This document shows, in pieces, positions 1-64,000 of a stretch of DNA of 64,000 nt (position 1 is the first letter of the stretch; every line of letters starts with the position of its first letter). Under the pieces are notes generated by a model. That model saw nothing but the letters and a program-made list of their open reading frames with translations. It was not told the origin of the DNA and did not search any database. The position numbers and the translations under genes were made by a program. Origin of the DNA: Algoriphagus lutimaris (GTDB lineage Bacteria; Bacteroidota; Bacteroidia; Cytophagales; Cyclobacteriaceae); NCBI RefSeq assembly GCF_017051705.1, contig NZ_JAFIDJ010000002.1, positions 1,012,384 to 1,076,383 of the forward strand, in the 5' to 3' direction.

Positions 1-215
1 TTACACCATCCTTTGCAGGGCCACAATTAAGAATTACGAATTTGACTGGGCACCCTGCACTTTGCCTGCCCAATGGATTTAATGATTCAGGAAGCCCAAC
101 TTCCATCACCTTATTAGCAAATTTGTTTGAAGAAGAGAAATTGGTCCAGTTGGGTGATTTTATCCAGAATCGTTCAGACTGGCAGGCAAAAAGACCACCT
201 TTGTTTGACCAATAA
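1..215 (+). CDS. Amidase-signature family protein, C-terminal fragment
   Basis: The window opens inside this gene; the frame begins at base 3 and gives 70 residues before a TAA at 213-215. The visible part contains GHPALCLPNG, which resembles the C-terminal substrate-pocket strand of amidase-signature hydrolases (GatA and bacterial amidases), followed by a short helix and a hydrophilic tail. These enzymes hydrolyse amide bonds with a Ser-cisSer-Lys triad that would lie upstream, outside the window, so activity cannot be judged. A strong hairpin terminator follows at once, so this is the last gene of its transcript. Confidence 0.7.
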   Translation, partial: TPSFAGPQLRITNLTGHPALCLPNGFNDSGSPTSITLLANLFEEEKLVQLGDFIQNRSDWQAKRPPLFDQ

Positions 216-231
216 AATTTTATGAAAAAAG

Positions 232-267
232 AAAGACCTTTGAGTTGTAAATCCTCAAAGGCCTTTT
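232..267. terminator. Bidirectional rho-independent terminator
   Basis: The arms AAAG-A-CCTTTGAG (232-244) and CTCAAAGG-C-CTTT (254-266) form a 12-bp stem with one A/C bulge pair and a 9-nt loop. There is an A run before it and a T run after it. It separates the rightward amidase gene from the leftward lipoprotein gene that ends at 271, so it can serve both transcripts. Confidence 0.8.
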
Positions 268-270
268 GAA

Positions 271-831
271 TTAGAATCTTAATGCACCCATTATTTTGAT
301 ATTATTTGGTTTGAGAAACCAGATTTTTTGGGTGGTTTCTATGGTATAATGATCAATTTTTTCGGTGGCTTTGGAAATATAGAATTCTGCGTTGGTGACA
401 GAACTATAGAAAATATTTTCCTTGGCAATTTTTAAAGTTAATAAATGTACCTTATCGTCTATGATGCTAACTGTGATATTCTTAACATCTCCTTTTTCGT
501 CAGGAAGTAAATTATGAATCAAATATTCATTTTTTACTTCTGTATCATAGGCAGTTACCAAGGAAGGTTTGTTGATGTCTGCTTCAAAAAAGACCTCTAA
601 TTCTTCTCTCCATTGTTCCTCTGTTAATTTTACTTCTACTTGAGATTCTACTCCGTTAATTCTTGAAATTTTGGTTACATCTGCCGCTTCTAGGCCTTTG
701 ATGGCTCCTTCCATGTAGCCTTTTAGATCAAAATAGGGCAATACATCTAAGGAATTGCCATTATTTCCCCCTCCACTACAGGCTGTTAAACCGACAAATA
801 GTAGTACAATAAAACTGATGTTGTATTTCAT
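271..831 (-). CDS. Small lipoprotein of unknown function
   Basis: The 186-aa product starts with an SPII signal peptide ending in the lipobox LTAC (Cys18), followed by a Gly/Asn-rich linker, so it should be a lipid-anchored envelope protein. The rest is a soluble alpha/beta domain with no family I recognise. Its ATG overlaps the TAA of gpmI by one base (TAATG), so it is probably translationally coupled to the phosphoglycerate mutase gene and shares its promoter. The link to gpmI may be only positional. No catalytic motif was seen. Confidence 0.75.
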   Translation of the reverse strand: MKYNISFIVLLFVGLTACSGGGNNGNSLDVLPYFDLKGYMEGAIKGLEAADVTKISRINGVESQVEVKLTEEQWREELEVFFEADINKPSLVTAYDTEVKNEYLIHNLLPDEKGDVKNITVSIIDDKVHLLTLKIAKENIFYSSVTNAEFYISKATEKIDHYTIETTQKIWFLKPNNIKIMGALRF

Positions 832-2354
832 TATGCTAATAAGATTTCTCCAGTCATATCTTTAGGAATGTCAATTCCCATAAGCTTCAAAATGGTAGGC
901 GCTAAATCACCTAATTTTCCATCCTTAACATGAATCTGATCTTTTCCATCCACCATGATGAATGGGACTAAATTAGTTGTGTGAGCTGTGTTTGGGGTAC
1001 CATCTTCATTGATCATCATGTCGCTGTTTCCATGATCTGCAATGACAATGATGGTATAACCATTATCCAAGGCAGTGGTAATTACACTTTTAGCACTTTT
1101 GTCTACGGCTTCACAGGCTTTTACTGCAGCATCAAACACACCTGTATGACCTACCATATCAGCATTGGCAAAGTTTAAGCAAATAAAGTCAGCACTTTTC
1201 TTGTTCAATTCCGGATTTATTTTCGCCGCAATTTCGAAAGCACTCATTTCGGGCTGAAGGTCGTAGGTGGCCACTTTCGGAGATGGGCAAAGCAATCTAC
1301 TTTCACCTTCAAACACATCTTCTCTACCCCCAGAAAAGAAGAAGGTCACGTGAGGATATTTTTCAGTTTCCGCTATACGGATTTGTTTTTTTCCTGCCGC
1401 TTCCAAGACTTCACCCAAGGTGTTATTTAAATTGTCTTTTTCGAAAAGGACTTTTACTCCTTTGAAGGTATTGTCATAATTAGTGAAGGTCACATAATCC
1501 AGATCGAGTTTTTTCATATTGAAATCCTCAAAATCCTTTTGCGTCAAGACCTGAGTGATTTCCCTACCTCTATCTGTTCTGAAGTTGAAGCAAATTACCA
1601 AATCGCCTGGAGCGATATGCGCCAGAGGTTTGCCATCTACTCCTACATGGATGATCGGTCTGATAAATTCATCCGTTACATTGTTTTCATAAGACTTTTT
1701 AATGGAAGCTAAAATGTCTTTGGACTTTTCACCTTCAGATTTGACCATGGCATCATAGGCTAGCTTGACTCTTTCCCATCTGTTGTCACGATCCATAGCA
1801 TAGTATCTCCCAATAACACTTGCGATCTGTCCAGTAGAAGTGTTCAAGTGTTCTTGTAGATCCGTTAAAAATTTGATTCCACTTTTAGGATCTGTGTCCC
1901 TTCCATCGGTAAATGCATGAATGAATACATCTTCCATTCCGTTATACTTAGCTGCATCGCAAAGCCCTTTCAAGTGATCGATATGTGCATGAACTCCACC
2001 ATCTGAAACTAATCCAATAAAATGTGCTTTTTTCTTAGAGGCCTTGGCTTTTGCAAAAGCTTCTACTAATACAGGGTGGGTGTTTAAATCTCCATTTTTT
2101 ACGGCTTGATTGATTTTTACCAAGTCCTGATACACTACTCTTCCTGCGCCAATATTCATATGACCTACTTCTGAATTACCCATTTGACCTTCTGGTAATC
2201 CTACTGCAAGACCTGAAGCTTCAAGTTTTGCATGCGGGTATTTAGTATACAAGCTATCTACAAACGGCGTATTGGCTTTGTCAATCGCAGATACGGATGC
2301 GTCGGTGGCTATACCCCAACCATCCAAAATCATTAAAAGTACTTTCTTGTCCAT
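831..2354 (-). CDS. gpmI: 2,3-bisphosphoglycerate-independent phosphoglycerate mutase
   Basis: This glycolytic and gluconeogenic enzyme interconverts 3- and 2-phosphoglycerate through a phosphoserine intermediate and two metal ions. The 507-aa length is normal for the family. Visible motifs are LMILDGWG (metal Asp11), MGNSEVGHMNIGAGR with the nucleophile Ser61, SDGGVHAHIDHL, TDGRDTDP, YYAMDRDNRW, NFANADMVGHTG and the C-terminal metal site ADHGNSD. It is the first gene of a two-gene transcript with the downstream lipoprotein. A TATATTTG -7 box on the minus strand lies exactly 4 nt before the ATG, which suggests a leaderless message. Confidence 0.97.
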   Translation of the reverse strand: MDKKVLLMILDGWGIATDASVSAIDKANTPFVDSLYTKYPHAKLEASGLAVGLPEGQMGNSEVGHMNIGAGRVVYQDLVKINQAVKNGDLNTHPVLVEAFAKAKASKKKAHFIGLVSDGGVHAHIDHLKGLCDAAKYNGMEDVFIHAFTDGRDTDPKSGIKFLTDLQEHLNTSTGQIASVIGRYYAMDRDNRWERVKLAYDAMVKSEGEKSKDILASIKKSYENNVTDEFIRPIIHVGVDGKPLAHIAPGDLVICFNFRTDRGREITQVLTQKDFEDFNMKKLDLDYVTFTNYDNTFKGVKVLFEKDNLNNTLGEVLEAAGKKQIRIAETEKYPHVTFFFSGGREDVFEGESRLLCPSPKVATYDLQPEMSAFEIAAKINPELNKKSADFICLNFANADMVGHTGVFDAAVKACEAVDKSAKSVITTALDNGYTIIVIADHGNSDMMINEDGTPNTAHTTNLVPFIMVDGKDQIHVKDGKLGDLAPTILKLMGIDIPKDMTGEILLA

Positions 2355-2358
2355 GGAG

Positions 2359-2366
2359 CAAATATA
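2359..2366 (-). promoter_or_regulatory. TANNTTTG -7 box of gpmI, 4 nt from the ATG
   Basis: On the minus strand this reads TATATTTG, the Bacteroidota -7 consensus TANNTTTG. Only four bases separate it from the gpmI ATG at 2354, so transcription would start at or next to the start codon. I saw no clear -33 box at the usual spacing. Confidence 0.5.
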
Positions 2367-2456
2367 TTAATTTTCGACCCAATCCCGACTCTTTAACAAT
2401 TACTGACAGGATTTGTCTATTCATTTTTATTAACCAGTAACTCTGCCAAAAAATTC

Positions 2457-2464
2457 TACTTTTG
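2457..2464 (+). promoter_or_regulatory. TANNTTTG -7 box upstream of the DUF4783 gene
   Basis: TACTTTTG matches the Bacteroidota -7 consensus and leaves a leader of about 20 nt before the ATG at 2490. The -33 element is not obvious. Confidence 0.45.
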
Positions 2465-2489
2465 GCTTAGTATTTGCCAAGATAGGTCG

Positions 2490-2885
2490 ATGGCAATATT
2501 GAACCTATTCTTTTCATTACTATTCATTTTTCATACTTCTTCATTTGAAGTGGGGGATGGAGTATCTATTGACCCCGTCATTACTGCCATTAATACCAAT
2601 TCCAGTAGCGAGCTAGCCAAGTATTTTGAATCCAGTATCTCCCTGAATGTCAATGGGCAGCAAGGGAGTTATTCCAGAAATCAGGCTGAAATAGTCATTC
2701 GGGATTTTTTCAAAAAGAACCCCTCAAAAGGCTTCACCATCGTCTACAGCAGCGAAACCAATCCAAGCTTAAGTTCCTTTATTGGAGATTATTTAAGTGG
2801 TGAGGGAACTTTCAAAGTTTTTATCAAGGTTTCTCAGCAGGACTCAAATTTGAAAATTTATAGCCTTGAGTTTGTAAAAGGTTAA
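2490..2885 (+). CDS. DUF4783 family secreted protein
   Basis: The 131-aa protein has an N-terminal hydrophobic signal segment (residues 1-18) and one compact domain resembling DUF4783, a Bacteroidota family with an NTF2-like alpha+beta fold. Typical features are the helix TAINTNSSSELAKYF, the strand SISLNV, the segment YSRNQAEIVIRDFFKKNPSKG, and terminal beta strands. Location is probably periplasmic or lipid-free outer envelope, since no lipobox Cys is present. It sits 55 bp upstream of nadC, an arrangement I recall from other Bacteroidota. Its role is unknown. Confidence 0.75.
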   Translation: MAILNLFFSLLFIFHTSSFEVGDGVSIDPVITAINTNSSSELAKYFESSISLNVNGQQGSYSRNQAEIVIRDFFKKNPSKGFTIVYSSETNPSLSSFIGDYLSGEGTFKVFIKVSQQDSNLKIYSLEFVKG

Positions 2886-2928
2886 TTCATTTTCAAAAAA
2901 AATTTCCTATCCAGCTTTTCAAATTGCC

Positions 2929-2936
2929 TATTTTTG
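2929..2936 (+). promoter_or_regulatory. TANNTTTG -7 box of nadC, 4 nt from the ATG
   Basis: TATTTTTG matches the -7 consensus and ends four bases before the nadC ATG at 2941. The spacing equals that at gpmI and lptC and would give a leaderless mRNA. Confidence 0.5.
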
Positions 2937-2940
2937 GGAC

Positions 2941-3798
2941 ATGAAACCAGCCTACCTGACGGAATCGGCCGTCCAAGCATTTATCAATTCAGCATTTAAA
3001 GAGGATATCGGACCAGGAGATTATTCCTCTTTGGCCTCCATTCCACAAGGAAAACAAGGAAAAGCTCAATTGCTGATAAAAGGAGAAGGGATCATCGCTG
3101 GAATAGAACTTGCCGAGAAGATTTTTAAAATGTATGATCCTTCTTTGAAGGTTGAATTGCTGATTAAAGATGGGGATCCGGTTCAGTATGGAGAAATTGG
3201 CTTGACTGTTCAAGGCTCTTCCGCTTCCATATTATCCTCGGAGAGGTTGGTGCTAAACTGCATGCAGCGCATGTCTGGAATCGCGACAATCACCCATCGA
3301 CTCACCGAGAAAATCCTGCATACCAAAGCCCGGTTGATGGATACCAGGAAGACCACTCCAAATTTCAGGCTCATGGAAAAATGGGCCGTGCATATTGGTG
3401 GAGGAGTGAATCATCGCTTTGCTTTATATGATATGGTGATGCTTAAAGATAATCATGTGGATTTTGCGGGAGGAATTAAGCCGGCGATTACCCAGACCAA
3501 AGCGTATTTGAAAGAGCATGATCTGGATTTAAAAATTGAGGTGGAAACCAGAAACCTGGAGGAGGTAGCTCAAGTAATTGAAGTCGGCGGAGTGGATTTC
3601 ATTATGCTTGACAATATGGACTATGAGACTATGCGAGAAGCAGTCGCAATGATAGGTGACCAATTTAAAACGGAAGCGTCAGGTGGAATCACTGAGGATA
3701 CCTTGGTACCAGTTGCTGAATGTGGGGTTGATTTTATATCGATGGGAGCATTGACGCATTCCGTTCAAAGTATGGATATCAGTTTAAAAGCATTTTAA
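2941..3798 (+). CDS. nadC: Nicotinate-nucleotide pyrophosphorylase (carboxylating)
   Basis: Quinolinate phosphoribosyltransferase converts quinolinate and PRPP to nicotinate mononucleotide, CO2 and PPi in de novo NAD synthesis. The 285-aa protein has the family signatures in order: EDIGPGDYSS at the N-terminus, LNCMQRMSGIATITHR, DTRKTTP, the HIGGGVNHRF basic phosphate-binding stretch, MLKDNH, EVETRN, MLDNM, EASGGI and the C-terminal FISMGALTHS. Length and motifs are complete. No nadA or nadB lies in the window. It follows the DUF4783 gene by 55 bp but may have its own leaderless promoter. Confidence 0.97.
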   Translation: MKPAYLTESAVQAFINSAFKEDIGPGDYSSLASIPQGKQGKAQLLIKGEGIIAGIELAEKIFKMYDPSLKVELLIKDGDPVQYGEIGLTVQGSSASILSSERLVLNCMQRMSGIATITHRLTEKILHTKARLMDTRKTTPNFRLMEKWAVHIGGGVNHRFALYDMVMLKDNHVDFAGGIKPAITQTKAYLKEHDLDLKIEVETRNLEEVAQVIEVGGVDFIMLDNMDYETMREAVAMIGDQFKTEASGGITEDTLVPVAECGVDFISMGALTHSVQSMDISLKAF

Positions 3799-3808
3799 GA
3801 GGGGTTTT

Positions 3809-3816
3809 TAATTTTG
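3809..3816 (+). promoter_or_regulatory. TANNTTTG -7 box upstream of the META lipoprotein gene
   Basis: TAATTTTG matches the Bacteroidota -7 consensus and lies 42 nt before the ATG at 3859, directly after the nadC stop codon. Confidence 0.45.
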
Positions 3817-3858
3817 GCTTCATTTCTGCCCTATTTCTATTGACCATCTAAACCAATT

Positions 3859-4263
3859 ATGAAAAATACATTATACTTAATTACTTTTTTTATACTAGCA
3901 GCTTGTAGTTCGAAATCATTTCCTGATTCCATGTGGGATGATAAGCAGTGGACTTTAGTAGAAATGGAGGGATTGCCTGTACAGATTTCTGGAACCAACC
4001 AAGATGCGCATTTGATTTTTGATGCTGAAAGAAGTCAGATTTCGGGTTCCGGTGGATGTAACCGGATTTTTGGCCCTTATGAAATTGATAAAAAAAATAC
4101 ACTGAATTTTGGGGATATAGGAGCCACGATGATGGCTTGTCAGAATTCGGCTTTTGAAAACAAGTTTTTGGAAACATTAAAATCGGTGAGGTATTACCAA
4201 CAAGCCGGAGGGCAGCTATTGTTAAAGAATGGCGAAAAAAGAGTGATCTTAAAATTTCAATAA
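3859..4263 (+). CDS. META-domain lipoprotein (HslJ-like)
   Basis: The 134-aa protein has a lipoprotein signal ending in ILAAC (Cys16) and a single META domain. That domain shows the opening strand WTLVEMEGLPV, the centre FDAERSQISGSGGCNRIFGPYEI with the family's GxGGCN core, the motif IGATMMAC, and the closing Leu-rich strand LLKNGEKRVILKF. META proteins such as HslJ are envelope proteins linked to heat and novobiocin tolerance in Escherichia coli, but the biochemical role is unknown. It converges on corA with one base between stop codons, so there is no room for a separate terminator. Confidence 0.85.
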   Translation: MKNTLYLITFFILAACSSKSFPDSMWDDKQWTLVEMEGLPVQISGTNQDAHLIFDAERSQISGSGGCNRIFGPYEIDKKNTLNFGDIGATMMACQNSAFENKFLETLKSVRYYQQAGGQLLLKNGEKRVILKFQ

Positions 4264-4264
4264 G

Positions 4265-5374
4265 TCAAAGCCATTTCTTCCATCGGAAGAAAAACAACAT
4301 GCCGATCACGGCTAATCCCATTCCTCCAATCACAAAGAAATAGCCATATTTCCAGTGTAATTCAGGCATATTGTCAAAATTCATCCCATAGACTCCTGCC
4401 ACAAAACTCAATGGGATAAAAATAGTGGAGATGATGGTCAGGACTTTCATGACATTGTTCATCCGATTGGAAAGACTATTCATATACAAGTCCAGGACTC
4501 CTGAAGACATGTCTCGAAAGACTTCCATGGTTTCAATGACTTGAATGGTATTTTCGTACAAATCCCGGATAAATGGCCTTACCTCTGGAGAAATTTTATG
4601 CTCTGCATATTTTCCAAAAGAACCAATCACTTCACGCAGTGGATAAACAGATCTTCTCAAATCCATCATTTCTCTTCTCTGTAAATAAAGTGAATTGAGT
4701 GTATCAGTGTCAGGTTCGATCATGGCTTGGGATTCGAGATTTTCGATTCGTTCGCCTACATTTTCCATAACTATGAAATAGTTGTCTATTACTGCATCCA
4801 GTAAGGCATATAACAGATAATCTGACCCGCGCTGTCTGATGGCTCGTTTGGGATCTTGCAAGCGATCTCTTACGAATTGAAAAACATCTCCTTTTTTCTC
4901 CTGAAAAGTCAGCAATACATTTTCACGTAGTACAAAACTTACCTGCTCATCAACGATAGGTGATTCTGGGCTTGGACATTGGATCATTTTTAAAGTGGAA
5001 AAGATATAATCTTCAAAAAGCTCCATTTTTGGCCGCTGGTCTACACTTAGAATATCTTCCAATGTCAGTTTATGTATCCCAAAATGATTCCCTATTTTTT
5101 CCAGCAACTCTACATCATGGAGCCCTATTATATCGATCCAGACTACCTTTTTCTGAAGTTTTAAATGTCCATCAAGCTGATCAAGTTTGATACTTTCCTC
5201 ATAGAAATCATTTTCATCATAAGTAATTAAATTGATGAAAACTTCCTCTTGTTTCTTGTCTCCAGTAAATACCAATGAGCCTGGAGGCAACCCGATTTTA
5301 TGACTAGGTCTTTTCTTCTTTTTGGGTTTAAAAAGCTTTTGAACGGATTTAAGATTTGGAGCTTTAGGACTCAT
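4265..5374 (-). CDS. corA: CorA-type magnesium/cobalt transporter
   Basis: This 369-aa inner-membrane channel forms pentamers that admit Mg2+ (also Co2+ and Ni2+). The N-terminal two thirds is the cytosolic alpha/beta funnel with long helices (LQRREMMDLRRSVYPLREV). Two transmembrane helices close the protein, joined by the signature YGMNFDN loop (GMN at 330-332), and it ends in the basic FFRWKKWL tail. The start lies 5 bp from the queG stop, so the two are probably co-transcribed. Metal selectivity cannot be read from sequence. Confidence 0.95.
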   Translation of the reverse strand: MSPKAPNLKSVQKLFKPKKKKRPSHKIGLPPGSLVFTGDKKQEEVFINLITYDENDFYEESIKLDQLDGHLKLQKKVVWIDIIGLHDVELLEKIGNHFGIHKLTLEDILSVDQRPKMELFEDYIFSTLKMIQCPSPESPIVDEQVSFVLRENVLLTFQEKKGDVFQFVRDRLQDPKRAIRQRGSDYLLYALLDAVIDNYFIVMENVGERIENLESQAMIEPDTDTLNSLYLQRREMMDLRRSVYPLREVIGSFGKYAEHKISPEVRPFIRDLYENTIQVIETMEVFRDMSSGVLDLYMNSLSNRMNNVMKVLTIISTIFIPLSFVAGVYGMNFDNMPELHWKYGYFFVIGGMGLAVIGMLFFFRWKKWL

Positions 5375-5379
5375 AAGTA

Positions 5380-6318
5380 CTATTCTTTTGATCGAAGAAA
5401 TTCGACATTTCTTTTTAGTCCAGCAAATTTGGTGCGCTTTACCGCAGATTTTTTAAAGACTTTTCTAAATGTTTCGTCGGTAAGTTCCAACCAATCTTGA
5501 TTTGTAAATCCTTCCAAATCTGGATGAGGTTTGAATTTGGATTCTTGATGTGGCTTAGAAAACCGATTCCAAGGGCATACATCCTGGCAGATATCACAAC
5601 CAAAGGCCCAGTTGTCCATTTTTCCCTTAAACTCATTGGGAATAGCATCTTTTAGCTCGATGGTCAAATAGGAAATGCATCGTGATCCATCTACTACACT
5701 GGGCTGAACAATGGCATCAGTAGGGCAAGCATCTATACAGGCAGTGCAAGTACCACAGTAATCTTTGTTGAGAGGGGTATCTGGGGCAACCTCCAGATCA
5801 ATGATCAATTCAGCCAAGAAGAAAAAACTTCCTTGTTTTTTATTGAGCAATAAGCTGTTTTTACCGATCCAACCCAAGCCTGCTTTTTGTGCCCATTGAC
5901 GTTCCATAACCGGTGCCGAATCCACAAAAGCCCGACCCTCGATTTCTCCTATTTCAGTCCGGAGGATTTTCAGGAAGTCTTTGAGTTTGTCTTTGATTAC
6001 AAAATGATAATCCTCTCCGTAAGCATATTTGGCCAATTTGATGGATTCGGGAGAATCGGGAAGTGTGGTTTCAGGATAGTAATTATAGACCAATGATACT
6101 ACTGTTTTGGCCCCTTCTACCAGTTTGGTTGGGTCCAGTCGTTTGTCAAAGTGATTAGCCAAATAGCCCATTTCACCTTGGTAATTTCGGCTTAGCCACT
6201 CTTCCAATCTCGGAGCCTCCTCTTCTAAAAAACCCGCTTTCGCTATGCCACAAGAATCAAATCCCAGCCGCTTGGCGGTGGATTTGATCAGGCTCGCATG
6301 TTTCTCGGCAGGAGTCAT
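5380..6318 (-). CDS. queG: Epoxyqueuosine reductase
   Basis: QueG reduces epoxyqueuosine in tRNA to queuosine, using cobalamin and two [4Fe-4S] clusters. The 312-aa protein has an N-terminal cobalamin-binding reductase domain ([20 protein letters not shown]) and a ferredoxin-like module with [12 protein letters not shown] and [11 protein letters not shown], eight cysteines in all. The C-terminal HEAT-like extension of longer homologues is missing, as in many short QueGs. It needs B12, as does EutBC elsewhere in the window. The minus-strand sequence TATCTTTA (6323-6330) lies 4 nt before the ATG, one mismatch from the -7 consensus. Confidence 0.95.
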
Positions 6319-6355
6319 AGGGTAAAGATAAGAGAGTTAATTTTTTTCAATCAAA

Positions 6356-6709
6356 CTAACCCTTCAATAAATCTGGCCTATCCTGATACCATTGCTCTTC
6401 GAAAGTTTCTTTGATTTCTACTGGAGCTGCCAAAACTGCCCAAACCATCCACAGTATTAAGGCTGGACCTGAAATAAATAGTAACCAGATCAGAGGTAAG
6501 GCTACTTCTAACTGGATTAAGGTGACGAAAACTATCAAAATCCCGGTCACGATTCCTATAACTTGCAAATAGTTTTTCATACGATTAAAATGTTTATTCA
6601 TCGAAATTTGAAATCGCACTTTTTTTGACCCCGTTAGGGAGCTTTGTTCAAAATGCTCGATTTCAACTTTTTTTGGGATATTGTTTATTAGATTAAACTC
6701 ATAAGCCAC
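6356..6709 (-). CDS. Small two-helix membrane protein, unknown
   Basis: The 117-aa frame has a hydrophilic N-terminal part (about 43 residues), two transmembrane helices (roughly residues 47-68 and 72-94) and a charged tail ending EEQWYQDRPDLLKG. I recognise no family. The start is uncertain: the upstream ATG leaves only 19 bp to the divergent VWA gene, while Met37 or Met44, just before the first helix, would leave room for promoters. It may be co-transcribed with queG, 37 bp downstream. Coding is supported by frame length and the clean two-helix pattern only. Confidence 0.6.
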   Translation of the reverse strand: MAYEFNLINNIPKKVEIEHFEQSSLTGSKKVRFQISMNKHFNRMKNYLQVIGIVTGILIVFVTLIQLEVALPLIWLLFISGPALILWMVWAVLAAPVEIKETFEEQWYQDRPDLLKG

Positions 6710-6728
6710 TTTAACTGTTACAAGTGCT

Positions 6729-7829
6729 ATGAAAGGATTCCGATTTACGAAATTTGTTCCCTCTCAGGATCCGGAGAAAAACACCTTCGAAAACCTGCTG
6801 AATATATTTTTGCAACTGGTTACCATGACTGGTGGGGATGTTGCTGAAGCTTTGAGTTGGTTGACCAATTTAGATAATCGATATCAACTGACCAATCCCA
6901 ACTATGGAATCGGTGACTTCATAGACGATCTGAAAAGCAAGGGTTACCTGACCGAGGAAAATCAAAAAGGAGAAATAAAAATTACCGGAAAAGCAGAGCA
7001 AACGATCCGAAAGTCTGCTTTGGAAGAGATTTTCGGTAAACTCAAGCGTGGAAAATCCGGACAACATAAAACCACTCACTCCGGACAAGGGGAAGAGCGT
7101 GGCACCGATCGAAGAGCCTATGAATTCGGAGATAATCTGGATCAGATTGCCTTGACGGATTCACTTCGTAATGCCCAGGCAAATCACGGGTTTGGAGGAG
7201 ATTACTTGTTGACAGAAGATGATCTGGAAGTGGTAGAAAACGAATATCGCTCTCAGACTTCGACCGTGTTGATGATTGATATTTCCCATTCCATGATTTT
7301 ATATGGGGAAGACCGAATCACTCCCGCCAAAAAAGTGGCCATGGCTTTGGCTGAATTGATTAAAACTCGCTATCCTAAAGATACCTTGGATATCATTGTA
7401 TTTGGAAATGATGCCTGGCAGATAGAAATCAAGGATCTGCCCTATCTTCAAGTGGGACCATATCATACCAATACAGTAGCGGGATTGGAGTTGGCTATGG
7501 ACTTGCTAAGAAGAAGAAAAAACCCTAACAAACAGATCTTCATGATCACGGATGGAAAACCGACCTGTTTGAAAGTGGGGATTAAATACTATAAAAACGC
7601 TTTTGGGATAGACGGCAAGATTCTAAGTGAGACGCTGAAATTGGCTGCTCAATGCAGGAAATTAAAAATCCCAGTAACCACCTTTATGATTGCTTCCGAT
7701 CCATATCTGAAGGAATTTGTCAAAGAATTTACCAAAGTAAACAACGGGAATGCCTATTACAGTAGCCTGAAAGGGCTGGGCGACCTGATTTTTGAAGATT
7801 ATAGAAGAAACCGAACCAAACGCTTTTAA
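6729..7829 (+). CDS. VWA-domain protein partnered with an AAA+ ATPase
   Basis: The 366-aa protein has an N-terminal helical region (residues 1-110), a Gly/His-rich linker, and a von Willebrand A domain from about residue 176. The MIDAS metal site DISHS is at 184-188, with a later Thr in MITDGKPT. It resembles CoxE/YehP-like VWA proteins that act with MoxR or Mg-chelatase-like ATPases to insert metals or remodel targets. The partner AAA+ gene begins 5 bp downstream, so they are almost certainly co-expressed. The client is unknown; no chlorophyll or cobaltochelatase large subunit lies nearby. Confidence 0.85.
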   Translation: MKGFRFTKFVPSQDPEKNTFENLLNIFLQLVTMTGGDVAEALSWLTNLDNRYQLTNPNYGIGDFIDDLKSKGYLTEENQKGEIKITGKAEQTIRKSALEEIFGKLKRGKSGQHKTTHSGQGEERGTDRRAYEFGDNLDQIALTDSLRNAQANHGFGGDYLLTEDDLEVVENEYRSQTSTVLMIDISHSMILYGEDRITPAKKVAMALAELIKTRYPKDTLDIIVFGNDAWQIEIKDLPYLQVGPYHTNTVAGLELAMDLLRRRKNPNKQIFMITDGKPTCLKVGIKYYKNAFGIDGKILSETLKLAAQCRKLKIPVTTFMIASDPYLKEFVKEFTKVNNGNAYYSSLKGLGDLIFEDYRRNRTKRF

Positions 7830-7834
7830 TCACC

Positions 7835-9358
7835 ATGGAATACCAAAAACTGACTGGAAAAGAACTCAAGCAAATAAAAACATTAGGTCAGCTTAAGGCT
7901 GCCGGATACCAACCCAAATCCATTAAAGAAGAACTTCGTGACAATCTGATTCAAAAAATCAAAGCCAAAGAAAATGTTTTTGAAGGAATCTGGGGATATG
8001 AGGATACGGTGATTCCAGATATAGAACGCGCCATTTTATCAAGGCACAACATCAACTTATTGGGTCTTCGTGGACAGGCGAAAACTAGGATTGCCAGAAT
8101 GATGACTCAACTATTGGATGAATATGTTCCGGTGGTTTTTGGATCTGAATTGAATGATGATCCAATGGCACCCTTGAGTACCTATGCAAAAGAGAAAATT
8201 GAAGAAAAGGGTGAAGATACACCTGTTGCTTGGTGGCATCGAGATGATCGATATACCGAGAAATTGGCTACACCCGATGTGTCGGTGGCAGATTTGATTG
8301 GAGATGTAGATCCCATCAAAGCAGCAACTATGAAATTGAGCTACAATGATGAACGTGTCATTCATTATGGGTTGGTGCCTCGCTCCCATCGCTCCATTTT
8401 TGTGATCAATGAATTACCGGATTTACAGGCAAGAATTCAGGTAGCCTTGTTCAATATTTTACAGGAAGGTGACATTCAAATTCGTGGTTTCAAATTGAGA
8501 TTGCCTTTGGATATCCAGTTTGTCTTTACCGCAAATCCCGAGGACTATACCAACCGAGGAAGTATTGTCACTCCTTTAAAAGACCGGATTGAAAGTCAGA
8601 TCATTACCCATTATCCGAAGTCTATTGAAATAGGTAGAAGAATCACTTCTCAAGAAGCGAATCTGAAAGGAAAGCCAATAGAGCATATTTTTGTGCCGGA
8701 ATTGATGAAAGATTTGATCGAACAGATTGCCATCGAGGCTCGTGCATCTGAATATGTAGATGAGAAAAGTGGAGTTTCTGCAAGATTGACCATTTCTGCT
8801 TATGAAAACCTGATTTCTGCAGCAGAACGGAGAATGTATATGAATGGTGAATCCAATACCATGGTTCGAATTGCCGATTTGATTGGAGTAATACCAGCCA
8901 TTACGGGTAAAGTGGAGTTGGTGTATGAAGGAGAACAGGAAGGTGCTGGAATTGTAGCGTATAGTTTGATTGGAAAAGCAATCCGTTCGCAGTTTGTGAA
9001 TTACTTCCCTTCTCCAGAACAAAAGAAAAAGTCCAAAGAAGGAAATCCATATGTCATCCCGCTGGCTTGGTTTGGAGAGGGAAATGAACTGGATATTTTG
9101 GCTTCTCAACCCGACAAAGATTATAAGACCGCATTACAATCTGTTCCGGGATTGGAAGAAGTGGTTACTGGAATGGTGAAAAATTTGCCCGAAAAAGAAA
9201 AGGAATTCTTTATGGAATTTGCATTGCATGGACTGGCAGAATATTCTCAATTGAGTAAAAAAATGCTGGATACCGGTTTGAAATTCAAGGACCTCTTCAG
9301 TTCCATGTTTGATATGGGGCCTGGGGATCCCGACGATTTCGAGGAGGATGATTTATAG
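7835..9358 (+). CDS. MoxR/Mg-chelatase-like AAA+ ATPase
   Basis: The 507-aa protein has a MoxR-type P-loop GLRGQAKT (77-84), a Walker B-like strand IFVINE (188-193) in which Asn replaces the usual Asp before Glu, and the sensor segment FTANPEDYTNRG followed by the arginine-rich PLKDRIESQ. The C-terminal 200 residues form the lid plus an acidic tail ending in DPDDFEEDDL. It resembles the ChlI/MoxR group often annotated as sigma-54-interacting or Mg-chelatase ATPase. Encoded 5 bp after the VWA gene, it should power that protein as a chaperone-like complex in the cytoplasm. Confidence 0.88.
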   Translation: MEYQKLTGKELKQIKTLGQLKAAGYQPKSIKEELRDNLIQKIKAKENVFEGIWGYEDTVIPDIERAILSRHNINLLGLRGQAKTRIARMMTQLLDEYVPVVFGSELNDDPMAPLSTYAKEKIEEKGEDTPVAWWHRDDRYTEKLATPDVSVADLIGDVDPIKAATMKLSYNDERVIHYGLVPRSHRSIFVINELPDLQARIQVALFNILQEGDIQIRGFKLRLPLDIQFVFTANPEDYTNRGSIVTPLKDRIESQIITHYPKSIEIGRRITSQEANLKGKPIEHIFVPELMKDLIEQIAIEARASEYVDEKSGVSARLTISAYENLISAAERRMYMNGESNTMVRIADLIGVIPAITGKVELVYEGEQEGAGIVAYSLIGKAIRSQFVNYFPSPEQKKKSKEGNPYVIPLAWFGEGNELDILASQPDKDYKTALQSVPGLEEVVTGMVKNLPEKEKEFFMEFALHGLAEYSQLSKKMLDTGLKFKDLFSSMFDMGPGDPDDFEEDDL

Positions 9359-9362
9359 TTGA

Positions 9363-9460
9363 TTTCCCGCAGATAAACGCAGATAAAAATCGCAGATATT
9401 CGCTGAATGTTTCTAATCAGCTTTTTTTTGCGAAAATAATTAGCGAAAATCTGCGGGAAA
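9363..9460. repeat. Long imperfect inverted repeat with repeated CGCAGAT
   Basis: TTTCCCGCAGAT (9363-9374) is perfectly inverted as ATCTGCGGGAAA (9449-9460). The left part repeats CGCAGAT three times at about 11-13 bp spacing, and TTCGC and GCGAA make inner arms. It fills the space between the convergent AAA+ and DUF1304 genes, where it could act as a bidirectional terminator or be an intergenic repeat element. Confidence 0.6.
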
Positions 9461-9471
9461 ACCCTTTCCTT

Positions 9472-9837
9472 TCACCATTTCAAATGAAGTAAAATTAACG
9501 CTACCAAGGCCGGTAACCCCTGTATCCAAAAGATTTTTTTGCTTGCAGTCAAGGCTCCATAAATTCCCGCTATTAACACACAGCTCAAGAAGAAAATTGC
9601 GATATAAAATGACCAATGTGGATCTTTGATCAGTAAAGACCAAATGAGTCCTGCTACTAAAAACCCATTGTACAAACCCTGATTAGCCGCTAATACTTTG
9701 GTTTTAGGAAATACTTCGGGGGGTATTTGCTTAAATGTCTTGCGACCGATGGTATCCCAAGCGAACATTTCAAAGTACAAAAAGTAGAGATGCAGCGCTG
9801 CAATTAATCCAATTAGGATGTCTGTAAGAAGTGCCAT
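9472..9837 (-). CDS. DUF1304 family membrane protein
   Basis: The protein is about 121 aa from the ATG at 9837; an in-frame TTG at 9858 would add seven residues but is unlikely. It has four predicted transmembrane helices. DUF1304 marks include HLYFLYFEMFAW near the N-terminus, then the segment TKVLAANQGLYNGFLVAGLIW and ALTASKKIFWIQGLPALVAL. Members are small inner-membrane proteins of unknown function. It converges on the AAA+ gene across the 9363-9460 inverted repeat and looks monocistronic. Confidence 0.85.
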   Translation of the reverse strand: MALLTDILIGLIAALHLYFLYFEMFAWDTIGRKTFKQIPPEVFPKTKVLAANQGLYNGFLVAGLIWSLLIKDPHWSFYIAIFFLSCVLIAGIYGALTASKKIFWIQGLPALVALILLHLKW

Positions 9838-10030
9838 GGAGTTGAAGTTTGGATTCAAATTACCTCTTTGTGATCAATAATTGAATAGGGATCTTCAGTG
9901 AATTAGAGTTTAGCCAGTTTAGGAAAAATATTCTTCGTCCGTGGTTTTTTGATCCATTTTCCTGGCAATCAACACCAAGAAATAAAGCAACGTTGAATTC
10001 CGTGGAAAATGGTAAGATGTATAGTTCTTA

Positions 10031-10369
10031 TTAAATCTCCTCCAAAATAGATTCTCCTTTTGATCTGTCTCCCGAAGTCCATTGCCAGGATTCGTGGAGA
10101 CGGATTTTTCCATTTTCCAGAAACTCAGGAACAGATTTGCAAAATCCAGTCATCAGCTCTCCTAAAATGTTGATTTGATGATACCGCATATCAATTTCTC
10201 CGGCATCGTTTACAATTCCGATCAAATGTCCTTTTATAATTTTTCCACCAGAATAGTCACAGGAAAGAATTTTTCCTTCTTGCTTGTAGTGAAAAAGGGT
10301 TTCTTCAGAAGTTTCCCCGTTCTCTGTATTGCTGATGGGGCGAAAAGATTTGCCATCGTAATTCATCAT
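10031..10369 (-). CDS. Small conserved protein sometimes labelled N-acetylglutamate synthase
   Basis: The 112-aa product begins MMNYDGKSFRPISNTENGE and runs as alternating beta strands (TLFHYKQ, ILSCDYSGG, IIKGHLIGIV, EIDMRYHQIN) that suggest a small barrel. Close relatives are often annotated as n-acetylglutamate synthase, but no acetyltransferase motif is visible and I regard that name as unsupported. The start overlaps the hflX stop by 4 bases, so it is probably translated from the hflX mRNA. Confidence 0.65.
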   Translation of the reverse strand: MMNYDGKSFRPISNTENGETSEETLFHYKQEGKILSCDYSGGKIIKGHLIGIVNDAGEIDMRYHQINILGELMTGFCKSVPEFLENGKIRLHESWQWTSGDRSKGESILEEI

Positions 10370-11640
10370 TGAGAGGAATTATCGGTTTCCTTCATTTCCC
10401 AATCCACTATTTCATTTTCAAGGTAATGTGGGTAAATTTTTCGATGGGCTTTCTTCACCTCAGTAACTAATGATTCTCGGAATTCCTCCACATGAAGTCC
10501 AGAGGCGGCGGCCATAAATACAGGCTTGATACCTGTTTTTTTCTCATAGGCATCAGACAAAGAAGGAAAATCCAAGTAATTAGCTTCTTCCAATTCCAGT
10601 TCACTCATATTCATGATGCCTTCCTCATCGGGCATGGTTTCTACCAAATCAATTTTGTTGAATACCAACAGAATGGGCTTGTCTCCAGCATTGATTTCTC
10701 TTAGAGTTTCAGTCACAACATTGATATGATCTTCAAAATTGGGATGAGAAATATCGACTACGTGGACCAATAAATCAGCCTCCCGGATTTCATCCAAGGT
10801 AGACTTGAAGGACTCAATCAAGTGAGTAGGCAGTTTTCGGATAAAACCTACCGTATCTGATAAAAGGAATGGAATATTATCCAAAACCACTTTTCTGACG
10901 GTGGAGTCCACGGTCGCAAAAAGCTTGTTTTCTGCAAGAATATCAGTTTTGGTTATCAGGTTCATCAAGGTACTTTTTCCCACGTTGGTATATCCAACCA
11001 AAGCAACCCTTACAATGCCTTTTCTACCTTTTCGTTGGGTAATCCCTTGCTTTTCAATATCCCTGAGTTTTGATTTCAGCAAGGTGATTTTATTCCGAAT
11101 GTCTCTTTTATCTGTTTCAATCTCTTTCTCACCCGAACCACCACGAGTACTGGTTCCCCCTCTTTGACGCTCCAAGTGCGTCCACATTCGGGTCAAGCGT
11201 GGAAGTAAATATTGGAAACGAGCCAGCTCAACTTGGGTCTTTGCTTGGGCTGTTTGGGCTCTGTTTAGAAATATATCGAGGATTAATAAGGAGCGATCAT
11301 AGATTTTTACTTTCAGCTCATTTTCCAAATTCCGCATTTGGGAAGGGGAAAGATCGTCGTCGAATATGACCATGTCCACTTCAAAATGCTCTACGTATGA
11401 TTGTATTTCTTCCAGTTTTCCTGACCCTATAAATGTGCGGATATCAGGCTTTTCCATTTTTTGGGTAAAGCGATAAACTGTTTTGGCTCCCAAGGTTTCT
11501 GTAAGAAATGCCAGTTCATCCAAATGCTCTTCAGTTTCCCGCTCGGTTTCCCCTTGGCGGATGATCGTTACCAATACTGCTGTATCCACTTTTGGAGCGG
11601 TATCGTGTAATTTTTGAAGTTTTCTTGAAAATTTACCCAT
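10366..11640 (-). CDS. hflX: GTPase HflX
   Basis: HflX is a ribosome-associated GTPase that splits stalled or heat-damaged 70S ribosomes. The 424-aa protein has the HflX N-terminal domain (VYRFTQKMEKPDIRTFIGSG), the Gly-rich linker RQRGGTSTRGGSGEKEIETD, and a G domain with G1 GYTNVGKST, G3 DTVGFIRKLP and G4 NKID. All motifs are present and the length is normal. Downstream, the 112-aa gene overlaps its stop by 4 bases. No promoter box could be assigned with confidence upstream of 11640. Confidence 0.96.
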   Translation of the reverse strand: MGKFSRKLQKLHDTAPKVDTAVLVTIIRQGETERETEEHLDELAFLTETLGAKTVYRFTQKMEKPDIRTFIGSGKLEEIQSYVEHFEVDMVIFDDDLSPSQMRNLENELKVKIYDRSLLILDIFLNRAQTAQAKTQVELARFQYLLPRLTRMWTHLERQRGGTSTRGGSGEKEIETDKRDIRNKITLLKSKLRDIEKQGITQRKGRKGIVRVALVGYTNVGKSTLMNLITKTDILAENKLFATVDSTVRKVVLDNIPFLLSDTVGFIRKLPTHLIESFKSTLDEIREADLLVHVVDISHPNFEDHINVVTETLREINAGDKPILLVFNKIDLVETMPDEEGIMNMSELELEEANYLDFPSLSDAYEKKTGIKPVFMAAASGLHVEEFRESLVTEVKKAHRKIYPHYLENEIVDWEMKETDNSSQ

Positions 11641-11843
11641 GAGATTCTGTTATATGCTACTAAAAAGCATTTGAGGTAGATTAAGTTTCATTTTATCAAA
11701 TTCTCTCCTCTAAACTTAGAATTATACTCTATGCTTTTTATTATTCTGCAAAGTTCGGGATATTTCCTTAGAATTGATTAGGATACTCCGTATTGGCATG
11801 GTTATTTTACCATTTAATTAATTGCCGTATACGTACATCACCC

Positions 11844-12398
11844 ATGGCTGAGATTTGTAAAACCAGTTTACCTGGTGTCTTAGAAATATTTCCTAAGGTT
11901 TTTAAGGATCAAAGAGGTTATTTCTTTGAATCATTCAGGGCAGACTGGTTAGAAAAAGAGAATGTTTTTGAAACTTGGGTACAGGATAATCAGTCTTATT
12001 CTCAGAAAGGAACGGTAAGAGGATTACACTTTCAAAAGGAGCCATTTGCACAAGCAAAACTAGTTCGGGTAATTCAAGGAAAGGTATTGGATGTGGTCGT
12101 GGACTTGAGGAGGGATTCCGAAACATTCGGGTCCTATTATTCTACTATTATGGACACTGAAAAGCATAATCTTTTGTATGTTCCAAGAGGATTTGCACAT
12201 GGATTTTCAGTATTGGAAGATGCGATTTTTGTTTATAAGTGTTCCAATTATTACGATAAGGAAAGTGAAGGGGGTATTCTATGGAATGACCCAAGCCTTC
12301 AGATTGATTGGATGGTGAATGATCCGATCATATCTGAAAAAGATACACAGTGGCAAAGTTTAGAGGAATTCAAAGTAACTAGCGAAGGAGGATTGTAA
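11844..12398 (+). CDS. rfbC: dTDP-4-dehydrorhamnose 3,5-epimerase
   Basis: RfbC/RmlC epimerises dTDP-4-keto-6-deoxyglucose in dTDP-L-rhamnose synthesis. I start it at the ATG at 11844 (184 aa, the family norm); a 17-residue upstream extension from 11793 is not conserved-looking. The cupin fold shows PRG-type motifs: DQRGYFFESF, DNQSYSQKGTVRGLHFQ with the catalytic His, GKVLDVVVDLR, and VPRGFAHGFSVLED. rfbA, rfbB and rfbD are absent from the window, so the rest of the pathway must be encoded elsewhere. The stop overlaps the next start (TAATG), showing coupling. Confidence 0.94.
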   Translation: MAEICKTSLPGVLEIFPKVFKDQRGYFFESFRADWLEKENVFETWVQDNQSYSQKGTVRGLHFQKEPFAQAKLVRVIQGKVLDVVVDLRRDSETFGSYYSTIMDTEKHNLLYVPRGFAHGFSVLEDAIFVYKCSNYYDKESEGGILWNDPSLQIDWMVNDPIISEKDTQWQSLEEFKVTSEGGL

Positions 12399-13144
12399 TG
12401 GGAATTTTTGATTTATTCAAAAAAAAGGAAGTAGTAGTTGAAGATTTGGACTTGAGTTGGATGCAAGTGGATATGCATTCCCACCTGATTCCTGGAATAG
12501 ATGATGGCTCTAAATCTATGGAAGAGTCCTTGGGACTGATCAAACGCTTATCAGATTTTGGACTTAGGAAGATCATTACCACTCCCCATATCATGTCCGA
12601 ATACTATCGAAATACGCCCGAAATAATAAATATGGGCCTTCAGGATGTTCGTCGAGCAGTAAAAAATGAGGGGATAGAAATCGAAATTGAGGCTGCAGCT
12701 GAATATTACATGGATGAGATATTCTTGGAGAAGGTAAAGTCCGGAGAGGAATTATTAACCTTTGGGCCTAATCATATTTTGGTAGAGACGGGATTTATCA
12801 ATAAGCCTCAAATGCTTTTGGAAACTTTCTTCCAATTAGAAATGGCCGGTTATAAACCAATTTTTGCCCATCCTGAGCGTTATCAATATTTAATTTCTGA
12901 TAAAAAACTTCTGGAAGACCTGGTAGATAGACAAATCAGTTTTCAAGTAAACCTTCTTTCTTTAACTGGGTTTTATTCCAAGCAAGTAAAAGATTTTGCG
13001 GAAATGCTATTGGAGCGAAACTTGATTAAATTTTTTGGGACGGACTGCCATAACCCAAGGTATCTAGACATGTTGGAGACCTTGACAAGGTCAAAGTCCT
13101 ATCAAAAGATCAAGGAAATAGAAATTCTCAATTCAAGCCTTTAA
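12398..13144 (+). CDS. CpsB/YwqE-type PHP-family tyrosine phosphatase
   Basis: The 248-aa cytoplasmic enzyme belongs to the metal-dependent PHP phosphatases that dephosphorylate tyrosine kinases controlling polysaccharide export. Metal ligands are visible in DMHSHLIPGIDDG (His27, His29), TTPHIM, the later AHPERYQY, and the C-terminal GTDCHN. The start overlaps the rfbC stop by one base, and it is followed after 9 bp by an epimerase, so the three form a sugar and surface-polymer operon. No BY-kinase or Wza-like gene lies in the window. Confidence 0.9.
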   Translation: MGIFDLFKKKEVVVEDLDLSWMQVDMHSHLIPGIDDGSKSMEESLGLIKRLSDFGLRKIITTPHIMSEYYRNTPEIINMGLQDVRRAVKNEGIEIEIEAAAEYYMDEIFLEKVKSGEELLTFGPNHILVETGFINKPQMLLETFFQLEMAGYKPIFAHPERYQYLISDKKLLEDLVDRQISFQVNLLSLTGFYSKQVKDFAEMLLERNLIKFFGTDCHNPRYLDMLETLTRSKSYQKIKEIEILNSSL

Positions 13145-13153
13145 TCTATACAA

Positions 13154-14107
13154 GTGAAAATTTTTATCACTGGAATCACAGGTCTTTTAGGTAGCTATGT
13201 AGCCAAAGAGTTTGCCTCTTTGGGAGAAATACATGGTTTCAAAAGAAAGAGCTCTTCTACTCGACTATTGGATGGGATTAATTTTCCTATTCATTGGCAT
13301 GAAGGCACTCTTTCAGACGTAGGGTCCATTGATGATGCAATTCAAGATATGGATTTGGTAATTCACTGTGCAGGGAAGGTCTCTTTTCTTCCAGGGGATG
13401 AGGAAGAACTGTTTGAAGTAAATGTTCGAGGTACTTCCAATTTGGTGAATTGCATGTTGAATGCTGGAGTCAAGAAACTAATTCATGTAAGCTCTGTGTC
13501 TGCATTGGGTAGAAATCCAGAATTAAGCGTAATTGATGAGGAGCATAAGTGGGTGGATTCACCTCTGAACACTAAATATGGCACCTCCAAATACCTTGGT
13601 GAATTAGAAGCCTGGAGGGGAGAACAGGAAGGGCTGGAATTGATTGTGGTAAACCCTTCTATCCTTTTAGGGAAAATAAGCGATGACAGAAGCAGTACCT
13701 CCATTTATTCTCATGTCTTAGGAAATTCGAGCTACTATCCTGTGGGTAGTATTAATTATCTGGACGTTAGAGATGCTTCGAAAATCATAAGGGAGCTTTA
13801 TGAAAAGGCTTGTTGGGGAGGTCGATTTATTCTCAACAAAGAGACAATTAAATACCAGGAGTTTTTCGAAAAGATGGCGAAAGCATTTGGTAAAAAGGTT
13901 CCAACTAAACCTGTTTCTAATACCTTATTGAAGATAGGATTATTTTTCCTGGGCATAGCTCGAATGGTAGGGTTGAGTAAAAACCCGCTGAATAAGCAAA
14001 CAGCAATGATTTCCCAACAGGACATTACTTTCAAAAATGATAAAATAGAAAAGCTCCTTCATTTTAACTATACTCCGATCGAGGAGACCTTTTTGTGGGC
14101 GAAATAA
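13154..14107 (+). CDS. NAD-dependent epimerase/dehydratase (extended SDR)
   Basis: This 317-aa extended short-chain dehydrogenase starts with GTG. The Rossmann motif GITGLLG is at residues 7-13, an AGKVSF segment follows the NAD-binding strand, and the catalytic YGTSK is at 142-146. The C-terminal part has a hydrophobic stretch (LLKIGLFFLGIARMVGL) typical of the dihydroflavonol reductase/3-beta-HSD-like branch. The substrate cannot be assigned: a sugar nucleotide would suit its place after rfbC and the CpsB-like phosphatase, but the sequence itself looks closer to flavonol- or sterol-type reductases. Confidence 0.85.
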   Translation: MKIFITGITGLLGSYVAKEFASLGEIHGFKRKSSSTRLLDGINFPIHWHEGTLSDVGSIDDAIQDMDLVIHCAGKVSFLPGDEEELFEVNVRGTSNLVNCMLNAGVKKLIHVSSVSALGRNPELSVIDEEHKWVDSPLNTKYGTSKYLGELEAWRGEQEGLELIVVNPSILLGKISDDRSSTSIYSHVLGNSSYYPVGSINYLDVRDASKIIRELYEKACWGGRFILNKETIKYQEFFEKMAKAFGKKVPTKPVSNTLLKIGLFFLGIARMVGLSKNPLNKQTAMISQQDITFKNDKIEKLLHFNYTPIEETFLWAK

Positions 14108-14250
14108 ACTTATTTTTTGAAGCGATCGTTTGCTTCTTAGACGGTCGGAATCTTTTCGGAATTATTTCTAGATTTTGACATAAAAATTAACAAATTGAGA
14201 TTTTGAGAGAACAATTTATTTGGTATCTTAAATAAACTTAACTCATCTTA

Positions 14251-15666
14251 ATGACAGGAGATCACGATCACGAGTGGGAAAATGACAAAAAGCTGGTAGA
14301 ACGGTTTGAAAATTCCCTGAAATCCAATTTGGAATTGTATTTTGAAGAGGAGGAATTAGAGGATATTATCCGATATTATTTTGATCAGCAAAAGTTCCTT
14401 AAAGCCTTGAGGGCTAGTGAGTTTTCTTTGGAAAAATTTCCCTACTCTGTTGAAATAAAGCTTTTAAAGGCGCAATGCTTGATTTTCAATGATGAATTGG
14501 AAGAAGGCTTGAGCATATTGGAAAATATCAACAATATTTCCCCTAACAACGAGGATATCCTGCTAGCCTTAGCCAATGCTCATATTTTGGCAGGAAGCCC
14601 CCAATACGGTATAGAATTATTGGAGAATTTTCTACCCTTGGCAGAAGATAAAGCTGAGGTTTATTATTCACTGGGAAATCTATACAGAGCGACTAGTGAC
14701 AATAAAAAAGCTTCTTACTATTTCAAGGAAGCTGTAAAGCACCGAATCAATCATGAAGACGCTCTTTTCCAGTTGGCAATGATCACGGAAGAGGAAGGGT
14801 CTTTTGATGAGATTCTTCAGTTTTACCAAGAGTTTATAGATCAAGATCCGTATAGTGCAGGTGCTTGGTATAATTTAGGTGTGGTTTACAATAGACTCGG
14901 AAGATTTGAGGAAGCCATCAAAGCCTATGACTACGCCATCATTATCGATGATTCCTTTGCTTCTGCATATTTTAATTTGGGTAATGCCTTAATGAATACA
15001 GAGCAATATGAACTTGCTTTGGAGGCATATCAAAATACCATCAATTGTGAAGGAGCCAATGCGGAGAATTGTTGCTATATGGGTGCTGCCTATGAAAAGT
15101 TGGGAAATATTGAAGGGGCCTTTAAATATTTCAAAAAAGCAGCAAAGTTAGATGAGGAGTATGACGACGCCTGGTTTGGGCTTGGCATGTGTATGTTAAA
15201 AAAAGAGAAATTTTTTGAAGCGATTCACTACTTCAAGAAAGCGCTCAATTTGAATAAACAAAGTCCAAATTATTGGGTAGGTCTGGCAGATGCAGAGTTT
15301 AACCTAGGGAATTTACAAGCCAGTTCTGAGGCTTATGAAGAAGCTATCAACCTGGAACCCGGTATCTTAGAGACTTATATTAACCTATCGTTGATCTATT
15401 TTGATCAGAATAGATTTGAAGAAGCCGTGGATGTGATCAGTGAAGGAATTGACGAACTTCCTGAGGAAGCGGAGCTATATTATCGTATGGTTGTTTTTCA
15501 AATCAAACTAGCCAATTACAAAGAAGCGTTTTCATATTTGGAAAATGCATTAACTTTGGCCTACGATAGGCACGTGGTCTTGTACGAATTAATGCCAGAG
15601 CTGGAAAAGCAAAAGGCAATGTCCAAGATCATCGCCCAGTATCGGGAAGAAAATCCTGAGACATAA
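14251..15666 (+). CDS. Tetratricopeptide repeat protein
   Basis: The 471-aa acidic protein lacks a signal peptide and consists almost wholly of TPR units (about eleven). Clear examples are AWYNLGVVYNRLGRFEEAIK, ASAYFNLGNALMNTEQYELA and DAWFGLGMCMLKKEKFFEAI. Such scaffolds bind partner proteins in the cytoplasm; no enzymatic domain is attached. The phosphosulfolactate synthase-like gene follows after 18 bp and is probably in the same transcript. The 143 bp upstream is AT-rich with no clear -7 box. Confidence 0.88.
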   Translation: MTGDHDHEWENDKKLVERFENSLKSNLELYFEEEELEDIIRYYFDQQKFLKALRASEFSLEKFPYSVEIKLLKAQCLIFNDELEEGLSILENINNISPNNEDILLALANAHILAGSPQYGIELLENFLPLAEDKAEVYYSLGNLYRATSDNKKASYYFKEAVKHRINHEDALFQLAMITEEEGSFDEILQFYQEFIDQDPYSAGAWYNLGVVYNRLGRFEEAIKAYDYAIIIDDSFASAYFNLGNALMNTEQYELALEAYQNTINCEGANAENCCYMGAAYEKLGNIEGAFKYFKKAAKLDEEYDDAWFGLGMCMLKKEKFFEAIHYFKKALNLNKQSPNYWVGLADAEFNLGNLQASSEAYEEAINLEPGILETYINLSLIYFDQNRFEEAVDVISEGIDELPEEAELYYRMVVFQIKLANYKEAFSYLENALTLAYDRHVVLYELMPELEKQKAMSKIIAQYREENPET

Positions 15667-15684
15667 CATATTAAAACCTAGCCA

Positions 15685-16455
15685 ATGAATTATGAGCTGA
15701 AGAACATCCCTGTACGTACTGAAAAGCCACGTACCACGGGATTTACTATGGCCATGGACAAAGGTCTGAGCCTAAGAGCAACAGAGGATTTTGTCGATAG
15801 CTGTTCCGATTTTGTTGACATCGTCAAACTAGGATGGGCAACGTCCTATGTGACTAAAAATCTTTCTGAAAAAATTGCTGTTTATCGAGAAGCAGGTATT
15901 CCGGTTTATTTAGGAGGTACTCTATTTGAAGCATTTATCGTAAGGGGTCAATTCGATGATTACCGAAGAGTGTTGGATAAATATGGATTGGAGTATTGTG
16001 AGGTTTCCGATGGTTCCATCTCCTTAAACCATGATAGAAAATGTGAATACATTTCCACCCTAGCAAAGGATGTGACAGTATTATCAGAAGTTGGTTCAAA
16101 AGATGCCGCCAAGATCATTCCGCCATATAAGTGGATTGAACAAATGCAGACTGAACTGGATGCAGGTGCTTGGAAAGTAATCGGTGAAGCAAGAGAAGGA
16201 GGAAATGTTGGTTTGTTCAGAGATTCCGGTGAAGTTAGACAAGGGTTGGTAGAGGAGATTTTAACTCAAATTCCGGAAGAGAGAATCATCTGGGAAGCTC
16301 CGATCAAGGCACAGCAAGTTTGGTTTATCAAGCTTTTGGGCACCAATGTCAATCTTGGAAATATCAGTCCCACTGAAGTGATTCCATTGGAAACAATCCG
16401 CCTTGGGTTGAGGGGAGATACCTTCGATCATTTTATAGGAGAAATTAAATTATAA
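15685..16455 (+). CDS. Phosphosulfolactate synthase-like protein (ComA family)
   Basis: The 256-aa TIM-barrel protein matches the ComA/YitD family, which adds sulfite to phosphoenolpyruvate to form (2R)-phospho-3-sulfolactate. That is the first step of coenzyme M synthesis in methanogens and of spore sulfolactate in Bacillus. Family marks are DKGLSLRATEDFVD, DIVKLGWATSY, the strand VYLGGTLFEAF, EYCEVSDGSISL and ARESGN-like EAREGGNVGLF. Bacteroidota do not make coenzyme M, so its product here may be sulfolactate or a related sulfonate. comB and comC were not seen nearby. Confidence 0.88.
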   Translation: MNYELKNIPVRTEKPRTTGFTMAMDKGLSLRATEDFVDSCSDFVDIVKLGWATSYVTKNLSEKIAVYREAGIPVYLGGTLFEAFIVRGQFDDYRRVLDKYGLEYCEVSDGSISLNHDRKCEYISTLAKDVTVLSEVGSKDAAKIIPPYKWIEQMQTELDAGAWKVIGEAREGGNVGLFRDSGEVRQGLVEEILTQIPEERIIWEAPIKAQQVWFIKLLGTNVNLGNISPTEVIPLETIRLGLRGDTFDHFIGEIKL

Positions 16456-16473
16456 GTGGATCAAAACCATTAG

Positions 16474-16511
16474 AGGCTGATCGGTAATGCTTCCGGTCAG
16501 CCTTTCTTTTT
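16474..16511 (+). terminator. Rho-independent terminator after the ComA-like gene
   Basis: AGGCTGATCGG (16474-16484) pairs with CCGGTCAGCCT (16493-16503), with one G-U pair and an 8-nt loop, and runs into TTTCTTTTT. It ends only five bases before the popT ATG, so popT is either expressed by read-through or from a promoter overlapping the hairpin. Confidence 0.8.
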
Positions 16512-16515
16512 ATCT

Positions 16516-17451
16516 ATGGATCTTATCAAAAAATATTTCCTGAATTACCTGAAAGGAATGGCGATGGGTGCTGCAGATATTGTACCTGGTGTTTCAGGCG
16601 GTTCTATTGCTTTGATTACGGGTATCTACAGCAAGTTGCTCGATAGCATTAACTCTTTCAATGCGAAGAATTTGAAATTATTGCTATCGTTCCATTTCAA
16701 GCCATTTTATAAAGCAGTTAATGGTACTTTTTTATTGAGTTTGTTTTTTGGGATCTTGACCAGCATTTTCACGCTCTCCAAAATCATTACCTATTTGATG
16801 GACGAGCATCCGGTGCCGCTCTGGTCCTTTTTCTGTGGATTGATCCTGATCAGTGCCTTTGTCATTTTGAAAGGGATAAAACGCTGGCATATTGGAGTGG
16901 TTTTGGCCATTATTCTCGGTACCATAATCGCTTATTTTGTGACGGAATTGCCTCCGGTTAGTTCTCCGGATTCTATTTGGTTTACTTTTATTTCTGGGTC
17001 CATTGCTATTTGTGCAATGATTTTACCGGGAATCAGTGGAAGTTTTCTATTACTGATCTTAGGAAAATATGAGACTATATTAAATGCGGTATCTGAACGG
17101 GATGTAATGACTTTAGGAGTTTTTGCTTTAGGATGTTTGGTAGGAATTTTATCTTTTAGTAGAGTAATCTCCTGGTTGTTAAAGAGATATTACGCAGTTA
17201 CGATCGGGTTACTTTCCGGTTTTATGCTTGGCTCCATGAACAAGCTTTGGCCATGGAAAGTGGTAACTGCCTACAGAACTTCTTCTAGCGGAGAGGAAAA
17301 ACCATTTCTGACAGAGAATCTGTGGCCAGGGGAATACTTGAACCAAGTAGGTCAGGACCCACAGGTTATGTATGCTGTTCTGGCTTTCCTTTTTGGAATA
17401 GTCTTAGTGATAGGAATTGATCGATTAGCAAGTATTTTGAATAAATCATGA
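16516..17451 (+). CDS. popT: DUF368 polyprenyl-phosphate translocase (PopT-like)
   Basis: The 311-aa polytopic membrane protein carries the two DUF368 signatures as internal repeats, GAADIVPGVSGGSIAL near the N-terminus and CAMILPGISGSFLLLILGK in the middle. DUF368 proteins (PopT) were shown to return undecaprenyl phosphate across the inner membrane for reuse in peptidoglycan and O-antigen synthesis. The ATG lies only 4 nt after the T run of the preceding terminator. Its TGA overlaps aroE by 4 bases (ATGA), so popT and aroE are translationally coupled. Confidence 0.9.
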   Translation: MDLIKKYFLNYLKGMAMGAADIVPGVSGGSIALITGIYSKLLDSINSFNAKNLKLLLSFHFKPFYKAVNGTFLLSLFFGILTSIFTLSKIITYLMDEHPVPLWSFFCGLILISAFVILKGIKRWHIGVVLAIILGTIIAYFVTELPPVSSPDSIWFTFISGSIAICAMILPGISGSFLLLILGKYETILNAVSERDVMTLGVFALGCLVGILSFSRVISWLLKRYYAVTIGLLSGFMLGSMNKLWPWKVVTAYRTSSSGEEKPFLTENLWPGEYLNQVGQDPQVMYAVLAFLFGIVLVIGIDRLASILNKS

Positions 17452-18185
17452 GAAAATTCGGGTTGATAGGATATCCTTTAGGGCATTCATTTTCAAAAAA
17501 GTATTTCACTGTAAAATTTGAAAAGGAAGGAATTGAAGGATGCCAGTTTGATTTGTATGAAATCCCTAAGGTTGAGGATTTTATAGGCGTTTTAGAGGAA
17601 AATCCAACGCTGGAAGGAATGGCAGTGACTATCCCTTACAAGCAGCAGGTCATACCGTTGTTAGATCAGCTGGATTCAGCTTGTGAGGAAATCGGTGCCG
17701 TCAATTGTATCAAAATAAAGGACAAAAAACTCACCGGTTATAATACGGATTACATTGGGTTTAAGCATTCCTTAGAATTATGGATCGGGGAAGCAAGGCC
17801 AAATGCATTGGTTCTTGGTACTGGTGGCGCCTCAAAAGCAGTAAAGCAGGCTTTAAAAGATTTGGGGATGGGTTTTCTTTCCGTTTCGAGAACGAAAGAT
17901 TCAGAGTCTATCAGTTATCAAGATCTGCTAAACGATCCTGAGATATTAAAATCACATCCCTTAATTGTCAATTGTACTCCTCTTGGAACGTATCCAAAAG
18001 TGGAAGGAATGCCTGCTATACCATTAGAGCAAATGGGGCCTGACATCCTGGTGTATGATTTAGTTTATAATCCTGCCGAGACCATGTTGATGAGGGCTTG
18101 CGTTCAAGCGGGAGGGAAAGCAAAAAACGGACAGGATATGCTTGAATTACAGGCAGAAGCTGCGTGGAAAATCTGGAATGATTAA
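17448..18185 (+). CDS. aroE: Shikimate dehydrogenase
   Basis: AroE reduces 3-dehydroshikimate to shikimate with NADPH on the way to aromatic amino acids. The 245-aa protein has GYPLGHSFSKKYF (shikimate binding), the catalytic Lys65 in VTIPYKQQ, GAVNCI, GYNTDYIGF with the catalytic Asp, the nucleotide loop LGTGGASKAV and the closing NGQDMLELQAEAAWKIW. It is slightly short, as is common in Bacteroidota. The start overlaps popT by 4 bases and purU follows after 3 bp, forming a three-gene operon. Confidence 0.95.
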   Translation: MRKFGLIGYPLGHSFSKKYFTVKFEKEGIEGCQFDLYEIPKVEDFIGVLEENPTLEGMAVTIPYKQQVIPLLDQLDSACEEIGAVNCIKIKDKKLTGYNTDYIGFKHSLELWIGEARPNALVLGTGGASKAVKQALKDLGMGFLSVSRTKDSESISYQDLLNDPEILKSHPLIVNCTPLGTYPKVEGMPAIPLEQMGPDILVYDLVYNPAETMLMRACVQAGGKAKNGQDMLELQAEAAWKIWND

Positions 18186-18188
18186 ATT

Positions 18189-19049
18189 ATGCCGATGAAC
18201 AAAGCAATTCTTCTAATTCAATGTCCCGATCAGAAAGGAATCGTCGCAGAAGTGTCGAGGTTTCTTTATGCTTACCATGGAAATATTTTGGAAATTGATC
18301 AGCATGTAGATGAAGAATTGAGTTTGTTTTTTATGCGAGCCGCCTGGGAATTGGATTCCTTTTCTCTCCAAAAAGATGAAATCGCCCAAAAATTTGAAGA
18401 AGAAGTAGGACAGAAATTCAAGATGGATTTCAAAGTTCATTTCAACTTTCCAAGGCCCAAAATGGCCATTTTTGTCAGCAAGTTATCCCATTGCCTTTTT
18501 GATATTTTGGCTAGGCATCATGCTGGTCAGCTAGAAGTGGATATTCCTTTGGTGGTTTCTAACCACCAGGAGTTAAAGTCCATCGTGGAGGCTTTTGGTA
18601 TCCCTTTTTATTACATTCCGGTCAGCCGGGATACAAAAATGGAAGCTGAAAAGCAGCAATTGGAGTTGATGGAAAAGTATGAGATAGACTTTGTTGTATT
18701 GGCCAGGTACATGCAGATTATTTCAGCCAACTTCATCTCAAGATTCCCTAATAGTATCATAAATATTCACCACTCTTTTTTACCAGCCTTTGTGGGAGCC
18801 AAACCCTACCATGCTGCTTATGAGCGTGGTGTAAAAATCATTGGTGCCACTGCTCATTATGTGACAGAGGAATTGGATGCCGGTCCTATCATCGAGCAGG
18901 AGGTAGCGAGAGTAAGACATCATAATACTATCCCTGATTTAGTGCAGATAGGACAGGATGTTGAGAAAGTAGTGCTTTCCAAGGCGATTAAATACCATTT
19001 GGATAGAAAGGTATTGGCCTTCAAAAACAAAACCGTGATTTTTTACTAA
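18189..19049 (+). CDS. purU: Formyltetrahydrofolate deformylase
   Basis: PurU hydrolyses 10-formyl-THF to formate and THF, balancing one-carbon pools. The 286-aa protein has an N-terminal ACT regulatory domain (LLIQCPDQKGIVAEVSRFL) and a formyltransferase-like domain with ARYMQIIS, the catalytic NIHHSFLPAFVGAKPYH and HYVTEELDAGPII. Length and catalytic Asn, His and Asp are normal. It is the last gene of the popT-aroE-purU operon and shares a 4-bp CTAA overlap with the convergent alr stop. Confidence 0.95.
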   Translation: MPMNKAILLIQCPDQKGIVAEVSRFLYAYHGNILEIDQHVDEELSLFFMRAAWELDSFSLQKDEIAQKFEEEVGQKFKMDFKVHFNFPRPKMAIFVSKLSHCLFDILARHHAGQLEVDIPLVVSNHQELKSIVEAFGIPFYYIPVSRDTKMEAEKQQLELMEKYEIDFVVLARYMQIISANFISRFPNSIINIHHSFLPAFVGAKPYHAAYERGVKIIGATAHYVTEELDAGPIIEQEVARVRHHNTIPDLVQIGQDVEKVVLSKAIKYHLDRKVLAFKNKTVIFY

Positions 19050-20200
19050 GGAATAATCTTCCTTGGTATATCCTTGGGCAACCGGGTGAGCATCTCATAA
19101 TTGACCTGCTGCGTAGATTCTGAAAAAGAGGCAACCGTAATTTCTTTATTCTTTTGCTTGCCAATCAAAACCACCTCATCCCCTACTTCTATATTTTTCA
19201 ATTTGGTAATGTTTAGCGCAATGGCATTCATCATGACGGTACCCACCACCTGACAATATTGTCCTCCGATCAACACCTGCCCCTGATTACTCAGCAATCG
19301 ACTATAGCCATGCCCATAGCCCACAGGAACAATGGCCAGCCTCATGTTGTGTAAAGCCATAAAGCTATTGCCATACCCTATAAACTCTCCCATTTTTACA
19401 GATTTGATGCTCATGACCGTACTTTTCCAGGTGATCAGCCGTTTTAGTGGATTTTTGTTTGCCTTAGGCAAGGAATTGAGTTTGGCATAAAACGTTTCCT
19501 TCGTCGGCCAGAAACCATATCCCGCAATCCCTATCCTGACCATATCCATGATGGTTTCAGGAAAAATCAAAGTTGCCGCCGAGCAAGCAGTATGGTATTT
19601 ATGGAATACAATTCCTTTATGAGTGAAGTATTCTCTAAATTTATGGTAGACCTCAATTTGATTTTTTACTCGAACATAATTACTGATGCTCTCTGCCCCT
19701 GCATAATGGGTACACAGCCCTTCCAGTTCTAAAGAGTCAGATTCAGCAAGTAATATTTTAGAGAGACGATCTCGGGAGGACCATTCAAATCCTGTACGAT
19801 GAAACCCCGTTTCCAACTCAATGTGTATTTTGGCAGGGATTCCAAGTTTTTTTGAAAGGTTGATGGCAAGTTCTAGCCTTTGAAAATCGTAGACATAAAA
19901 ACTAATTCCGGCTTTGATCAGATCTCCCATCTCTTCGGGATAAAGCATCCCCAGAATCATGATCTGTGACTTTTTCTTGGAATGCCTGAAGACTTCCCAA
20001 GCCTCATCAGAACTGAAGGTACTGAAATGACGGATTCCTGCTTTTTCAGCAATTTCTACCATTTGAGGGATTCCATGTCCGTAGGCGTTTCCTTTTACTA
20101 CGGCCGATATAATGGTTTTGGGACCTATTTCAGATCGGATATAGCGAATATTTTGGCGGTAAGCTTTTGCGCTAATTTCCAAGAAGGATGTAGCGATCAT
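19046..20200 (-). CDS. alr: Alanine racemase
   Basis: Alr interconverts L- and D-alanine for peptidoglycan, using PLP. I use the ATG at 20200 (384 aa): residues 1-20 of the longer frame from 20260 lack conservation and the family begins at about MIATSFLEISAKAYRQN. The PLP lysine is Lys36 in AVVKGNAYGHG. Other marks are HIELETGFHRTGF and the C-terminal-domain GYGHGYSR. The usual catalytic-Tyr motif appears as GIAGYGFWP. Its 3' end overlaps purU by 4 bp. Confidence 0.93.
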   Translation of the reverse strand: MIATSFLEISAKAYRQNIRYIRSEIGPKTIISAVVKGNAYGHGIPQMVEIAEKAGIRHFSTFSSDEAWEVFRHSKKKSQIMILGMLYPEEMGDLIKAGISFYVYDFQRLELAINLSKKLGIPAKIHIELETGFHRTGFEWSSRDRLSKILLAESDSLELEGLCTHYAGAESISNYVRVKNQIEVYHKFREYFTHKGIVFHKYHTACSAATLIFPETIMDMVRIGIAGYGFWPTKETFYAKLNSLPKANKNPLKRLITWKSTVMSIKSVKMGEFIGYGNSFMALHNMRLAIVPVGYGHGYSRLLSNQGQVLIGGQYCQVVGTVMMNAIALNITKLKNIEVGDEVVLIGKQKNKEITVASFSESTQQVNYEMLTRLPKDIPRKIIP

Positions 20201-20293
20201 CGTTTTTAATTTATTGAAATGAAAAAGTAAGACATGCTGTACCTTTATCCCAATTCTCATTTAATTTTATTCTCAATCTTTTAGAAAATTTAT

Positions 20294-20872
20294 ATGAACG
20301 ATCAAAAATCCCGATGTCCTTGGTGTTTGGGTTTCCCGGAGTATGTTGCATACCATGACGAAGAATGGGGAAAACCTGTTTGGGATGATCAAATCCACTT
20401 CGAATTTTTAGTATTGGAAAGTGCGCAGGCAGGCTTAAGTTGGGCTACTATTTTGAAAAAGCGACAAGGCTATAAAGATGCCTTTGCCAATTTTGATTAT
20501 CGAGTAGTGGCGGAATTTCCTGAATCTTATGTGCAAGAACTACTTACGAATAAAGGAATCATAAGAAACGGAATGAAAATCCGAGCGGCCATCAATAATG
20601 CTCAACGCTTTATGGAAGTCCAAAAAGAGTTTGGAACATTTGCTGACTATATCTGGGGGTTTGTAGGTGGAAAGCCTATTCAAAATGAACTTAAAAAAGG
20701 AGATCCCTCTCCTGCCACCTCTCCTGAGTCCGATGCATTGGCAAAGGATCTCAAGAAACGGGGCTTTAAATTTTTAGGAAGTACTACGATATATGCGCAT
20801 ATGCAGGCAACGGGTCTTGTTAATGACCATTTAACGGACTGCTTTCGCCATTCAGAAGTTCAAAACTATTAG
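20294..20872 (+). CDS. tag: DNA-3-methyladenine glycosylase I
   Basis: Tag removes 3-methyladenine from alkylated DNA. The 192-aa protein has the family opening CPWCLGFPEYVAYHDEEWG, with Zn-binding Cys and His, then FEFLVLESAQAGLSWATILKKR containing the base-recognition Glu and Trp. The zinc site is closed by His residues in the C-terminal HMQATGLVNDHLTDCFRH. Length is normal. It is a single gene that diverges from alr and overlaps the convergent nhaD stop by 4 bases. Confidence 0.95.
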   Translation: MNDQKSRCPWCLGFPEYVAYHDEEWGKPVWDDQIHFEFLVLESAQAGLSWATILKKRQGYKDAFANFDYRVVAEFPESYVQELLTNKGIIRNGMKIRAAINNAQRFMEVQKEFGTFADYIWGFVGGKPIQNELKKGDPSPATSPESDALAKDLKKRGFKFLGSTTIYAHMQATGLVNDHLTDCFRHSEVQNY

Positions 20873-22395
20873 CCTACAAAGGCAAAGAACACCAGCCAAA
20901 CCAAAATAAGGATTGGAAGTAATACAGGTAAGGAGAATCGAATGATATAGCCAAAGAAGGAAGGCATCTTGATTCCACTTTGCTCAGCAATGGATTTCAC
21001 CATGAAGTTAGGTCCATTCCCAATGTAAGTCATTGCTCCGAAGAATACTGAAGCGACTGCTATAGCCATTAACTCAAAAGAAGAATCGGGGAATCCATTG
21101 GCTGCAAACTCCCGAACCTGACTAATATTATTGATGTCAGCCCCTTTAGAAGCCATGGCTGCGGCCAAGAAATTCAAATAGGTAGGTGCATTGTCTAAGA
21201 AGCCTGAGAGTGTACCAGTGCCCCAATACAAGGTATTATGGGAAATTAAGGATGCTCCTTCTGGAGATTTGGCAAAGTTCCCTACCAATTCCAATGCTGG
21301 CATCATGGTACCAAAGATTCCAATGAAAATAAAGGCCACTTCCCGGATTGGCTCGAAATTAAATTCATTTCCTTGGATCGCTCTTTTGTCTGCGAATCGA
21401 TAAGAAAGGAATGCTACAGAAAGCATGATGACCTCTCTTAGGTAAGAAAACTTCTGTCCGTCATAGACGATAGCAGGAACTCCCTCAATCACATTTGGAT
21501 CAAGGAATACAGAACAAATGATGATGAACAACCAACCAAAGTTTTTCATCCCGATCAGGGAGAATTTGTTGGTATAAGTGATTTCTTCTGGTTCAATCTC
21601 ATCATCTGCTGCTTTACCCAATTTCTTATCAATGAAATAGAAAGCGATCGCTAGCAAGGCCAAAGCAAAAATCCATGCCGGCCAGTTATGCTCTAAGGTC
21701 CAGAAGAAAGGAATTCCCTTTAAGAAACCCAAGAACAATGGAGGATCTCCAATAGGAGTTAAAGATCCTCCCACATTACTAACCATGAAAATGAAGAAGA
21801 TAATGTGGTAAGCTTGAATATTTCCTTTGTTCAACCGGATAAAAGGTCTGATCAGCAACATGGAAGCTCCTGTGGTTCCGATCAAATTAGAAATTAATGC
21901 TCCAATCAAGAGAAGGGAAACATTCGCAAATGGAGTCGCTTTTTTATCTATTTCAATCAAAATACCTCCAGATGCAATATAAAGTGAGGCTAGCAGGGCA
22001 ATAAACTGTATATATTCCGCCAGCGCATGCACAGGAGCGTGGACATTTTGAAGGATAAACAAGTAATAGAAGACGACCAAAATGGCAAGAGCTATGGCTA
22101 TTTTAGGGTAATTTTTATGCCAAAAGTGCTCATAGAATAATGGACCAGTGGCAATCATTAATAGTAAAACTACAAAGGGAATTACCAGCCAAGTTGGAGC
22201 TACATGATGCACTTCATCTCCATGATCGGCTTGATCGTTATGTTCAACAGTTGCGTGTTCTGTATCAGTTTGGTCTGCTTGGGCTAAGAATGTCTCTTTT
22301 GACTCACGTTCTTCAGCAAGGGCAAGCTGAGGTTGTAGGCCATTAAGAAAGAGTATTCCGAAAAGTATGGAGAAACTTAAGATGAAATTCTTCAT
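20869..22395 (-). CDS. nhaD: NhaD-type Na+/H+ antiporter
   Basis: The 508-aa inner-membrane protein belongs to the ion transporter (ArsB/NhaD) superfamily. It carries a cleavable-looking signal (residues 1-27), a His/Asp-rich soluble stretch (AEERESKETFLAQADQTDTE and following) and about 12 transmembrane helices. Typical motifs are LIGTTGASMLLIRPFIR, VSNVGGSLTPIGDPPLFLGF, FLDNAPTYLNF and GNGPNFMVKSIAE. It probably exports Na+ in exchange for protons in saline habitats. The histidine-rich periplasmic head could sense pH or metals, but that is inference. Confidence 0.9.
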   Translation of the reverse strand: MKNFILSFSILFGILFLNGLQPQLALAEERESKETFLAQADQTDTEHATVEHNDQADHGDEVHHVAPTWLVIPFVVLLLMIATGPLFYEHFWHKNYPKIAIALAILVVFYYLFILQNVHAPVHALAEYIQFIALLASLYIASGGILIEIDKKATPFANVSLLLIGALISNLIGTTGASMLLIRPFIRLNKGNIQAYHIIFFIFMVSNVGGSLTPIGDPPLFLGFLKGIPFFWTLEHNWPAWIFALALLAIAFYFIDKKLGKAADDEIEPEEITYTNKFSLIGMKNFGWLFIIICSVFLDPNVIEGVPAIVYDGQKFSYLREVIMLSVAFLSYRFADKRAIQGNEFNFEPIREVAFIFIGIFGTMMPALELVGNFAKSPEGASLISHNTLYWGTGTLSGFLDNAPTYLNFLAAAMASKGADINNISQVREFAANGFPDSSFELMAIAVASVFFGAMTYIGNGPNFMVKSIAEQSGIKMPSFFGYIIRFSLPVLLPILILVWLVFFAFVG

Positions 22396-22520
22396 TTGGC
22401 TAATAGGGTCTGCTGGGTAATCTTTTCGGTTAAATGTAATTAATTTCCAGCGGTTAAATTCCCAAAATGGGTTCTGCTAAACTACAGATTTTGGGTGAAA
22501 GACCCCAATAGAGAAATAAC

Positions 22521-22559
22521 CGCTAGCAAGAATAATTCAAAAATTAACCTTTGCTAGCG
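22521..22559 (-). terminator. Hairpin downstream of the Glu/Leu dehydrogenase gene
   Basis: CGCTAGCAA (22521-22529) is perfectly inverted as TTGCTAGCG (22551-22559) across a 21-nt AT-rich loop. It lies 17 bp past the stop of the leftward dehydrogenase gene. There is no strong T run, so termination is likely but not certain. Confidence 0.5.
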
Positions 22560-22576
22560 ATTCTACCTACTATTTT

Positions 22577-23803
22577 TTATACGAGTTGTGCTAGGGCTAT
22601 TTTAAAGGAGCTTTGAGCTATGTTGGTCTTTTCTGGATTTTCCTGAAATGTTTTGTTCAAAGCCTTTTCTATCGTCTTGCTTACATCATTGAATATTGCC
22701 TGGTCGGTGACTTCAGCTTTCTTGCTCATCAAATAGGCAAATACTCTGGCCATTCCACAATTGGCAATAAAATCCGGAAGGACTGAAATTCGCTTATCTG
22801 CCCATACGCCAATAGGTCCAAAGAAAATTTCAGGGTCTGCAAATGGAACATTCGCTCCGCAGGAAATTACTTCCAATCCTGCATTTACCATACGCTCTAC
22901 TTGGTTTTGAGTCACTAATCTGGATGCTGCAGCAGGAATAAATATTTCACTGCTAATATCCCAGATTTTTTCACTGATCTCCTCGAAAGGAATCATGTCT
23001 TTGGCTACCAGTTTGTTTCCTTCTCTGGCGATAAATAGTTCTCGTACTTCATCCAGACTCAGCCCTTCTTCACGAATGATTCCCCCTTCCCTATCAATAA
23101 TCCCTACCACTTTTACTCCTTCTACTGCCAGAAAACATGCGGCTGCAGCGCCCACATTACCCCATCCTTGGATAACTGCTCGCTTTCCTTTGATCTGACC
23201 TCCCCATATTTTATAATAATGTCTTACAGCCTCTGCCACACCATATCCCGTAATCATATCGGCAACCGTATATTTCTTGGGTCCATTGGGCGTATAATGA
23301 GGATCTTCCAATACTTTGGAGACGCCTTGTCTTAACTGTCCAATCTTTTTGATTTTTTCCGGTTCTGTGGCATGAAAGTGTCCATTCACGATTCCTTCCT
23401 GAGGATGCCAAAGTCCGTAGGCTTCCGTAATAGGGATCACTTCATGGATTTCATCCACATTCATATCTCCCCCTGTTCCATAATAATTTTTCAACAGCGG
23501 CATAACAGCCTTATACCAGCGCTGAAGCACTTCGTTTTTTCTAGGATCATTCGGGTCGAAATTTATCCCTGATTTGGCTCCACCAATTGCGGGGCCAGAA
23601 ACAGTGAATTTAACCTCCATGGTTTTGGCAAGAGATTCTACTTCTCGTTTGTCCAGTCCTTTGCGCATGCGGGTTCCACCTCCTGCAGCTCCTCCTCTTA
23701 AGGAGTTGATGACTACCCAGCCTTCGGCTTCAGATTCATTGTCGCTCCATTCAAAAACAATTTCAGCTTTTTTGTTTTCGAACTTCTTTAATAAGTCGTG
23801 CAT
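22577..23803 (-). CDS. Glu/Leu/Phe/Val dehydrogenase
   Basis: This 408-aa oxidative deaminase uses NAD(P) to convert an amino acid to its 2-oxo acid and ammonia. It shows the Gly-rich substrate loop GGAAGGGTRM, the catalytic-lysine stretch GPAIGGAKSGI, YYGTGGDMNVDE, and the Rossmann motif GWGNVGAAAACF. Sequence length and motifs fit the glutamate/leucine dehydrogenase superfamily; the substrate cannot be fixed by eye. Being long and having an insert around residues 150-175, it is not a typical Bacillus leucine dehydrogenase. A TATTTTTG -7 box precedes it. Confidence 0.9.
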   Translation of the reverse strand: MHDLLKKFENKKAEIVFEWSDNESEAEGWVVINSLRGGAAGGGTRMRKGLDKREVESLAKTMEVKFTVSGPAIGGAKSGINFDPNDPRKNEVLQRWYKAVMPLLKNYYGTGGDMNVDEIHEVIPITEAYGLWHPQEGIVNGHFHATEPEKIKKIGQLRQGVSKVLEDPHYTPNGPKKYTVADMITGYGVAEAVRHYYKIWGGQIKGKRAVIQGWGNVGAAAACFLAVEGVKVVGIIDREGGIIREEGLSLDEVRELFIAREGNKLVAKDMIPFEEISEKIWDISSEIFIPAAASRLVTQNQVERMVNAGLEVISCGANVPFADPEIFFGPIGVWADKRISVLPDFIANCGMARVFAYLMSKKAEVTDQAIFNDVSKTIEKALNKTFQENPEKTNIAQSSFKIALAQLV

Positions 23804-23827
23804 TAATTTTTGGGTTTATATCTGCCC

Positions 23828-23835
23828 CAAAAATA
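23828..23835 (-). promoter_or_regulatory. TANNTTTG -7 box of the Glu/Leu dehydrogenase gene
   Basis: On the minus strand this reads TATTTTTG and lies 24 nt before the ATG at 23803, a normal leader distance for this phylum. Confidence 0.5.
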
Positions 23836-23876
23836 TAAAAATTTAGCCCCCCTCATAAATTTTGTGGAAGAGCAAA

Positions 23877-24950
23877 TCAGCCAAAGATTGTTCCTCCAGA
23901 AGAATCTCTGCTCGCATGAGTAACAGAAGCCAGACAATTTGGTTCTCCCCTTAACCTGAGCACTCCTAAAAATCCAAAAATCAATGCTTCTTTAAACTCT
24001 ATCAGTTCGTTGGAAGCTTCAAATTGTTGCCAATTACCTTGGAGCTGATGATGGAGCCGCTCTATAAAATATTTATGATAGGCACCTCCTCCTGTGAGGA
24101 GAACCCTTGGCTTTTCATGGAGCGAGTAGGTTTGAATTATTTGAGCGATTTGAATCGCATAATGCTCAGTTAGAGTGGCTAATTTATCTTTTTCAGTAGC
24201 GCGGCTTGATTGAAGGATGGGTGAGAACACCTCGTCCATATCCTCTCTTCCAAGAGATTTGGCCCCTTTCTTTTGATAAAAAGAAATCTGGTTTAGTTTT
24301 TCCAAGAGCTCATTGTCCACCTGTCCTTCACGGGCCCATTGCCCATCTTGATCATAAGGGCTTCCCAGTTTTTCCGCTATCGGGTTCAGTAAGAGGTTGA
24401 ATGGACTACAGTCGAACGCAATTCGTTGTCCCTCCCATTGCATACTGATATTGGAAATGCCCCCAAGGTTGATGCAAAAGTCCAAATTGGGGAAAAGGAG
24501 TTGATCACCTATAGGAACCAAAGGTGCTCCTTGTCCTCCAAGTTGCACATCCAGCATTCTGAAATCATTGATTACTTTCATTTCCGAAGCTTGATGCAGT
24601 GCCCATCCATTGCCAATTTGTAAACTCAATCCTTTTTGTGGCTGATGGAATACGGTATGACCATGGGAACAGATTGCGATCGGAGAAATTTGCTTTTTAG
24701 AGCAGAACTGCTTCACTTCCTGACCCATCCATTTTCCAAATGCTACATCCAGGTAATTAAGATCCAGCGCATTCAATAGATGGGCTTTTTGGAGCTGTTC
24801 ACCCAATTGGTCCGGAAAAGGGATGGTGATTGCTTCTAGAATCTCAAATTGCCAAGAGTCGGATTTTTCAAAATGGCAATAAGCGACATCTAAACCATCT
24901 CCTGAAGTTCCTGACATCAATCCTATGATGTGGTAATTAGCGTTGCTCAT
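23877..24950 (-). CDS. anmK: Anhydro-N-acetylmuramic acid kinase
   Basis: AnmK phosphorylates and opens 1,6-anhydroMurNAc released by lytic transglycosylases, feeding cell-wall recycling. The 357-aa protein has the opening phosphate loop GLMSGTSGDGLDVAY, the SHGHTVFHQP strand, NDFRMLDVQLGGQGAPLVP, NLGGISNIS, and the C-terminal VLLTGGGAYHKYF. All domains of the sugar kinase fold are present. It stands alone on the minus strand with its own -7 box; murQ was not seen nearby. Confidence 0.95.
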   Translation of the reverse strand: MSNANYHIIGLMSGTSGDGLDVAYCHFEKSDSWQFEILEAITIPFPDQLGEQLQKAHLLNALDLNYLDVAFGKWMGQEVKQFCSKKQISPIAICSHGHTVFHQPQKGLSLQIGNGWALHQASEMKVINDFRMLDVQLGGQGAPLVPIGDQLLFPNLDFCINLGGISNISMQWEGQRIAFDCSPFNLLLNPIAEKLGSPYDQDGQWAREGQVDNELLEKLNQISFYQKKGAKSLGREDMDEVFSPILQSSRATEKDKLATLTEHYAIQIAQIIQTYSLHEKPRVLLTGGGAYHKYFIERLHHQLQGNWQQFEASNELIEFKEALIFGFLGVLRLRGEPNCLASVTHASRDSSGGTIFG

Positions 24951-24980
24951 GGGTTAAAGTTTGTTAAGTATGGAGCAATC

Positions 24981-24988
24981 CAAAGATA
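24981..24988 (-). promoter_or_regulatory. TANNTTTG -7 box of anmK
   Basis: On the minus strand this reads TATCTTTG, an exact match to the Bacteroidota -7 consensus, 30 nt upstream of the anmK ATG at 24950. Confidence 0.5.
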
Positions 24989-25052
24989 ATTTGCTGCTGT
25001 AGAAAAGCCCTCTTTTTTTTAATGCCTAATTTGCAGTCTATCCTATTTCTGA

Positions 25053-25769
25053 ATGGACAATCTAATCATTGATATTGGCAATACCAGAATCAAATCGGCC
25101 TTGTTTAAGGGGACTGAATTTGTAAATGAATCAGTTTTTATAGATTTGCCCACTGCTTTGCAATATTGGAAAGGTCTTACTTTTCAAAATTGCTTGATAA
25201 GTTCTGTGAAATGGACGGAAAAAGATCTTAAAATTCAAATTCCATTTCCATTTATATACTTATCCACCAATCTTCAATTTCCTATTGGCAATGCTTACGG
25301 TAGCCCTGCAACACTAGGCTTGGATAGAATGGCCGCTGCTGTGGGAGGTTGGAAATTGGCCGGAACAGGTCCTGTGCTGGTAATAGACATGGGGAGTTGT
25401 ATGACTTTCGATTTGGTAGATGAATCTAATACCTATCGAGGAGGAGCCATCAGTCCGGGGTTGTTGATGAGGGCCAAGGCAATGAACGCATTAACTGCTC
25501 GACTTCCTTTGGTGGAAGTGTCTGGTAAGCCGGAAAATTTTATCGGAACCAACACCATCAGTTGTATGCAGATAGGTATTTGGTATGGGATTGAATCAGA
25601 AATTCTAGGCCAAATCCAAAAATATGAGCAAAAATTTCCCCAAATAAAGGTCTTTGTTTGCGGTGGAGACGCTCAATCTTTTGAATCATTAGCAAAAGAC
25701 CACATATTTGTAGTCCAAAATTTAGTCCTTCATGGATTGAATTGTATTCTAAACCACAATGTTGAGTAA
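25053..25769 (+). CDS. coaX: Type III pantothenate kinase
   Basis: CoaX phosphorylates pantothenate, the first step of coenzyme A synthesis. The 238-aa protein has the ASKHA phosphate loop DIGNTRIKSALF at the N-terminus, YGSPATLGLDRMAAAVGGW, the second Asp loop DMGSCMTFDLV, GGAISPGL and the C-terminal VFVCGGDAQSF. It opens an envelope gene block conserved in Bacteroidota, and its 3' end overlaps the next gene by 11 bases. Type III kinases are not feedback inhibited by CoA. Confidence 0.95.
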   Translation: MDNLIIDIGNTRIKSALFKGTEFVNESVFIDLPTALQYWKGLTFQNCLISSVKWTEKDLKIQIPFPFIYLSTNLQFPIGNAYGSPATLGLDRMAAAVGGWKLAGTGPVLVIDMGSCMTFDLVDESNTYRGGAISPGLLMRAKAMNALTARLPLVEVSGKPENFIGTNTISCMQIGIWYGIESEILGQIQKYEQKFPQIKVFVCGGDAQSFESLAKDHIFVVQNLVLHGLNCILNHNVE

Positions 25770-27042
25770 AATCAAATTGCAATTGCTGGGTGTAATCTGC
25801 ACCCTTTTCTTATTTAGTGAAGCCCAAGCACAGTCTTCAGCTTCTACGTATAGTGCCTTGGGCATTGGTGAATTTAATTATTCAGGATTAACTCAGAACC
25901 AGGGAATGGGAGGACTTGGAGTTAGTTATGGTACTGGGTGGAATGCCAATGTCGTCAACCCGGCATTGACTACTTACAACACCATATTTAATTTTCAGGC
26001 AGCCTTGAATTATAAAAGATTCAATGCTAAAAATAATTCTGAATCTTCTGATGTTGATGGTGGAGGTCTCTCCTATGTAGCCATGTCACTTCCGATAAAG
26101 TCAGGAAAAGTGACGATGGGACTTGGGTTGAACCAAATCACCAGTGTGAATTACCGACTTCAGGTAGAGAGCGCGGTAGAAAATGCAGAGTTAAGAGCCT
26201 ATAATTATGTGCAGGGAGATGGAGGTATTTCGGAAGCTTACATGAGCTTTGGGGTGAAAGTTGCCAAGAATTTCAGCTTAGGTGCGCAGGCTTCTTATCT
26301 TTTTGGGTCCACTATTCGAAACAACCAATTGTCACTTTTGAATGATAATAACAACCAAGTGGGGAACACTACTGAATATTATGAAAGATTAACAGTTAGT
26401 GATATTGGCCTTAAAGCAGGTGCACATTACGTTGCAAAGCTTTCTGACAAGAATAACTTACACTTTGGTGCCATTTATCAGAATTTGGGGGATGTTAGTG
26501 GAAAAGCCTTTGCCAAATTGGCTGCTTTAGGTGAAGCTAGCGATCCCGATTCAGATGGTGATTTGATCGCCAATGATGAAAAAGGCAGTATATACATTCC
26601 AAATCGCTTCGGATTTGGGATAACATTTGAAAAAATGAATAAATTCGCCCTCGGTTTGGAGGGGCAATATCAGGATTTTAATAAGTTTAAATCCTTTTTT
26701 GGAGAGAGCCTTTCTTTAAGGGAAGCCATTAAAGTTGGTTTGGGATTTCGGATCGTACCCGATTACCTAGCGATTGACAGTCCATTGAAAAGAACTACTT
26801 ATCGATTTGGATTAGAATATCAGCAGACTCCCTACTATCTGAACCAGACAAATATCAATGATATTGGCATTAACTTTGGAGCTTCATTTCCAGTTAATCA
26901 ATTATCGTTGGTGAATTTGGCAGTGAAGGTGGGACAACGCGGCACTACCGATAATGGCCTGATCCAAGAAAATTATGTGAACTTCACGTTTGGATTTTCA
27001 CTTAATGATAATAGTTGGTTTTATAAACGAGTATTTGAATAA
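25759..27042 (+). CDS. Outer-membrane beta-barrel protein (OmpP1/FadL-like)
   Basis: The 427-aa protein has a signal peptide cleaved after SEAQA and then a repeated beta-strand pattern of an outer-membrane barrel ending in the aromatic NSWFYKRVFE. The motif SALGIGEFNYSG...GMGGLGV followed by a VNPAL segment is typical of the Bacteroidota OmpP1/FadL/TodX-like family. The substrate is unknown. Its start lies within the last codons of coaX. A TPR periplasmic protein follows after 12 bp and may work with it. A calcium-like loop DPDSDGDL is visible near residue 260. Confidence 0.8.
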   Translation: MLSKIKLQLLGVICTLFLFSEAQAQSSASTYSALGIGEFNYSGLTQNQGMGGLGVSYGTGWNANVVNPALTTYNTIFNFQAALNYKRFNAKNNSESSDVDGGGLSYVAMSLPIKSGKVTMGLGLNQITSVNYRLQVESAVENAELRAYNYVQGDGGISEAYMSFGVKVAKNFSLGAQASYLFGSTIRNNQLSLLNDNNNQVGNTTEYYERLTVSDIGLKAGAHYVAKLSDKNNLHFGAIYQNLGDVSGKAFAKLAALGEASDPDSDGDLIANDEKGSIYIPNRFGFGITFEKMNKFALGLEGQYQDFNKFKSFFGESLSLREAIKVGLGFRIVPDYLAIDSPLKRTTYRFGLEYQQTPYYLNQTNINDIGINFGASFPVNQLSLVNLAVKVGQRGTTDNGLIQENYVNFTFGFSLNDNSWFYKRVFE

Positions 27043-27054
27043 AGCATAATAACC

Positions 27055-28356
27055 ATGAAAATTAAATCAACCCTATTAGGTCTAGCAGCCGTTTTGATGG
27101 CTGGCGTGGTTCAAGCGCAAGATGGATGGAATTGGCCATCTGATCCTGCGCAAGAAGCCAAAGCAAGAGAATTGAATGCTGCATATACTGACTATATGAA
27201 GTCAGAGCAGTATGTTGACGCAACGAAGCCATTAAGTTGGTTACTAGTGAATGTTCCAGAATTAAATGAGTCTTTGTATATCAACGGGACTAAAATTTAT
27301 GATGGTGCAGCAGATGCAGTTTCTGATGAAGCTCAAAAAAGAGTGTATCAGGATTCAGTTATTGCCCTTTATGAAAAAAGAGGTGAATTGTATGACAATG
27401 AATCAAAGTGGATCGAAAACAAAGCTTACTATGGCTATCAATATTACAAAAGTGATAAAGAGAAGCTAAAAGGAGCCATCAAAGATTTCGAGAAGGCAAT
27501 GGAGTTGAATGGTACGATCAACTACCAATTGACAGCTGCTTACTTTGATTTGGTCTACAGAAACTATGCTTATAACAAAGCTTACACTCCTGAGGAGATT
27601 TTAGAGATCCACGATAAAATCCAGGCGATGCTTGCAGAAGCAGAAGCTGGAGGAAAAGATGTTACCAGCCAAAAAGGTACCTTAGAACAATTGTTGGTGG
27701 CAATGGAATTGATCGATTGTGATTTCATCGAAAACACCATGGGCCCTAAATTGGCTGCTGATCCTTCTAACGAAAAATTAGCTAATCAAATCTTTAATTA
27801 CTCTGTACAATACAAGTGCTTCTCTTCTGATGCGTTCTTGCAGGCTTTGGAAATCATTGATAACAATAATCCTACATTCGCAACTTCTCAGGTAAGAGCA
27901 ATGAGGTACCTACAGGAGAAAGATTACGAAAAAGCAGAGCCAGTATTGGAGAAGGCCATGACCTTGGCTGAGAACGATGCTCAGAAGGCTGAAGTGAAAT
28001 TTGAATTGGCGAAGATCTATGGAGCTAAAGGCCAAAAGTCTGCTGCAAGAGCTGCTGCTAAAGAAGCTGCTGCAATGGATGAGTCTAAGTCTAAAGATGC
28101 TTGGAAATTGATCGGTGACTTGTACATGGGTTCTATGAACGATTGTAAAGGTGGAGAAAGCCGTGCAAAAGATTACTCTATTTACATTGCTGCTTACAAT
28201 GCATACCAAAGAGCTGGTGATAATACAGGAATGGCCAATGCCAAAGCTAGATTCCCTTCCAAAGAGGAATTGTTTACTGAAAGTTTACAAGTTGGTTCTA
28301 CCATCAACACTGGATGTTGGATTAGCGAAAGTGTAACTTTGGCTACAAGAGATTAA
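27055..28356 (+). CDS. Secreted TPR-like protein
   Basis: The 433-aa protein has a signal peptide ending in VVQAQ and a helical body with TPR-like pairs (KGAIKDFEKAMELNGTINYQ, AEPVLEKAMTLAENDAQKA, YIAAYNAYQRAGDNTGMANA). The C-terminal part has conserved Cys (SMNDCKGGES, NTGCW) that could form a disulfide. It is probably periplasmic and acts as a scaffold next to the barrel protein and LptC. A strong terminator ends this part of the block. Alanine/lysine-rich codons suggest high expression, but that is inference. Confidence 0.85.
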   Translation: MKIKSTLLGLAAVLMAGVVQAQDGWNWPSDPAQEAKARELNAAYTDYMKSEQYVDATKPLSWLLVNVPELNESLYINGTKIYDGAADAVSDEAQKRVYQDSVIALYEKRGELYDNESKWIENKAYYGYQYYKSDKEKLKGAIKDFEKAMELNGTINYQLTAAYFDLVYRNYAYNKAYTPEEILEIHDKIQAMLAEAEAGGKDVTSQKGTLEQLLVAMELIDCDFIENTMGPKLAADPSNEKLANQIFNYSVQYKCFSSDAFLQALEIIDNNNPTFATSQVRAMRYLQEKDYEKAEPVLEKAMTLAENDAQKAEVKFELAKIYGAKGQKSAARAAAKEAAAMDESKSKDAWKLIGDLYMGSMNDCKGGESRAKDYSIYIAAYNAYQRAGDNTGMANAKARFPSKEELFTESLQVGSTINTGCWISESVTLATRD

Positions 28357-28372
28357 TCTAAGATAATATTCT

Positions 28373-28402
28373 AAAAAGGGCAGCTACACGGCTGCCCTTT
28401 TT
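28373..28402 (+). terminator. Strong rho-independent terminator
   Basis: AAAAAGGGCAGC (28373-28384) pairs perfectly with GCTGCCCTTTTT (28391-28402) around a 6-nt loop. It closes the coaX-barrel-TPR transcript just before the lptC promoter. Confidence 0.92.
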
Positions 28403-28432
28403 GCGTTTACTACTTATCATTTAATTTTCATT

Positions 28433-28440
28433 TATCTTTG
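28433..28440 (+). promoter_or_regulatory. TANNTTTG -7 box of lptC, 4 nt from the GTG
   Basis: TATCTTTG matches the consensus and ends four bases before the GTG start at 28445. With the terminator just upstream, this is the only evident promoter for lptC and implies a leaderless mRNA. Confidence 0.55.
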
Positions 28441-28444
28441 TAAC

Positions 28445-28990
28445 GTGAAGTATAGCACCCTTACTATCTTACTTTCTATTTGTGTGATGGCATTCTCTTC
28501 CTGCCGGGAAGATGTGGATGCGGCTGCCTTGCAGGTGTATGATGGGCCGATGAATACCTCCATTAATATCAATTTGGTTTCCAGTGATTCAGCCATTATA
28601 AGATCTGAAATCAAAGCTCCCAAGCAATTGGAGTTCGAAAATGGAAATTTGGAATTTCCAGAAGGGATTGACATTACTTTTTTTGATAAAGCGGGAAATA
28701 TAACTACCACCATGCGGGCAGACAGAGGATATTACCTCCGAGAAGATAACATCTATAAAGGTGAGGGAGATGTGCAGGTGGAAAATCTGGAAAAGGATCA
28801 GGGTTTGAAGGCGGAAGAAATATTCTGGAATCCCAATCAAAAGAAAATTTATACGGAGAAATTTGTTACGGTTCGGGACGGGCAGACACTTTTTAATGGA
28901 ACAGGGATGGAAGCGGACGAAAGCTTTTCCAATTATAAGTTGAAAAATATCAGAGATAGTAGGACCTTACTTCCTGGAGAAGAGAAATAA
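28445..28990 (+). CDS. lptC: LPS export periplasmic protein LptC
   Basis: LptC receives lipopolysaccharide from LptBFG and hands it to LptA. The 181-aa protein begins with GTG and carries a lipoprotein signal ending in FSSC (Cys19), unlike the membrane-anchored LptC of enterobacteria. The jelly-roll body shows FDKAGNITTTMRADRGYY, IYKGEGDVQVEN and YTEKFVTVRDG. Placement after the TPR protein and before the CNNM/CBS protein is typical for Bacteroidota. It is followed by a small membrane protein 36 bp away. Confidence 0.88.
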   Translation: MKYSTLTILLSICVMAFSSCREDVDAAALQVYDGPMNTSININLVSSDSAIIRSEIKAPKQLEFENGNLEFPEGIDITFFDKAGNITTTMRADRGYYLREDNIYKGEGDVQVENLEKDQGLKAEEIFWNPNQKKIYTEKFVTVRDGQTLFNGTGMEADESFSNYKLKNIRDSRTLLPGEEK

Positions 28991-29026
28991 ACTCCACATA
29001 TATTAGATTTACCGAAAAATATTAGA

Positions 29027-29236
29027 TTGAAATTACCTGACGTCCTTATTTTATCCCTTGCGCTAGCATTAGTAATCATTGGAATTCATCTCAGCCTGAG
29101 CCAAGGCGTAGAAGTGTCCTATCCAGTTTTTATGTTTGCGGTAGCCTTACTATTTTGGTTTCAATATAGAAGGACCAACGACCCAAAAGACCCCCAAAAA
29201 CCAAAACAAAAAACTAAAAAGCGGATAAAGCATTAA
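29027..29236 (+). CDS. Small two-helix membrane protein
   Basis: The 69-aa product starts with TTG and has two hydrophobic helices (about residues 5-25 and 32-47) followed by a very basic tail rich in Lys and Pro that ends KKRIKH. It lies between lptC and the CNNM/CBS protein gene, with 2 bp to the latter, so it is co-expressed. No family is recognised. The non-ATG start is supported by spacing and by the helix beginning straight after it. Confidence 0.6.
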   Translation: MKLPDVLILSLALALVIIGIHLSLSQGVEVSYPVFMFAVALLFWFQYRRTNDPKDPQKPKQKTKKRIKH

Positions 29237-29238
29237 AC

Positions 29239-30519
29239 ATGGATGTTTCTTATTTGATATACGTGATTATCACGCTGCTTTTTTCAGCATTTTTTTCGGG
29301 AATGGAAATCGCTTTTATTTCCTCCAACAAGCTTCAGATTGAACTTCAGCGAAAACAGGGGTCTTTGGTAGGGAGAGTACTCAGCACCTTCGTCAACAAT
29401 ACTGGACAATTTATCGGCACTACCTTGATGGGGAATACTGTCTCCTTGGTGCTCTATGGTATTTTCATGGCATTCCTGTTAGAGGATCCTTTAAACATGA
29501 TGCTGCCGGAAGGCTTTAACAATGAAGCGCTTGTATTGGTACTCCAAACCGTGATTTCTACATTGATTGTATTGGTGACGGCAGAGTTCCTTCCCAAAAG
29601 TATTTTTATGCTGAACCCAAACAGCATGCTCACCTTCTTTGCATTGCCTTTTTTGGCAATCTATTTCTTAATGTACCCTATTGTTTGGGCGGTGGTAGGG
29701 CTTTCCAGATTCTTCATCACCAAGATATTGAGACTGGAATACAGTGAAGACAAACCGGTTTTTACCGTGACGGATTTGAATAGCTTTATCCAAAATCATT
29801 TGACCCAGGAAAAAGAAGAGGGGAAAGTGGATATAGATACCAAGATTTTTGACAATGCGGTGGAGTTTAAAACGGTACGGGTGAGGGAGTGCATGGTGCC
29901 AAGAACCGATATTGTGTCTGTAGAAATTGAGGATACCATTGAAGAGCTGAAAGAGGTATTTGCAGAAAGCGGTCACTCCAAGGTGATTGTATATCGTGAA
30001 ACCATCGACGATGTGATTGGCTATTGTCATCAACTGGAATTGTTCAAGAAGCCAAAGAGCATCGAGGAAATCCTTACCCCTATTATCATTGCACCGGAAT
30101 CAGCCTTGGCTAATGAACTGCTTATACAGTTTATTCAGGAAAGAAAAAGTTTGGCTTTGGTGGTGGATGAATTTGGGGGAACCAGCGGAATTGTTTCCAT
30201 GGAAGACATCATTGAAGAGATCTTTGGAGAGATTGAAGATGAGTATGACAATGATGATTTGATCGAACAAAAGACCGGAGATCATGAATATTTGTTAAGT
30301 GCCCGTCACGAAATAGATTATTTAAATGATAAATATGGATGGGATTTACCTTACGGTGATTTTGAAACCTTGTCAGGATTAATTCTCTCTTTGACAGAAA
30401 ACCTGCCCAAGAAGGGCGAATCGGTCGTTTTTGGTCCCTATACGTTTACGATTATGACCAAGCAAGACCATAGAATTGACTCAGTTAAGCTGAAAATTAA
30501 TAGCTCGGGGATTTTTTAG
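29239..30519 (+). CDS. CNNM/CBS-domain membrane protein (hemolysin-C/CorC-like)
   Basis: The 426-aa protein has a DUF21/CNNM membrane domain (residues 1-190) with FFSGMEIAFISSNKL and TLMGNTVSLVLYG. A CBS pair follows (VRECMVPRTDIVSVEIEDT; LVVDEFGGTSGIVSMEDIIE), then a C-terminal CorC_HlyC domain (LPYGDFETLSGLILSL). Members are linked to Mg2+ or Co2+ export; the hemolysin label is historical, and a GldE-like name is used for some relatives. It fits the envelope block between LptC and the PpiD-like isomerase. Confidence 0.9.
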   Translation: MDVSYLIYVIITLLFSAFFSGMEIAFISSNKLQIELQRKQGSLVGRVLSTFVNNTGQFIGTTLMGNTVSLVLYGIFMAFLLEDPLNMMLPEGFNNEALVLVLQTVISTLIVLVTAEFLPKSIFMLNPNSMLTFFALPFLAIYFLMYPIVWAVVGLSRFFITKILRLEYSEDKPVFTVTDLNSFIQNHLTQEKEEGKVDIDTKIFDNAVEFKTVRVRECMVPRTDIVSVEIEDTIEELKEVFAESGHSKVIVYRETIDDVIGYCHQLELFKKPKSIEEILTPIIIAPESALANELLIQFIQERKSLALVVDEFGGTSGIVSMEDIIEEIFGEIEDEYDNDDLIEQKTGDHEYLLSARHEIDYLNDKYGWDLPYGDFETLSGLILSLTENLPKKGESVVFGPYTFTIMTKQDHRIDSVKLKINSSGIF

Positions 30520-30604
30520 ATAAATGTTTGATTCAGAATATATTTTGAATTTCGACCCTAATGCTATTATTTTGCGACACTTCTAAAAAAGCGTAGAAAT
30601 ACAA

Positions 30605-32713
30605 ATGGCGTTAATTAAACAAATAAGACAGAGAACGGGTCTCGCAATCGGTGTAATTGCCGGCGGGTTGATTTTATTCCTATTGGGTGGAGATTTGCTA
30701 AGTCCAAATTCCTCCATACTCAATTCAAATCAAAATGTTGTTGGGGAAATCGCAGGAGAGGAAATCTCCTATGAAGAGTACGTGGCAAGCATTGAGCAAT
30801 TTAGAGTTGCTTTTCAGCAAAGAACAGGAAGAGCTCCTTCCGAGCCAGAAATGTTCACCGTAAGAGAGCAGGCTTGGCAGGCATTGATCGTTGAAAAGGT
30901 ATTCAACGAAGAGTATGAAAAGCTTGGCTTGACGATCTCTGATGCAGAATTAGTGGATATGGTGCAGGGGAAAAACATTGTTGCCGAATTGCGTCAGCAA
31001 TTAGTAAACCCTCAAACCGGTGAATTCGACAAGTCTCAATTAGTATCATTCCTTCAGTCTTTAGAAAATGCTGATCCTACTCAGCAAGCTTTCTGGGCTC
31101 AGCAGGAACAGCTATTTGCGGAATCCAGATTGAGAATCAAATATGACAACATGCTAACCTTCTCTGAATACGTAACTTCAGTAGAAGCAAAGCACGAATA
31201 TGAAGCTGCTAATACCATTGCAGACGTTTCTCATTTGTTTGTTCCTTACTATGCAATTGCTGATTCAGCAGTTTCAGTGAGCGAAAGCGAAATGAAAGAC
31301 TACCTAAGCAAAAATCAAAGCAAGTTCAGAACTGGCACTAGTGCCAACATTGAATATGTAAGCTTTAGTATTTTACCAAGTAGTGAAGATTCTGCTGAGG
31401 TGATTTCTGAAATCCAAAGCTTGACAGAAGAATTGAGAAATTCTGAGAATGACTCTGCATTTGTCGCTAGAAATTCTGAATCTCAGTTTCCTTTCTTTAC
31501 ATATGCTCCAGGTGCTAACCTTCCTGCAAGTTTCACTTCTAATGTAGATGAAATGGAAGAGGGTGCTACTTATGGTCCATTTGTAACTCCTAATTCCACC
31601 TATATTACTTACAAAGTAAGTGATCAATACGAAGGTCCAGCTAGAATGAGAGCATCTCATATCTTGTTGAGCACTGAAGGAATGAATGATGCGATGAAAG
31701 CAGCTGTCAAAGAACAAGCAGAGCAGATTTTAGCTGATTTGAAAGGTGGAGCTAACTTTGCCGTTACTGCAAGCCAGTATGGTCAAGATGGTACTGCTCA
31801 AAATGGCGGTGACCTTGGATACTTTGCGAAAGCAGATTTCGTAGAACCATTTGCCAATGCAGTGTTCGCTGCAAAATCAACTGGTTTGATCAATAATGTG
31901 GTTGAAACTGAATATGGTTACCATATCATTGATGTTACTGGAATGCCATTAACTCAGTATACTAAATTGGCAGCCTTGGAAATTGAGTTGGTAGCAAGTG
32001 ATGCTACTAGAAATGAAGCATTCAGAAATGCAGATTCTTTTGCTGCCGAGAGCGGAAACAGAAACCAGTTTAAAGAAAATGCCGCTGAACAAGGTTACAG
32101 AGTTTTGGAGGCAAGTAATGTAGATGCTACTAGCAGAAACATCAACAACATCCAAAATGCTAGAGAAGTAATTAGATGGGCATTTACAGAAGCTTCTGCC
32201 GATGAGGTGTCTCCAGTATTCGAATTGGATAACAATTATATAGTTGCTTCTTTGATCAGTAAGAAAGAAGAAGGAGATGCGAAATTGGCTGATGTTCGTA
32301 CTCAAGTAGAAGCACAGGTTAGAAATGATAAGAAAGCTGCCATGATTGCTGAGAAGTTAGCGGGTAAAGCTACTTTGGAGGAAATGCAAGCAGTATTCCC
32401 TGAGGCTTCATTAAATACTACTCCAGATTTGAAGCTAAGTGCTTCTGTGATTCCAGGCGTTGGATTTGCTCCTAGAGCAATCGGATCCATCTTCGGGTTG
32501 AAGAACGCTGGTGACATGACTGCACCGATTAAAGAAGATGTAGGAGTGATCGTTGGCAAGCTAAACAGCTTGAACCCAGCTGCAGAATTAGGAGACTATA
32601 GTGGTTTCCAAAGTCAATTGACTCAGAGTGCTTCACAAAGGACTTCCTATCAGGTCATGATGGCCTTACAGGATCTCGCAGATGTGAAAGACTACCGATA
32701 TAAATTCTTTTAA
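30605..32713 (+). CDS. PpiD/SurA-like peptidyl-prolyl isomerase
   Basis: The 702-aa protein has one N-terminal transmembrane anchor (residues 11-29), a SurA_N-like chaperone domain with QAWQALIVEKVFNEEYEKLG, and a parvulin domain at about 345-445 (RASHILLSTEG, GGDLGYFAKADFVEPF, ETEYGYHIIDV). A second degenerate parvulin-like region follows. It should hang in the periplasm and assist folding of outer-membrane proteins, as PpiD does. The upstream TTTG-N17-TATTATTTTG segment resembles a -33/-7 promoter with one mismatch. A terminator follows. Confidence 0.92.
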   Translation: MALIKQIRQRTGLAIGVIAGGLILFLLGGDLLSPNSSILNSNQNVVGEIAGEEISYEEYVASIEQFRVAFQQRTGRAPSEPEMFTVREQAWQALIVEKVFNEEYEKLGLTISDAELVDMVQGKNIVAELRQQLVNPQTGEFDKSQLVSFLQSLENADPTQQAFWAQQEQLFAESRLRIKYDNMLTFSEYVTSVEAKHEYEAANTIADVSHLFVPYYAIADSAVSVSESEMKDYLSKNQSKFRTGTSANIEYVSFSILPSSEDSAEVISEIQSLTEELRNSENDSAFVARNSESQFPFFTYAPGANLPASFTSNVDEMEEGATYGPFVTPNSTYITYKVSDQYEGPARMRASHILLSTEGMNDAMKAAVKEQAEQILADLKGGANFAVTASQYGQDGTAQNGGDLGYFAKADFVEPFANAVFAAKSTGLINNVVETEYGYHIIDVTGMPLTQYTKLAALEIELVASDATRNEAFRNADSFAAESGNRNQFKENAAEQGYRVLEASNVDATSRNINNIQNAREVIRWAFTEASADEVSPVFELDNNYIVASLISKKEEGDAKLADVRTQVEAQVRNDKKAAMIAEKLAGKATLEEMQAVFPEASLNTTPDLKLSASVIPGVGFAPRAIGSIFGLKNAGDMTAPIKEDVGVIVGKLNSLNPAAELGDYSGFQSQLTQSASQRTSYQVMMALQDLADVKDYRYKFF

Positions 32714-32730
32714 TTAAAGAAGCTCATCGG

Positions 32731-32757
32731 AACCCATGCCAATCGGCATGGGTTCTT
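32731..32757 (+). terminator. Rho-independent terminator after the PpiD-like gene
   Basis: AACCCATGCC (32731-32740) pairs perfectly with GGCATGGGTT (32745-32754) around a 4-nt loop. It is followed by CTTTG, a weak T run. Confidence 0.8.
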
Positions 32758-32796
32758 TGTTTGAAGCTATTTCTAATCACATTGAATCGGAATACT

Positions 32797-33063
32797 ATGG
32801 AAAAGAATTTTGATAGAGAAAACTTTAAAGAGAAATTAGAGGAGTCAGGACAATTTCCTATGCTCTATATGTTTAAATTTATAGTTCCAAAAGGAAAGGA
32901 AACTGAGATCGAAGCATTGTTTCCTAAGAATGAGGTAAAATTAAAGCCAAGCTCTGGAGGAAAGTACATAAGTGCCACTATTCAGGCGATGATGGAAACA
33001 TCAGAGCAGATCGTGGAACTCTATGAAAAAGCAGCAAAGATCGAAGGAGTTATCTCACTTTAA
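32797..33063 (+). CDS. DUF493 family protein (YbeD-like)
   Basis: The 88-aa product begins at the ATG at 32797; an upstream TTG at 32761 would add 12 residues overlapping the terminator region and is rejected. The ferredoxin-like ACT fold is seen in FPMLYMFKFIVPKG and SSGGKYISATIQAMMETSEQ, typical of DUF493. YbeD is a small regulatory-like protein of unknown role. It is followed after 12 bp by the pterin dehydratase gene, forming a short operon with rsmI. Confidence 0.85.
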   Translation: MEKNFDRENFKEKLEESGQFPMLYMFKFIVPKGKETEIEALFPKNEVKLKPSSGGKYISATIQAMMETSEQIVELYEKAAKIEGVISL

Positions 33064-33075
33064 AAACAACAGAAG

Positions 33076-33309
33076 ATGTGGACCGAAGAAGACAATAAAC
33101 TCAAGCAAACTTTTAAATTTAATGATTTTCAAGAGGCATTCGCTTTTATGACCCGTGTGGCTTTTCTAGCGGAAGCTTCCCAGCACCATCCCAATTGGAG
33201 CAATGTGTACAATCAGGTAACCATTGAGTTGACTACACATGATGAAGGAAATACAGTGACTGAAAAGGACCGGTCGTTAGCTAAAGAAATTGATGCCCTG
33301 ATTAAATGA
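33076..33309 (+). CDS. 4a-hydroxytetrahydrobiopterin dehydratase (pterin-4a-carbinolamine dehydratase)
   Basis: The 77-aa protein is a short PCD/DCoH family member with the active-site motif [20 protein letters not shown] (family pattern HHP.W.N.Y..V...L) and the closing [20 protein letters not shown]. It dehydrates the 4a-carbinolamine formed by aromatic hydroxylases, or serves in molybdopterin or folate side roles; no hydroxylase is in the window. The N-terminal part of longer PCDs is missing. Its stop overlaps the rsmI start by 4 bases. Confidence 0.92.
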
Positions 33310-34001
33310 GTGAAACGTCTCGTCCCAATCTATACATTGTCCCTACACCCATAGGGAACTTAAAAGATATCACTTACAGAGCGGTAGAAGTGCTGAAGCA
33401 GGCAGATGTTATCCTTGCGGAAGACACGAGGACAAGTGGCGTTTTATTAAAGCATCTGGAGATATCCCGTCCTTTGCAGAGTTATCATATTTTCAATGAG
33501 CACAAAGCAGTTGAGAAATTGGTAAGTAGGATGAAGGAGGGAGAGCATTTTGCCTTGATATCAGATGCTGGAACCCCGGCTATTTCAGATCCTGGATTTT
33601 TATTGGTGAGAGCAGTACTGGAAGCCGGTTTGGAAGTTCAGTGTCTCCCAGGACCAACTGCATTTGTTCCCGCCTTGGTTAACAGTGGGCTTCCCAATGA
33701 TCGATTTGTTTTCGAAGGGTTTTTGCCTCATAAAAAAGGCCGTAAGACCCGAATAGAAAGTCTGATGGAGGAAACCAGGACGATGATTTTTTATGAATCT
33801 ACCCATCGGATACAAAAAACACTGCTTCAATTATCCGAAGCTTTTGGAGAAGATCGTCAAGCCTGCGTTTCCAGAGAATTGACGAAACTACATGAAGAGA
33901 ATGTCAGAGGTTCACTGGCAGAATTAATAGAATATTACAATACCCACTCAGTCAAAGGAGAAATTGTTTTAGTAGTAGCCGGAAAGAACTCGAAAGCCTA
34001 A
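33306..34001 (+). CDS. rsmI: 16S rRNA (cytidine1402-2'-O)-methyltransferase
   Basis: RsmI methylates C1402 of 16S rRNA in the decoding centre with SAM. The 231-aa tetrapyrrole-methylase-fold protein has the hallmark [32 protein letters not shown], the [16 protein letters not shown] loop, [17 protein letters not shown] and the [10 protein letters not shown] stretch. It ends near residue 231 without the C-terminal helical extension of longer homologues. The start overlaps the pterin dehydratase gene by 4 bases; suhB follows after 19 bp. Confidence 0.96.
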
Positions 34002-34020
34002 TTAACAAACCTATTATTTT

Positions 34021-34824
34021 ATGGATACCCAGATTCAATTAAGTGCGCTCCTGGAGCAAACTCAGGAAATTGCAAAGAACGTCGGTTCTTTTATCAGAAA
34101 AGAGCGTCAACATTTCAGTGCAGATAAAGTGGAGCACAAAGGATTTAACGATTTGGTTTCTTATGTAGATAAGGAAGCCGAAAAAATGATTGTAGCTGCT
34201 CTATCCAAAATCCTACCAGAAGCGGGTTTTATCACAGAAGAGGAGACCAATACTACCCAAGCGGATCAATACAATTGGGTGATTGATCCATTAGACGGAA
34301 CCACCAATTTCATTCATGGAATACCTGTTTTTGCAGTGAGTATTGCCTTGATGGAATACGATGAAGTGATTTTGGGCGTGGTATATGAAGTGAATAGACA
34401 TGAATGCTTTTATGCCATGAAAGGTGGCGGAGCTTTCTGTAACGATACTAAAATTAAAGTGAGTTCTGCTCCAGACCTGTCTGCTTCCTTGATTGCAACA
34501 GGCTTTCCTTATTACAATTTTGAATTGATCGATAAGTATTTGTTTGCCTTAAAGACCTTTATGCAAAAGACCCACGGAATTAGAAGATTTGGAAGCGCTG
34601 CAACAGATCTTTGCTATGTGGCCGCTGGAAGGATTGAAGGATTTTTTGAGTACAACCTGAATTCATACGATGTGGCTGCCGGTGCTTTGATTGTTCAAGA
34701 AGCAGGGGGAGCAGTAACCGATTTCTCAGGTGGTAAGAATTATATTTTCGGAAGAGAGATTATTGCCAGCAATCACCACATTCAAGAAGACTTTACCAAG
34801 GAGATTCAGGCAATCTGGCTATAG
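34021..34824 (+). CDS. suhB: Inositol monophosphatase family protein
   Basis: The 267-aa Mg2+-dependent phosphatase has the family metal site ITEEETN and the IMPase signature WVIDPLDGTTNFIHG, then the C-terminal WD-like region replaced by NSYDVAAGALIVQEAGG. Substrates may be inositol-1-phosphate or related sugar phosphates; in enteric bacteria SuhB also acts in rRNA antitermination, but that is not evident here. It is the last gene of the DUF493-rsmI group and ends 2 bp from the convergent AEC carrier gene. Confidence 0.92.
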   Translation: MDTQIQLSALLEQTQEIAKNVGSFIRKERQHFSADKVEHKGFNDLVSYVDKEAEKMIVAALSKILPEAGFITEEETNTTQADQYNWVIDPLDGTTNFIHGIPVFAVSIALMEYDEVILGVVYEVNRHECFYAMKGGGAFCNDTKIKVSSAPDLSASLIATGFPYYNFELIDKYLFALKTFMQKTHGIRRFGSAATDLCYVAAGRIEGFFEYNLNSYDVAAGALIVQEAGGAVTDFSGGKNYIFGREIIASNHHIQEDFTKEIQAIWL

Positions 34825-34826
34825 GA

Positions 34827-35735
34827 TTAGCCCAACAAGTAATACCAGAACAACAAACTGAGTCCGGCGATAGGAATGCCCAAGCCTGCCAATAGCGTGG
34901 CTAATTTGGGCCTTAGATCAAAGCTGATGGCTACGATGGAGCCAGTGATCATAGGTGCCATGGCACTTTCCAAGACGGTTACTTTGAACGTAAGGCTATC
35001 CTGAGGTAGAAAATTACGATAGATTAGCCAGACCAGGATGGGAGCTAAAATCAATCGATACCCCATTCCCATCCAGAAATAACGTGATTTTAAGGAGTCA
35101 AAATCCAAAGAGAACTTTAACCCAATGGCAAATAAGGCCATTGGGGCCATCGTTCTTCCAATAAGTTTGAGCAAGGGCATTAGAAACTCGGGAGTAGGAA
35201 CCCCCAGAATGCTCATCACTAAGGTGCCCATTAGAAATCCAAAAGGAGGAAAGCTGATGATTTTTATGGGAATGCTGCTGAGCTTTCCACTTTTATGACT
35301 GTAGAGTGACCCCACAATGATCGACAAAGAAGAAACCAATAAGAAGGATCCTCCTTGATCAATCAATAGAGCAATAGGCATCCCTTCCTTTCCATAGAGA
35401 CCTTCCACAATCGGAAATCCCAAAAATGAAGTGTTGGCCAACCCTGCGACAATGATCAGACAGCCTGTTAAGCCTCGATCCCAGTGCAACAATTTTCCTA
35501 AAATCCCGAAGATGATCCAGGAAGTGATAAAGGTAAACCAGGCTGCAGAAATGGGGATCAATAAGCCCCATTCAGCTTTGATTTGTGGGATATAAAGCAA
35601 TGCCAAGGCAGGCAATACAATATTCAATAAATAAAAATTGGTCCATTTTGTAGCTTTTTCGGTAGGGAATCCGTCTCGATTTTGAAGAAATAATCCCAAA
35701 AAAAGCCCTAAAACTGCAATGATTACTGGTATCAT
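34827..35735 (-). CDS. AEC-family transporter (auxin efflux carrier type)
   Basis: The 302-aa inner-membrane protein has ten predicted helices in two inverted halves. The AEC marks are NIVLPALALLYI near helix 2, GLANTSFLGFPIVEGLYG in helix 4, and the C-terminal ESAMAPMITGSIVAISFD. Members are secondary transporters of dicarboxylates, amino acids or auxin-like acids; the substrate is unknown. It converges on suhB with a 2-bp gap. No regulator neighbours it. Confidence 0.88.
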   Translation of the reverse strand: MIPVIIAVLGLFLGLFLQNRDGFPTEKATKWTNFYLLNIVLPALALLYIPQIKAEWGLLIPISAAWFTFITSWIIFGILGKLLHWDRGLTGCLIIVAGLANTSFLGFPIVEGLYGKEGMPIALLIDQGGSFLLVSSLSIIVGSLYSHKSGKLSSIPIKIISFPPFGFLMGTLVMSILGVPTPEFLMPLLKLIGRTMAPMALFAIGLKFSLDFDSLKSRYFWMGMGYRLILAPILVWLIYRNFLPQDSLTFKVTVLESAMAPMITGSIVAISFDLRPKLATLLAGLGIPIAGLSLLFWYYLLG

Positions 35736-35839
35736 GTAGTTTTAGGATAAAATTGAATAGCTATTAACATAAAATTAATTTTCAAATTTTGTATCGTATT
35801 GAAAATCAGCATACTTTTACCTGACCTAAATAAATCTAT

Positions 35840-36067
35840 ATGACGAAACTTGTACCTATTTCAATTGAAGGGCGAAAATGGATTCAACTTTCACAATTAA
35901 GTTCGAAACAAGCTCAACAGCTTAAATCTTGGCTTCCTGTCAATAGTTTGAAGAAAATCCTATTTCAAGGAATGGAATTAAATGAATGTGTAGACTTTTC
36001 TACCTATGAATATTGGTTCCGCTCTCGTCATGTATCCAACAGAAGCCAAAATGCCTTAGATTTTTAA
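35840..36067 (+). CDS. Small protein, unknown
   Basis: The 75-aa product is basic and helical without signal or membrane segments: an N-terminal strand (LVPISIEGRKWIQLSQL), a central helix and an aromatic segment CVDFSTYEYWFRSRH. I recognise no family. It overlaps the convergent 124-aa gene by a shared TTAA stop. A near-consensus box TACTTTTA lies about 25 nt upstream. Coding is plausible but unproven. Confidence 0.5.
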   Translation: MTKLVPISIEGRKWIQLSQLSSKQAQQLKSWLPVNSLKKILFQGMELNECVDFSTYEYWFRSRHVSNRSQNALDF

Positions 36068-36438
36068 TCTAAACCTGCATTTTCCCTTTTTTCTTCAAAA
36101 TATTTTTCCAGCTCTGGGTAGAAAGCACTTTCTGCCTTCGGAATCCCATATAGGGTCATTTCGATATTTCCTTCATTCGAATCCTGATTCACTTGAATTC
36201 CTTCCAATAGATACACCAAATCCTCAAAATTTAAGGGTTCAAAGCTAGAGGCTGGATAAAGCATAAAGTCATTTCCATAAAAATCTACCGCCTCGAACTG
36301 AATCTTTCCCTCTATCCAGTGCGCATAGATGCTGATCTGTTCTCCCCATTGACTTTCCGGATACTGCATCCTGACCAATAGCACCGATGTAGTATCTTCT
36401 TGAAAATAGGTTTCAGGTGTAAATTTGAAATCAAACAT
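36064..36438 (-). CDS. Hypothetical protein, 124 aa
   Basis: The acidic cytosolic-looking protein has a beta-rich first half (VLLVRMQYPESQWGEQISIYAHWIEGK begins the strand series) and an acidic helical tail ending in EKYFEEKRENAGLD. No signal peptide, membrane helix or known motif is seen. The stop overlaps that of the convergent 75-aa gene. It stands alone between the AEC and glyA genes. The frame is long with sensible composition, so it is probably real. Confidence 0.6.
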   Translation of the reverse strand: MFDFKFTPETYFQEDTTSVLLVRMQYPESQWGEQISIYAHWIEGKIQFEAVDFYGNDFMLYPASSFEPLNFEDLVYLLEGIQVNQDSNEGNIEMTLYGIPKAESAFYPELEKYFEEKRENAGLD

Positions 36439-36597
36439 GCTGCTAAAATAGTGAATCTGTGAAAGGAATTCTTTAATCTTTGATCAAAGCAGTATTTGGA
36501 TTGGAATATCAAGAGTTTCAGGCTATTTTTGGGCTCGTTTTTGGGCTGTGATAATCAGCTCTTAATCCATAGCTAATCCGCTTTCAAACCCCTGATT

Positions 36598-37866
36598 ATG
36601 AAAAGAGATACGGTAATATTTGATCTAATTGCCCAAGAAGAGGACAGACAAAAGAGAGGAATCGAACTGATTGCCTCCGAAAACTTCACCAGCAAACAAG
36701 TAATGGAAGCAGCTGGAAGCGTGTTGACCAACAAATACGCAGAAGGTTTACCAAACAAGAGATATTATGGTGGATGTGAAGTAGTCGATGAAATTGAGCA
36801 GTTGGCGATCGACCGTGCCAAGAAATTATTTGGAGCTACTTGGGCGAATGTGCAGCCTCACTCTGGGGCGCAGGCCAATGCAGCGGTATTATTGGCTTGC
36901 CTGAAAGCAGGTGATCCGATTTTAGGATTTGACCTTTCTCATGGAGGTCACTTGACTCATGGTTCTCCGGTGAACTTTTCAGGTAAATTATATGAGCCAC
37001 ATTTCTATGGTGTGGAAGAAGAGACTGGAAGAATCGATTACGATAAAGTGGAAGAGAAGGCCTTGGCCGTTTCTCCTAAATTGATCATTTGTGGTGCTTC
37101 CGCGTATAGCCGTGATTGGGATTACGAAAGATTGAGAGAGATCGCCGATGAAGTAGGTGCGCTTTTGTTGGCGGATATTTCCCATCCATCCGGATTGATC
37201 GCGAGAGGTCTATTGAATGATCCATTGGAGCATTGCCATATCGTAACGACTACCACCCATAAAACGTTGAGAGGCCCAAGAGGTGGTTTGATCTTGATGC
37301 GTGAAGACTTCGATAATCCTTGGGGATTAACTACTCCAAAAGGAGAAATTAAGAAAATGTCTTCCTTGTTGGATATGGGAGTTTTCCCAGGTACCCAGGG
37401 AGGTCCATTAGAACATATCATTGCTGCCAAAGCAATCGCTTTCGAAGAGGCGCTTTCGGATGAATACATGGAATATGTGTTGCAAGTGAAAAAGAATGCA
37501 TCCGTCATGGCAGAAGAGTTCGTACGTTTAGGATATCAAATCATTTCAGGTGGTACAGATAACCACATGATGTTGATCGATCTTAGAAATAAGGACTTGA
37601 CTGGTAAGATAGCTGAACAGACTTTAGGCAAAGTGGATATCACCATCAATAAGAACATGGTTCCGTTTGATACCAAATCTCCATTTGTCACTTCAGGAAT
37701 GAGAGTAGGTACTGCTGCCATCACGACCAGAGGCCTGAAAGAAGATGATATGATCAAAATTGTAGGTTTGATTGACCGCGCATTGGTAAATCACGAAAAT
37801 GAAGCTGAATTGGCTACCATCAGAAGTGAAGTCAATGCATGGATGAATCAGTTTCCATTATATTAG
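36598..37866 (+). CDS. glyA: Serine hydroxymethyltransferase
   Basis: GlyA converts serine and THF to glycine and 5,10-methylene-THF with PLP, the main source of one-carbon units. The 422-aa protein has [43 protein letters not shown] and the PLP lysine Lys222 in [14 protein letters not shown]. The segment [13 protein letters not shown] replaces the common DMAHIAGLVAAG, a variant I believe occurs in Bacteroidota. tatC follows after 16 bp and may be co-transcribed. purU elsewhere in the window works on the same folate pool. Confidence 0.96.
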
Positions 37867-37882
37867 AATTTAAAAATCACCC

Positions 37883-38746
37883 GTGGCGTTAGATCAATAT
37901 CAAGATGAGGAAGAAGAAGGAATGTCCTTTTTGGACCATTTGGAAGCCCTTCGTTGGCACCTTCTTCGTTCTGTTTCTGCAATTTTAATACTTTCTGTTG
38001 CTGCATTCGTAGCCAAAAGCTTTGTCTTTGGAGTCGTCATCTTGGGACCATCCAAGGTAGACTTCGTGACTTATCGATGGCTATGTAACGTCAGTGACTA
38101 TTTCGGTATCACTGCTCTTTGTATCGACGAATTGCCATTTACGATTCAGAGTAGGCAGATGACCGGGCAGTTTACCATGCACATGACATCGAGTTTTGTG
38201 GTAGGATTTATTGCAGCCTTTCCTTTTGTATTCTGGGAAATATGGAGATTTATCAGTCCGGGATTATATGACCAGGAGAGAAATGCTGCTCGAGGAGCCG
38301 TATTCTTCGTCAGTTTACTGTTCTTCTTGGGAGCGGCCTTTGGATACTATATCCTATCACCACTTTCCATCAACTTCTTGTCAAACTACCAGCTGGATCC
38401 TTCAATCCTGAATGAGTTTGATATCACCTCCTACATTTCTACCCTCACGATGTTGGTCTTGGCTTCTGCCATCATGTTCCAACTTCCAGTAGTGGTGTAT
38501 TTCTTGGCCATGTCAGGTTTGGTGTCTTCCGCCATGCTAAAAGCCTATAGAAGACATGCCATTGTAGTGATCTTGGTGCTTTCTGCGATTATTACGCCTC
38601 CGGATGTGATTTCTCAGGTCTTGATTGCCATGCCGATCTTGGTGTTGTATGAGGCCGGAATTCAGATTGCGAAACGTCTGGAAAAGAAAAGAGCGATCAA
38701 AGAAGCGGAGGAAGAAGCAAGAGATGCAATGGGAAATAGGGATTGA
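37883..38746 (+). CDS. tatC: Sec-independent translocase subunit TatC
   Basis: TatC is the signal-peptide receptor of the twin-arginine pathway for folded proteins. The 287-aa protein starts with GTG. The cytosolic N-terminus MSFLDHLEALRWHLLRS holds the conserved Glu, and six helices follow, with GLYDQERNAARGAVFFVSLL and the YYILSPLSINFLSNYQ segment. A charged tail (KRLEKKRAIKEAEEEARDAM) closes it. Compared with E. coli TatC there is an enlarged first periplasmic loop (about residues 55-90) containing two Cys. No tatA lies in the window. Confidence 0.94.
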   Translation: MALDQYQDEEEEGMSFLDHLEALRWHLLRSVSAILILSVAAFVAKSFVFGVVILGPSKVDFVTYRWLCNVSDYFGITALCIDELPFTIQSRQMTGQFTMHMTSSFVVGFIAAFPFVFWEIWRFISPGLYDQERNAARGAVFFVSLLFFLGAAFGYYILSPLSINFLSNYQLDPSILNEFDITSYISTLTMLVLASAIMFQLPVVVYFLAMSGLVSSAMLKAYRRHAIVVILVLSAIITPPDVISQVLIAMPILVLYEAGIQIAKRLEKKRAIKEAEEEARDAMGNRD

Positions 38747-38789
38747 GGATGTAGGATTTGAGATGTATGATGTAAGATTTTGTTTTATT

Positions 38790-38884
38790 GTCATTTCAAA
38801 CAAAGTGAGAAATCTCTAATCATTCGTTAATCGAGTCATTTCGACCTCACTTTCTTTGTCATTTCGACCGAAGGGAGAAATCTC
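38790..38884. repeat. Cluster of three GTCATTTCGAC-type intergenic repeats
   Basis: Three related units lie side by side: GTCATTTCAAACAAAGTGAG (38790-38809, continuing AAATCTC), GTCATTTCGACCTCACT (38835-38851) and GTCATTTCGACCGAAGGGAG (38858-38877, continuing AAATCTC). The middle one is cut short. The palindromic GAGAAATCTC ends suggest hairpins. They fill the tatC-rpiB gap and are related in style to the REP-like element at 54906-54984. Confidence 0.65.
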
Positions 38885-38930
38885 AGAATCATCAAACTAC
38901 TCAGAATAGCAATTAAAAAAACATAAAATC

Positions 38931-39368
38931 ATGGCAAAGAAGATAGCAATAGGAGGAGATCATGCAGGTTTTGAATACAAAGCCCAACTAGTCGCCAAAT
39001 TAGAGTCCTTGGGATATGAAGTGAAAGACTTTGGTCCATTCTCTACGGCTTCCGTGGATTATCCGGACTATGTTCATCCGTTGAGTGATGCGATCGAAGC
39101 AGGAGAGTATGAACTCGGGATCGTGATCTGTGGAAGTGGAAATGGGGTGGCGATCACTGCCAACAAGCACCAGGGAATCCGTGCGGCCCTTTGCTGGAAT
39201 GAGGAATTGGCAGCTTTGGCTAGACAACATAACAATGCCAATGTACTTGCTTTGCCAGCAAGATTTATTTCCTACGAACTAGCTGAGAAATTGGCCAAGA
39301 TCTTCTTGACTACCGAGTTTGAAGGAGGAAGACATCAGAATCGAGTGAATAAGATTGCTTGTAGCTAA
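38931..39368 (+). CDS. rpiB: Ribose-5-phosphate isomerase B
   Basis: RpiB interconverts ribose-5-phosphate and ribulose-5-phosphate in the pentose phosphate pathway. The 145-aa protein has GGDHAGFEYK at the start, the catalytic Cys in VICGSGNGVAITANK, IRAALCW and HNNANVLALPARF. The sequence is complete, ending GGRHQNRVNKIACS. The last 15 codons (39324-39368) recur in diverged form at 43300-43344, so this gene's 3' end looks like one border of an inserted segment. A terminator follows 21 bp downstream. Confidence 0.95.
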   Translation: MAKKIAIGGDHAGFEYKAQLVAKLESLGYEVKDFGPFSTASVDYPDYVHPLSDAIEAGEYELGIVICGSGNGVAITANKHQGIRAALCWNEELAALARQHNNANVLALPARFISYELAEKLAKIFLTTEFEGGRHQNRVNKIACS

Positions 39369-39389
39369 TGCGATTAAATAATAGAGAAC

Positions 39390-39426
39390 AAGCCCAAACT
39401 TGAGTATTCAGGTTTGGGCTTTTTTG
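39390..39426 (+). terminator. Rho-independent terminator after rpiB
   Basis: AAGCCCAAACTTGA (39390-39403) pairs with TCAGGTTTGGGCTT (39408-39421), with one G-U pair and a 4-nt loop, followed by TTTTT. If the island hypothesis is right, this terminator came in with the inserted DNA, and the original one is that at 43365-43400. Confidence 0.9.
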
Positions 39427-39558
39427 TAAGGTTTAGTATAGGGTTTTTGGTGGTATCGAAGTACTTTCCTGTAAGGGAAACCAAAGCTGGTTAGGGAGCG
39501 AAAACCTTGATATCAGAAGTTCCCTGCCATTAGCTATATATATTGTTACCAAAAAAAG

Positions 39559-40509
39559 TTATTGTTTTTTCACTCCAAATTTATTGTTGACCAAATCAAT
39601 GACGATCACATTGTCTATGAAAAAGTCATTTCCTACTAGCCCGTCAATCCCAACCTGATTCAAGGTTTCTACAATTTTTTGCTCTTGGGTAAAAAGAATA
39701 TTCTTATTTGCACTTAGCTTCATTTCCCCCAATTCAATAGGAGATTCAATTATTGATTTTTCAAATGTGGCCAATGTCCCCCAACTATTCAACTTTACGG
39801 TGTCTGTAGGAGTTGAATTACTTTTTACTTTATCAAAGAAAGCTTTATCAATTGTAGTTATCGCAGATATGGACGCTCCTGTATCATAAATGAAGTCATA
39901 GCTTTGTCCATCAACTGCTAAAGAAATGAATATTTTGCCGTATTTATATTCAAGTGGTGCTAGACGATAGTCTGATTTGTCGAATTTGCTCTCATCGTTA
40001 AGAATGGTAATTGTAGTATTTGGAAAATCAATGAGAAGAATTTTGTTTTCCACCTCATTAGCTCCAATTGACCCAATTACCGAAAGAGAATCGTAGCTTT
40101 TTTGGTCTCCATAATCTTTGTAGATGAATAAGGTATCGACCGAAGAACTGTAATTACCAATACTGGTGTTTACTCTCAGTATTTCATAGTCACTTCTGGC
40201 AACAATCTTTCTTTTTAAATGGGGATGTGCTGAAAGAATTGTCTGAAGGGGGTTCTCATAAATTGCTGAGACATTTAAACCTAAATCTAACTGCATTTTA
40301 AATTCTCTATCAATTGAATCTATATAAACTGGTAAGAACATCGCGCCGTGCTCATACTTGATACCATCAAGTTCAAAGCCTTGCCATTCGAATTTAATTT
40401 CATTTTGCAGCAATTCATCAGTGTTCGATCTTTCAGTTTTTTGATCGCCTGAGTTGCAAGAGGACAGGGCAAGTGTAAGAATGATGCAGATTTTTAGGAA
40501 TGAGTTCAT
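39559..40509 (-). CDS. Retropepsin-like aspartic protease lipoprotein
   Basis: The 316-aa protein has a lipoprotein signal ending in LSSC (Cys18) and two aspartyl-protease-like lobes, with DLG at residues 75-77 and the canonical DTGAS at 209-213 in FIYDTGASISAIT. The second lobe repeats the beta-hairpin pattern (VIGSIGANEV; GIDGLVGNDFF). In the first lobe DLG replaces DTG, so catalysis by the paired Asp may be weakened or altered. It is the first of two leftward genes in the rpiB-bounded island and is preceded by repeat copy A. Confidence 0.8.
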   Translation of the reverse strand: MNSFLKICIILTLALSSCNSGDQKTERSNTDELLQNEIKFEWQGFELDGIKYEHGAMFLPVYIDSIDREFKMQLDLGLNVSAIYENPLQTILSAHPHLKRKIVARSDYEILRVNTSIGNYSSSVDTLFIYKDYGDQKSYDSLSVIGSIGANEVENKILLIDFPNTTITILNDESKFDKSDYRLAPLEYKYGKIFISLAVDGQSYDFIYDTGASISAITTIDKAFFDKVKSNSTPTDTVKLNSWGTLATFEKSIIESPIELGEMKLSANKNILFTQEQKIVETLNQVGIDGLVGNDFFIDNVIVIDLVNNKFGVKKQ

Positions 40510-40554
40510 CTTCTATGATGGTCTGTTTTTGAGATCAATTGTAATTTTTGCTAA

Positions 40555-40810
40555 CACTTGTATCAACCCAAGTCCGACTATTCTATTGCGTATATAGCTA
40601 TATTGTCCACAGGGGAATTTGGTGTTGTGGAAACCAAATTAAGAATTTCGGTTCTGACTTCCTTAGCGATATTGAATAGTTCGAAATTTATTTACCTTCT
40701 TTATTAAAAAAGTGCCTCAGATCGTGCTGAAGGAATTGCAAATTCCTAATAATAAAAAAGCGTAGATGCATCCGTTAGGTATGGTGGTTTATCCTTAGGG
40801 GGGAAATATT
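40555..40810. repeat. Island repeat, copy A (about 250 bp)
   Basis: This AT-rich segment matches 43057-43305 along its whole length. Shared blocks include 27 identical bases at 40668-40694 (43169-43195), AAATTCCTAATAAT at 40740-40753 (43241-43254), and GCGTAGATGCA at 40760-40770 (43261-43271). It ends in TTAGGGGGGAA like copy B but lacks the rpiB-like tail. The start codon of the leftward retropepsin gene lies about 45 bp away, so it may carry that gene's promoter. Confidence 0.8.
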
Positions 40811-40933
40811 TCGAACGATCAAAATTATTTCCCCATTTAAATAAACGATTAGTTTAAGCTTTCACTAACTTATTTAGAAAATTGTGATTAGCAATACGAG
40901 TTTGTTGCATTAGTCTTAAATGTTGAACATCTC

Positions 40934-43024
40934 TTACAATTTTATAAAATTCAAATAGAGGTCATTTAAATCTTCCTGTGTTAGTGTATGTATTTGACCC
41001 TGATTATTGAGCCAGGCAATAATTTGTTCAGTGTTCAGTACTAAAGCTCTTAGACTATCAAATTCTTTTTTAAAAGGCGCTTGATTACTTAATATTCTTG
41101 AAATTTTATTTCTATCGGCAGAATCTACCATCATGATTGGAGCTCCTTTTGCCAGGCTTTCTAAGGTGTCATTGATTTCCAATTGACGGTCATAATTCGA
41201 TATAAATTCTGTAAATTTCAAATCCCATATTTTAACATAGTCTAAACTTGCTGTAACTATTTTATTGCCATCAGATGAAAAAGAAATACTTGAAAACTTT
41301 TCAAACCTAGAAGGTCTTAAGACAGCAATAGTATCTCCCGTTTCAGATTTCCGAAGAATTGCATCTCCCATAATGCTTCTTGTTGCGATGATCTTGTCGT
41401 CAGGCGAAAATTTAGCTTCACGGAAAAAATCCAAACTTTTTCCTTCATGAAAATTGGTAATAATTTCCCCTGTATTTACATCCCAAATTCTGCTTAAATG
41501 TGGTTTAATATATGGACTAAAATAAAAAACCTTATTCCCGTCAGTTGAGAAAAAGAGTTCTGATGAAAAGTGAATGTATTCTTTTAAATTGCTAATTTGC
41601 TTTTGGCTTTCTCTATCCCAAATGCTCACATTGTATTCAGAATTTCCAATCGGCTTGAAAGTCATGATTTTTGCCCCATCAGGAGATAATCTGCAACTGG
41701 CGCAATCCAAATCATCAATCAATTCACCTGTTTTAACATCCCATATTCCAGCAGCCCTTTTTCCACTATTTGTAAGATAATTGACTATTATTTTAGTTCC
41801 GTCAGGGGAAAAGTTTGCGTTATAAATAGACACATCATTCTCAAGTGGTTTAAAAATTTGGACGTTGCCTGGAATACCTGTTTTAGCATCATATATTATA
41901 GGAGGGCCTTTAGCATAAATTATCATTACTTTTTCTCCATCTGGTGAGAATTCTATTCCCTGGTTTAAATTGTATTTAGTATCTACCGCTGATAACTCAA
42001 TCAAATTATCTGATTTATAATCGTATATAACACCTGGTATTACAGAATTATCTTTGTTAAAGGCAATTGCTATTTTATTTTCATCTGGAGAGATTGCGGC
42101 GCTTGTAAGTTGCACTGGCAGCGGGGTTCCATTTATTTTATTAGAAGAATACTTAAACCTATTCCCATTAATTTTTTTTTCATAAAAGAGCAGTTTTTTC
42201 TCTACGGCATTTGACCAAATATCCTCTAAGGTCTTTTCAACCGAATAATATTTCTCTTGAGATAGACGGTCATTTGATGGATGTTTTTTGTAACCATATT
42301 CCGCCAAACGAATAGCTATTGTTGGATCATCATTTGTTAAATCTTTTGCAATTACTGACACCAATAGGCTTTGGGCTTTATTATTTTCAAAAATTGCTTT
42401 TACTGCCAGTATTGTTGCAGAAATTAAAAGCAAACTAAGAACTATGAAAACTCCATTTCTTAACCTAATCATTTTGCGATGAATAGACACTTCCTCACTG
42501 GCCAGGTCATTGGGAGCTTTACCATGTAACTTGGCAGCTAGTTTTAAAATCTCTTTTTTAAAAATGGGATTATTCAACGAAAGGTCTTGCTCCGTTTTAG
42601 ATTGGCGCAAATCAATAAAAAAGGGTTCATCCGTGAATTTGTCATCCAGAGTAGGTGGCAATGAATTTTTATCTGGATTTAGAAAACAATTATTTTGATT
42701 ATCCCATTCCATTTTGCCCGCAGTTAAGGCAATTAATATTTTGTCAATCGATTTATGTTCCAGCCAGTATTCAACTTCCTTGTTAACCCAAGGCGAATTT
42801 TCAGATATTGGAGATGCCAATAAAATAAGGTATTCTGATTGGTCCAATGCTTTAGTTATATTCCCCCATAGATGTGGGGAGGCATCCAGGCTTGATTCAT
42901 CCCGAAAGATTTCCAAGTTTCGTTTTCTTAACCATGGTTTTGCAAATTTTTGCAATGCATTTTGGAGTGCAGGAGCAAAATTGTCATCTGAGGAATGTGA
43001 ATATGAAATAAATGCGTTATACAT
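40934..43024 (-). CDS. TIR-transmembrane-beta-propeller protein
   Basis: The 696-aa protein starts with a TIR domain (1-130): box 1 NAFISYSH, FRDESSL, and the helix SPWVNKEVEYWL, whose Glu83 aligns with the catalytic Glu of NAD-cleaving TIR enzymes. A basic stretch and one transmembrane helix (191-212) follow, then a short helical AIRLAEYGYKKHPS segment. Next comes a WD40/TolB-like propeller (about 290-600) with repeated FSPDGEKV, FSPDGTKI, LSPDGAKI, FSSDGNKI and a KIWDL end. The likely design is an inner-membrane sensor with cytosolic TIR output. No associated effector or toxin is seen. Confidence 0.85.
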   Translation of the reverse strand: MYNAFISYSHSSDDNFAPALQNALQKFAKPWLRKRNLEIFRDESSLDASPHLWGNITKALDQSEYLILLASPISENSPWVNKEVEYWLEHKSIDKILIALTAGKMEWDNQNNCFLNPDKNSLPPTLDDKFTDEPFFIDLRQSKTEQDLSLNNPIFKKEILKLAAKLHGKAPNDLASEEVSIHRKMIRLRNGVFIVLSLLLISATILAVKAIFENNKAQSLLVSVIAKDLTNDDPTIAIRLAEYGYKKHPSNDRLSQEKYYSVEKTLEDIWSNAVEKKLLFYEKKINGNRFKYSSNKINGTPLPVQLTSAAISPDENKIAIAFNKDNSVIPGVIYDYKSDNLIELSAVDTKYNLNQGIEFSPDGEKVMIIYAKGPPIIYDAKTGIPGNVQIFKPLENDVSIYNANFSPDGTKIIVNYLTNSGKRAAGIWDVKTGELIDDLDCASCRLSPDGAKIMTFKPIGNSEYNVSIWDRESQKQISNLKEYIHFSSELFFSTDGNKVFYFSPYIKPHLSRIWDVNTGEIITNFHEGKSLDFFREAKFSPDDKIIATRSIMGDAILRKSETGDTIAVLRPSRFEKFSSISFSSDGNKIVTASLDYVKIWDLKFTEFISNYDRQLEINDTLESLAKGAPIMMVDSADRNKISRILSNQAPFKKEFDSLRALVLNTEQIIAWLNNQGQIHTLTQEDLNDLYLNFIKL

Positions 43025-43056
43025 GGAGATCTATTATTTTTCAGCTTGAAGGTTAA

Positions 43057-43305
43057 AATTGTATTAACCCAATTCCGACTATTCCATTGCCTATATATCT
43101 GCCTAGCCCACAGGGTTATTCGGTCTTGCGTAAACCAAATTAACAATTTCGATTATGACTTCCTTGGCGATATTGAATAGTTCGAAATTTATTTATCCAC
43201 TTTATTGGTAAAGTAATTCCGATCGCTCTAAGGGAATTTCAAATTCCTAATAATTGAAAAGCGTAGATGCACCCGATAGTTATCGTGGTCTACGCTTAGG
43301 GGGGA
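43057..43305. repeat. Island repeat, copy B, with perfect hairpin
   Basis: This is the partner of the 40555-40810 repeat and lies about 30 bp upstream of the TIR gene start. Near its end AAGCGTAGA (43259-43267) and CGATA (43274-43278) are inverted as TATCG (43281-43285) and TCTACGCTT (43289-43297). Copy A has the left arm but a decayed right arm. Copy B runs straight into the rpiB-like tail at 43300. Confidence 0.8.
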
Positions 43306-43344
43306 AGGCACCAAACCAGAGTGAATAAAATTGCTTGTAGCTAA
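43300..43344 (+). pseudogene. Detached second copy of the rpiB 3' end
   Basis: Forty-five bases encode GGRHQTRVNKIACS plus stop, matching the rpiB C-terminus GGRHQNRVNKIACS. Of seven changed codons six are synonymous (for example AGA/AGG, CAT/CAC, CGA/AGA), so the sequence diverged while still coding. The codon just before it is TAG and no start is present. It is best read as the far border of an insertion at the 3' end of rpiB, or as a relic of a second rpiB gene. Confidence 0.8.
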
Positions 43345-43364
43345 TTCAGGAGGTTTCATCAATC

Positions 43365-43400
43365 AAAAGCCCATCTTGTTAGAACAAGATGGGCTTTTTT
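43365..43400 (+). terminator. Rho-independent terminator after the rpiB-like tail
   Basis: AAAAGCCCATCTTGTT (43365-43380) is perfectly inverted as AACAAGATGGGCTTTT (43383-43398) with only AG between, so the inner pairs must open to form the loop; a T run follows. It lies 20 bp after the rpiB-like TAA, the spacing seen for the real rpiB terminator. Confidence 0.88.
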
Positions 43401-43411
43401 GTAACATTTGT

Positions 43412-43430
43412 ATATACGCATTGCGTATAT
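43412..43430. repeat. Palindrome ATATACGCA-T-TGCGTATAT
   Basis: Nine-base arms meet around a single T. The half ATTGCGTATAT also occurs in island repeat copy A (40585-40595), and a variant (ATTGCCTATAT) is in copy B. It may be a recombinase or regulator site near the island border. Confidence 0.5.
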
Positions 43431-43496
43431 TTCCATTATAGTTAGAATAGGAGCTTGGGTTTATAAAGCGTTGAAAATCAGATATTAATAAATCGT

Positions 43497-43534
43497 AACC
43501 GACAACAAACGACAACAATCATTTGTTGTCGGTT
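43497..43534. repeat. 13-bp perfect inverted repeat with nested direct repeat
   Basis: AACCGACAACAAA (43497-43509) is inverted as TTTGTTGTCGGTT (43522-43534). CGACAACAA occurs twice in tandem within the left arm and loop. No T run follows, so an operator or element end is as likely as a terminator. Confidence 0.55.
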
Positions 43535-44521
43535 AAAAGGCTGGATTTAAGCCCAATCCCACTAACTCTTGAAGTACGGAAACTAAAAGTTGAGTTCCTA
43601 TACCCAATACTGGGTATTTTTTACTTTTTTGAGCTGTTTTCAGTATTACCTCCACCTATTTTTGGGTTTAGTTATAGAGTTTTTTTGTTCGACCACTTCA
43701 GGGTCGGTGGTTGAAGTCTAGAGGTTTCATACCATGGGTTTCACCCAAGGTTAAAAATGGTTTGACTCTTACAGGGTTATGAAGATGTGGGTATCGAAAG
43801 CTTAATTCAGCGCATTAACTTTATTTTGAACCCCTATAAATTTGTCGGGACGCTACGGAAAACAATATACTTTTTTGCTTTAGACAAGAGTGGGTTTGTC
43901 TTAAAGTTTTCAATCAATCCTTTTTATGTGATATAAATCTTTTGCTTGTTTTTGATTTCTCCGTCCTTTTTCCTGTAGGTGAAAAAGGACCAAAAAACCC
44001 ACCGCTGTCCATTTTTGGGTTAAAATCAATTTCCTCCCCACACGTCGGCAAACTCCTCAATTTTGCATTAAATCTTGCCAAATTATGATGTTTAGGATAG
44101 CAAAATTTTCGTCAAACAAGCCTCCTAATTAACACCCTCACAATTGATTTCTTAACCCCCAAAATTGGAAGGCGGGTTCAACCTAAAACCTTTAAATATC
44201 ATATGAAATTTCAATTGGACGATTTGCTTTGAATTGGCCTGAAAATGTCCGAAGGCATTTTCAGGCCAATTCAGGCAAAAGACTCCCGATACCTATCGTG
44301 GAGGGGGACTTTTGCCTGCATGCCGGTAGGCAGGGTCTTTCAAAAGTGCCAAACATAGAAAAACCTGTCATTCACTTTTTCTATGTTTGAAGAATATTTA
44401 AGACTCATTGTGAAAAAACTATTTATTAGATAGCCTCATGTCTTTGGAAAGTGAATGGGCTTGCAGAAGGTGCCACCAAAAAACAATAACTCTTAGGAGG
44501 GGACTTCAAGGTTAAAACCAC
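43535..44521. other. Gene-free region of stacked intergenic repeats
   Basis: I see no convincing gene here. The stretch holds a self-complementary ATACCCAATACTGGGTATTT motif (43600-43619) and an imperfect ACCATGGGTTTCACCCAAGGT hairpin near 43732-43752. It also holds GTCCTTTTTC/GAAAAAGGAC arms (43963-43972, 43981-43990) and the long hairpin at 44231-44272. The only frame over 60 codons (43523-43714) lacks signal, motif or context. Confidence 0.6.
44231..44407. repeat. Dispersed repeat family 1, copy 1, with 17-bp perfect hairpin
   Basis: GAATTGGCCTGAAAATG (44231-44247) and CATTTTCAGGCCAATTC (44256-44272) form a perfect 17-bp stem with loop TCCGAAGG. The next 130 bp (AATTCAGGCAAAAGACT, CTTTCAAAAGTG, TATGTTTGAAGAATATT) recur at 55104-55236, where the stem is decayed but the loop is kept. 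Copy 1 also carries a CCCGATACCTATCGTGG insert. Confidence 0.75.
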
Positions 44522-44552
44522 AAAACCCATCCTGGATCACCAAATGGGTTTT
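44522..44552 (-). terminator. Hairpin downstream of the S8 peptidase gene
   Basis: AAAACCCAT (44522-44530) is inverted as ATGGGTTTT (44544-44552). It lies 23 bp past the stop of the leftward peptidase gene, with Ts on the minus-strand 3' side (TTTTGTGGTTTT). Confidence 0.6.
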
Positions 44553-44574
44553 GATGGTTAGCTTGGTTTTGGCT

Positions 44575-46209
44575 TTACAGACTTGCTTTCCCGTTGGCCA
44601 CTTGATTGGCCAAGATCAGGGCGTTGTATAGATTGGCGATTTTACCGGAAGAAGAAATCTCTGAGAAGGGTTTCTCTTCTCCTTCGGGTCCACCTACCAT
44701 TACTTCCATATCCAGCGCAACACCAGACTCCAGGATTATCTTCTTCACCTGAGCGGCAGTAAGGCTAGGATAATACGATCGGATCATGGCAGCCAATCCC
44801 GCTACTGCAGGAGCGGCCATGGAGGTGCCGTCCTGAAATTCATAGGCATCATTGGGCATGGTCGATAAGATCTCTTGTCCAGGGGCAAAGATATCCACAT
44901 ATTTCTTTCCATAGTTGGAGAATACAGCGACCATTTCCGATCCCAGCATAGGAGTCAAGGCACCTACCGTCAGATAATTATCGGAAAAGTCTCCAGTTCC
45001 TCCATTTGGATGGTCATTCGGGAAACTTGGGTTCTCTGGATCATCCAAATCCATTCCATCATTTCCAGCAGCATGTACAAACAGCACATCTTTGGAAGCG
45101 GCATAGTTTAAGGCATCATATACCCATTCGGAATTAGGGGAGAATCCCTTTCCAAAACTTGCATTGATGACCTTGGCTCCATTATCTGCTGCATAGCGAA
45201 TTGCCAATGCGATGTCCTTATCGTATTCATCTCCATTAGGCACCGCCCGGATAGACATGATTTTGACACGATTCGCGACGCCGTCCACGCCCTTTTTATT
45301 GTTTCGGGTAGCAGCGATGATTCCTGCCACATGCGAACCGTGACTTTCCTCTGTATCTCTGATGTTTGGATCCCCATTGCCATAATCCTGATCGGAATAA
45401 TCATAAGGATCATCTCCTACGGGAGTTCGACCGTTGAAATCCACATTCAGATGATAGTTTACCTGCGTCTCATAATAGTTGATTCCTGCTTGAAGGTCTT
45501 TGATCGCATCAGGTACATTTTCTCCCATGCTGATCACCTGCATCAACATCCCTACGGTTCTTTCTTCCTGTACATTCTTAGGCTCATATCCTTGTAGATC
45601 GGCTAAGGAATAGTATTCTTTCCCCAAAGCAGTCTTGATATTCTTATCGGCTAAGGTCACCAACGCTTCGATCTGCTTTAGCTGAGGAAGGGCTGCTCTG
45701 GCTTCAGGAAGCTTTTCATTGATCTTTTCTTGGGCAGCTGCTTGGTAGGCCTCATCTCCGATTTTCAACCGGACGATTCTCGCCATTTCCATTTGTTCAT
45801 TGAAGGATTCTCCAAGGAAGTTGTATCCATGGATGTCGTCAATGTATCCATTTCCATCATTATCGATGCCGTCTCCCGGCTTCTCTCCCGGATTGATCCA
45901 AAGAACTTCTTGGATATCCTCATGATCCAAGTCAATGCCTGAGTCAATCACGGCCACGATGACTTCCTCTCCTTTCTTCTTTTTCAGGAGTTCCGCATAG
46001 GCACGGTCTACGCTCATGCCCGGGATCGTATCTTTCTGTAAATCTAGATGTCCCCAATGTCTGGATTCCTGATCGGTCAGTTCGGCTACTTTGGGGCTGG
46101 TGTTGGTATAGCTGATCGGCGGGGCGGTGATTAAGGAGGAGGAAGTACATCCTACGACCATCAGGCCTACTCCCAACCCGGCCAACAGCTGGATTTTGCT
46201 TCTAATCAT
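44575..46209 (-). CDS. Subtilisin-like S8 peptidase lipoprotein
   Basis: I start it at the ATG at 46209 (544 aa) because MIRSKIQLLAGLGVGLMVVGC is then a proper lipoprotein signal (Cys21). The catalytic triad is Asp89 (VAVIDSGIDLDH), His290 (SHGSHVAG) and Ser463 (GTSMAAP). The gap of about 200 residues between Asp and His is far longer than in subtilisin. It contains a DGIDNDGNGYIDDIHG loop and a helical insert (about 135-250). It is probably an outer-membrane-anchored protease. It precedes no operon partner; atoE lies upstream on the same strand. Confidence 0.92.
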   Translation of the reverse strand: MIRSKIQLLAGLGVGLMVVGCTSSSLITAPPISYTNTSPKVAELTDQESRHWGHLDLQKDTIPGMSVDRAYAELLKKKKGEEVIVAVIDSGIDLDHEDIQEVLWINPGEKPGDGIDNDGNGYIDDIHGYNFLGESFNEQMEMARIVRLKIGDEAYQAAAQEKINEKLPEARAALPQLKQIEALVTLADKNIKTALGKEYYSLADLQGYEPKNVQEERTVGMLMQVISMGENVPDAIKDLQAGINYYETQVNYHLNVDFNGRTPVGDDPYDYSDQDYGNGDPNIRDTEESHGSHVAGIIAATRNNKKGVDGVANRVKIMSIRAVPNGDEYDKDIALAIRYAADNGAKVINASFGKGFSPNSEWVYDALNYAASKDVLFVHAAGNDGMDLDDPENPSFPNDHPNGGTGDFSDNYLTVGALTPMLGSEMVAVFSNYGKKYVDIFAPGQEILSTMPNDAYEFQDGTSMAAPAVAGLAAMIRSYYPSLTAAQVKKIILESGVALDMEVMVGGPEGEEKPFSEISSSGKIANLYNALILANQVANGKASL

Positions 46210-46317
46210 AGTCCAATGTAACGCTCCCAATTGAAAAATGGATTGAAAAACGCTGTTAAAATTGGTGAAGGGAATGTGGTTTTACTTGAGTGGCATTTTG
46301 GATGAATCCATGGTTTT

Positions 46318-47706
46318 TTAAAGTGGTACATAGACCACAATTAATGCCCAGGCAATGAAAAACAGGATAAAAGGGATGAATAAATACCCCATGACGTCCC
46401 GTGCCTGGATTTTAATGCCAAGTCCCATAATGGGAAGGATAAGCAGCAAATAGAAGGGCTGTAATGAATTCGTCAAACTTTCCCCAAAAGCGATAGACAT
46501 GGAGGCTCTAGCAATCATTTTGGTGACTTGGAGTTCAGGAAGCCCTACTCCAAGTTCTTTTACCGCATCGATGACGCTTGGACCGACGACCGCAAACTCT
46601 CCTCCTGCAGATGGGATCGCAAAATTGACGATTGCGCCATTGAGAAAAGCCAAGAATGGAAAGCTTTCTATCGTGCCGATGGAGACCATGGCTTTGGTAA
46701 GTTCATTTCCTAACCCAGTATATTTCATGATTCCCATGATTCCTGCATAAAAAGGAAACTGAAACAGAATTGCCGAAATATTACTACTGGAGCGTTTCAT
46801 CACGATTCCATATCGGATGGGGGTTTGATGCAAAAACAGGCCCATCACAATAAAAATAAAAATCATGATGTTCAGGTTGATGTCCAATCCTTTGGTACTG
46901 AAATAATAAATGATGTAAACTAGCCCCATCAGCCCGATAACATATTGAAGGATAGGGCTATTGTTTTGTCTATCTGAAAAAGAAATTTCCTTTTGCTTCA
47001 TACTTTCGGCTTCTTCCAGGATGGTAAGTTCCTGATTTTGAGGTTTTGAGGAAAGCATTTCTTCCAGCCCATTTGATTTTTTTGGAGCTAATAAAAAGAA
47101 AAGGAGGGGACCAATGAATAAAGAAAAACCAATAATGGAGATATTTAAAATAGATCCTAAGGTATAAGATGTTGGAATGGTACCAGACAAAACTCCCGCC
47201 TCAATTAAGTAGTTATTTTCAGTGTTAAGCAAGAGTGGGATAGTACTTGAAAATCCACTGACCCAAACCCCTCCGGAGAAATAAACACAAGCAATGAGGT
47301 AGGGGTAATTGACCCCTTTGATCCGTAAGGCAAGTTCTCTTCCCAGCACGGCAGTAATCACGATCCAACCCCAACTGACGGCACTAAGAATCATTCCAAT
47401 GAGGATGATGAATGGATAAAGCTGCCTAGGAGTTTGAATGAATTGGGTGAGTTTGGAAAAGAATCGTTTTAGAATGGGAGAGAGGGCGATGGAATAGCCT
47501 GTTACCAATAGGAGGGTCATTTGCATACCAAACTCTAAAAGCTGCCAAAACCCTTGGTACCAAGCCGAAAGAGTATCCATAATGGTGGATTCTGTCCATA
47601 CTAGTGCGGAAACAGCAGTTATGACGGTCAAGACCAACGCAAAAACAAAAGCATTTGGCATATACTTTTTAAATAGGTTGGTGAATTGCTCTCCTAGGTC
47701 TCCCAT
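46318..47706 (-). CDS. AtoE-type short-chain fatty acid transporter
   Basis: The 462-aa protein has about 12 transmembrane helices and matches the AtoE family: N-terminal FTNLFKKYMPNAFVFALVLT, WYQGFWQLLEFGMQMTLLLVTG, then FSSTIPLLLNTENN and the C-terminal IPSAGGEFAVVGPSVIDA and GESLTNSLQPFYLLLI. AtoE takes up short-chain fatty acids such as acetoacetate or butyrate. No ato CoA-transferase or thiolase genes lie nearby. A cytosolic loop (about residues 215-250) is acidic. Confidence 0.9.
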   Translation of the reverse strand: MGDLGEQFTNLFKKYMPNAFVFALVLTVITAVSALVWTESTIMDTLSAWYQGFWQLLEFGMQMTLLLVTGYSIALSPILKRFFSKLTQFIQTPRQLYPFIILIGMILSAVSWGWIVITAVLGRELALRIKGVNYPYLIACVYFSGGVWVSGFSSTIPLLLNTENNYLIEAGVLSGTIPTSYTLGSILNISIIGFSLFIGPLLFFLLAPKKSNGLEEMLSSKPQNQELTILEEAESMKQKEISFSDRQNNSPILQYVIGLMGLVYIIYYFSTKGLDINLNIMIFIFIVMGLFLHQTPIRYGIVMKRSSSNISAILFQFPFYAGIMGIMKYTGLGNELTKAMVSIGTIESFPFLAFLNGAIVNFAIPSAGGEFAVVGPSVIDAVKELGVGLPELQVTKMIARASMSIAFGESLTNSLQPFYLLLILPIMGLGIKIQARDVMGYLFIPFILFFIAWALIVVYVPL

Positions 47707-48180
47707 GACACATAACTTTTAAATTAAATGGTATTTGAAACAGTACCTAAAAATCCACTTTTGGATCAAATAGGGATAAAGCGACAGGATGCGATAACTG
47801 GTACTATGCTGGTGAAAAATCAACCAACAAAAATAAATCTCATTTGGAGTAGGAATAAATGCTTTCTCAATCCTGAGTAGGTATTGGAAAAGAATTCAGC
47901 AAAGTGGTTGGCTTAGTAGAACTTAATGAAAGGAAACGTAGATCAATATAAAGCTCATTACATCGAATGTTTCATGTATTAATCCTATCTATTGCATTCA
48001 ATATCGGTAAAATATGAAAGAGTTCCATACCCAATACTGGATAAATGCTACTTTTAAATGTCGAAGCTTGATCTAGGTAGCCCTGAGGTTAAACTTTTAG
48101 AATGACCTTGAATTCTAAGTTTAAGGAAGAGAATTCTCTTTTGTTGATTGAGCTATTTGAATGCATGTTTCTCAAACTCA
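47707..48180. other. Intergenic region, mostly unassigned
   Basis: I see no gene in these 474 bp. The only notable piece is AGTTCCATACCCAATACTGG (48021-48040), which repeats the motif at 43594-43612. The rest is AT-rich without clear terminators for the leftward atoE promoter side. Confidence 0.5.
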
Positions 48181-48290
48181 GATTTTACCAAAAAAACCTT
48201 CGGTCACAGCTTTTGCAATAATCAATAAAAAAGATTTTTGATTTAGGATTTTCTGGGAGTGAAGCAAGGTGATAGTTGGTAAATTAAAGT
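48181..48290 (+). repeat. Duplicated upstream region, copy 1
   Basis: These 110 bp before the 168-aa lipoprotein gene match 49315-49424 with about two differences, and the match goes on into the first eight codons of both genes. It includes CTTCGGTCACAGCTTTTGCA and GGGAGTGAAGCAAGGTGATA. It probably holds the promoter and leader of both lipoproteins. Confidence 0.85.
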
Positions 48291-48797
48291 ATGAAATCTT
48301 ACCTATACCTCCTTTTTTGTGCTTTACTATTCTCATGTACCGATAAAGATGAAGTAGAACCGGACGTTCCAGGTATTGAAAATATTGTGGGGAGCTATAC
48401 AGGTTCTTTATTCCATGATGTCATTAAGATTAATGAAACATTTGATACAACCTATACAGTAAATGGAGTCCGACCCGTTGTAGCTTTTAATGATCAAGAA
48501 CAGATAGTCACCATACAAATTCTGAATACGGGAAGATATATTTTGCCCGAATTAAAATATAAAGTCAGAAAAATAGAGAATTTAGAACCATTGAAAATAG
48601 TTGATGTTTATCTGGAGCTACTAAACACGAATGAATACCGAATGAAAGCAAGTCCTAATCAGATAGACACACCTGTTTTTAGGATTTGGCCAAAAAACAG
48701 CCTTATTAGACCAGAATTATTACAATTTGAAATTTTTCTAAGAAGTCAGGATCCTGATAGCGTGTATAATATTTCTGTTATTGGAGTGAAAAATTAA
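48291..48797 (+). CDS. Lipoprotein, first of a duplicated pair
   Basis: The 168-aa protein has a lipoprotein signal ending in LFSC (Cys16), an acidic linker (TDKDEVEPDVPG) and one beta-rich domain opening IVGSYTGSLFHDV. Shared marks with its neighbour at 49425 are YILPELKYKV, DVY-ELL, NEYRMKA, FRIW and FLRSQDPDSVYNI. The GSYTGSL start resembles small lipocalin-like or DUF-type extracellular domains, but I cannot name the family. It is anchored in the envelope, function unknown. Confidence 0.75.
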   Translation: MKSYLYLLFCALLFSCTDKDEVEPDVPGIENIVGSYTGSLFHDVIKINETFDTTYTVNGVRPVVAFNDQEQIVTIQILNTGRYILPELKYKVRKIENLEPLKIVDVYLELLNTNEYRMKASPNQIDTPVFRIWPKNSLIRPELLQFEIFLRSQDPDSVYNISVIGVKN

Positions 48798-49314
48798 TTA
48801 CGCCTCATCATTCCATTTTATTCCCCCCCCATCAAAGGAAAGATAGGAAGACTTAACTGGATTAGACTAAGTAGGCGGGAGGGAAAGTCGCACCAGCGAG
48901 GCAGGGGATGGGATGCGGGTAGAAGCTTTGGTGGCGACTAGGCCTTTTGGTACTTTTGGGCTATGGCAAAAGTACATAAAGAGTGAATAAAATTAATTTT
49001 AAATGGTCGAGGTCTATCTTAAATTTTTGGGAAATAAATCTGTGCTCAACGAATATTTTTCTGTGTAATTGGTCCTAATCTGGGTGTAGTTTGTCCTGAA
49101 CTAGGTGTAGTCCTCGACAGTTGTCGGGATAAACTACACCCTCATATCCTTATCAATTTGCAATTGGGCTTAAATTTTCACAAATAATCCAATTCAATCA
49201 ACCCCTTAAATCTTGTATAATTTTTTGCACTTGAATACGTGTAATCCTCATCATTTCGAGGAAAACTCCATGATGGTATTATTTAATCGAATTTCAAATT
49301 CTAAAATAGAAAGG
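48798..49314. other. Intergenic region with repeat fragments
   Basis: I see no gene. The stretch carries a reverse-oriented member of repeat family 2 (48870-48974) with TACTTTTG/CAAAAGTA arms (48951-48958, 48967-48974). Further on, GGTGTAGTTT near 49084 is inverted as AAACTACACC near 49130, enclosing the CGACAGTTGTCG palindrome. Confidence 0.55.
48870..48974 (-). repeat. Dispersed repeat family 2, reverse copy
   Basis: Read on the minus strand it begins with a TACTTTTG...CAAAAGTA hairpin followed by CAAAGCTTCTACCCGCA and a C-rich CTGCCTCGCTG stretch. Copy 55330-55440 has GTCCTTTTGT/ACAAAAGGAC, then CAAAGCTTCAACCGCA and CCCTCGCTG. The copy at 43963 keeps the hairpin and little else. Confidence 0.6.
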
Positions 49315-49424
49315 GATTTTACCAAAAAAACCTTCGGTCACAGCTTTTGCAAAAATCAATAAAGAAGATTTTTGATTTAGGATTTTCTGGGAGTGAAGCA
49401 AGGTGATAGTTGGTAAATTAAAGT
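49315..49424 (+). repeat. Duplicated upstream region, copy 2
   Basis: Near-identical partner of 48181-48290 (GCAAAAATCAATAAAGAAG here against GCAATAATCAATAAAAAAG there). It directly precedes the second lipoprotein gene. Confidence 0.85.
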
Positions 49425-49937
49425 ATGAAATCTTACCTATACCTCCTTTGTTGTGCACTTTTACTTTCATGCAGCAATAGTGATAAAGTGGAAATAGAAC
49501 CTAGGAGTCCAAATATTTCAGGTATTGTTGGGACCTATTTAGGCACGCTTCAACATGATGTCTTTAAGAAAAATACGGGCATTTATGAGGTAGGTGATAC
49601 TACCTACAAAGTTGATGGATTCAAAACAATAGTCACTTACGAGAACCAAGAGGTCACTCTCAAATTCCCTATATCTGGAGATTATATTTTGCCCGAATTA
49701 AAATATAAAGTCAAAAGAATCGAGGAGAGTTTTAGCTTAACTGATGTTTACATAGAACTGTTTACAACCGATGAATACAGAATGAGAGCTAAGACAAATC
49801 AAGTAGTTTTTCCTGCCTTTAGAATCTGGGACGGTACTGGCAGTATCAATGGATCTTCAGGGGTAGAATTGAATATTTTTCTAAGAAGCCAGGATCCTGA
49901 TAGTGTTTATAATATTATTATTCAAGGAAGGCAATGA
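49425..49937 (+). CDS. Lipoprotein, second of a duplicated pair
   Basis: The 170-aa paralogue of the protein at 48291 keeps the first eight codons nearly unchanged (MKSYLYLL), the lipobox LLSC (Cys16) and the same domain: VGTYLGTLQHDV, YILPELKYKVKRI, TDEYRMRA, FRIWDG and IFLRSQDPDSVYNI. Inserts and substitutions are spread through the middle, so the coding parts have diverged far more than the upstream DNA. It converges on the EEP-family gene at 49960. Function is unknown. Confidence 0.75.
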   Translation: MKSYLYLLCCALLLSCSNSDKVEIEPRSPNISGIVGTYLGTLQHDVFKKNTGIYEVGDTTYKVDGFKTIVTYENQEVTLKFPISGDYILPELKYKVKRIEESFSLTDVYIELFTTDEYRMRAKTNQVVFPAFRIWDGTGSINGSSGVELNIFLRSQDPDSVYNIIIQGRQ

Positions 49938-49959
49938 TAGGGTGCTTGATAGGGACTGA

Positions 49960-50868
49960 TTATTCTTTTTTATTCACCTGAAATACCGCCATTACAGGAA
50001 AATGATCCGAAAGTGTTTCGCGCGCTCCATGATTAAAAATTTCTACCTGGGAACAGGTTTTAGCAAGTGATGGGCTGGCCAAAATGTAATCGATCCGAAC
50101 TCGGTTCTGGATAATGCTTTCGGCGGTTTGATCGTATAATCCAATCAATGCCGGGGTAGGGAAAGTAAAACTTGCTTCCAGATCTGCTTTTCCCAAACTC
50201 ACATCAATGGCTGGAATGGATAAGAATTCTGACATGGGTGCATAATCAAATTCCCCCATTCGCAAATTGGAATACTTTTCATTTTTCTCATTCGCCATCT
50301 TGTTTTTAAGCGCTGTTTTCGGTTCCATCCAATACGCATCCAGAGGAGAATGGGAGTTGAAATCTCCCAGGATAATGTAAGAGTCTGTGGATAACTCCTG
50401 AATTCTGGATTTGATCTGCTGGGCTTCTTGCAAGCGGATATTGGCGTCGGATGGTGATAAATGTACTACAAAGAAATCTATCCCATACGTCTGGACGTGA
50501 AGCAGCCCATGCCAGAAGTTATCCACATTCTTTTCGATCAAAATAATAGGTTCCTTTGATGTGAGGGCAGTTGGATAGCCTTTTTCCTTTAAAATCTGTA
50601 CATAGGGATGCCCCCATTGAGCTGCGTCTTTTTTGAGTTTATCCACATCATAATCGCAAAGCTCCTGTAAGGCCAAAACATCTGGATTTTGTTCTTTTAC
50701 CCATTGGATCAGGCGCTCATTTCGAGCAGTATCCTTTCCCCAATCGAAGCCATTCCAGATATTATAGGTCATGACTTTGAGGTCTTTGTTGGCTTGCTGG
50801 GAGAATGTGGATAAGTGTGTTCCAAAAATCAAAAAAGTAAAAAATAGAAAATGGATAAGGATGCGCAT
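49960..50868 (-). CDS. Endonuclease/exonuclease/phosphatase family secreted protein
   Basis: The 302-aa protein has a signal peptide ending near STFSQ and one EEP domain. Catalytic-fold motifs are VMTYNIWNG, LALQELCDYD, VVHLSPSD, LGDFNSH and the terminal LSDHFPVMAVF with the Asp-His pair. It should be an exported Mg2+-dependent phosphodiesterase acting on nucleic acid, lipid or sugar phosphates; the substrate is not clear. It is a single gene converging on the lipoprotein pair. Confidence 0.9.
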   Translation of the reverse strand: MRILIHFLFFTFLIFGTHLSTFSQQANKDLKVMTYNIWNGFDWGKDTARNERLIQWVKEQNPDVLALQELCDYDVDKLKKDAAQWGHPYVQILKEKGYPTALTSKEPIILIEKNVDNFWHGLLHVQTYGIDFFVVHLSPSDANIRLQEAQQIKSRIQELSTDSYIILGDFNSHSPLDAYWMEPKTALKNKMANEKNEKYSNLRMGEFDYAPMSEFLSIPAIDVSLGKADLEASFTFPTPALIGLYDQTAESIIQNRVRIDYILASPSLAKTCSQVEIFNHGARETLSDHFPVMAVFQVNKKE

Positions 50869-51033
50869 GCTGCTAATCGAGGGGTTTTATGATATCCCAA
50901 AAATTGGAAATACTGCTTACTTAGGAAAGTGTTTTTAGAAAAGTTTTCGATGAGGATTACCTCTAATCTGGTTGTGGTTCTCGAAAGTTGTCGGGAGCAA
51001 CTACACCTAGGTAAAGAACCTTTTTTGAATATC

Positions 51034-51276
51034 AGGAGAATCAAAAAGTATCTCGCGATACCTAAAAAGAATCAACAGAGACGCTTAATAGGTCTTAATA
51101 GATACTCAAAGAATCAATCGACATTCAAAAAGAATGTCGGGAGATACAAAAAGAGTCTCGATTGAAGCAAAAAGAATCAAGCGAGATATGAAAAGAATCT
51201 CCGGTAATACTCAGAGAGTCTCGGGAGATATAAAACGAATCTCCGTTGATACTCAAAGAATCTCGCGAGATTCTTT
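51034..51276. repeat. Tandem array of degenerate 21-bp repeats
   Basis: From 51110 seven units of exactly 21 bp follow one another, starting AGAATC, AGAATG, AGAGTC, AGAATC, AGAATC, AGAGTC and CGAATC, with consensus AGAATCTCNGNNGATACNAAA. Less regular units extend the array left to about 51034. It ends in the perfect 22-bp palindrome AAAGAATCTCG/CGAGATTCTTT (51255-51276). Read in frame it gives heptads such as RISGNTQ, RVSGDIK and RISVDTQ, or SRDSLSI on the other strand, but no start codon and domain context support a gene. Confidence 0.85.
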
Positions 51277-51280
51277 TTAC

Positions 51281-51345
51281 CCCTCCCCCCCAGTCCATAT
51301 ACCCCCAGGGGGTGGGTGCCACTAGGGGGAAGGGGGGTAAAGCTA
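51281..51345. repeat. C-rich/G-rich inverted tract
   Basis: CCCTCCCCCCC (from about 51280) faces GGGGGAAGGGGGG (51325-51337), and ACCCCC-A-GGGGGT (51301-51313) is a perfect small palindrome between them. The strong strand skew contrasts with the AT-rich surroundings. It lies between the tandem array and the permease stop. Confidence 0.7.
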
Positions 51346-51387
51346 TTTTAGGACAAGGCACTAAACCCAGCATTGGGTATTTTTTAA

Positions 51388-52701
51388 TTAGTTATTTCGT
51401 TGATACCATCGAAAACTCACATACCCAAATCCTACCAATCCCCAGAAAATAGCCATTAAGGTCAGGTTATAAATACTCATGGCCACCATGGCGACAATCG
51501 CAATCACTAAAGCGATGGCGGGGAAATAAGGAAAGGCCGGAACCCGAAAAGGACGCTCCAAGTCCGCATGATTTTTACGCAAGGCAAAAAAGGCAATCAT
51601 CGACACGATGTATAAGGTCAAAGCCCCGAAACAGGCGATGGTGATGATTTCACCGGTTTTACCTGTCAGCAAGGCCAAAATCCCGATGCCCATATTTACG
51701 ATCAGGGCGTTCACCGGAGTCTTGGTCTTGGAATGGACTTTTCCTACAAATGGCGTCACATAGCGCTCGCGTCCCAGTTCCAAGGTGGATCTTCCAGCTG
51801 CCAGGATAATCCCATGAAAGGAGGCCACCAAGCCAAACAACCCCACCGTAATTAGCAAATGGTAGAGAATATTGCTTTCGCCTACAATCTTGGCCAAGGC
51901 TAAGGGAAGGGGAGAGTCGGAGGGTTCCATGCTACCTGGAGGATAGACGATGGCTTCCCAGCCAGCCACCCCGATGGAGGAGGTAAAGGTCAGCAAACAT
52001 AAAATCACCAGGGTCAGCAAGGCGGAACCGAAACCGATCAGGATATTGCGCTGTGGGTTTTTGGCTTCTTCGGCTACATTGGCCACGCCTTCGATCGCCA
52101 AAAAAAACCAGATCGCAAATGGAATGGCTGCAAAAGCGCCGCCCCAGCCGTTGGGAAGGGCATTTTGGCTTAGATTCTCAAATTTGAATTCGGTAAAACT
52201 CACCCCAGAAAAAAGCAGGAGTTCGGCTACTGCGATAATAGTAATGATCAGTTCGAAGTAAGCCGCAAACTTCACCCCAGAGATATTGATTCCTGTAAAA
52301 ATAAGGTAGGCCGTAATCGCAATCGTGGTGATGCTGATCTCTGGGAAAAACACGTTGAAATAGGCGCCGATGGCTGCGGCGATAGCGGGTGGAGCAAAGA
52401 TAAACTCGATACTTTGAGCCATTCCGGCCAAAAATCCCCAGTTTTTACCCAATCCCAGCCTAGCATAATCAAAAGCACCTCCGGCTTTGGGAATGGCACA
52501 GGCCATCTCCGTGTAGCTAAAGGTAAATGTAACATACATGATGATGATAAATAGGGTGGCAACAGCCAATCCCAGGGTGCCTCCTTCCGCCAACCCGAGG
52601 TTCCAGCCGAAGTACATTCCCGAAATCACATAACCTACGCCAAGCCCCCAAAGCATAAATGGCCCGAGCGTACGTTTTAATTCAGTTTTTTCCTGATTCA
52701 T
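51388..52701 (-). CDS. Ethanolamine permease (APC family)
   Basis: The 437-aa inner-membrane protein has 12 predicted helices of the amino acid-polyamine-organocation fold: GLGVGYVISGMYFGWNLGL near the N-terminus, YTEMACAIPKAGGAFDYAR, AIWFFLAIEGVANVAEEAKN, and the RERYVTPFVGKVH loop. The family pattern and its position after eutB and eutC identify it as the ethanolamine importer. Its first 20 bases overlap the end of eutC, so expression is coupled. It is the last gene of the operon. Confidence 0.92.
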   Translation of the reverse strand: MNQEKTELKRTLGPFMLWGLGVGYVISGMYFGWNLGLAEGGTLGLAVATLFIIIMYVTFTFSYTEMACAIPKAGGAFDYARLGLGKNWGFLAGMAQSIEFIFAPPAIAAAIGAYFNVFFPEISITTIAITAYLIFTGINISGVKFAAYFELIITIIAVAELLLFSGVSFTEFKFENLSQNALPNGWGGAFAAIPFAIWFFLAIEGVANVAEEAKNPQRNILIGFGSALLTLVILCLLTFTSSIGVAGWEAIVYPPGSMEPSDSPLPLALAKIVGESNILYHLLITVGLFGLVASFHGIILAAGRSTLELGRERYVTPFVGKVHSKTKTPVNALIVNMGIGILALLTGKTGEIITIACFGALTLYIVSMIAFFALRKNHADLERPFRVPAFPYFPAIALVIAIVAMVAMSIYNLTLMAIFWGLVGFGYVSFRWYQRNN

Positions 52702-53443
52702 TGTTCAATAGATGGTGGTCAAAAGTATCCTTCAAGTGGACACCGGATAGTTTTAGTCTCAGAGCCTCTGAGGTTAAAAAAGCGAGTTTCTCTGCTGCAT
52801 AGGCATAGGGCAAACCGCCTGTTCTGATATTGGAAATACAGTTTCGTTTTTCGTCTGTATTTCCTGCTTTTGGGTTGTATGTCAAATAAATCCCCATGCT
52901 ATACGGGGAACTCAAACCGGGTCTTTCCCCGATCAAAATAATGGATAGTTCACTGGAAAATAATTCTCCTATTTCATCACTGATGGCCACTCTTCCTTGT
53001 TTCACAATGGAAAGGGGAGAAAGGGAATAGCCTGATAGTTTGGGTAACAATTCCTTCAAAAATGGCATGGCATGCAAGGCAATTGCCTGCGCACTGAGCC
53101 CATCTGCCAAGATGATGGAAAGATCGGATGGAGCCAATTTTAAATTCTGGATGGCTTGTTTGGAATGTTCATCCAATTTTCTGCCCAAATCAGGCCTTTT
53201 GATATAGCTTTCCCGGTTTTCGGCTTGGCTTTGCAAAATCAGGTTTTTCAGCTTGAGTTTTTGGAGTCCTTGTTCCAGATGAGGGATGTCCAATTCGGTC
53301 CAAACCGCATCTTTAGCTAGGGCATGGTCCCTTCGGAATTGGAGCAATTCTTGGGTTTTGAGGCTTCCGCCCGTTCTTCCCAAGGCAATTCGGGCATCGG
53401 TAAAGGCTTTAAGTTTTTCCCAGGGGTTGGTTTCTTCACTCAT
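52682..53443 (-). CDS. eutC: Ethanolamine ammonia-lyase small subunit
   Basis: EutC binds adenosylcobalamin together with EutB and helps cleave ethanolamine to acetaldehyde and ammonia. The 253-aa protein has LRRDHA-like LQFRRDHALAKDAVW, the ILADGLSAQAI strand, QGRVAISDEIG, LIGERPGLSSPYSMGIYLTY and NCISNIRTGGLPY, all typical of EutC. It overlaps eutB by 4 bases upstream and the permease by 20 bases downstream. No microcompartment shell gene is adjacent. Confidence 0.95.
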   Translation of the reverse strand: MSEETNPWEKLKAFTDARIALGRTGGSLKTQELLQFRRDHALAKDAVWTELDIPHLEQGLQKLKLKNLILQSQAENRESYIKRPDLGRKLDEHSKQAIQNLKLAPSDLSIILADGLSAQAIALHAMPFLKELLPKLSGYSLSPLSIVKQGRVAISDEIGELFSSELSIILIGERPGLSSPYSMGIYLTYNPKAGNTDEKRNCISNIRTGGLPYAYAAEKLAFLTSEALRLKLSGVHLKDTFDHHLLNNESGKN

Positions 53444-54807
53444 AGCTTTAGCAATTTATTTCCCTGAACGTCCAAGACTTTTCCCGTAGCGTCGATCAGA
53501 TTCATTTTAAGCAGCCACTCGTCAAATTCCGGGGCTCTCTTGAGTCCTAACACCTGTCGGATGTAGAGTTGATCGTGGAAGGAAGTACTTTGATAATTGA
53601 GCATCACATCGTCGGCACCAGGGATTCCCATGATAAAGTTGCATCCTGCCACGCCCAATAAGGTCAGCAGGTTATCCATGTCATCCTGATCCGCATCGAT
53701 ATGGTTGGTATAGCAGATATCGCAACCCATGGGAAGGCCCATGAGTTTGCCACAGAAATGATCTTCCAATCCAGCTCGGATGACTTGCTTTCCATCATAT
53801 AAATATTCCGGACCGATAAATCCCACGACGGTATTGACTAGCAGCGGCTTGAATTTTCTTGCAACTGCATAGGCACGAACTTCACAGGTTTGTTGATCTA
53901 CGCCATGGTGTGCATTGGCAGAATGTGCACTTCCCTGGCCTGTTTCGAAGTACATGAAATTATCCCCGATGCTTCCTCGATTCAGCCCTTTGCCTGCCTG
54001 ATAGGCTTCTTCGAGGGTATCCAAGCTGAATCCAAAACTGGTATTGGTTGCCTCTGTGCCTCCAATGGATTGAAAAATCAGATCTACAGGTGCTTTTCTT
54101 GCGATAAGTTCCAAGGTAGTGGTGACATGAGAAAGGATACAGGATTGAGTGGGAATATCATATTGCAGCCGGAGCTTTTCCAGCATTTCTAGCAATCGAA
54201 GGGTAGTCTCTGCAGAATCCGAAACAGGATTGATTCCGATCACCGCATCGCCTACTCCATAGAGCAATCCGTCGATGGTGCTCGCCATGATTCCTTTGGC
54301 ATCGTCGGTGGCATGATTGGGTTGAAGTCTTGTGGAAAAGTGGCCTTTGAGACCTAGGGTATTTCTGAATTTGCTGATGACTCTGATTTTGGAAGCGGCT
54401 AAGATCAGATCTTGGTTGGCCATGATTTTACTGACAGCGGCCACCATTTCTGGAGTCAGGCCTGGACTGATCTGAGCGATTTTTTCCCCATCGGTTTGGT
54501 AATCCAACAGCCAATTTCTAAAATCCCCAACCGTCATATGAGAAATGGGTTGAAAGGCTTTGTGATCAAGACTATCCTGAACCAATCGGGATACTGCATC
54601 TATTTCGGACGGGATTACCTCTTCGGATAGGAAAAGCTTGAGAGGCAGGTCAGCCAATACGAGTTTGGCGGCCACCCGTTCCTTTTCAGTGGAAGCAGCC
54701 AAACCTGCCAGTTGATCCCCGGATTTTTCTGGGGAAGCCTTTGCTAAAACGGTTTTCAGATCGGGAAAAGAATAAGAAAAATTGCCGATGGTATGCTGGT
54801 AAACCAT
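53440..54807 (-). CDS. eutB: Ethanolamine ammonia-lyase large subunit
   Basis: EutB is the TIM-barrel catalytic subunit of the B12-dependent lyase. I start it at the ATG at 54807 (455 aa), since homologues begin near this point and the longer frame to 54978 runs into a palindromic intergenic repeat. Visible marks are KLVLADLPLKLF, GINPVSDSAETTLRLLEM, FQSIGGTEATNTSFGF, GQGSAHSANAHHGVDQQT and MGCDICYTNHIDADQDD. It heads the eutB-eutC-permease operon. The reactivating factor EutA and the aldehyde dehydrogenase are not seen in the window. Confidence 0.95.
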   Translation of the reverse strand: MVYQHTIGNFSYSFPDLKTVLAKASPEKSGDQLAGLAASTEKERVAAKLVLADLPLKLFLSEEVIPSEIDAVSRLVQDSLDHKAFQPISHMTVGDFRNWLLDYQTDGEKIAQISPGLTPEMVAAVSKIMANQDLILAASKIRVISKFRNTLGLKGHFSTRLQPNHATDDAKGIMASTIDGLLYGVGDAVIGINPVSDSAETTLRLLEMLEKLRLQYDIPTQSCILSHVTTTLELIARKAPVDLIFQSIGGTEATNTSFGFSLDTLEEAYQAGKGLNRGSIGDNFMYFETGQGSAHSANAHHGVDQQTCEVRAYAVARKFKPLLVNTVVGFIGPEYLYDGKQVIRAGLEDHFCGKLMGLPMGCDICYTNHIDADQDDMDNLLTLLGVAGCNFIMGIPGADDVMLNYQSTSFHDQLYIRQVLGLKRAPEFDEWLLKMNLIDATGKVLDVQGNKLLKL

Positions 54808-54905
54808 GTAATCAAAATGGGGATTTATTTCAAGTTTTCCAATGGAAATGTGATTTTGATAAGGATTTGTGAATTGGTGAGGTATAAAAATAAATTGATT
54901 TGATA

Positions 54906-54984
54906 TCGTCATTGCGAGGGAAGCACGATCGAAGCAATCTCGGTTTATTAATACTGGATTGCTTCGTTTCACTCGCAATGACGA
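54906..54984. repeat. REP-like palindromic element GTCATTGCGAG
   Basis: TCGTCATTGCGAG (54906-54918) is perfectly inverted as CTCGCAATGACGA (54972-54984). An inner pair GAAGCAATC (54931-54939) and GATTGCTTC (54957-54965) extends the fold. Such GTCATTGCGAGG elements recur in many bacterial genomes. It lies about 100 bp upstream of the eutB start and could fold in the leader if transcription begins further up. Confidence 0.85.
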
Positions 54985-55103
54985 TCAGTGCTAATCGCCT
55001 TGAAATGGCTGGTGACGGGGATTGGAGTCAATAAGCGTTTAGAAAATCGGCTAGTTCCGAACTTGTTCGGAAATCCGCTGATTTTTAGCGTTTGACCCAA
55101 TCT

Positions 55104-55236
55104 GTCAGAAAATGTCCGAAGGCATTTTCAAGCCAATTCAGGCAAAAGACTTTTGGACACTTTTGGTCTTTCAAAAGTGTCAAACTTTGTAAAATCTTTC
55201 TTATCCTTTTTATGTTTGAAGAATATTGAAAACTCA
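55104..55236. repeat. Dispersed repeat family 1, copy 2
   Basis: Matches 44231-44407: AAAATGTCCGAAGGCATTTT, then CCAATTCAGGCAAAAGACT, GTCTTTCAAAAGTG and TATGTTTGAAGAATATT. The left stem arm has decayed, so only 7 bp remain, but the loop is unchanged. It is shorter than copy 1 by about 44 bases. Confidence 0.75.
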
Positions 55237-55329
55237 GCCTGACTTAAGTTGGTAGTAGGTAATTGTCTAATTTATAATTTGGTCAAAAGGAATTCTACTT
55301 TGTTTGATTAGATAAACCTTCCTCCTATG

Positions 55330-55440
55330 TCCTTTTGTCTTGATACAAAAGGACGAAAAAATCAAGATTTGGCAAAGCTTCAACCGCACTAGTCCCCCGC
55401 ACCCTCGCTGCCAAATCCTCCCACCGCGCCGACAAAAAAT
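55330..55440 (+). repeat. Dispersed repeat family 2, copy 3
   Basis: GTCCTTTTGT (55330-55339) is inverted as ACAAAAGGAC (55346-55355), followed by a run of As, CAAAGCTTCAACCGCA and a C-rich CCCTCGCTGCC stretch. It is related to 43963-44060 and, reversed, to 48870-48974. Confidence 0.65.
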
Positions 55441-55517
55441 CTATTTCTTATTGGAATATTACTTTAGCTAGTTAAAATTTTAAGAATACCTTGAAGCATT
55501 CATTACAATGGAAATAC

Positions 55518-56981
55518 TTAATCCTCTTTATAAAACTGAAAACTTCCTCCCCAGAGCATTCCAACAGGGTTTTCGGAAGGCTGGAATTTCACTCGGTCAC
55601 CAGTGGTCAAGTCTACAAAATCAGTTTCTGAAGTAGGGGAGAGTAGATTTTCGTCGCCATTGTTAGGATCGTAAACGAAGATGTGTTTTCCTTTGACGCT
55701 TACTTCCACCACATAACTTTCGATTCCATTCAAAGGTCTATCCAATTGATAGGACCCGGCAAGTTGCTTCAGTTGTTCCTGAGATAAATCAACGAGTTCT
55801 ATCTCACCTGCATTTCTCAAATTCATTTTGTAATAGTGAGATATGCCCCGTAATATTTCTGACATCAACCGTACTCCCTGATCCGCACTTGTCATTACAA
55901 TAATGGCATCTCCCTGATCTGCATAACCCATCATGTCATTGCTGAAGCCTGCATTTTTCCCACCATGTGCAAAGACGACTTTCCCATCGCGTTCCCCTAA
56001 AGCTGGTCCTAACCCCCAATGGTTTTTGTGTTCGGTGAGCATTTGATCTACTATCACCTTAGATAGGACCCCATCGGTTTTACTGGCTCGAATGGCTTGA
56101 ATTTCCAGGTAATATTTGGCCAAATCAGAGGGTGTAGTCCAAAGTCCGGCCGCTGCTTGTTCCGGGTAATTATGATACAATCCGTCAATTAGTTTTCCTT
56201 CATTATCATATGCAGCACTGAAATTGACTTGATAATTTTGAGGGAGTGGTTGGCCGAAAGTACTATGGTTCATTCCGATAGGCTTTAACACATTTTCCGC
56301 TAAAAATACATCCAAGGGTTGCCCTGAAACATCTTCCACAGCTTTCTCCATGACGGTATATCCACCTCCTGAGTACCTCCAAATGCTTCCTGGAATGGTA
56401 TCCACAAAGATCGCCGGCGTATTGCCCTTTCCTTCCAAAACGGTAATAATATCAGGGAAGGTGTCAGTTTGGGTATAGCCTGGGAAACCATGAACGGTCA
56501 TACCTGCGGTATGCGTCAACAGTCTTTCAAGTGTTACTTTTTCAGTTTCGGTAAATTGATTTTCCGGTACTTTCCAGCCTTGAAGGTAGGTGTTGATATC
56601 TTCATTCAATTCCATTTTTCCTTCTTGCACCAATTTAAGTGCTCCCAAGGCAGCAAGGGGTTTACTGATGGAACCCGCTTGAAAAATGGTTTCGGTAGTC
56701 ACGGAATCTCCGCTTTTAGTATTGGCAATGCCATAACCTTTGGCCCAATGTAGCTTTCCATCTTTTACTACGGCGATACTTACCCCTGGAACATGATAGT
56801 GTTCCATCCGCTCATAGATGTTCATTTTCTGAATGGAATCTCCTTTGACCACAAAAGGCGGAATCAGACCGTTTTCTATGGCTGAAATTTCATTTTGGAT
56901 GGGATCAGTTTGAGTTTCTTGATTTCCGCAAGAAAATAAGAGGAAGCATAAAAGCGTAATAAGGTAGGATAGACTTTTCAT
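55518..56981 (-). CDS. Beta-lactamase-fold serine hydrolase lipoprotein
   Basis: The 487-aa protein has a lipoprotein signal ending in LFSC (Cys18) and a class C beta-lactamase/DD-peptidase-like domain: nucleophile motif SISK (Ser104-Lys107), the Tyr motif YSG (203-205) and the third box HGGKN. The C-terminal 100 residues (after about 385) form a lipocalin-like beta domain opening LAGSYQLDRPL. It may act on peptides or esters in the envelope; the presence of all three motifs implies activity. It is a single gene. Confidence 0.88.
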   Translation of the reverse strand: MKSLSYLITLLCFLLFSCGNQETQTDPIQNEISAIENGLIPPFVVKGDSIQKMNIYERMEHYHVPGVSIAVVKDGKLHWAKGYGIANTKSGDSVTTETIFQAGSISKPLAALGALKLVQEGKMELNEDINTYLQGWKVPENQFTETEKVTLERLLTHTAGMTVHGFPGYTQTDTFPDIITVLEGKGNTPAIFVDTIPGSIWRYSGGGYTVMEKAVEDVSGQPLDVFLAENVLKPIGMNHSTFGQPLPQNYQVNFSAAYDNEGKLIDGLYHNYPEQAAAGLWTTPSDLAKYYLEIQAIRASKTDGVLSKVIVDQMLTEHKNHWGLGPALGERDGKVVFAHGGKNAGFSNDMMGYADQGDAIIVMTSADQGVRLMSEILRGISHYYKMNLRNAGEIELVDLSQEQLKQLAGSYQLDRPLNGIESYVVEVSVKGKHIFVYDPNNGDENLLSPTSETDFVDLTTGDRVKFQPSENPVGMLWGGSFQFYKED

Positions 56982-57152
56982 TCTGGATGGGTTATTTGAT
57001 GAAGAAGGTACTAGAATCCTTTAAAAAATTTGAATGGGCTATTTCATCCAAGACAAATAGAAGACCTAAACAAAGCTTTATCAGAACTTTAAATATAGAG
57101 GGGTTTACGTTTAATGATAAAAAAGCAACTGATGATAGGGTAGGGTAGTTGT

Positions 57153-58538
57153 CTATTTTAAAATAAAGATTCCTTTCCCTTGAGGTTGGTAATGCCTACT
57201 CAACTCAGGAAAATCATTTAAAATGGACTGGAAAAGCCCTTCTTGATCCAGGATGATTTCCGGCTGCTGATGTTGCAGCATTTGATAAAGTTTGGCTTTT
57301 TCGGGAATATCCCTGTCTTGGTCAAGATACAGTTTACTCAATTCGAAATTGAGAAACGGACCTCCTAATTTAGCATGTTGATAACCCGAAATATCCGGCC
57401 CTAGTATCATAATTTCCTTCCCCTCCAACGAATTATCTGCCTGTTCAGAAACGAAATAGGCAGCGTTATCCACGTTGAATTGCCAATACCACCAGGCAAA
57501 TGCCGGTAAGCCCAAGATCAACAAGTAAAAGGCAATATTTGGGACAATTCCTCTTCGTACATGAAGAAAAAACTGTGTAATCAAATAGGAAAGTCCGGGA
57601 ACAAAAATGATGAGCTGGAAGCCCGCTTGATTTTTAATAAGTAGGAAATCAGAAGCCGCAAAAATTAGCCCTAAAATGATTAATTGTCTTTGTTTTTGCT
57701 GGTTGATGGTAGATCCTTTTAGTACAGCTCCCAAGAAATAGCCCACTAAGGATAGCAGGATAGGGAAAGATCCAATGATTAACCAACTCCAATAAGATTG
57801 GAAAAGAACGCTCGAAGATTTAAATATCAGTGGCCAAATATCTATAGCTTCCTGAAGCCCGTCATTCCAATAATAGAACACTGCTATTAGAAGAATAGGT
57901 AAGAAATATCCAACCAGTGAAAGCATAAGTTGGCGGAAGGAAAAGCCACTGATGGCGATCCCAGTCAGGATCATATACGGTAAGAAAAAGACGTAACTTG
58001 GATGAAATCCTGCCGCTAGACCTCCATAAATACCGATCAAGAGGGTGGATTCACTGGTTTCTTTTTGAAGCACCGTTTGGGAAAACAATTGTCCTAATGC
58101 CAAAATCAAAAATGTACTTCCCAGCATGGCAGGGTTTAAAGAAAGCATATCGAATGAGAAATGAAAAAGTGCTGCCATGATCATCGCAGGCAAATAAGTG
58201 TTCTCATCAAAAACCCGGTATTTAATTAAGATGGTATTCCAATAAATGATCTGAAACAAAATGAAAATTCTACCGATTAACTCATAGGCTAACGGACTTC
58301 TTCCAAGGATAAAATCAACAATTGTAAAAAATCCCGCTGAAAGTGGCCCGGTATTATCAATGATGTCTTGATATAGGAAATAACCTTGTCCAAGCCTTTC
58401 ACCTAACACCATCCAGGAAAGTTGGAGTGTAGTAAGCGGGAAAGGATCCCAAATCAGAAATATGGCAGTAAGTAAAAGCAAGTAAATCGCTAAACCTACG
58501 AGTCTGAAAGGGTCATTAACTTTGAAAAATCTAAGCAA
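57153..58538 (-). CDS. Polytopic membrane protein, glycosyltransferase-C-like
   Basis: The 461-aa protein has about ten transmembrane helices and a soluble C-terminal segment from about residue 365 (EGKEIMILGPDISGYQ). The N-terminal loop GQGYFLYQDIIDNTGPLSAG recalls the first periplasmic loop of GT-C enzymes (PMT/ArnT), where an Asp is catalytic. I cannot name the family surely; DUF6427-like proteins of Bacteroidota are one option. It diverges from rbfA with about 95 bp between starts. Confidence 0.65.
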   Translation of the reverse strand: MLRFFKVNDPFRLVGLAIYLLLLTAIFLIWDPFPLTTLQLSWMVLGERLGQGYFLYQDIIDNTGPLSAGFFTIVDFILGRSPLAYELIGRIFILFQIIYWNTILIKYRVFDENTYLPAMIMAALFHFSFDMLSLNPAMLGSTFLILALGQLFSQTVLQKETSESTLLIGIYGGLAAGFHPSYVFFLPYMILTGIAISGFSFRQLMLSLVGYFLPILLIAVFYYWNDGLQEAIDIWPLIFKSSSVLFQSYWSWLIIGSFPILLSLVGYFLGAVLKGSTINQQKQRQLIILGLIFAASDFLLIKNQAGFQLIIFVPGLSYLITQFFLHVRRGIVPNIAFYLLILGLPAFAWWYWQFNVDNAAYFVSEQADNSLEGKEIMILGPDISGYQHAKLGGPFLNFELSKLYLDQDRDIPEKAKLYQMLQHQQPEIILDQEGLFQSILNDFPELSRHYQPQGKGIFILK

Positions 58539-58607
58539 GATGTCTGGAAAATTGAGTTTGTATTGGGTAGTCTAAGCCCGAAATTAAAGGTTGCCCAACT
58601 ATTTCGC

Positions 58608-58615
58608 TAAATTTG
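58608..58615 (+). promoter_or_regulatory. TANNTTTG -7 box of rbfA
   Basis: TAAATTTG matches the consensus and lies 17 nt upstream of the rbfA ATG at 58633. Its position supports that ATG over the in-frame TTG at 58591, which lies upstream of the box. Confidence 0.55.
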
Positions 58616-58632
58616 TACCACAAATACTTCAC

Positions 58633-59016
58633 ATGGAAAGTAAAAGACAACAAAAATACGCCAAATTGATCCAAAAAGAGCTTGGAGATATCTTTCAAAA
58701 AGACGCCAAGCATCTTGTAGGGAAAGCAATGATCACCATCACTCACGTTTTGGTCAGCCCTGACTTGGGTTTTGCAAAAGTATACTTAAGCTTTTTGCTC
58801 ACAGACCCGGATGCAACTTATAAGTTGATCAATGAACACAAAAAAGAAATCAGGCATCAATTGGCTAAAAGAATCGGAAAGTCAGTCCGCATCATTCCTG
58901 AGATCGCATTTTTCCCGGATGACTCTGCTTCCTATGCCCAGCATATGGACAAGGTCATTTCAGATTTGAATATTCCGGAGGCTCCAGAAGAGGAAGACGA
59001 AGATTCAGAGGATTAA
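58633..59016 (+). CDS. rbfA: Ribosome-binding factor A
   Basis: RbfA assists late 30S maturation and cold adaptation. The 127-aa product from the ATG at 58633 has the KH-like fold: RQQKYAKLIQKELGDIFQKD, MITITHVLVSPDLGFAKVYLSF, and the helix RHQLAKRIGKSVRIIPEIAFFPD with the closing HMDKVISDL. The acidic tail (EAPEEEDEDSED) is longer than in E. coli. The LolC/E-like gene follows after 12 bp and is likely in the same transcript. Confidence 0.95.
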   Translation: MESKRQQKYAKLIQKELGDIFQKDAKHLVGKAMITITHVLVSPDLGFAKVYLSFLLTDPDATYKLINEHKKEIRHQLAKRIGKSVRIIPEIAFFPDDSASYAQHMDKVISDLNIPEAPEEEDEDSED

Positions 59017-59028
59017 TTCTTAAGGCTA

Positions 59029-60255
59029 TTGACACTTAGTTTCTTCATAGCGCGCCGATATTTTCGCAGTAAGAAAAAGCGAAATTTTATCACGATCCTG
59101 TCCACCATTTCTATGGTGGGAGTAGCTGTGGGGACCATGGCATTGGTAATCGTGATGTCGGTGTTTAATGGCTTGGAGGATTTAATCCGTAGTCTTTTTG
59201 TAAGCTTTGATGCGGAATTAAAGATTGAAGTCGCTGAGGGGAAAAGTTTTGAAGTAACGGAAGACTGGTTAGATAGTATTAGGTCTTTGGAAGGAGTGGA
59301 GGTCTTGACAGAGGTGATTGAAGATAATGCCTTGTTTGATTACAATGGAAATCAAATTGTGGCAAGATTGAAAGGGGTTTCTGATAATTTCTTGGATCAG
59401 GGTAGGTTTACAAATGGCTATTTTTGGGGGGATACTACCTTGGGAACAGATTTGAGACCGGCTGCGATTTTAGGAAGAGGGGTTGGTTTTTTTCTTTCGG
59501 TCAACTTGAATGATGTCATTGTTCCATTAAAAGTCTTCTATCCCAAGGCTCCTAGATCTGCAGCATCCATTGACCCAAATCAATTGTATTCTTCGGCAAT
59601 CTTGGATCCAGTTGCCTTTTTCAGTATAGAGCGTCAGTTTGATGATGAGTACGTGATTGCTCCGCTGGAATTCGCAAAAAATCTTTTGAATTATGGAAAT
59701 AGAAGGACCTCATTGGAAATCAAAGTGGAAGAAAGCTATTCTATTAACTCTGTTCAATCTAGCTTAAAAGAATTACTAGGTCCGAAATTTTTGGTCAAAA
59801 ATACAGATGAGCAACATGCGGGATTATTACGAACGGTGAAGTTGGAAAAGCTTTTCGTCTTTCTCACCTTGACTTTTATTTTGGCCATTGCGTCATTTAA
59901 CATCTTTTTTTCATTGAGTATGCTGGCCATTGAGAAGAAAAAGGATATTGCCGTTTTAAAAGCCATGGGAGCTCCTGATAAATTGATCAGAAGGATTTTC
60001 CTGAAGCAAGGGGCATTGATTGCTTTGAGTGGAGCTATTATCGGATTGATTTTGGGGTTTTTGATTTGTCTGGCACAAGAAAAATTCGGACTGGTATCCT
60101 TGGGGATTTCATCGGCCGTGATCGACTCCTATCCTATAAAAATAGCCTGGACAGACTTTATTTGGATAAGCTTGGCTGTTATTGGAATTACTTTATCGGC
60201 TAGCTATAGGCCTGCATTTATCGCATCCAAAGTGGATACAGTGAAGGAACTGTAA
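59029..60255 (+). CDS. LolC/E-like ABC transporter permease (FtsX family)
   Basis: The 408-aa protein starts with TTG, 12 bp after rbfA. It has an N-terminal helix after FFIARRYFRSKKKRNFITIL, a periplasmic MacB-like domain (about 50-265) and three C-terminal helices in the FtsX domain with IASFNIFFSLSMLAIEKKKD and the LKAMGAPDKLIRRIFL coupling segment. This pattern fits the lipoprotein-releasing LolCE group. The partner ATPase LolD is not in the window. In Bacteroidota rbfA is often next to this gene. Confidence 0.9.
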   Translation: MTLSFFIARRYFRSKKKRNFITILSTISMVGVAVGTMALVIVMSVFNGLEDLIRSLFVSFDAELKIEVAEGKSFEVTEDWLDSIRSLEGVEVLTEVIEDNALFDYNGNQIVARLKGVSDNFLDQGRFTNGYFWGDTTLGTDLRPAAILGRGVGFFLSVNLNDVIVPLKVFYPKAPRSAASIDPNQLYSSAILDPVAFFSIERQFDDEYVIAPLEFAKNLLNYGNRRTSLEIKVEESYSINSVQSSLKELLGPKFLVKNTDEQHAGLLRTVKLEKLFVFLTLTFILAIASFNIFFSLSMLAIEKKKDIAVLKAMGAPDKLIRRIFLKQGALIALSGAIIGLILGFLICLAQEKFGLVSLGISSAVIDSYPIKIAWTDFIWISLAVIGITLSASYRPAFIASKVDTVKEL

Positions 60256-60361
60256 TGTTCCTTTTTCATAAACATGAATTAATCCTTATTAATCTGTTGA
60301 AAATCAGTGTTTAATACTGAATTTTCAATGTTAGTTAAAAAGAGGATCAAAAAAATCGTGT

Positions 60362-60369
60362 TATTTTTG
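60362..60369 (+). promoter_or_regulatory. TANNTTTG -7 box of the coiled-coil membrane protein gene
   Basis: TATTTTTG matches the consensus and leaves a 61-nt leader before the ATG at 60431. Confidence 0.45.
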
Positions 60370-60430
60370 CCTCGAGGCATGTTTATTGAAGCCCCGATAT
60401 CAATCCCCCAATTTGTAAATTAAATACCCA

Positions 60431-61033
60431 ATGTTAAAAGTATTGACCCTTTGTAGTTTGATGATGTTGTTTGTTGGACTTGGAAATCTAGCTCAAGCAC
60501 AAGGCAGTTCCTCAGATCAGGGATCTCTAAACGGTGGCACGATCGATAGTCAATTTGATTATATCTACAATGTGTCCAATAATTACCAGGAATATAAGGT
60601 CGTTAAACGGACCAATCTGGATAAGTTAAAGTCTAATATTTTGGATTCCATGAGAACTATGAGACAGGAAGTACTGGATCTTAAAACCCAGATTTCCAGT
60701 CAAAAAGACTCGATTGGCACCATGAATACGGTATTATTGCAGGTAGAAGCAGATAAAGAAGAGGCCATTGCAGCCAAAGACAATTTCACCTTTTTTGGCA
60801 TTGGCATCCATAAAGGAGTCTACAGTTCTATGATGTGGCTTTTGGTGGCAATCTTGGCTGTTGCGCTGGCATTTTTCTCCATGCAATATTTGAGAAGTTT
60901 TAAAAAAATCAAGAAAGCCCAAAAGGATTTAGCGGAAGTTCAGGAAGAATTTGACTCCCACAGAAAAAATACCTTGGAACGCGAACGAAAGTTAAAGCGT
61001 GAATTGGTTGATGCTCAGATGGGCAAAAAGTAG
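60431..61033 (+). CDS. Signal-peptide coiled-coil membrane protein
   Basis: The 200-aa protein has a signal peptide ending in LAQAQ, a short Gly/Ser-rich segment, a coiled coil (about 64-112) and a transmembrane helix (about 131-151). A second, highly charged coiled coil follows (KKIKKAQKDLAEVQEEFDSH) that would lie in the cytoplasm. Relatives are sometimes mislabelled tRNA (guanine-N1)-methyltransferase, but no such domain is present. It may be an envelope scaffold. It is a single gene ending in a strong terminator. Confidence 0.75.
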   Translation: MLKVLTLCSLMMLFVGLGNLAQAQGSSSDQGSLNGGTIDSQFDYIYNVSNNYQEYKVVKRTNLDKLKSNILDSMRTMRQEVLDLKTQISSQKDSIGTMNTVLLQVEADKEEAIAAKDNFTFFGIGIHKGVYSSMMWLLVAILAVALAFFSMQYLRSFKKIKKAQKDLAEVQEEFDSHRKNTLERERKLKRELVDAQMGKK

Positions 61034-61065
61034 AAAAATACTACATAATGAATTTTGACCTTCCC

Positions 61066-61110
61066 ATGGGTTAAAAACTGAGTTTTTCGGTTTTTAACCC
61101 ATTTTTTTTT
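61066..61110 (+). terminator. Strong rho-independent terminator
   Basis: ATGGGTTAAAAAC (61066-61078) is perfectly inverted as GTTTTTAACCCAT (61090-61102), with an 11-nt loop and a run of nine Ts. Confidence 0.93.
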
Positions 61111-61167
61111 GATTTCCTTGTAATTTGAAAATCAAAATGGATCTTTTCTTATTCTTTTACTGCATGT

Positions 61168-62304
61168 ATGAAATTTCGGGATTTTGAGGTAATAGTAATA
61201 GGCTTGGGAGCAGTGGGATCTGCTACACTTTACCAACTTTCAAAAGCTGGAATTTCTGTTTTGGGCATTGATCGATTTGATCCGCCCCACCATAAGGGGT
61301 CTTCACATGGGGAAACCCGAATCACCAGATTGGCAGTTGGAGAGTCGGATACCTATGTTCCTATGGTCAAACGATCTCATGAAATATGGAGAGAAATTGA
61401 GGCGATTTCAGGAGCATCTATTTTAACAGAATGTGGAGGTGTTTTATTGGATTCCGGAAAAACCCCTTGGGCCAAACATGGAGTGAAAGGGTTTTTCAAG
61501 AACACTGTAACTATTGCAGCTCAATTTGGGATTGCACATCAAATGATGTCCTCTGATGAATTGAAAAAGAAATACCCTTTACTTCAACTTGAGAAAGAAG
61601 GAGCTGCCTATTTTGAATTTGCTGCAGGATATTTAAAACCTGAAATAGCCATTCAGTCCCAAATCAATCTTGCAGAAACGAATGGAGCTATAGTTTTAAG
61701 AAATAGCCCAGTACTTCAGGTGAAAAAACGGTCTGATTCAAAAGTACAAGTAGAATTGGAAGGAGAAAGGGTGGTAGCAGATGTAGTGATCAATTGTTCC
61801 GGAGGTTGGATCAAAGATTTCTTATCCCAGACTGATCGTTCCAAATTTAAAATATGCAGACAAATCCTCCATTGGGTAAAAATTGACCATGAGGGTTGGA
61901 AAGACTATCCGGTTTTTATGTGGGGCCACGGTCCGAATCCAGAGGATTTTATCTATGGCTTTCCCTGCTTGGATGGGGTTTCTATCAAGATGGCAACCGA
62001 ATCATTTGAAGCTGTGGACCATCCGGACCAAATCAATCGGGAAGTAACAGTGGAGGAGCAGCGTAGGTTCTGGAAGGAACAAGTTGAACCGAGGTTTGGG
62101 GGGCTGAAGCCAGAGTTTTTGAAATCTGAAGTTTGCTTTTACACGGTTAGTGAGGATGCAAAATTTTTCATCCAGAAAAATGTGGATAATGAACAGGAGT
62201 GGATGGTATCTGCTTGCTCGGGACATGGGTTTAAGCATTCTGCTGCTTTGGGAGAATATTTGGCTGATAGGATATTACAAAGGCCTCCTCGTTTCATTTT
62301 ATAA
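61168..62304 (+). CDS. solA: SolA-type FAD-dependent amine oxidase (sarcosine/N-methyltryptophan oxidase)
   Basis: The 378-aa flavoprotein has the FAD motif VIGLGAVGSATLYQL, the family loop HHKGSSHGETRITR and Cys323 in EVCFYTVSEDAKFFI, which aligns with the covalent-FAD cysteine of MSOX and MTOX. It oxidatively demethylates or deaminates N-methyl amino acids, giving H2O2 and formaldehyde or an oxo acid. The exact substrate is unclear. It lies between two terminator-separated units and has no neighbours in its pathway. Confidence 0.88.
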   Translation: MKFRDFEVIVIGLGAVGSATLYQLSKAGISVLGIDRFDPPHHKGSSHGETRITRLAVGESDTYVPMVKRSHEIWREIEAISGASILTECGGVLLDSGKTPWAKHGVKGFFKNTVTIAAQFGIAHQMMSSDELKKKYPLLQLEKEGAAYFEFAAGYLKPEIAIQSQINLAETNGAIVLRNSPVLQVKKRSDSKVQVELEGERVVADVVINCSGGWIKDFLSQTDRSKFKICRQILHWVKIDHEGWKDYPVFMWGHGPNPEDFIYGFPCLDGVSIKMATESFEAVDHPDQINREVTVEEQRRFWKEQVEPRFGGLKPEFLKSEVCFYTVSEDAKFFIQKNVDNEQEWMVSACSGHGFKHSAALGEYLADRILQRPPRFIL

Positions 62305-62366
62305 GTAGAATTTTATTCTGGGAAAGGGAATTCTAAAATCTGGGAGGATAAACATCCAAAAACTCT

Positions 62367-62374
62367 TACTTTTG
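62367..62374 (+). promoter_or_regulatory. TANNTTTG -7 box of the MsbA-like gene
   Basis: TACTTTTG matches the consensus and lies 25 nt upstream of the ATG at 62400. Confidence 0.5.
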
Positions 62375-62399
62375 TCTGTTCAATTACCAAGAAAGTCTA

Positions 62400-64000
62400 A
62401 TGGCAAAACAAAGAGGCACTGCTTTGGAAGAGCACGAAAAGAGGAAGTTGTCAAAGCAGAATTTAGAAAAGATCGGAACCATATTCCGTTTTTTGATGCC
62501 CTATAAATGGGCATTTATTTTGGGTTTGGTGTTCCTACTCTTTTCTTCTTTAACTTTATTGACATTTCCTTTTGTTGCTGGTAAGCTCATTGATGCTGCT
62601 CAAGGCACGGAATGGATTGTATCTGATATTAATTCTATAGCTCTTATTCTCGTTGGGATATTAGCTGTACAAAGTATTTTCTCATTCTTTCGGGTTTGGC
62701 TATTTGCATTAGTGTCTGAACGCTCCATGCGGGATATTCGATTGGCTTTGTATTCTAGGATGGTCCGTTTGCCTATGAAGTTTTTCGATACCCGAAGAAC
62801 AGGTGAGCTAATTTCAAGAATCACTTCGGATGTAAGTTTGCTTCAAGATACCTTTTCAGTTACGCTGGCAGAATTTTTCAGACAGATTATCACGTTAGTA
62901 GCAGGGGTAGCATTTCTGTTGATCAATACGCCTAAGCTTACTTTGTTCATGCTGGGCACATTCCCTGTCTTGGTGTTAATTGCGATGGTTTTTGGAAAAT
63001 TTATCAGAAAACTTTCCAAGAAAACTCAAGATGAATTGGCTGCTGCCAACGTGATCGTAGAAGAGACTTTGCAGTCCATCAGTACGGTCAAGTCTTTTGT
63101 CGGGGAAGTATATGAGTCTGCTCGTTATGGGAAAGGATTGAATTCTGTAGTAGGAGTAGCCTTGAGACAAGCCAAATACAGAGGTGCATTTATCTCATTT
63201 ATCATCTTTGCTTTATTTGGCGGGATTGTAGCCGTGATGTGGTATGGGGCAAGCCTAGTGGGTTCAGGTGATATGAGCGTGGGCGAGCTGGTTTCATTTG
63301 TGTTGTATACCACGTTTATCGGGGGATCCATTGCAGGATTAGGGGATATCTACGGTCAAGTTCAAAAAGCCATTGGTTCATCTGAGCGGGTGTTGGAGAT
63401 TTTGGAAGAAGAGGCAGAAAAAGTAGGGGGAGACGTAGCTTTGAACTTCCAGGGAAAAATCCATTTCCAGAATGTACAGTTCCATTATCCTACCAGACCA
63501 GAAGTTGAAGTGTTAAAAAGCTTGAGTTTCCATGTAAACCCAGGTGAGAAAGTTGCGTTGGCAGGACATTCAGGTGCCGGAAAATCCACGATTATTCAGT
63601 TACTGCTTCGATTCTATGACATTCAGAGTGGTCAAATCCTGGTAGATGATAAAAATATCACCAATTGGGATCTACAGGCATTAAGAAGCAAAGTAGGGAT
63701 GGTTCCACAGGAAGTCCTGTTATTTGGAGGCTCAATCCGTGAGAATATTTCGTATGCAAAACCGAATGCGTCAGAGGCCGAAATTATAGAGGCAGCGAAG
63801 AAAGCTAATGCTTGGCAGTTTATCAGTCAATTCCCTGAAGGTTTGGATACCTTGGTGGGAGAACGTGGAGTGAAACTATCCGGTGGACAGAGACAGCGAG
63901 TGGCAATTGCAAGAGCGATATTAAAGGATCCCTCCATTTTGATTTTGGATGAGGCTACCTCTTCCTTGGATGCGGAGTCCGAGTCACTCGTTCAAGAAGC
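62400..64000 (+). CDS. MsbA/ABCB-type ABC exporter, cut by the window end
   Basis: The gene runs from the ATG at 62400 off the end of the window; 533 codons are visible. It fuses a six-helix exporter membrane domain (about 25-320; coupling motifs FFDTRRTGELISRITSDV, LQSISTVKSF) to an ATPase with Walker A GHSGAGKST, the Q loop PQEVLLFGGS, signature LSGGQRQR and Walker B ILILDEAT. The visible part stops before the H loop. As a half-transporter it would form a homodimer; lipid A, other lipids or a drug are possible substrates. The first 25 residues are hydrophilic. Confidence 0.95.
   Translation, partial: MAKQRGTALEEHEKRKLSKQNLEKIGTIFRFLMPYKWAFILGLVFLLFSSLTLLTFPFVAGKLIDAAQGTEWIVSDINSIALILVGILAVQSIFSFFRVWLFALVSERSMRDIRLALYSRMVRLPMKFFDTRRTGELISRITSDVSLLQDTFSVTLAEFFRQIITLVAGVAFLLINTPKLTLFMLGTFPVLVLIAMVFGKFIRKLSKKTQDELAAANVIVEETLQSISTVKSFVGEVYESARYGKGLNSVVGVALRQAKYRGAFISFIIFALFGGIVAVMWYGASLVGSGDMSVGELVSFVLYTTFIGGSIAGLGDIYGQVQKAIGSSERVLEILEEEAEKVGGDVALNFQGKIHFQNVQFHYPTRPEVEVLKSLSFHVNPGEKVALAGHSGAGKSTIIQLLLRFYDIQSGQILVDDKNITNWDLQALRSKVGMVPQEVLLFGGSIRENISYAKPNASEAEIIEAAKKANAWQFISQFPEGLDTLVGERGVKLSGGQRQRVAIARAILKDPSILILDEATSSLDAESESLVQE

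What the first reader, a model, noticed from the sequence alone, without database searches (positions are those of the whole stretch)
39324..43344. Four-kilobase island bounded by two copies of the rpiB 3' end
The last 15 codons of rpiB (39324-39368) recur at 43300-43344 as a detached tail encoding GGRHQTRVNKIACS and a stop. By eye 38 of 46 bases agree, and six of seven changed codons are synonymous, so the second copy diverged while part of a functional gene. Each tail is followed at about 20 bp by its own terminator. Two leftward accessory genes lie between. This is the layout left by site-specific integration at a gene's 3' end, where the element brings a replacement tail. No integrase is visible, so the element may be reduced, non-autonomous, or moved by homologous recombination.
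Basis: partly seen in the sequence, partly recalled or inferred. Interest (0 to 1): 0.8.

Follow-up and report, generated by a model that had tools for sequence, protein, structure and literature searches.

The report
Gene island that swapped rpiB's tail
Behind the housekeeping gene rpiB this Algoriphagus-like bacterium carries a 4-kb block of accessory genes whose arrival gave rpiB a new 3' end and pushed its old end to the far side, and similar events recur at this gene in related species.

Summary
The last 45 nt of rpiB recur 3,976 bp downstream (38/46 identical; six of seven codon changes silent), each copy with its own terminator, around two leftward genes (TIR-WD40 and retropepsin-like). 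Related repeats recur through a ~39-kb gene array elsewhere in the genome; they are copies of the 3' flank of the amidohydrolase gene at the array's start.

Tail replacement is supported: rpiB's body is like its nearest relative G013, its last ~45 nt are like A. locisalis, and the switch lies within ~9 nt of where the displaced tail begins. In G022 rpiB is followed directly by a displaced-type tail and terminator. Detached rpiB tails occur in 5 of 62 Algoriphagus loci examined, with differing cargo, and at no other gene tested there.

A dedicated integrase is not shown: none lies nearby, displaced tails start at varying points (-47 to -186), and the window's junction has ~7 nt of microhomology. 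Import anchored in rpiB with an illegitimate far end is favoured over e14/icd-like integration. In passing: 18 of 18 readable IntI-related recombinases in the genus are followed by a CGTTR site.

The parts
38931..39368 (+). rpiB (145 aa), intact; body G013-like, last ~45 nt A. locisalis-like
   Evidence: PF02502 E 1.5e-59; mosaic sites
39324..39368 (+). proximal (replacement) tail of rpiB
   Evidence: D2 repeat; 2/45 mismatches to G021 and G014, 6/45 to nearest relative G013
39387..39424 (+). terminator A, same sequence type as behind A. locisalis rpiB
   Evidence: inverted repeat I9; match to L016
39559..40509 (-). cargo gene 2: 316 aa, retropepsin-like aspartyl protease (lipoprotein-like start by eye)
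   Evidence: PF13650 E 1e-4, 23.2 bits against a cut-off of 24.3
40558..40805 (-). repeat R2: copy of the 3' flank of the amidohydrolase gene at C8:653605-657234, plus a palindromic repeat; upstream of cargo gene 2, followed by core TTGATACAAGTGTTAGC
   Evidence: D1
40934..43024 (-). cargo gene 1: 696 aa, TIR domain, WD40 propeller
   Evidence: PF13676 TIR_2 5e-9, ThsB_TIR 4e-8, several WD40 models; weak PADLOC TIR hits
43059..43306 (-). repeat R1, second copy, upstream of cargo gene 1; its outer end (CTTAGGGGGGAA) abuts the detached tail
   Evidence: D1
43300..43344 (+). detached (displaced) rpiB tail, GGRHQTRVNKIACS*; nearest allele G022 (4/45)
43365..43398 (+). terminator B, same type as behind rpiB in G013 and G022
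   Evidence: inverted repeat I7
43402..43430 (-). palindrome + core TATACAAATGTTAC next to terminator B; in G013 a different 4.3-kb gene block starts exactly here

Best explanation
Foreign DNA carrying the 3' end of another Algoriphagus-type rpiB, its terminator and two accessory genes was inserted into the 3' end of this genome's rpiB. The join lies about 45-50 nt before the stop codon, so rpiB stayed intact with a foreign tail, and its old tail with its own terminator was displaced 4 kb. Shown by sequence: the two tails are different functional alleles, the body-to-tail switch, the empty arrangement in relatives, and repeated events at this gene. Inferred: the cargo came from a cassette-like array of the type behind the amidohydrolase gene, because its spacers R1 and R2 are copies of that gene's 3' flank. 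Inferred: the DNA entered by homology-anchored import (pairing in rpiB at one end, illegitimate joining at a ~7-nt GGGGGAA microhomology at the other) rather than by a dedicated integrase.
For: Allele switch between -52 and -43, displaced tail from -45/-47; own vs G021 76/378 mismatches in the body but 3/60 in the tail, the lowest of 166 pairs at similar body distance. Displaced-type tail and terminator directly behind rpiB in G013 and G022. Recurrence: 5 of 62 loci hold a detached rpiB tail, with cargo HTH + Fic, mobile mystery proteins A and B (G043, G039), a 275-aa gene without family match (G006), the subtilase (G003). Control: among 828 ORFs in those loci tail-only copies were found at 4 rpiB genes and at no other gene (taking 62 of the 828 as rpiB p = 3e-5, or 4e-4 with G043/G039 counted once; G003's degenerate copy was not picked up by that test). 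Same pattern at other genes: a mobile-mystery pair behind a phytanoyl-CoA-dioxygenase gene (PF05721) of G007 with a 115-nt in-frame tail copy; one array spacer holding 119 nt of the amidohydrolase coding tail. Displaced tails start at -47, -52, -53, -86, about -186. Microhomology: R2 ends CTTAGGGGGGAA, the displaced tail starts GGGGGAAGG.
Against: In the window the left switch and the start of the displaced tail coincide within ~9 nt, which a single-point reciprocal exchange predicts and two independent joins do not. Proximal tails of own, G043 and G039 are more alike than their bodies predict (28 of 23,426 triples as extreme; with G006 10 of 20,000 random quadruples), as if elements carried a common tail. 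In G043, G039 and G006 sequence after the stop is shared by both copies of the same genome, so a foreign origin of the proximal tail is not shown there. For G006 the proximal tail fits its nearest relative (G007, 4/60). The own displaced tail is 11/45 from G013, more than expected of a native sister allele. No donor was found.
Confidence: 0.48

Rival explanations
1. Site-specific integration at the rpiB 3' end by a tyrosine recombinase acting in trans or since lost. The element brings a replacement tail in its attachment site, as e14 does in icd.
For: Switch and displaced-tail start coincide in the window; G043 (-52) and G006 (-53) start close by; proximal tails cluster; rpiB is hit repeatedly. 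Precedent icd/e14/icdC: 165-bp copy, 12 nt exchanges (passage, PMC11148124).
Against: No recombinase seen in the islands read (own; G043, G039, G006); the five PF00589 places of the own genome lie elsewhere. Displaced tails also start at -86 and about -186. The mobile-mystery cargo ends compared show no convincing shared motif next to the tail.
Confidence: 0.28
2. The whole island with both tails was imported ready-made from an island-bearing relative by ordinary two-sided homologous recombination; the displacement itself happened in another lineage.
For: Own displaced tail is nearer to G022 (4/45) than to sister G013 (11/45).
Against: The DNA right of the displaced tail matches G013 (87% over 267 nt; subtilase 92%), so no foreign right border is seen. 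Searches of 73 genus genomes with R1 and with 43300-44000 showed no genome with this island; the cargo genes themselves were not searched for.
Confidence: 0.12
3. An integron-like recombinase of the genus (IntI-related, without the IntI-specific insert) moved the cargo: R1, R2 and the site at 43402-43430 are its attachment sites and rpiB is a secondary location.
For: The core TATACAARYGTTR, exact or with 1-2 mismatches, occurs at array spacers, at R2, beside terminator B and behind the recombinase of G009; G013 has a block inserted exactly at the core beside rpiB; all 18 readable recombinases are followed by CGTT[AG], with nearly always unrelated genes behind.
Against: The tail/R1 junction is not at the core; the nine R units folded do not look like attC (z -2.0 to +1.5); no IntI over cut-off in 73 genomes. 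It explains the cassettes, not the duplicated tail.
Confidence: 0.09
4. Plain tandem duplication of rpiB followed by decay and later insertions.
For: G003 has a longer degenerate rpiB 3' copy (186 nt coding plus 74 nt) 2 kb downstream.
Against: In the window nothing rpiB-like lies left of -47, and the differences are mostly silent, as between two functional alleles.
Confidence: 0.03

Closest known systems
Prophage e14 in icd of E. coli K-12 with the displaced tail icdC
   Same: Intact gene with a replacement 3' end, few and mostly silent differences, old tail in frame on the far side of the insert (passage in PMC11148124)
   Different: e14 is a prophage with its own putative integrase gene intE; here 4 kb, no integrase, start points vary among genomes, target is rpiB
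Homology-facilitated illegitimate recombination building arrays of displaced 3' modules (Vibrio T6SS immunity arrays; Rhs C-terminal displacement)
   Same: Conserved stretch as anchor, new module beside it, displaced older 3' parts kept in order (passages in PMC5361080; homology-assisted illegitimate recombination also in passages of PMC2884548)
   Different: There the displaced parts are effector domains and immunity genes; here they are the tail and 3' flank of housekeeping genes unrelated to the cargo, with cargo on the opposite strand at rpiB
Integron cassette arrays without integrase (CALIN)
   Same: Array of genes mostly of one orientation separated by related repeats, no integrase beside them (CALIN definition, passage in PMC8618304)
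   Different: Spacers are copies of one neighbour gene's 3' flank, do not fold as attC, and no IntI passes its cut-off in the 73 genus genomes searched

Membership tests
Integrative element at a gene 3' end (e14/icd type) | Gene keeps an intact frame with an element-derived tail; the original tail is displaced | tested here: met
Integrative element at a gene 3' end (e14/icd type) | Empty site in relatives: gene followed directly by the displaced-type tail and its terminator | tested here: met
   G022: tail+terminator 79%, subtilase gene 93 nt after the stop, but the window's 43402-43668 flank is not there; G013: tail+terminator 82%, its own block lying 3' of the terminator and then that flank
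Integrative element at a gene 3' end (e14/icd type) | Integrase gene in the element | tested here: not met
   no PF00589 match near C8:1051-1056 kb; two ORFs of other families
Integrative element at a gene 3' end (e14/icd type) | Fixed crossover position in independent insertions | tested here: inconclusive
   -47, -52, -53 but also -86 and about -186
Homology-facilitated illegitimate recombination product | One border in homology, the other at short microhomology | tested here: inconclusive
   ~7-nt GGGGGAA at the R1/tail join, inferred from R2; donor unknown
Integron / CALIN | IntI with its specific insert in the genome | tested here: not met
   TIGR02249: 0 of 73 genomes over the cut-off; the own match covers 4-184 and 239-315 of the model. 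That the skipped part is the IntI-specific insert is recalled.
Integron / CALIN | attC sites folding as imperfect hairpins between cassettes | tested here: not met
   nine R units folded: z -2.0 to +1.5, no stem closing both ends
Tandem gene duplication | Second copy extends through the whole gene or decays gradually | tested here: not met
   abrupt border at -47 in the window

The most novel reading that the evidence does not exclude
Algoriphagus carries an integron-like gene-capture system built on an IntI-related recombinase that lacks the IntI-specific insert. Directly behind its stop codon lies a CGTT[AG] site, often preceded by a hairpin, at which nearly every genome examined holds a different gene. 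The site beside rpiB (43402-43430) and the array behind the amidohydrolase are its satellite sites. Captured genes then spread between strains by recombination in the neighbouring housekeeping gene, which leaves behind trails of displaced gene tails.
Probability: 0.3. Interest if true: 0.8.

Novelty: new variant of a known kind. Interest (0 to 1): 0.52.

Why it matters
It shows how small accessory (partly defence-like) gene blocks can settle behind a housekeeping gene without any recombinase of their own and without breaking it, and it leaves a readable scar: a displaced tail of another allele. Such scars give a tractable signature (detached in-frame gene tails) for finding integrase-free insertions in any genome. 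If the integron-like reading holds, it would add a recombinase family and site type that searches built on IntI and attC models would miss.

Tried and rejected
attC/integron reading of the R repeats: rejected as far as structure goes, since the nine R units folded score like shuffles (z -2.0 to +1.5), and no IntI passes its cut-off in 73 genus genomes.

Rfam on 38000-45000: only matches below the gathering score.

A claim that displaced tails start within ~10 nt of each other looked strong from BLAST borders and from shuffles. It was withdrawn when a genus profile showed G039's copy reaching -86 with chance extension of at most 10 nt in 99% of 2,000 trials. The P values printed used a wrong register for G006 and are not used; G006 was rescored (-53).

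My notes speak of a 13.7-kb island behind rpiB in G022. Searches show that is wrong: a subtilase gene lies directly behind; the second match there is another copy of the core site. My note speaks of a hairpin behind 18/18 recombinases; by the test it is 9 of 18.

A rise of R-copy divergence with distance from the anchor gene is not consistent (79% still at 27 kb). Of 30 mobile-mystery loci read, only L232 showed a repeat recognised as a gene-tail copy; L223, L226 and L235 have long repeats that are non-coding or unassigned, L244 was too short to test and L234 only partly testable. In the 80 rpiB loci (10 titled Algoriphagus, the rest other Bacteroidota) no detached tail was seen (four had under 300 nt downstream and could not be tested). 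Literature: no paper seen describes rpiB as an insertion target or recombinase platforms of this kind in Bacteroidota, in the searches (listings) and passages; the library is partial.
Full report
OBSERVATION. The window lies at C8:1012384-1076383 of an Algoriphagus-type genome (relatives named). rpiB is 38931-39368. Its last 45 nt recur at 43300-43344 (38/46 identical over 46 nt), followed by about 20 nt and a second terminator. Seven codons differ, six silently. The two leftward genes are a TIR-WD40 protein (40934-43024) and a retropepsin-like protein (39559-40509, just under the Pfam cut-off). The island also holds a 248-nt direct repeat (82%), one copy upstream of each cargo gene.

EMPTY SITE. 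In G013, the closest genome found (subtilase 92%), rpiB is followed by the displaced-type 3' sequence and terminator (82% over 105 nt). A different 4.3-kb block follows, and then the window's right flank (87% over 267 nt). In G022 rpiB is followed by the same type of tail and terminator (79%), and a subtilase gene ends 93 nt after the rpiB stop; the window's 43402-43668 flank is not at that place there. So the displaced tail, terminator B and the right flank look like the native side, and the proximal tail with terminator A is the odd one.

ALLELE SWITCH. At sites where G013 and A. locisalis (G021; identified by its contig length) differ, own rpiB agrees upstream of -60 with G013 at 50, G021 at 10 and neither at 8 sites, but with G013 at 3 and G021 at 6 in the last 60 nt (p = 0.004; cut chosen afterwards). 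The switch is between -52 and -43; two of the eight later sites (-25, -2) still agree with G013. Own and G021 differ at 76/378 in the body but 3/60 in the tail; no other of 166 pairs at similar body distance is that low. The displaced tail is nearest to G022 (4/45). Against a simple picture: it is 11/45 from G013.

RECURRENCE. Of 73 genus genomes 71 have rpiB; 62 loci were examined, with 2 to 18 kb downstream, 50 of them at least 15 kb; 9 were not fetched. Five hold a second rpiB tail: the window (4.0 kb), G043 and G039 (1.3 kb; HTH + Fic pair, mobile mystery proteins A and B), G006 (0.9 kb; one 275-aa gene without family match) and G003 (2 kb; a degenerate 186-nt copy behind the subtilase). 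The cargo genes are leftward. G043 and G039 probably share one event. As a control, 828 ORFs of at least 120 aa in the same loci were tested the same way: five hits, four at rpiB and one ordinary paralogue pair. In the 80 loci, mostly outside the genus, no detached tail was found (four not testable). Proximal tails of the window, G043 and G039 are more alike than their bodies predict (28 of 23,426 triples).

BORDERS. Scored against a genus profile, displaced tails reach -47 (window), -52 (G043), -86 (G039) and -53 (G006), and about -186 in G003. Chance extension beyond a true border is at most 10 nt in 99% of trials. At the window's right border the repeat R1 (outer end CTTAGGGGGG) meets GGGGGAAGG of rpiB; the sister repeat R2 ends CTTAGGGGGGAA, so about 7 nt are shared.

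THE REPEATS. R1 and R2 have relatives in an array at C8:657-696 kb. They are copies of the terminator and ~150 nt behind the gene at the array's start, an amidohydrolase/TolB-like ORF at C8:653605-657234 (for its domains). Besides the original I count eight copies in the array; one (C8:672138-672341) also contains the last ~119 coding nt of that gene, now with a stop. At eight array places with a core like TATACAAGTGTT an ORF starts 16-64 nt behind it; two of the eight are paralogues of each other, the others look different by eye. The island cargo therefore looks like two cassettes from such an array, and tail copying is not special to rpiB. Elsewhere, a mobile-mystery pair stands behind a phytanoyl-CoA-dioxygenase gene in G007 with a 115-nt in-frame copy of that gene's tail.

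MECHANISM. Two readings remain. (a) DNA import anchored in the shared housekeeping gene, with an illegitimate far end: fits varying borders, microhomology, absence of recombinase, and the same pattern at several genes; such a model has been proposed for Vibrio immunity arrays (passages of PMC5361080, which also say the process is rare). (b) Site-specific exchange as for e14/icd (passage of PMC11148124): fits the coincidence of switch and displaced-tail start in the window and the clustering of proximal tails. I put (a) at about 0.48 and (b) at 0.28.

INTEGRON-LIKE LEAD. The core also lies at 43402-43430 beside terminator B, and G013's block begins exactly there. In 3.09 Mb of fetched sequence (overlaps counted) TATACAA[AG][TC]GTT[AG] has 11 distinct hits, 0 for the reversed pattern; one is directly behind an IntI-related recombinase of G009. 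Of 20 recombinase regions fetched, two were dropped because the script did not find such a recombinase end (G032, G001). All other 18 have CGTT[AG] within 170 nt of the stop (14.6% of random 150-nt windows do), and 9 of 18 also have a perfect hairpin arm of at least 7 nt (3% of random windows). The ORF taken as first behind the site (longest on that strand starting within 700 nt) is unrelated in all but one weakly similar pair, while the recombinases are 52-71% identical to the own one. The own one scores 219.6 bits with TIGR02249, below its cut-off of 265, and skips model positions 185-238, where from memory the IntI-specific insert lies. The MSB 2021 survey notes that this insertion is not fully conserved in its integron-like subgroup (passage of PMC8138268), and integrons proper have been reported in Bacteroidota (passage of PMC8618304). 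Whether this recombinase acts on the rpiB site is untested.

Noticed in passing
L247:622-2037 (G000:C1:1668621-1670036) and 17 homologues in L248-L265: IntI-related tyrosine recombinases (own one: Phage_integrase + SAM_4, weak HARP-like match) each followed within 170 nt by a CGTT[AG] site and nearly always an unrelated gene (hsdM in the own genome): an integron-like platform.
   Followed up: partly
G000:C8:657254-696364 (L009-L011): A ~39-kb array of genes mostly in one orientation (several DUF6090-type; that name is recalled) with eight further copies of the 3' flank of the gene at its start.
   Followed up: partly
L101:9758-10787 (G013, behind rpiB): The different block at the same place in G013 holds a 2TM effector and an mCpol-like protein (PADLOC); from memory this pair resembles the Panoptes defence system.
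   Followed up: no
L232 (G007:C53): Mobile-mystery A/B pair behind a phytanoyl-CoA-dioxygenase gene with a 115-nt in-frame tail copy (83%).
   Followed up: partly
L165 (G003), about 1.96-2.25 kb after rpiB: Degenerate copy of the last 186 nt of rpiB plus terminator on the far side of the subtilase gene, so the subtilase itself may have arrived by the same process there.
   Followed up: partly
43240-43306, 40740-40805 and G000:C1:1183844-1184618: Palindromic repeat AAGCGTAGATGCAYCCG...CTACGCTTAGGGGG (part of R1/R2) is also dispersed in this and other Algoriphagus genomes, REP-like.
   Followed up: no
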